Shown here piece by piece: positions 1 through 9,972 of a DNA stretch of 9,972 nt (the first letter of the stretch is position 1; the number at the start of each line of letters is the position of its first letter). The notes beneath the pieces are model-generated. The model searched no databases. It saw only the letters and a program-made list of their open reading frames with translations, and was not told the origin of the DNA. The position numbers and the translations under genes were made by a program. The stretch comes from Anaerolineae bacterium (GTDB lineage: Bacteria; Chloroflexota; Anaerolineae; JAFGEY01), in the NCBI GenBank assembly GCA_016931365.1, contig JAFGEY010000514.1:1-9972 (forward strand), written 5' to 3'.

Positions 1-1
1 C

Positions 2-175
2 CAACGGATTCAGGACACAACCACCGTTGAGGAAGCGCTGCAAATCTCAATTCGTGAATTGGGACGGATGCTCAATGCGGAGGCTGCAGTGCGCTTACAC
101 GCCGCCTCTGCGCCGGGTGATGCTCCCGGTGAACCTGCTTTTGTGGCGGTTGATCAGACAGAAGCCGGTGCGTAG
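2..175 (+). CDS. C-terminal fragment of a GAF-type sensor protein (5' end outside window)
   Basis: An open frame runs from the window edge to TAG at 173-175 and gives 57 residues beginning QRIQDTTTVEEALQ and ending DQTEAGA. It aligns by eye with the tail of the sensor at 1308-3089 (QRIQSTATVENALQ...ELGRALGT), sharing the QRIQ.T.TVE.ALQ and ELGR.L patterns. The missing upstream part is therefore probably a second Cache-HAMP-GAF sensor of the same family. In that paralogue this segment follows the GAF domain and is helical in character. The last 25 or so residues, rich in Ala, Gly and Pro, look like a disordered end. No function can be assigned from the fragment alone. The homology is visible directly; the upstream domain content is inference. 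Confidence 0.7.
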   Translation, partial: QRIQDTTTVEEALQISIRELGRMLNAEAAVRLHAASAPGDAPGEPAFVAVDQTEAGA

Positions 176-251
176 GTGCGGTTTTTGCGCCATCGCCGGC
201 GTGAAAGGCAATGTGACCTTTACAATGACAGGGTATTACAGTCTAACCAAT

Positions 252-256
252 GGAGG
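252..256 (+). promoter_or_regulatory. Ribosome-binding site of the solute-binding lipoprotein gene
   Basis: GGAGG lies 10 bases upstream of the ATG at 267. This selects 267 as the start rather than an in-frame upstream codon at 27, whose 80 extra residues overlap the preceding gene in another frame and do not resemble a signal peptide. Confidence 0.85.
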
Positions 257-266
257 TAAACGTATT

Positions 267-1283
267 ATGAAAGAGAACAAATATCAGCGTAGGATTGGAA
301 ACTGGCAACTGCTGCTCACCCTGGTGGGCGTGCTTAGTTTGCTCTTGAGTGGCTGTGGGGCCAAAAAGCCCCAGGTCTATCGGGTGGGCATTTTGGCCGG
401 CCTGGGTTTTGTGGCCGACATCACCGATGGCTTCAAGGCCGGCATGGCCGAATTGGGCTACGTCGAAGGCGAGAATATCACCTACGATGTGCAGGCGACG
501 GAGTTCGACATGGCCGTTTACCAGAGTATCCTCAACAAATTCGTCGCCGACAAAGTTGATCTGATTGTGGTCTTCCCCACCGAAGCGTCGGTGGAGGCCA
601 AAATCGCCACGCAAGGGACCGACATCCCGGTGATCTTCACCTTTGCCCTCATCGAGGGGATGGGTCTGGTCGACAGTGTGCGTGAACCCGGCGGAAACAT
701 GACCGGCGTGCGCTATCCCGGCCCAGATATTGCCGTCAAGCGTTTCGAGATTTTGCGCGAGATTGCGCCAGAGGCTAAACGCATTTGGATGCCCTATCAG
801 CGTGATTATCCAATTGTGCAAAGCCAATTGGACGTCTTGTATCCTGTCGCAGAAGCCGCGGGTGTAACTTTGATCGAGTTTCCTGCCTCGAATCCGGCCG
901 AACTCGAAGCGGAACTGAGCGCACGAGCACAGCAGGACGATGTAGGCATGGATGCGATTCTGTTTCTCGTCGAACCGCTGGCTGTTACCCCGGATGATTA
1001 TCTGGTGATTGGCAAATTCGCCTACGAACACAAAATTCCGCTGGGTGGCGCTTTTATGACTGCAGAAGGCTACGACTCAATTTTTGGGGTGAACGTCATA
1101 TCGTACGATACGGGCTTGCTGGCAGCGCCCCTGGCTGACAAGATCTTCAAAGGCACGCCCGCCGGTACAATTCCTGTCGTCTCGGCTGAAAATTTCGTGC
1201 AGTTACACTATACCGCAGCGCAGCGGCTGGGAGTGACGATCCCTGAAGAATTGTTAAGCCAGGCAGATGAGGTTGTTCGCTAA
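267..1283 (+). CDS. ABC-type solute-binding lipoprotein (ABC_sub_bind / TrpX-like family)
   Basis: This 338-residue protein starts with a lipoprotein signal: basic residues (KYQRR), a hydrophobic stretch at about 13-28, and lipobox LLSGC with the lipidated cysteine at 30. It should sit on the outer face of the cytoplasmic membrane. The mature part has the periplasmic-binding-protein fold pattern of the ABC_sub_bind family (PF04392): VGILAG near 40, GFKAGMAELGY near 55-65, VDLIVVFPTEAS near 97-108, and a C-terminal signature at 281-338 containing GLLAAPLADKIFKG and LGVTIPEELLSQADEVV. The family binds small ligands, in some members aromatic amino acids or related compounds; the ligand here cannot be read. 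No permease or ATPase gene lies nearby. The next gene starts 24 bases downstream and encodes a sensor, so a role presenting ligand to signal transduction is plausible. Length is normal for the family. No convincing promoter is visible in 176-266. Confidence 0.9.
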   Translation: MKENKYQRRIGNWQLLLTLVGVLSLLLSGCGAKKPQVYRVGILAGLGFVADITDGFKAGMAELGYVEGENITYDVQATEFDMAVYQSILNKFVADKVDLIVVFPTEASVEAKIATQGTDIPVIFTFALIEGMGLVDSVREPGGNMTGVRYPGPDIAVKRFEILREIAPEAKRIWMPYQRDYPIVQSQLDVLYPVAEAAGVTLIEFPASNPAELEAELSARAQQDDVGMDAILFLVEPLAVTPDDYLVIGKFAYEHKIPLGGAFMTAEGYDSIFGVNVISYDTGLLAAPLADKIFKGTPAGTIPVVSAENFVQLHYTAAQRLGVTIPEELLSQADEVVR

Positions 1284-1307
1284 ACGCTGTGTAAAGAGGC
1301 AAGCGTA

Positions 1308-3089
1308 ATGACACTAGCTAGCAAAATCAAGACGCGAAAGGCGTCAACCCTGTTGGCTACAGCTTTTCTGATCTTGAGCTTAGTCGTTCTGGCGATTTCC
1401 AGCGGTATGGCGCTGATCTATAGCTATCAAGCGCAGCGCCAGTTTGTGGCCGATCGGCAGCAACGCATCGCTCGCCAGGCCGCCGATACGGTCGCGAGCT
1501 TTATCGAACAAAAGCTCAGTGAGCTGGATGCGGCTGCCAAACTGGGCATTCGCACCGCTACCTCGCCAGACGAGCAGCAGGTAGGTCTCAACAACCTTCT
1601 GGGTCTCGATCCTGCTTTTCGCCACGTCGCTTTGCTGGATGTTCAGGGTCAGGAAGTGGCGTGGGCCTCACGGTTGTCGAAACTGACCGCTGGGCAACTG
1701 GTTGAACGTACCAGCAGCGCTTTGCTGGATCAGGTCCGGCAAGGCAATCCGCAGATCAGCCCGGTTTACATCGATGAGGTCAGCAGCGAGCCGTTGACCG
1801 TTATGGCTGTCCCGGTCATCAACGTCTTCGGTGATCTGCAGGGGCTGTTGCTTGCCGAAGTCAACCTGAAGTTTATGTGGAACCTGGTCGATCGTCTGGA
1901 AATCGGCGAGACGGGCCTGGCCTATGTGGTGAACAATCAAGGCGACTTGCTGGCCTTCAGCGATACCTCCCGTGTTCTGCGGGGTGAGAATGTCACATCG
2001 ATACGTCAGGTGCGAGAGTTCGTTGACAGTCCGGCGCTCACCGAGACCTTCGCGGGCACGTTCAAAGGCATCTCTGGTGTCAATGTTGTGGGAGCCTACG
2101 CGCCTCTCGGCACGCCTGACTGGGCGGTGATGACCGAATTGTCCGTCTCGGAAGCATACCGCCAGGTCTTCCAGAGTGGGGTGATCGCTGCTGTCGGAAA
2201 CCTGGTTATGGCGATTCTGGCCAGCTCGCTAGGCCTTTTTGTTTCGCGCCGGTTAGCGAAACCGATTGTGACCCTGACGGAAACAACGACTCGTATTGCC
2301 GCGGGTGAAATGGACTTACGGGTTCCCGAAGTGGGTCCCGCCGAAGTGGTCGACCTGGCGGAGGCGTTCAACAGCATGGCGGCCCAGCTTCACGAGCTCA
2401 TCGGTGGCCTGGAAGCGCGCACCCGCGCGCTCGAAACCAGTACCGAGATCAGCCGCCGCTTGTCCACCCTCCTCGACCGGGAACAACTGGTGGCTGAGGT
2501 GGTGCAACAGGTGCAAAGTGCGTTCAATTACTACCACGCTCACATCTACTTGATCGACGAAGCCACGCGTGACCTGGTGATGACCGGCGGCACCGGCGAA
2601 GCCGGGCGCGTGATGCTGGCCAGCGGCCATCGAATTCCGTGGGGCGAAGGGTTGACCGGGCGAGCTGCTGTGACCAACAGCGTTATCCTGGTGCCGGATG
2701 TCTCACAGGAGGAGGGCTGGCTGCCCAACCCGCTGCTGCCCGGCACGAAATCCGAGGTTGCGGTACCGATTGCTGTGGGTGAGCGGGTGCTGGGGGTGCT
2801 GGACGTGCAGCACAACGTCGTTGACGGCCTGGGCGCCATCGATGCCGACATGCTGCAATCGATTGCCAATCAGATCGCCATCGCCTTGCAGAACGCCAGC
2901 CTGTTTGCCGAAACCCGGGAAAAGGCAGAGTATGAGACCTTCGTGAACCTGATCAACCAACGGATTCAAAGTACGGCCACTGTGGAAAATGCCCTACAGG
3001 TCGCCGTGAGCGAACTGGGACGGGCGCTGGGGACGCAACGCGCCAGTGTGCAGCTAACATTTGCGCCTGGTGAAGATCCCCTTTCCTAG
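1308..3089 (+). CDS. Membrane sensor protein: Cache-HAMP-GAF, no output domain
   Basis: The 593 residues read as: short basic N terminus; transmembrane helix at about 14-38; extracytoplasmic double-Cache-like region at about 45-285 (with VYIDEVSSEPLTVMAVPV and GLAYVVNNQGDLLA); second transmembrane helix at about 290-312; HAMP at about 313-366 (KPIVTLTETTTRIAAGEMDL); short helical linker; GAF domain at about 385-535 (FNYYHAHIYL, NPLLPGTKSEVAVP); and a 55-residue helical tail. This is a histidine-kinase input layout, but it stops before any HisKA, HATPase_c, GGDEF or methyl-accepting domain. It probably signals through a partner, most likely the kinase encoded 74 bases downstream, whose GAF domains share the same motifs. 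AAGAGG at 1294-1299 precedes the ATG by 8 bases. The gene lies 24 bases after the lipoprotein gene, suggesting co-transcription. The tail matches the partial protein at the left window edge, so the short form looks natural, not a truncation. Confidence 0.88.
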   Translation: MTLASKIKTRKASTLLATAFLILSLVVLAISSGMALIYSYQAQRQFVADRQQRIARQAADTVASFIEQKLSELDAAAKLGIRTATSPDEQQVGLNNLLGLDPAFRHVALLDVQGQEVAWASRLSKLTAGQLVERTSSALLDQVRQGNPQISPVYIDEVSSEPLTVMAVPVINVFGDLQGLLLAEVNLKFMWNLVDRLEIGETGLAYVVNNQGDLLAFSDTSRVLRGENVTSIRQVREFVDSPALTETFAGTFKGISGVNVVGAYAPLGTPDWAVMTELSVSEAYRQVFQSGVIAAVGNLVMAILASSLGLFVSRRLAKPIVTLTETTTRIAAGEMDLRVPEVGPAEVVDLAEAFNSMAAQLHELIGGLEARTRALETSTEISRRLSTLLDREQLVAEVVQQVQSAFNYYHAHIYLIDEATRDLVMTGGTGEAGRVMLASGHRIPWGEGLTGRAAVTNSVILVPDVSQEEGWLPNPLLPGTKSEVAVPIAVGERVLGVLDVQHNVVDGLGAIDADMLQSIANQIAIALQNASLFAETREKAEYETFVNLINQRIQSTATVENALQVAVSELGRALGTQRASVQLTFAPGEDPLS

Positions 3090-3163
3090 TCCTGGGCGTC
3101 AGGGAGTTACAGGTTCCTATGGCAGACACTGCGGCAAGGCACTTCGACAGGAGTTAAAGCATC

Positions 3164-6100
3164 ATGAGCAAGAAAGACAGCAGACCCAAGACCGCTAAGG
3201 TCGAGGTTAACGCAGGCGCGTTGGAAGCCGCCGGAGCGGCGCCATCGCCTCTGGACAAGCGAACCGGATTCGCAGGGATGTGGCGCAATCGCAGCACTAC
3301 CTTCCGCTACGCGGTGTACGGCGCATTGTTCGGATTCGCGTTTCCCGTCTTTTCTACCTTACTGGACTTGTTGGTACAACGGCTCCCTTTGACGTGGCAA
3401 AACCTGCTCTATGTTCAGAGCAGAACGCCGCTGCATTGGGTGATCGATACAGCGCCCTTCTTTCTGGGCTTATTTGCGAGTTTCGCCGGCAGGCGCCAGG
3501 AACGGCTGGAACAACGAAGTCAGGAACGCGATCTGGTGCTGCGCCAACTCGAAAGCTTGCAGACCGGATTGGAGCAGCGCATGGCTGACCGTGCCCGCGC
3601 TCTGGCCCTGGCTACCGATGTTGGGCAGCGCCTCTTGGCGGTGCGCGACCTGGACACGCTGCTTGGGGAGGCTGTTGAACTGATCAGGTCGAGTTTCGAT
3701 CTGTATCACGTGCAAGTTTACTTGATGGATTCCTCCAGGCGCAACCTGAGTCTGCGTGCCGGTACAGGACAAGCGGGCGCGCTGCTGGTTCGCCGTGGAC
3801 ACACCCTGCCTGTGGGGCCTGGCTCGATTAATGGCACGGCTGCCGCTGAAAAACATGCTGTCATCGTTTCCCACACGGCTCAAAGCCCCACCTACAGGCT
3901 CAACCCGTTGCTGCCGGAGACACGCTCTGAGATGGCGGTTCCGATGATGATCGGCGGGCAGGTTGTCGGTGTGATCAATCTGCAGGATGACAAGCCCGGC
4001 TCTCTGACCAACGAGAGCCTCCCCATCTTCGAGACCCTGGCCAGCCAGTTCGCTGTCGCCGTCGATAACGCCAGTCTGTTCGCCGACGCTGCGCAAGCCC
4101 GGGCTGATTTGGAGGTCCAACTCAAGCGTGTGGCCAGTTCGGGATGGCAGGATTTTCTGGACAGCATTCACCGTGGTGAGCGGATCGGCTATACGCTTGC
4201 TGGAGATGCTGTGCAACCACTCACTGCGCCCCTGATCACAAAAGCTGCGCCGCACGTCCTGGAAGTACCACTTCAGGTGCAGGAAACGTCTGTCGGCATG
4301 ATTCAGATTGAGGGCGAGTCCGGCCGAGCCTGGACCGCAGCCGAGACCGAGTTGGTGGCGTCCGTTGCCCGCAATGTCGCGCAGCATGTCGAGAATCTGC
4401 GCCTGTTGGCGCAAGCTGATCAGTATCGCACGACCGCGGAGCAAGCCAGCCGGCGTTTGACCCGCGAGGGGTGGCAGGATTACCTGGCGGCCAAAGCCGG
4501 GATGAGCGCCGGTTTCGTATACGATCAACACGAAGTCAAACCGCTCGCGCCGGAGGGCGCGCAAACGGTCGAGGCACGCGAGCCTGCGTTGACCCGGCCG
4601 TTGCAGGTGCGCGGCGAGGCCATCGGTGAGCTGGCGCTTGGTCCGACCGAGGGATTGGACGATGAGGCCGTTGAATTGGTCGACACTGTCGCCGCACGGC
4701 TGAGCACGCACCTGGAAAACTTACGGCTGTTTGAGGAAACCAGAACCCGCGAGCAGGAGCTTGCAGAACGGAGTCAGGAGCTGGAGGCCAGCCAGCGCGT
4801 TACTTTCGCCGCCGCCGAAACCGCCGACCCCGAGGTGCTGCTGGATCTGGTCGTCAATCTGATCCGCGACCAGTTCGACCTCTATCACGTCCAGGTGTAC
4901 CTGGCGGATGAGGCGCGGAATGCGGCGGTGCTCAGTAAGGGCACGGGCTACGCCGGGCAGCAATTGCTCGCCCGCGGCCACCAGATTCCATTGGACCGTC
5001 CTTCCCTGGTGACGCGCGCCATCAACGCAGGACAAACCGTCATCGTAAACAACGTGACGGCGGATGAGAGCTGGCTGCCCAATCCACTGCTGCCGCAAAC
5101 CCAATCCGAGTTGGTGTTGCCGTTGCGGACGAGCGACAGCGTGATCGGCGCTTTGGATGTGCAGTCCCGCACACCCAATCGCTTTACCCCGGCCCTGGTC
5201 GCGCTCTTCCAGGCGATGGCCGAGCAGGTGGCGATGACCTTTCAGACCGCCAATTTGCTCACCCGAACGATGGAGCAGGCGGAGGTTCTGACCCGCTACG
5301 CCGGCCAGCTTGAAACCGCCGCTCAAGTCAGCGAGCGGGCAAGCGCCATCCTTGACCCTGAAGGGCTGATGAACGAGGTGGTTGAGCTGTTACAAAGTCG
5401 CTTTGGCCTCTATCACGCGCATATCTATTTGTTGGACCAGCCATCGCACGACATGATCGAGCGAACAGATCCCGAGGAAATGGCTCGTCTCATGCAAGAG
5501 CACAGATTATTCATGCGCGCAGGTTCCGGTGAGATAGGCAAAGTGTTGCGCGAGCGCGATCATAGCATCCCTCTCGATGCCGAGTACAGCCTGGTCGCGC
5601 GTGCTGCTCGCAGCCGGGAGATCAGCGTGGTGAACGACACCAGCCTTGATCCGAACTTTATGTCCAATCCCTTGTTGCCGCAAACTCGTTCCGAGCTTTC
5701 TATCCCCCTCATGACCGGCACCAGGGTGCTAGGGATATTGGACGTGCAGGATAACCGGCCTGATCGTTTCGGCCAGAGTGACGTGTCGACCTTCAGCACA
5801 TTGGCCGCTCAGGTCGCTACGGCGTTGCAGAATGCCGCGTTTTTCGAAGAACTGCAGCAGGCTGCCGAACGGTTGCGTGAGCTGGATAGGCTCAAGAGTG
5901 AGTTCCTGGCGAATATGAGCCACGAATTGCGCACCCCGCTCAACTCCATCGTTGGTTACATCCAGCTTTTGTTGATGGATCTCGAAGGCGAAATCCCCGA
6001 GGAGAGCTACGAGGATATGAAGTCCGTTGAGACCAACAGCAACCACTTGCTCAACCTGATCAACGATGTACTCGACCTGGCGCGGATCGAGGCCGGGCGT

Positions 6101-6577
6101 ATGGAGCTGCACCTGGACGCTATGGATGTACCCATGCTGCTCGACACCGTCCAAAGCAACAACACGGGTCTGTTTCTCAATAGCCCGCTGACGCTCACCG
6201 TCGAGGCCGAACCCGATCTCCCGCAGATCCAGGCCGACCCCATCCGGATGACCCAGGTGTTGAATAATCTCATCTCCAACGCCTACAAGTTCACCGAGGC
6301 CGGCGCTGTTACCGTGCACGCCTACCAGGAGAATGGCGAAGTCTGTATCGCCGTTGAGGACACGGGCATCGGCATCGATGAGAACGACCTGGCGAACGTT
6401 TTCGAGCGTTTCCGCCAGGTCGATGGCTCGTTCACCCGCCGGGCGGAGGGAACCGGTCTGGGATTGTCTATCACCCAGCGATTGGTCGAGATGCACGGCG
6501 GTCGCATCGTGGTACGCAGCAAGCCGGGAGAGGGGAGCACGTTTACCGTATATTTACCGGCTGTTGAGCCAGCTTAA
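3164..6577 (+). CDS. Multi-GAF membrane sensor histidine kinase
   Basis: This 1137-residue kinase has two hydrophobic helices at about 49-71 and 91-109, then an all-cytoplasmic signalling part: coiled coil at about 111-145; GAF 1 at about 145-305; two shortened GAF-like units at about 323-413 and 432-520, each opening with a GWQD(F/Y)L motif; GAF 2 at about 545-697; GAF 3 at about 722-893; HisKA at about 911-975; and HATPase_c at about 1022-1133. The phosphoacceptor is His920 in SHELRTPLNS. The ATP-binding boxes are intact: N box (NNLISNAYKF, 1034-1043), G1 (DTGIGI from 1066), F box (FERF from 1080) and G2 (GTGLGLS from 1096). It should autophosphorylate and pass phosphate to receiver domains; candidates are encoded immediately downstream. 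It has no receiver domain of its own. AGGAG at 3149-3153 supports the start. The loop between the helices is short, so the extracellular input may come from the neighbouring sensor protein (inference). Confidence 0.93.
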   Translation: MSKKDSRPKTAKVEVNAGALEAAGAAPSPLDKRTGFAGMWRNRSTTFRYAVYGALFGFAFPVFSTLLDLLVQRLPLTWQNLLYVQSRTPLHWVIDTAPFFLGLFASFAGRRQERLEQRSQERDLVLRQLESLQTGLEQRMADRARALALATDVGQRLLAVRDLDTLLGEAVELIRSSFDLYHVQVYLMDSSRRNLSLRAGTGQAGALLVRRGHTLPVGPGSINGTAAAEKHAVIVSHTAQSPTYRLNPLLPETRSEMAVPMMIGGQVVGVINLQDDKPGSLTNESLPIFETLASQFAVAVDNASLFADAAQARADLEVQLKRVASSGWQDFLDSIHRGERIGYTLAGDAVQPLTAPLITKAAPHVLEVPLQVQETSVGMIQIEGESGRAWTAAETELVASVARNVAQHVENLRLLAQADQYRTTAEQASRRLTREGWQDYLAAKAGMSAGFVYDQHEVKPLAPEGAQTVEAREPALTRPLQVRGEAIGELALGPTEGLDDEAVELVDTVAARLSTHLENLRLFEETRTREQELAERSQELEASQRVTFAAAETADPEVLLDLVVNLIRDQFDLYHVQVYLADEARNAAVLSKGTGYAGQQLLARGHQIPLDRPSLVTRAINAGQTVIVNNVTADESWLPNPLLPQTQSELVLPLRTSDSVIGALDVQSRTPNRFTPALVALFQAMAEQVAMTFQTANLLTRTMEQAEVLTRYAGQLETAAQVSERASAILDPEGLMNEVVELLQSRFGLYHAHIYLLDQPSHDMIERTDPEEMARLMQEHRLFMRAGSGEIGKVLRERDHSIPLDAEYSLVARAARSREISVVNDTSLDPNFMSNPLLPQTRSELSIPLMTGTRVLGILDVQDNRPDRFGQSDVSTFSTLAAQVATALQNAAFFEELQQAAERLRELDRLKSEFLANMSHELRTPLNSIVGYIQLLLMDLEGEIPEESYEDMKSVETNSNHLLNLINDVLDLARIEAGRMELHLDAMDVPMLLDTVQSNNTGLFLNSPLTLTVEAEPDLPQIQADPIRMTQVLNNLISNAYKFTEAGAVTVHAYQENGEVCIAVEDTGIGIDENDLANVFERFRQVDGSFTRRAEGTGLGLSITQRLVEMHGGRIVVRSKPGEGSTFTVYLPAVEPA

Positions 6578-6605
6578 CTATAGTGTGGGAAATTCGATCG
6601 AGACG

Positions 6606-8741
6606 ATGAAAACGTTATTTACTGTGGTGGAATGCCTGGAATGTGGGCACAGGATGCCGGCGAACTTGTTCGCCGGCACGTGTGCGGCCTGTGGGGGAAG
6701 CTGGCTGGATGCCCGGTACGATACCGGCGCGCTGCCGCCGGATTGGCCGGTTCTCCTGGCGCAACGCCCGTACGATTTGTGGCGCTTCCGCGAACTGTTG
6801 CCCTTCCCGGAGGACTTTGTTTTCAACGCGATGGGCGGCGAGGGCTGGACCCCCCTGACGCGCGCCCACGGCCTGGAACGCGAGCTAGATCATCACCCGC
6901 TGGGCGAAATCTGGATCAAGGACGAACGCCGCCAGCCCACCGGTTCGTTTAAAGACCGGCAGGCGGCCTTCACCACGAGCGTGCTCAAAGCGCAGGGCAT
7001 CGACGAGTTGGTACTGGCCTCTACCGGCAATGCCGCGGCAGCCTACGCCGCATACTGCGCCCGCGCCGGCATCAAATTCTGGGTCTTTTTACCGAGCAGC
7101 GTCCCGGCGGAAAAGATGCGCGAGCTGGGGCTATATGGTGCGGAGGTTATCAAAATCACCGGCACCTACGACGAGGCCAAGGAAATCGCCGCCGATTTCG
7201 CGATTCGCCGTGGCATCTACCGCGACGGCGGGGCCAAGTCCATTTCCGGCAAAGAGAGCATGAAGACCATCGCCCTGGAAATCGTGGAGCAGTTAGGCTG
7301 GCGTGCTCCGGATTGGTATGTGCAGGCCGTTTCCGGCGGGATTGGCCCGCTGGGCGTTCTGAAGGGCTTCGTCGAGCTGCACGCCGCGGGTCTGATCGAG
7401 CGCGTCCCCAAACTCGCCATCGTGCAGGTCGAGGGCTGCGCGCCGATGACCCGGGCATGGCAACAAGGGCTGGCGAAAGCCGAAGCCGTGCTGCCGGACA
7501 CGCTGATTACCATCCTCTCGACCGGCGATCCGGGGATGGCCTACACCATTCTCAAAGCTGCAATGGACACTCATGGCGGCGTGATGACGGCGGTCAGCGA
7601 CGGCGAGTCGTTCCGCACGATGCGCCGTGTCGCCCGCATCGAGGGCTATTCGATGGAGCCGGCGGCCAGCGTCGCCTTTGCCGGACTGGAAAAGCTCGTT
7701 GCCGAAGGCGTCATTCGTTCCGACGAGTGCGTGGTCGTCAACTGCTCCGGGCACACCTTCAGCGCTGAGAAGCACGCGCTCGAAGACCGCTACGCTTTCC
7801 ACCTGCAGATGGCGGTCCCGTCCGGAAACGGGGCTTCCGGCGACAGCGCGCCCAACACGACCAGCAACTACTCCAAAGACGGCCTTGTTTCTGCGTTGGA
7901 GCAACTCGACGAGCAGATCACGACCATCGTCATCATCGACGATAACCCGCACGACAGCCGCTTGCTCCGCCGGTTGTTGCTGCGTTACAAAAACTATCGT
8001 ATTTTCGAAGCGCACAACGGCCCGGACGGCCTGGACCTCGTCCGCCAGCGCCAGCCGGACCTGGTGGTGCTCGACCTGACCATCCCCGGCATCGATGGAT
8101 TTTCCATTCTGGAAAAGCTCAAGGCCGATCCGCGTACCAGCGAAATCCCGGTGGTGATCGTTTCGGCGAAATCCCTGACGACCGAGGAATGGACGCGCCT
8201 GCGCCGCCACACCCAATCCATCTGGCAGAAGGGTAATTTCGGCACTCAGGAACTCGTTCATCACGTTGTTGCGTTGTTGGGGGATAAAATGGAGCCGCCG
8301 GGCGAGCTACCTCAACTGCCCCTCGCCGGCGCGCCGCAATGGGAGACGGATTTTGGCCAGGAGCAATCCCCGCGCATCTTGCTGATCGATGATAACGTCT
8401 CGGACACGCGACTGTTGCGCCGGTTGTTTCAGGCGCGCCATCATGATTTCACCGTCGACGAAGCGCATTCTGGCGCGGAGGCATTGCGGGCCATCGAGAA
8501 CGCGCTGCCCGATCTCATTATCCTGGACTTGCTTCTACCCGACATTCCCGGCGAGAAACTCCTGGAGACGCTGCGCGCGATGCCGCATACGCGCGATATC
8601 CCGGTTGTTGTCCTTTCGGCCAAAGACATCATGCCGGCTACGCGGGTCAAACTGGCCGCGCTGGCGGATTCGATTTGGGAGAAAGGGGTTTTGGACCGCA
8701 GCAACTTTTTGACGCACGTCGAAACGATTCTGGTGGAGTAG
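6606..8741 (+). CDS. Threonine synthase-like PLP enzyme fused to two response-regulator receiver domains
   Basis: The 711 residues hold three modules. Residues 1-390 resemble thrC-type threonine synthase (O-phosphohomoserine to threonine): a zinc-ribbon with C10/C13 and C26/C29; PLP lysine K116 in PTGSFKDR; cofactor-contact asparagine N142 in STGN; glycine-rich phosphate loop SGGIGPLG at 243-250; and SGH at 381-383, where the family contacts the pyridine nitrogen. A Ser/Asn/Gly-rich linker leads to receiver 1 (about 440-558; acidic pair D445/D446, phospho-Asp D490, S520, K542). A Pro/Gly-rich linker leads to receiver 2 (about 590-706; D595/D596, D641, S671, K693). Both receivers look phosphorylatable. 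The frame is open throughout with uniform codon use, so this is a real fusion. The start is 28 bases after the kinase stop, implying one operon. The ribosome-binding site is weak; GTG at 6585 is an alternative start. The catalytic region could instead belong to a related fold-type II enzyme such as cysteate synthase. The domain calls are firm; substrate and regulation are inferred. Confidence 0.9.
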   Translation: MKTLFTVVECLECGHRMPANLFAGTCAACGGSWLDARYDTGALPPDWPVLLAQRPYDLWRFRELLPFPEDFVFNAMGGEGWTPLTRAHGLERELDHHPLGEIWIKDERRQPTGSFKDRQAAFTTSVLKAQGIDELVLASTGNAAAAYAAYCARAGIKFWVFLPSSVPAEKMRELGLYGAEVIKITGTYDEAKEIAADFAIRRGIYRDGGAKSISGKESMKTIALEIVEQLGWRAPDWYVQAVSGGIGPLGVLKGFVELHAAGLIERVPKLAIVQVEGCAPMTRAWQQGLAKAEAVLPDTLITILSTGDPGMAYTILKAAMDTHGGVMTAVSDGESFRTMRRVARIEGYSMEPAASVAFAGLEKLVAEGVIRSDECVVVNCSGHTFSAEKHALEDRYAFHLQMAVPSGNGASGDSAPNTTSNYSKDGLVSALEQLDEQITTIVIIDDNPHDSRLLRRLLLRYKNYRIFEAHNGPDGLDLVRQRQPDLVVLDLTIPGIDGFSILEKLKADPRTSEIPVVIVSAKSLTTEEWTRLRRHTQSIWQKGNFGTQELVHHVVALLGDKMEPPGELPQLPLAGAPQWETDFGQEQSPRILLIDDNVSDTRLLRRLFQARHHDFTVDEAHSGAEALRAIENALPDLIILDLLLPDIPGEKLLETLRAMPHTRDIPVVVLSAKDIMPATRVKLAALADSIWEKGVLDRSNFLTHVETILVE

Positions 8742-8860
8742 GGGGCCGAGTCTTATCGTTCCCGCTTCGAGGGGATCGACAGATCTCCGTTTGACGCAGG
8801 AAGGCCATTGCCGCACGCGGATATGGCAATCTGCTTGAAGAAAAAAATGGCAAGTAGGGG

Positions 8861-8889
8861 CCGCGATCGCTATGTGGGCCAAATCGCGG
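8861..8889. repeat. Inverted repeat upstream of the response regulator gene
   Basis: CCGCGAT (8861-8867) and ATCGCGG (8883-8889) are perfect 7-base inverted arms separated by 15 bases. The repeat sits just upstream of a candidate promoter at 8910-8938, so it could be an operator. It could also be a weak hairpin ending the upstream transcript, but no T-run follows. Function is not established. Confidence 0.35.
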
Positions 8890-8909
8890 AATTGTGGTAA
8901 CATGATGCT

Positions 8910-8938
8910 TTGTTGATGTTTGCTGAAAAAACTATGCT
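8910..8938 (+). promoter_or_regulatory. Candidate sigma70-type promoter of the response regulator gene
   Basis: TTGTTG (8910-8915) and TATGCT (8933-8938) are separated by 17 bases and resemble -35 and -10 elements. Transcription would begin near 8945, about a dozen bases before the ATG at 8958. That would give a very short leader and fits the lack of a clear ribosome-binding site there. Matching by eye only. The rest of 8742-8957 holds no convincing gene. Confidence 0.35.
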
Positions 8939-8957
8939 ATTACCCAATGTGTTGATC

Positions 8958-9407
8958 ATGTCGGAACAGAAAACGGTCCTGTACATCGAGGATAATCCGC
9001 ACAACCGCCGCTTGGTGCGTCGCACGCTGGAACGCCGGGGTTACGACCTTATTGAGGCGGAGGACGGTGAGATCGGATTGGCCATGGTGCAGGAATTGCG
9101 GCCACCCTTGATCCTGCTGGACATCGGGCTGCCCAAAATGGACGGCATGGAAGTCGTCGGGCGCATCAAAGCCGACGCCGACCTTTGCAACATTCCCGTT
9201 ATCGCTATCACGGCCTCTGCTATGCAGGGCGACCGCGAGCGTTTTCTGGCGGCCGGCTGCGACGATTATCTGTCAAAGCCTATCCAGGTATTGGAATTGA
9301 TCGACAAGGTCAACCAGTATTATCCCTCTGTGACGAATGTGTATCAACAGCAAAAGGCGCGCGTAGAGGAAGAAAAAGCCTCGACAGATGGCGCAGATGA
9401 GCGATAA
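8958..9407 (+). CDS. Single-domain response regulator (CheY/DivK-like receiver)
   Basis: The chosen start gives 149 residues beginning MSEQKTVLYIEDN. A complete receiver domain spans about 5-122: acidic pocket E11/D12, phosphoacceptor D55 in LILLDIGLPKMDG, T85 in AITASA, and K107 in LSKPI. A charged tail (QQQKARVEEEKAS) follows, with no DNA-binding or enzymatic output domain. It should work by phosphorylation-dependent protein contacts or as a phosphate shuttle, with the kinase at 3164-6577 the obvious candidate donor. In-frame upstream starts at 8910 (TTG) and 8916 (ATG) would add residues outside the receiver fold, and no Shine-Dalgarno sequence supports any of the choices. The start at 8958 is preferred because it begins right at the domain and lies downstream of the candidate promoter. 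It is separated by 216 bases from the fusion gene and may have its own promoter. Confidence 0.92.
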   Translation: MSEQKTVLYIEDNPHNRRLVRRTLERRGYDLIEAEDGEIGLAMVQELRPPLILLDIGLPKMDGMEVVGRIKADADLCNIPVIAITASAMQGDRERFLAAGCDDYLSKPIQVLELIDKVNQYYPSVTNVYQQQKARVEEEKASTDGADER

Positions 9408-9419
9408 TCTGCGCTTTTT
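9391..9419 (+). terminator. Intrinsic terminator overlapping the response regulator stop codon
   Basis: GCGCAGAT (9391-9398) and ATCTGCGC (9407-9414) form a perfect 8-bp stem with an 8-base loop, directly followed by TTTTT (9415-9419). The stop codon TAA (9405-9407) lies at the loop/stem junction, so the last codons form the 5' arm. This should end transcription of the signalling cluster. Confidence 0.8.
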
Positions 9420-9467
9420 GTAATTTGCATCCTGCTCAGAGAGTCAACCGCCAGTCTCGCTAATTGT

Positions 9468-9493
9468 GATCACCTACACCAATAGCGGTGATC
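9468..9493. repeat. Inverted repeat GATCACC / GGTGATC
   Basis: Perfect 7-base arms at 9468-9474 and 9487-9493 enclose a 12-base spacer. The repeat lies about 50 bases upstream of the -35 element of the promoter at 9545-9573, where an activator or repressor could bind. A hairpin role is also possible, with T-runs beginning 10 bases further on. Function unknown. Confidence 0.4.
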
Positions 9494-9503
9494 CGCCGCC
9501 CTC

Positions 9504-9524
9504 TTTTTTGCGCCCTTTTTTGCG
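9504..9524. repeat. Tandem direct repeat TTTTTTGCG
   Basis: Two exact copies of TTTTTTGCG (9504-9512 and 9516-9524) are separated by CCC, giving a 12-base period. The T-runs may bend DNA upstream of the promoter, or act as a backup termination tract behind the repeat at 9468-9493. May be chance. Confidence 0.4.
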
Positions 9525-9544
9525 TCGAAATTCCCCAATCCCTA

Positions 9545-9573
9545 TTGATTCCTCCTTATTCCCGTGTTATACT
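9545..9573 (+). promoter_or_regulatory. Sigma70-type promoter with extended -10
   Basis: TTGATT (9545-9550) and TATACT (9568-9573) are separated by exactly 17 bases, with TGT directly before the -10 as an extended -10 motif. This is the best promoter match I see in the window. Transcription would start near 9580, giving a leader of about 200 bases before the small gene at 9787. Confidence 0.6.
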
Positions 9574-9772
9574 AAAACTGTCGTCCAAAAACACCCTACA
9601 ACTCCAATCCTGTCCCAAGCGTCGACCACCAACGTCCTAATACCATACCCATCTTCGCACGCGACTATAACTGTGCTTGGCCTTTGTGATACTTGCCCGC
9701 AAACGGGCGGTGGCTTGAGGGATAGCGTAACTGATAGCCTATTGAGGTAGATTGATTCCGCTTGTTCAAGTC

Positions 9773-9779
9773 AGGAGGT
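9773..9779 (+). promoter_or_regulatory. Strong ribosome-binding site of the small membrane protein gene
   Basis: AGGAGGT lies 7 bases before the ATG at 9787. It is a near-ideal Shine-Dalgarno sequence, stronger than those of most other genes in the window, and is the main support that the short frame is translated. Confidence 0.8.
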
Positions 9780-9786
9780 CTTCAAA

Positions 9787-9966
9787 ATGGTGTTGAAATT
9801 CAAGAAATATTTCCTCGCAACTATCTGGGTCATTTTACCGACAGTAATTGGTGCCATATTAGGCCATTTTTTCTACCGTACATTGACAACGAACAGGCTG
9901 GAAGCGCAAGAGGACTTGTATAGGCAAGCCCTGTTTCAAAGCATACTTGAGCCAATCGCGGCCTAA
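9787..9966 (+). CDS. Small single-pass membrane protein, function unknown
   Basis: ATG at 9787 to TAA at 9964-9966 encodes 59 residues beginning MVLKFKKYF and ending LEPIAA. The basic N terminus (K4, K6, K7) is followed by a hydrophobic helix at about 8-30 (LATIWVILPTVIGAILGHFF). A mostly helical, charged and polar stretch at about 36-59 follows (RLEAQEDLYRQALFQ). The positive charges before the helix suggest the N terminus is cytoplasmic, unless the helix acts as an uncleaved export signal. I see no lipobox or clear cleavage site. Evidence that it is real: ideal ribosome-binding site, promoter upstream and coherent topology. Hand-counted GC over 9781-9960 is about 42%, clearly below the preceding genes, so it may come from a different source or begin a different locus. 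I do not recognise the family. It may be the first gene of a unit continuing past the window. Confidence 0.65.
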   Translation: MVLKFKKYFLATIWVILPTVIGAILGHFFYRTLTTNRLEAQEDLYRQALFQSILEPIAA

Positions 9967-9972
9967 TCGAAA

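Follow-up and report, generated by a model that had tools for sequence, protein, structure and literature searches.

A putative response regulator of Chloroflexota with a threonine synthase-derived pyridoxal phosphate enzyme as its candidate output

The outputs of two-component systems are mostly transcriptional or act through second messengers. In the window analysed here, the whole stretch of 9,972 nucleotides from an Anaerolineae bacterium, a gene behind a histidine kinase joins a pyridoxal phosphate (PLP) enzyme of the threonine synthase (ThrC) type to two receiver (REC) domains. What could a sensor kinase govern through such a protein? We consider it fairly likely that the protein acts as a response regulator with a ThrC-derived fold-type II PLP enzyme, equipped with a zinc ribbon, as its output, and that this enzyme is tuned by phosphorylation of the receivers from the upstream kinase. 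The features of the protein are:

6606..8741, + strand: zinc ribbon-PALP-REC-REC protein, 711 residues plus stop, a single open frame
6633..6692, + strand: zinc-ribbon cysteines C10, C13, C26 and C29 (alignment of 80 fused sequences)
6834..7745, + strand: PALP (fold-type II PLP) domain, residues 77-380 (Pfam PF00291, E 2.8e-65)
6951-6953, + strand: Schiff-base lysine K116
7875..7913, + strand: helix 424-436 (LEQLDEQ region) on the N-terminal side of REC1 (predicted helix and conservation)
7926..8279, + strand: REC1, residues 441-558 (Pfam PF00072; D446, D490 and K542 conserved)
8073-8075, + strand: REC1 phosphoacceptor D490
8373..8735, + strand: REC2, residues 590-710 (Pfam PF00072, second stretch)
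8526-8528, + strand: REC2 phosphoacceptor D641

An earlier note on this DNA had described one continuous frame connecting a zinc ribbon, a PLP enzyme with K116 and two receivers with complete phosphorylation pockets. This description holds: positions 6606-8741 form one open frame, Pfam agrees on the domains (Response_reg PF00072 in two stretches of the 711-residue protein, E 4.3e-34), and K116, D490 and D641 are placed as it had given them. Conservation was counted in an alignment of 80 fused sequences, 59 of them with two RECs. The PLP lysine K116, within a PTxSFKDR-type motif, is found in 80/80 fused proteins, STGN and SGG.GP are invariant, and the PLP phosphate loop and GHT are retained. 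The ribbon cysteines C26 and C29 are present in 80/80 rows, C10 and C13 in 72/72 and 73/73 ungapped rows, respectively. Both phosphorylation pockets are complete, with D446, D490 and K542 of REC1 each in 80/80 sequences and serine or threonine at position 520 in 80/80; in REC2, D641 is found in 58/59, K693 in 59/59 and serine or threonine at 671 in 59/59 two-REC rows. Helix 424-436 carries five invariant residues, L431, Q433, D435, E436 and Q437 (29 rows). Mean pairwise identity among the 59 two-REC rows decreases from the PALP domain (0.80) over REC1 (0.69) to REC2 (0.62). Because it is the best-conserved part of the protein, the PLP domain is, judged from its sequence, probably active.

An AlphaFold model (pTM 0.62 for the whole model) shows PALP as a well-predicted domain, connected by linkers (390-437 and 566-585) with pLDDT values below 50. 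No fixed contact between PALP and the receivers is present in this model, so that the coupling mechanism is not visible there. A structure search returned threonine synthase and cysteate synthase as the top PDB chains for the PALP domain; its lists were taken up by PALP-domain matches, and the receivers fell outside that comparison. In four family members (P0046, P0047, P0053 and P0066) one PALP loop carries a low-complexity insertion made up of short, imperfect repeats (e.g. EASRERGRE), located just past the stretch matching residues 229-230 of the window protein, where other members have short insertions.

Four further genes surround the fusion:

240..1283, + strand: lipoprotein-like periplasmic binding protein of the ABC_sub_bind type, first gene of the likely operon (Pfam PF04392, E 4e-34)
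1308..3089, + strand: dCache-HAMP-GAF protein without a kinase core (Pfam PF02743, PF00672, PF13185)
3164..6577, + strand: multi-GAF histidine kinase with HisKA and HATPase_c (Pfam GAF_3 in 4 stretches; PF00512, PF02518)
8958..9407, + strand: stand-alone single REC protein (PF00072, E 1.3e-26; frame open from 8910, ATG at 8958 the likely start)

With five genes, all on the + strand, the window looks like one putative signalling operon. The kinase gene ends at 6577, 28 bases upstream of the start codon of the fusion. By Pfam, no receiver domain was found in this kinase and no match to HisKA or HATPase_c in the dCache-HAMP-GAF protein. The translated binding protein shows, by eye, a lipobox-like LLSGCG. 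A gene order like that of the window was seen at two other loci (L039 and L067). At three loci an NMT1-type binding protein precedes the kinase and replaces ABC_sub_bind (L057:5608-6669, assigned by Pfam; L060:3015-3998 and L041:5406-6509, assigned by eye). The input binding protein thus appears to be exchangeable between loci.

The earlier note had called the enzyme threonine synthase-like. Though the fold matches ThrC best, we rejected an identity as threonine synthase on model cut-offs and motifs. The 25 NCBIfam models listed include six threonine-synthase equivalogs, and the fusion remained under the cut-off of every one of them (PRK08197 gave the best score with 263.1 bits against 303, TIGR00260 reached 144.8 against 167.1 and another model 186.6 against 421). 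The motif NSVNPxRxEGQK, the arginine of which we take to bind the substrate phosphate of O-phosphohomoserine in ThrC, occurs in 0/80 aligned fused proteins and 0/79 fused loci, and the same counts apply to the threonine after STGN (STGNT). In the rows sampled STGN is followed by A, K or V (in two-REC rows by A143 in 58/59 and by K in 1/59), and the place of NSVNPxRxEGQK is taken by a D.GAK.I.GKES.KT-type stretch that is looser in the one-REC form. Of the 20 genomes examined, 17 have the canonical ThrC motif in a separate gene, found at once in 14 and, in three, after more paralogs had been fetched; for G003, G006 and G007 none was among the paralog matches fetched, which were a part of all matches. 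Given scores below the cut-offs, the missing ThrC motif and the separate ThrC genes, the fused protein is probably not a threonine synthase.

In the source annotations, family members are called 'threonine synthase' or 'pyridoxal-phosphate dependent enzyme'. Three JGI entries (P0046-P0048) combine 'threonine synthase' with the name of an OmpR-type or CheY-like regulator, so automatic annotation already registers the double nature of these proteins. Several loci (L111, L112, L113, L115, L116, L118, L120 and others) represent a second stand-alone PALP paralog with the motif NTGxNPYxxEGKK, which many of these genomes have in addition to canonical ThrC and which may be misannotated as threonine synthase. 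The ThrC arginine is absent from these paralogs too; the fused family is therefore not alone in leaving the ThrC pattern. Chloroflexota proteins labelled 'threonine synthase' may not be such enzymes, which matters for pathway prediction.

Nothing firm on the substrate emerged from the neighbouring genes of fused loci. BLASTP clustering placed a GNAT acetyltransferase gene (≈296 residues; cluster checked by Pfam on one representative) one to three genes downstream of the fusion at 28/77 loci, on the same strand in 28/28 (among them L013:14164-15075, L014:10044-10928, L025:12540-13430 and L059:10610-11500). A stricter single-query count gave 16/52 two-REC loci, 4/6 one-REC loci of the first scan and 0/22 further one-REC loci. 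In the 20 genomes GNAT is mostly single copy; 16 of them have it, and in only 6 of these does it adjoin the two-REC gene. Of 7 loci fetched from elsewhere in the genome, 4 show it directly behind a single REC gene. GNAT as a pathway partner of the PLP enzyme was rejected; it seems to travel with the downstream REC instead, for which reason it was not used to name the reaction, and REC and GNAT together may form a two-gene signalling module of their own. A similar-sized protein at L048 proved to be of the hydroxyisobutyrate-dehydrogenase type and no GNAT. Clustering also found, at 11 loci, a PA14-SH3 protein (assigned by Pfam on L038:12854-14368) two to three genes downstream of the fusion.

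The question is whether the domain turns over a substrate at all. It could serve as a sensing or scaffolding module, in which occupancy by PLP and an amino acid alters phosphoryl exchange between receivers and kinase with little or no turnover. Such a role would fit the loss of the ThrC substrate-site motif, the lack of a metabolic partner gene constant across loci, and the remainder of the window's likely operon, which consists of signalling or binding proteins. However, K116, STGN, GHT and the PLP phosphate loop have all survived, and PALP exceeds the receivers in conservation, as would rather be expected of an active enzyme; we regard this role as unlikely. If the domain is active, it could still be a second, regulated threonine synthase that uses O-phosphohomoserine and lets the kinase tune the threonine supply. 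The best-matching fold is that of ThrC, but none of the six threonine-synthase cut-offs is reached, the canonical motif and STGNT are missing from all 80 fused proteins, and 17 of 20 genomes have a canonical gene besides, which renders this alternative rather improbable. A receiver-tuned enzyme of another reaction is the reading that we prefer, and the link to the kinase speaks for it.

Linkage was counted by a six-frame search around each gene, restricted to loci with 1.5 kb or more of upstream sequence and to kinases on the same strand, with loci of stand-alone PALP paralogs as controls. A histidine kinase lies within 2.5 kb upstream at 47/63 two-REC loci (39/63 within 400 bases), at 6/7 one-REC loci of the first scan and at 18/22 further one-REC loci fetched from genomes, against 0/16 control loci; the loci come from related MAGs, and these counts are not independent events. 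The functional link to a histidine kinase that the earlier note had drawn from the gene order is supported by these numbers. The idea that the fusion always stands next to a multi-GAF kinase is true of most loci and fails as a rule, since 16/63 two-REC and 4/22 further one-REC loci have no histidine kinase within 2.5 kb upstream. At seven two-REC loci the kinase is 1.1-1.5 kb away and a REC-bearing gene of 353-373 residues lies in between. The gene between kinase and fusion at L018:2271-3392 encodes, by eye, a REC protein with an adenylate/guanylate-cyclase-like part; a similar gene precedes the fusion at L003:2589-3674, where no histidine kinase was seen. Cyclic-nucleotide signalling may thus share the operon. 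At four other loci (L023, L024, L026 and L029), where no kinase was found, the gene immediately preceding the fusion encodes 383 residues; in L023 its product looks acyl-CoA-dehydrogenase-like by eye.

The distribution of receivers differs between the two forms of the fusion. The kinase within 400 bases bears a REC at 0/39 two-REC loci, at 2/5 one-REC loci of the first scan and at 13/18 one-REC loci from genomes. Conversely, a REC reading frame follows the fusion at 55/65 two-REC loci and at 5/8 (first scan) and 4/22 (genomes) one-REC loci, compared to 0/17 controls; the six-frame count was needed here because antisense frames overlie the REC frames at 12 loci. A histidine kinase lies downstream of the fusion at 9/22 one-REC loci from genomes. 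Since both the kinase REC and the downstream REC counts differ by form, receivers seem to be traded between kinase and enzyme while the operon retains several of them.

A varying number of receivers between enzyme and kinase, together with the single REC genes that follow in 55/65 two-REC loci, would also suit a role of the receivers as phosphate sink or relay, serving the kinase and the single REC nearby, with the enzyme as an unregulated carrier. This would leave unexplained why PALP is fused in all 44 matches of the phylum (see below) and why it is the most conserved part of the protein, and we give it little chance. The fusion is a conserved feature of a protein family. PALP and REC are both present in 119/119 of the best other database matches (best of 7386; identity 61-92%). 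A scan of one genome per species yielded 184 relatives, of which the best 80 were kept, 79/80 from Chloroflexota. Among 301 Chloroflexota genomes, a sample that takes in the centre genome G009, picked because the gene is present there, matches at E ≤ 1e-70 occur in 34. There are 44 of them, each in an open frame of at least 551 residues (stop-to-stop length). The absence of a frame break and the recurrence of the fusion bear out the earlier note, and an assembly artefact or one-off fusion has a negligible probability in view of the 119 other fused matches, the 80 genome loci and the 34/301 genomes.

Two main forms exist, one of ≈700 residues with two RECs and one of ≈555 residues with one REC. 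The former is rarer: among the 44 matches in 301 genomes, frames of at least 700 residues occur only in G007 and G009, and eight other best phylum matches (L131-L138) have one REC each. Two matches per genome were found in 10 of the 34 positive genomes, and a family frame of one-REC length (550-597 residues) is also present in 16 of 20 genomes picked for the two-REC form. In a search that left out proteins of more than 672 residues, 17 of the 120 matches listed consist of PALP alone. Eight of these proteins were inspected by eye; P0183 and probably P0173 look frame-shifted near the end, and P0210, P0191, P0178 and P0202 look coherent. An apparent split gene at L151 proved to be a gene-calling error, L151 being fused.

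A quick tree of 106 rows unites the fused proteins in a single clade (SH-aLRT 100), separate from stand-alone paralogs of the same genomes; long branches occur among the outgroup rows, the order of which was not relied on. Within the clade, 31 one-REC rows group with a support of 99. Other rows labelled one-REC are scattered among two-REC rows, and starred branches force at least six changes; these labels were set by protein length, and some of the scattered rows may be fragments. L071, a fragment that the script had labelled stand-alone, falls inside the fused clade. Three of the four coherent stand-alone proteins were placed in the tree and are nested within this clade as well, so their lack of receivers seems to be due to secondary loss.

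Our mechanistic proposal starts from a single frame, conserved catalytic and phosphoacceptor residues, kinase linkage, a single clade and a separate ThrC gene in most genomes. Signals would reach the GAF domains of the kinase, and a periplasmic signal could perhaps be relayed through the ABC_sub_bind and dCache-HAMP-GAF proteins. The kinase would then phosphorylate D490 and/or D641, a phosphotransfer that we infer from gene order and conserved pockets. Phosphorylated receivers might change their packing or dimerisation, and the conserved helix 424-436 or an altered oligomerisation would carry this change to the PLP enzyme, altering how active it is or how it assembles. The reaction itself is presumably a β- or γ-elimination or replacement on an amino acid other than O-phosphohomoserine. 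More tentatively, and with somewhat less than even confidence, we propose that these proteins of Anaerolineae and related Chloroflexota make up a new class of response regulators with enzymatic output, where phosphorylation gates a ThrC-derived PLP enzyme of a different reaction. The common one-REC form would often be fed by a hybrid kinase and the rarer two-REC form by a receiver-free kinase, with genomes that have the two-REC form mostly holding both.

If this is true, a conserved amino-acid PLP enzyme as output would be a direct link from sensor to metabolism, and environmental sensing would control amino-acid chemistry directly, without transcription. The paralogs and the natural swap of receivers between kinase and enzyme make this wiring testable.

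Compared to ThrC (Arabidopsis 2c2b, Thermus 1v7c, Bacillus 6nmx), the fusion protein shares the fold, the PLP lysine within PTGSFKDR and the STGN loop, and its match to the PRK08197 model begins at residue 3, taking in the ribbon region. It differs in lacking NSVNPxRxEGQK and the threonine after STGN, in scores below the model cut-offs and in having two receivers. Arabidopsis threonine synthase reportedly has S-adenosylmethionine as an allosteric activator, and 2c2b is, by its title, a complex with this compound. For cysteate synthase (CapA2, 9k3c; TIGR03844) the fusion scores 135.2 bits against a cut-off of 324.9, and we know of no receivers as part of that family. With response regulators of enzymatic output such as PleD and CheB, the family has in common intact RECs and an enzyme domain beside a kinase: its REC pocket is complete, its enzyme domain is conserved within the same chain and it is linked to histidine kinases. 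The enzyme is N-terminal here, followed by the two RECs. A full-text literature search, with the Galperin reviews of 2006 and 2010 (the sources that PMC5847659 gives for enzymatic outputs in bacteria) outside its scope, returned no description of a PLP-enzyme response regulator in the titles and abstract beginnings it covered, and passages of PMC3162934, PMC7090099 and PMC12172450 contain nothing bearing on one. Both bacteria and archaea have RECs joined to metabolic enzymes, with narrow phyletic ranges for the archaeal fusions, and the passages on such REC fusions name no PLP enzyme (Galperin et al. 2018, PMC5847659). We thus rate receivers fused to metabolic enzymes as a recognised, scattered kind of protein, and a PLP enzyme as their partner as a new variant of it.
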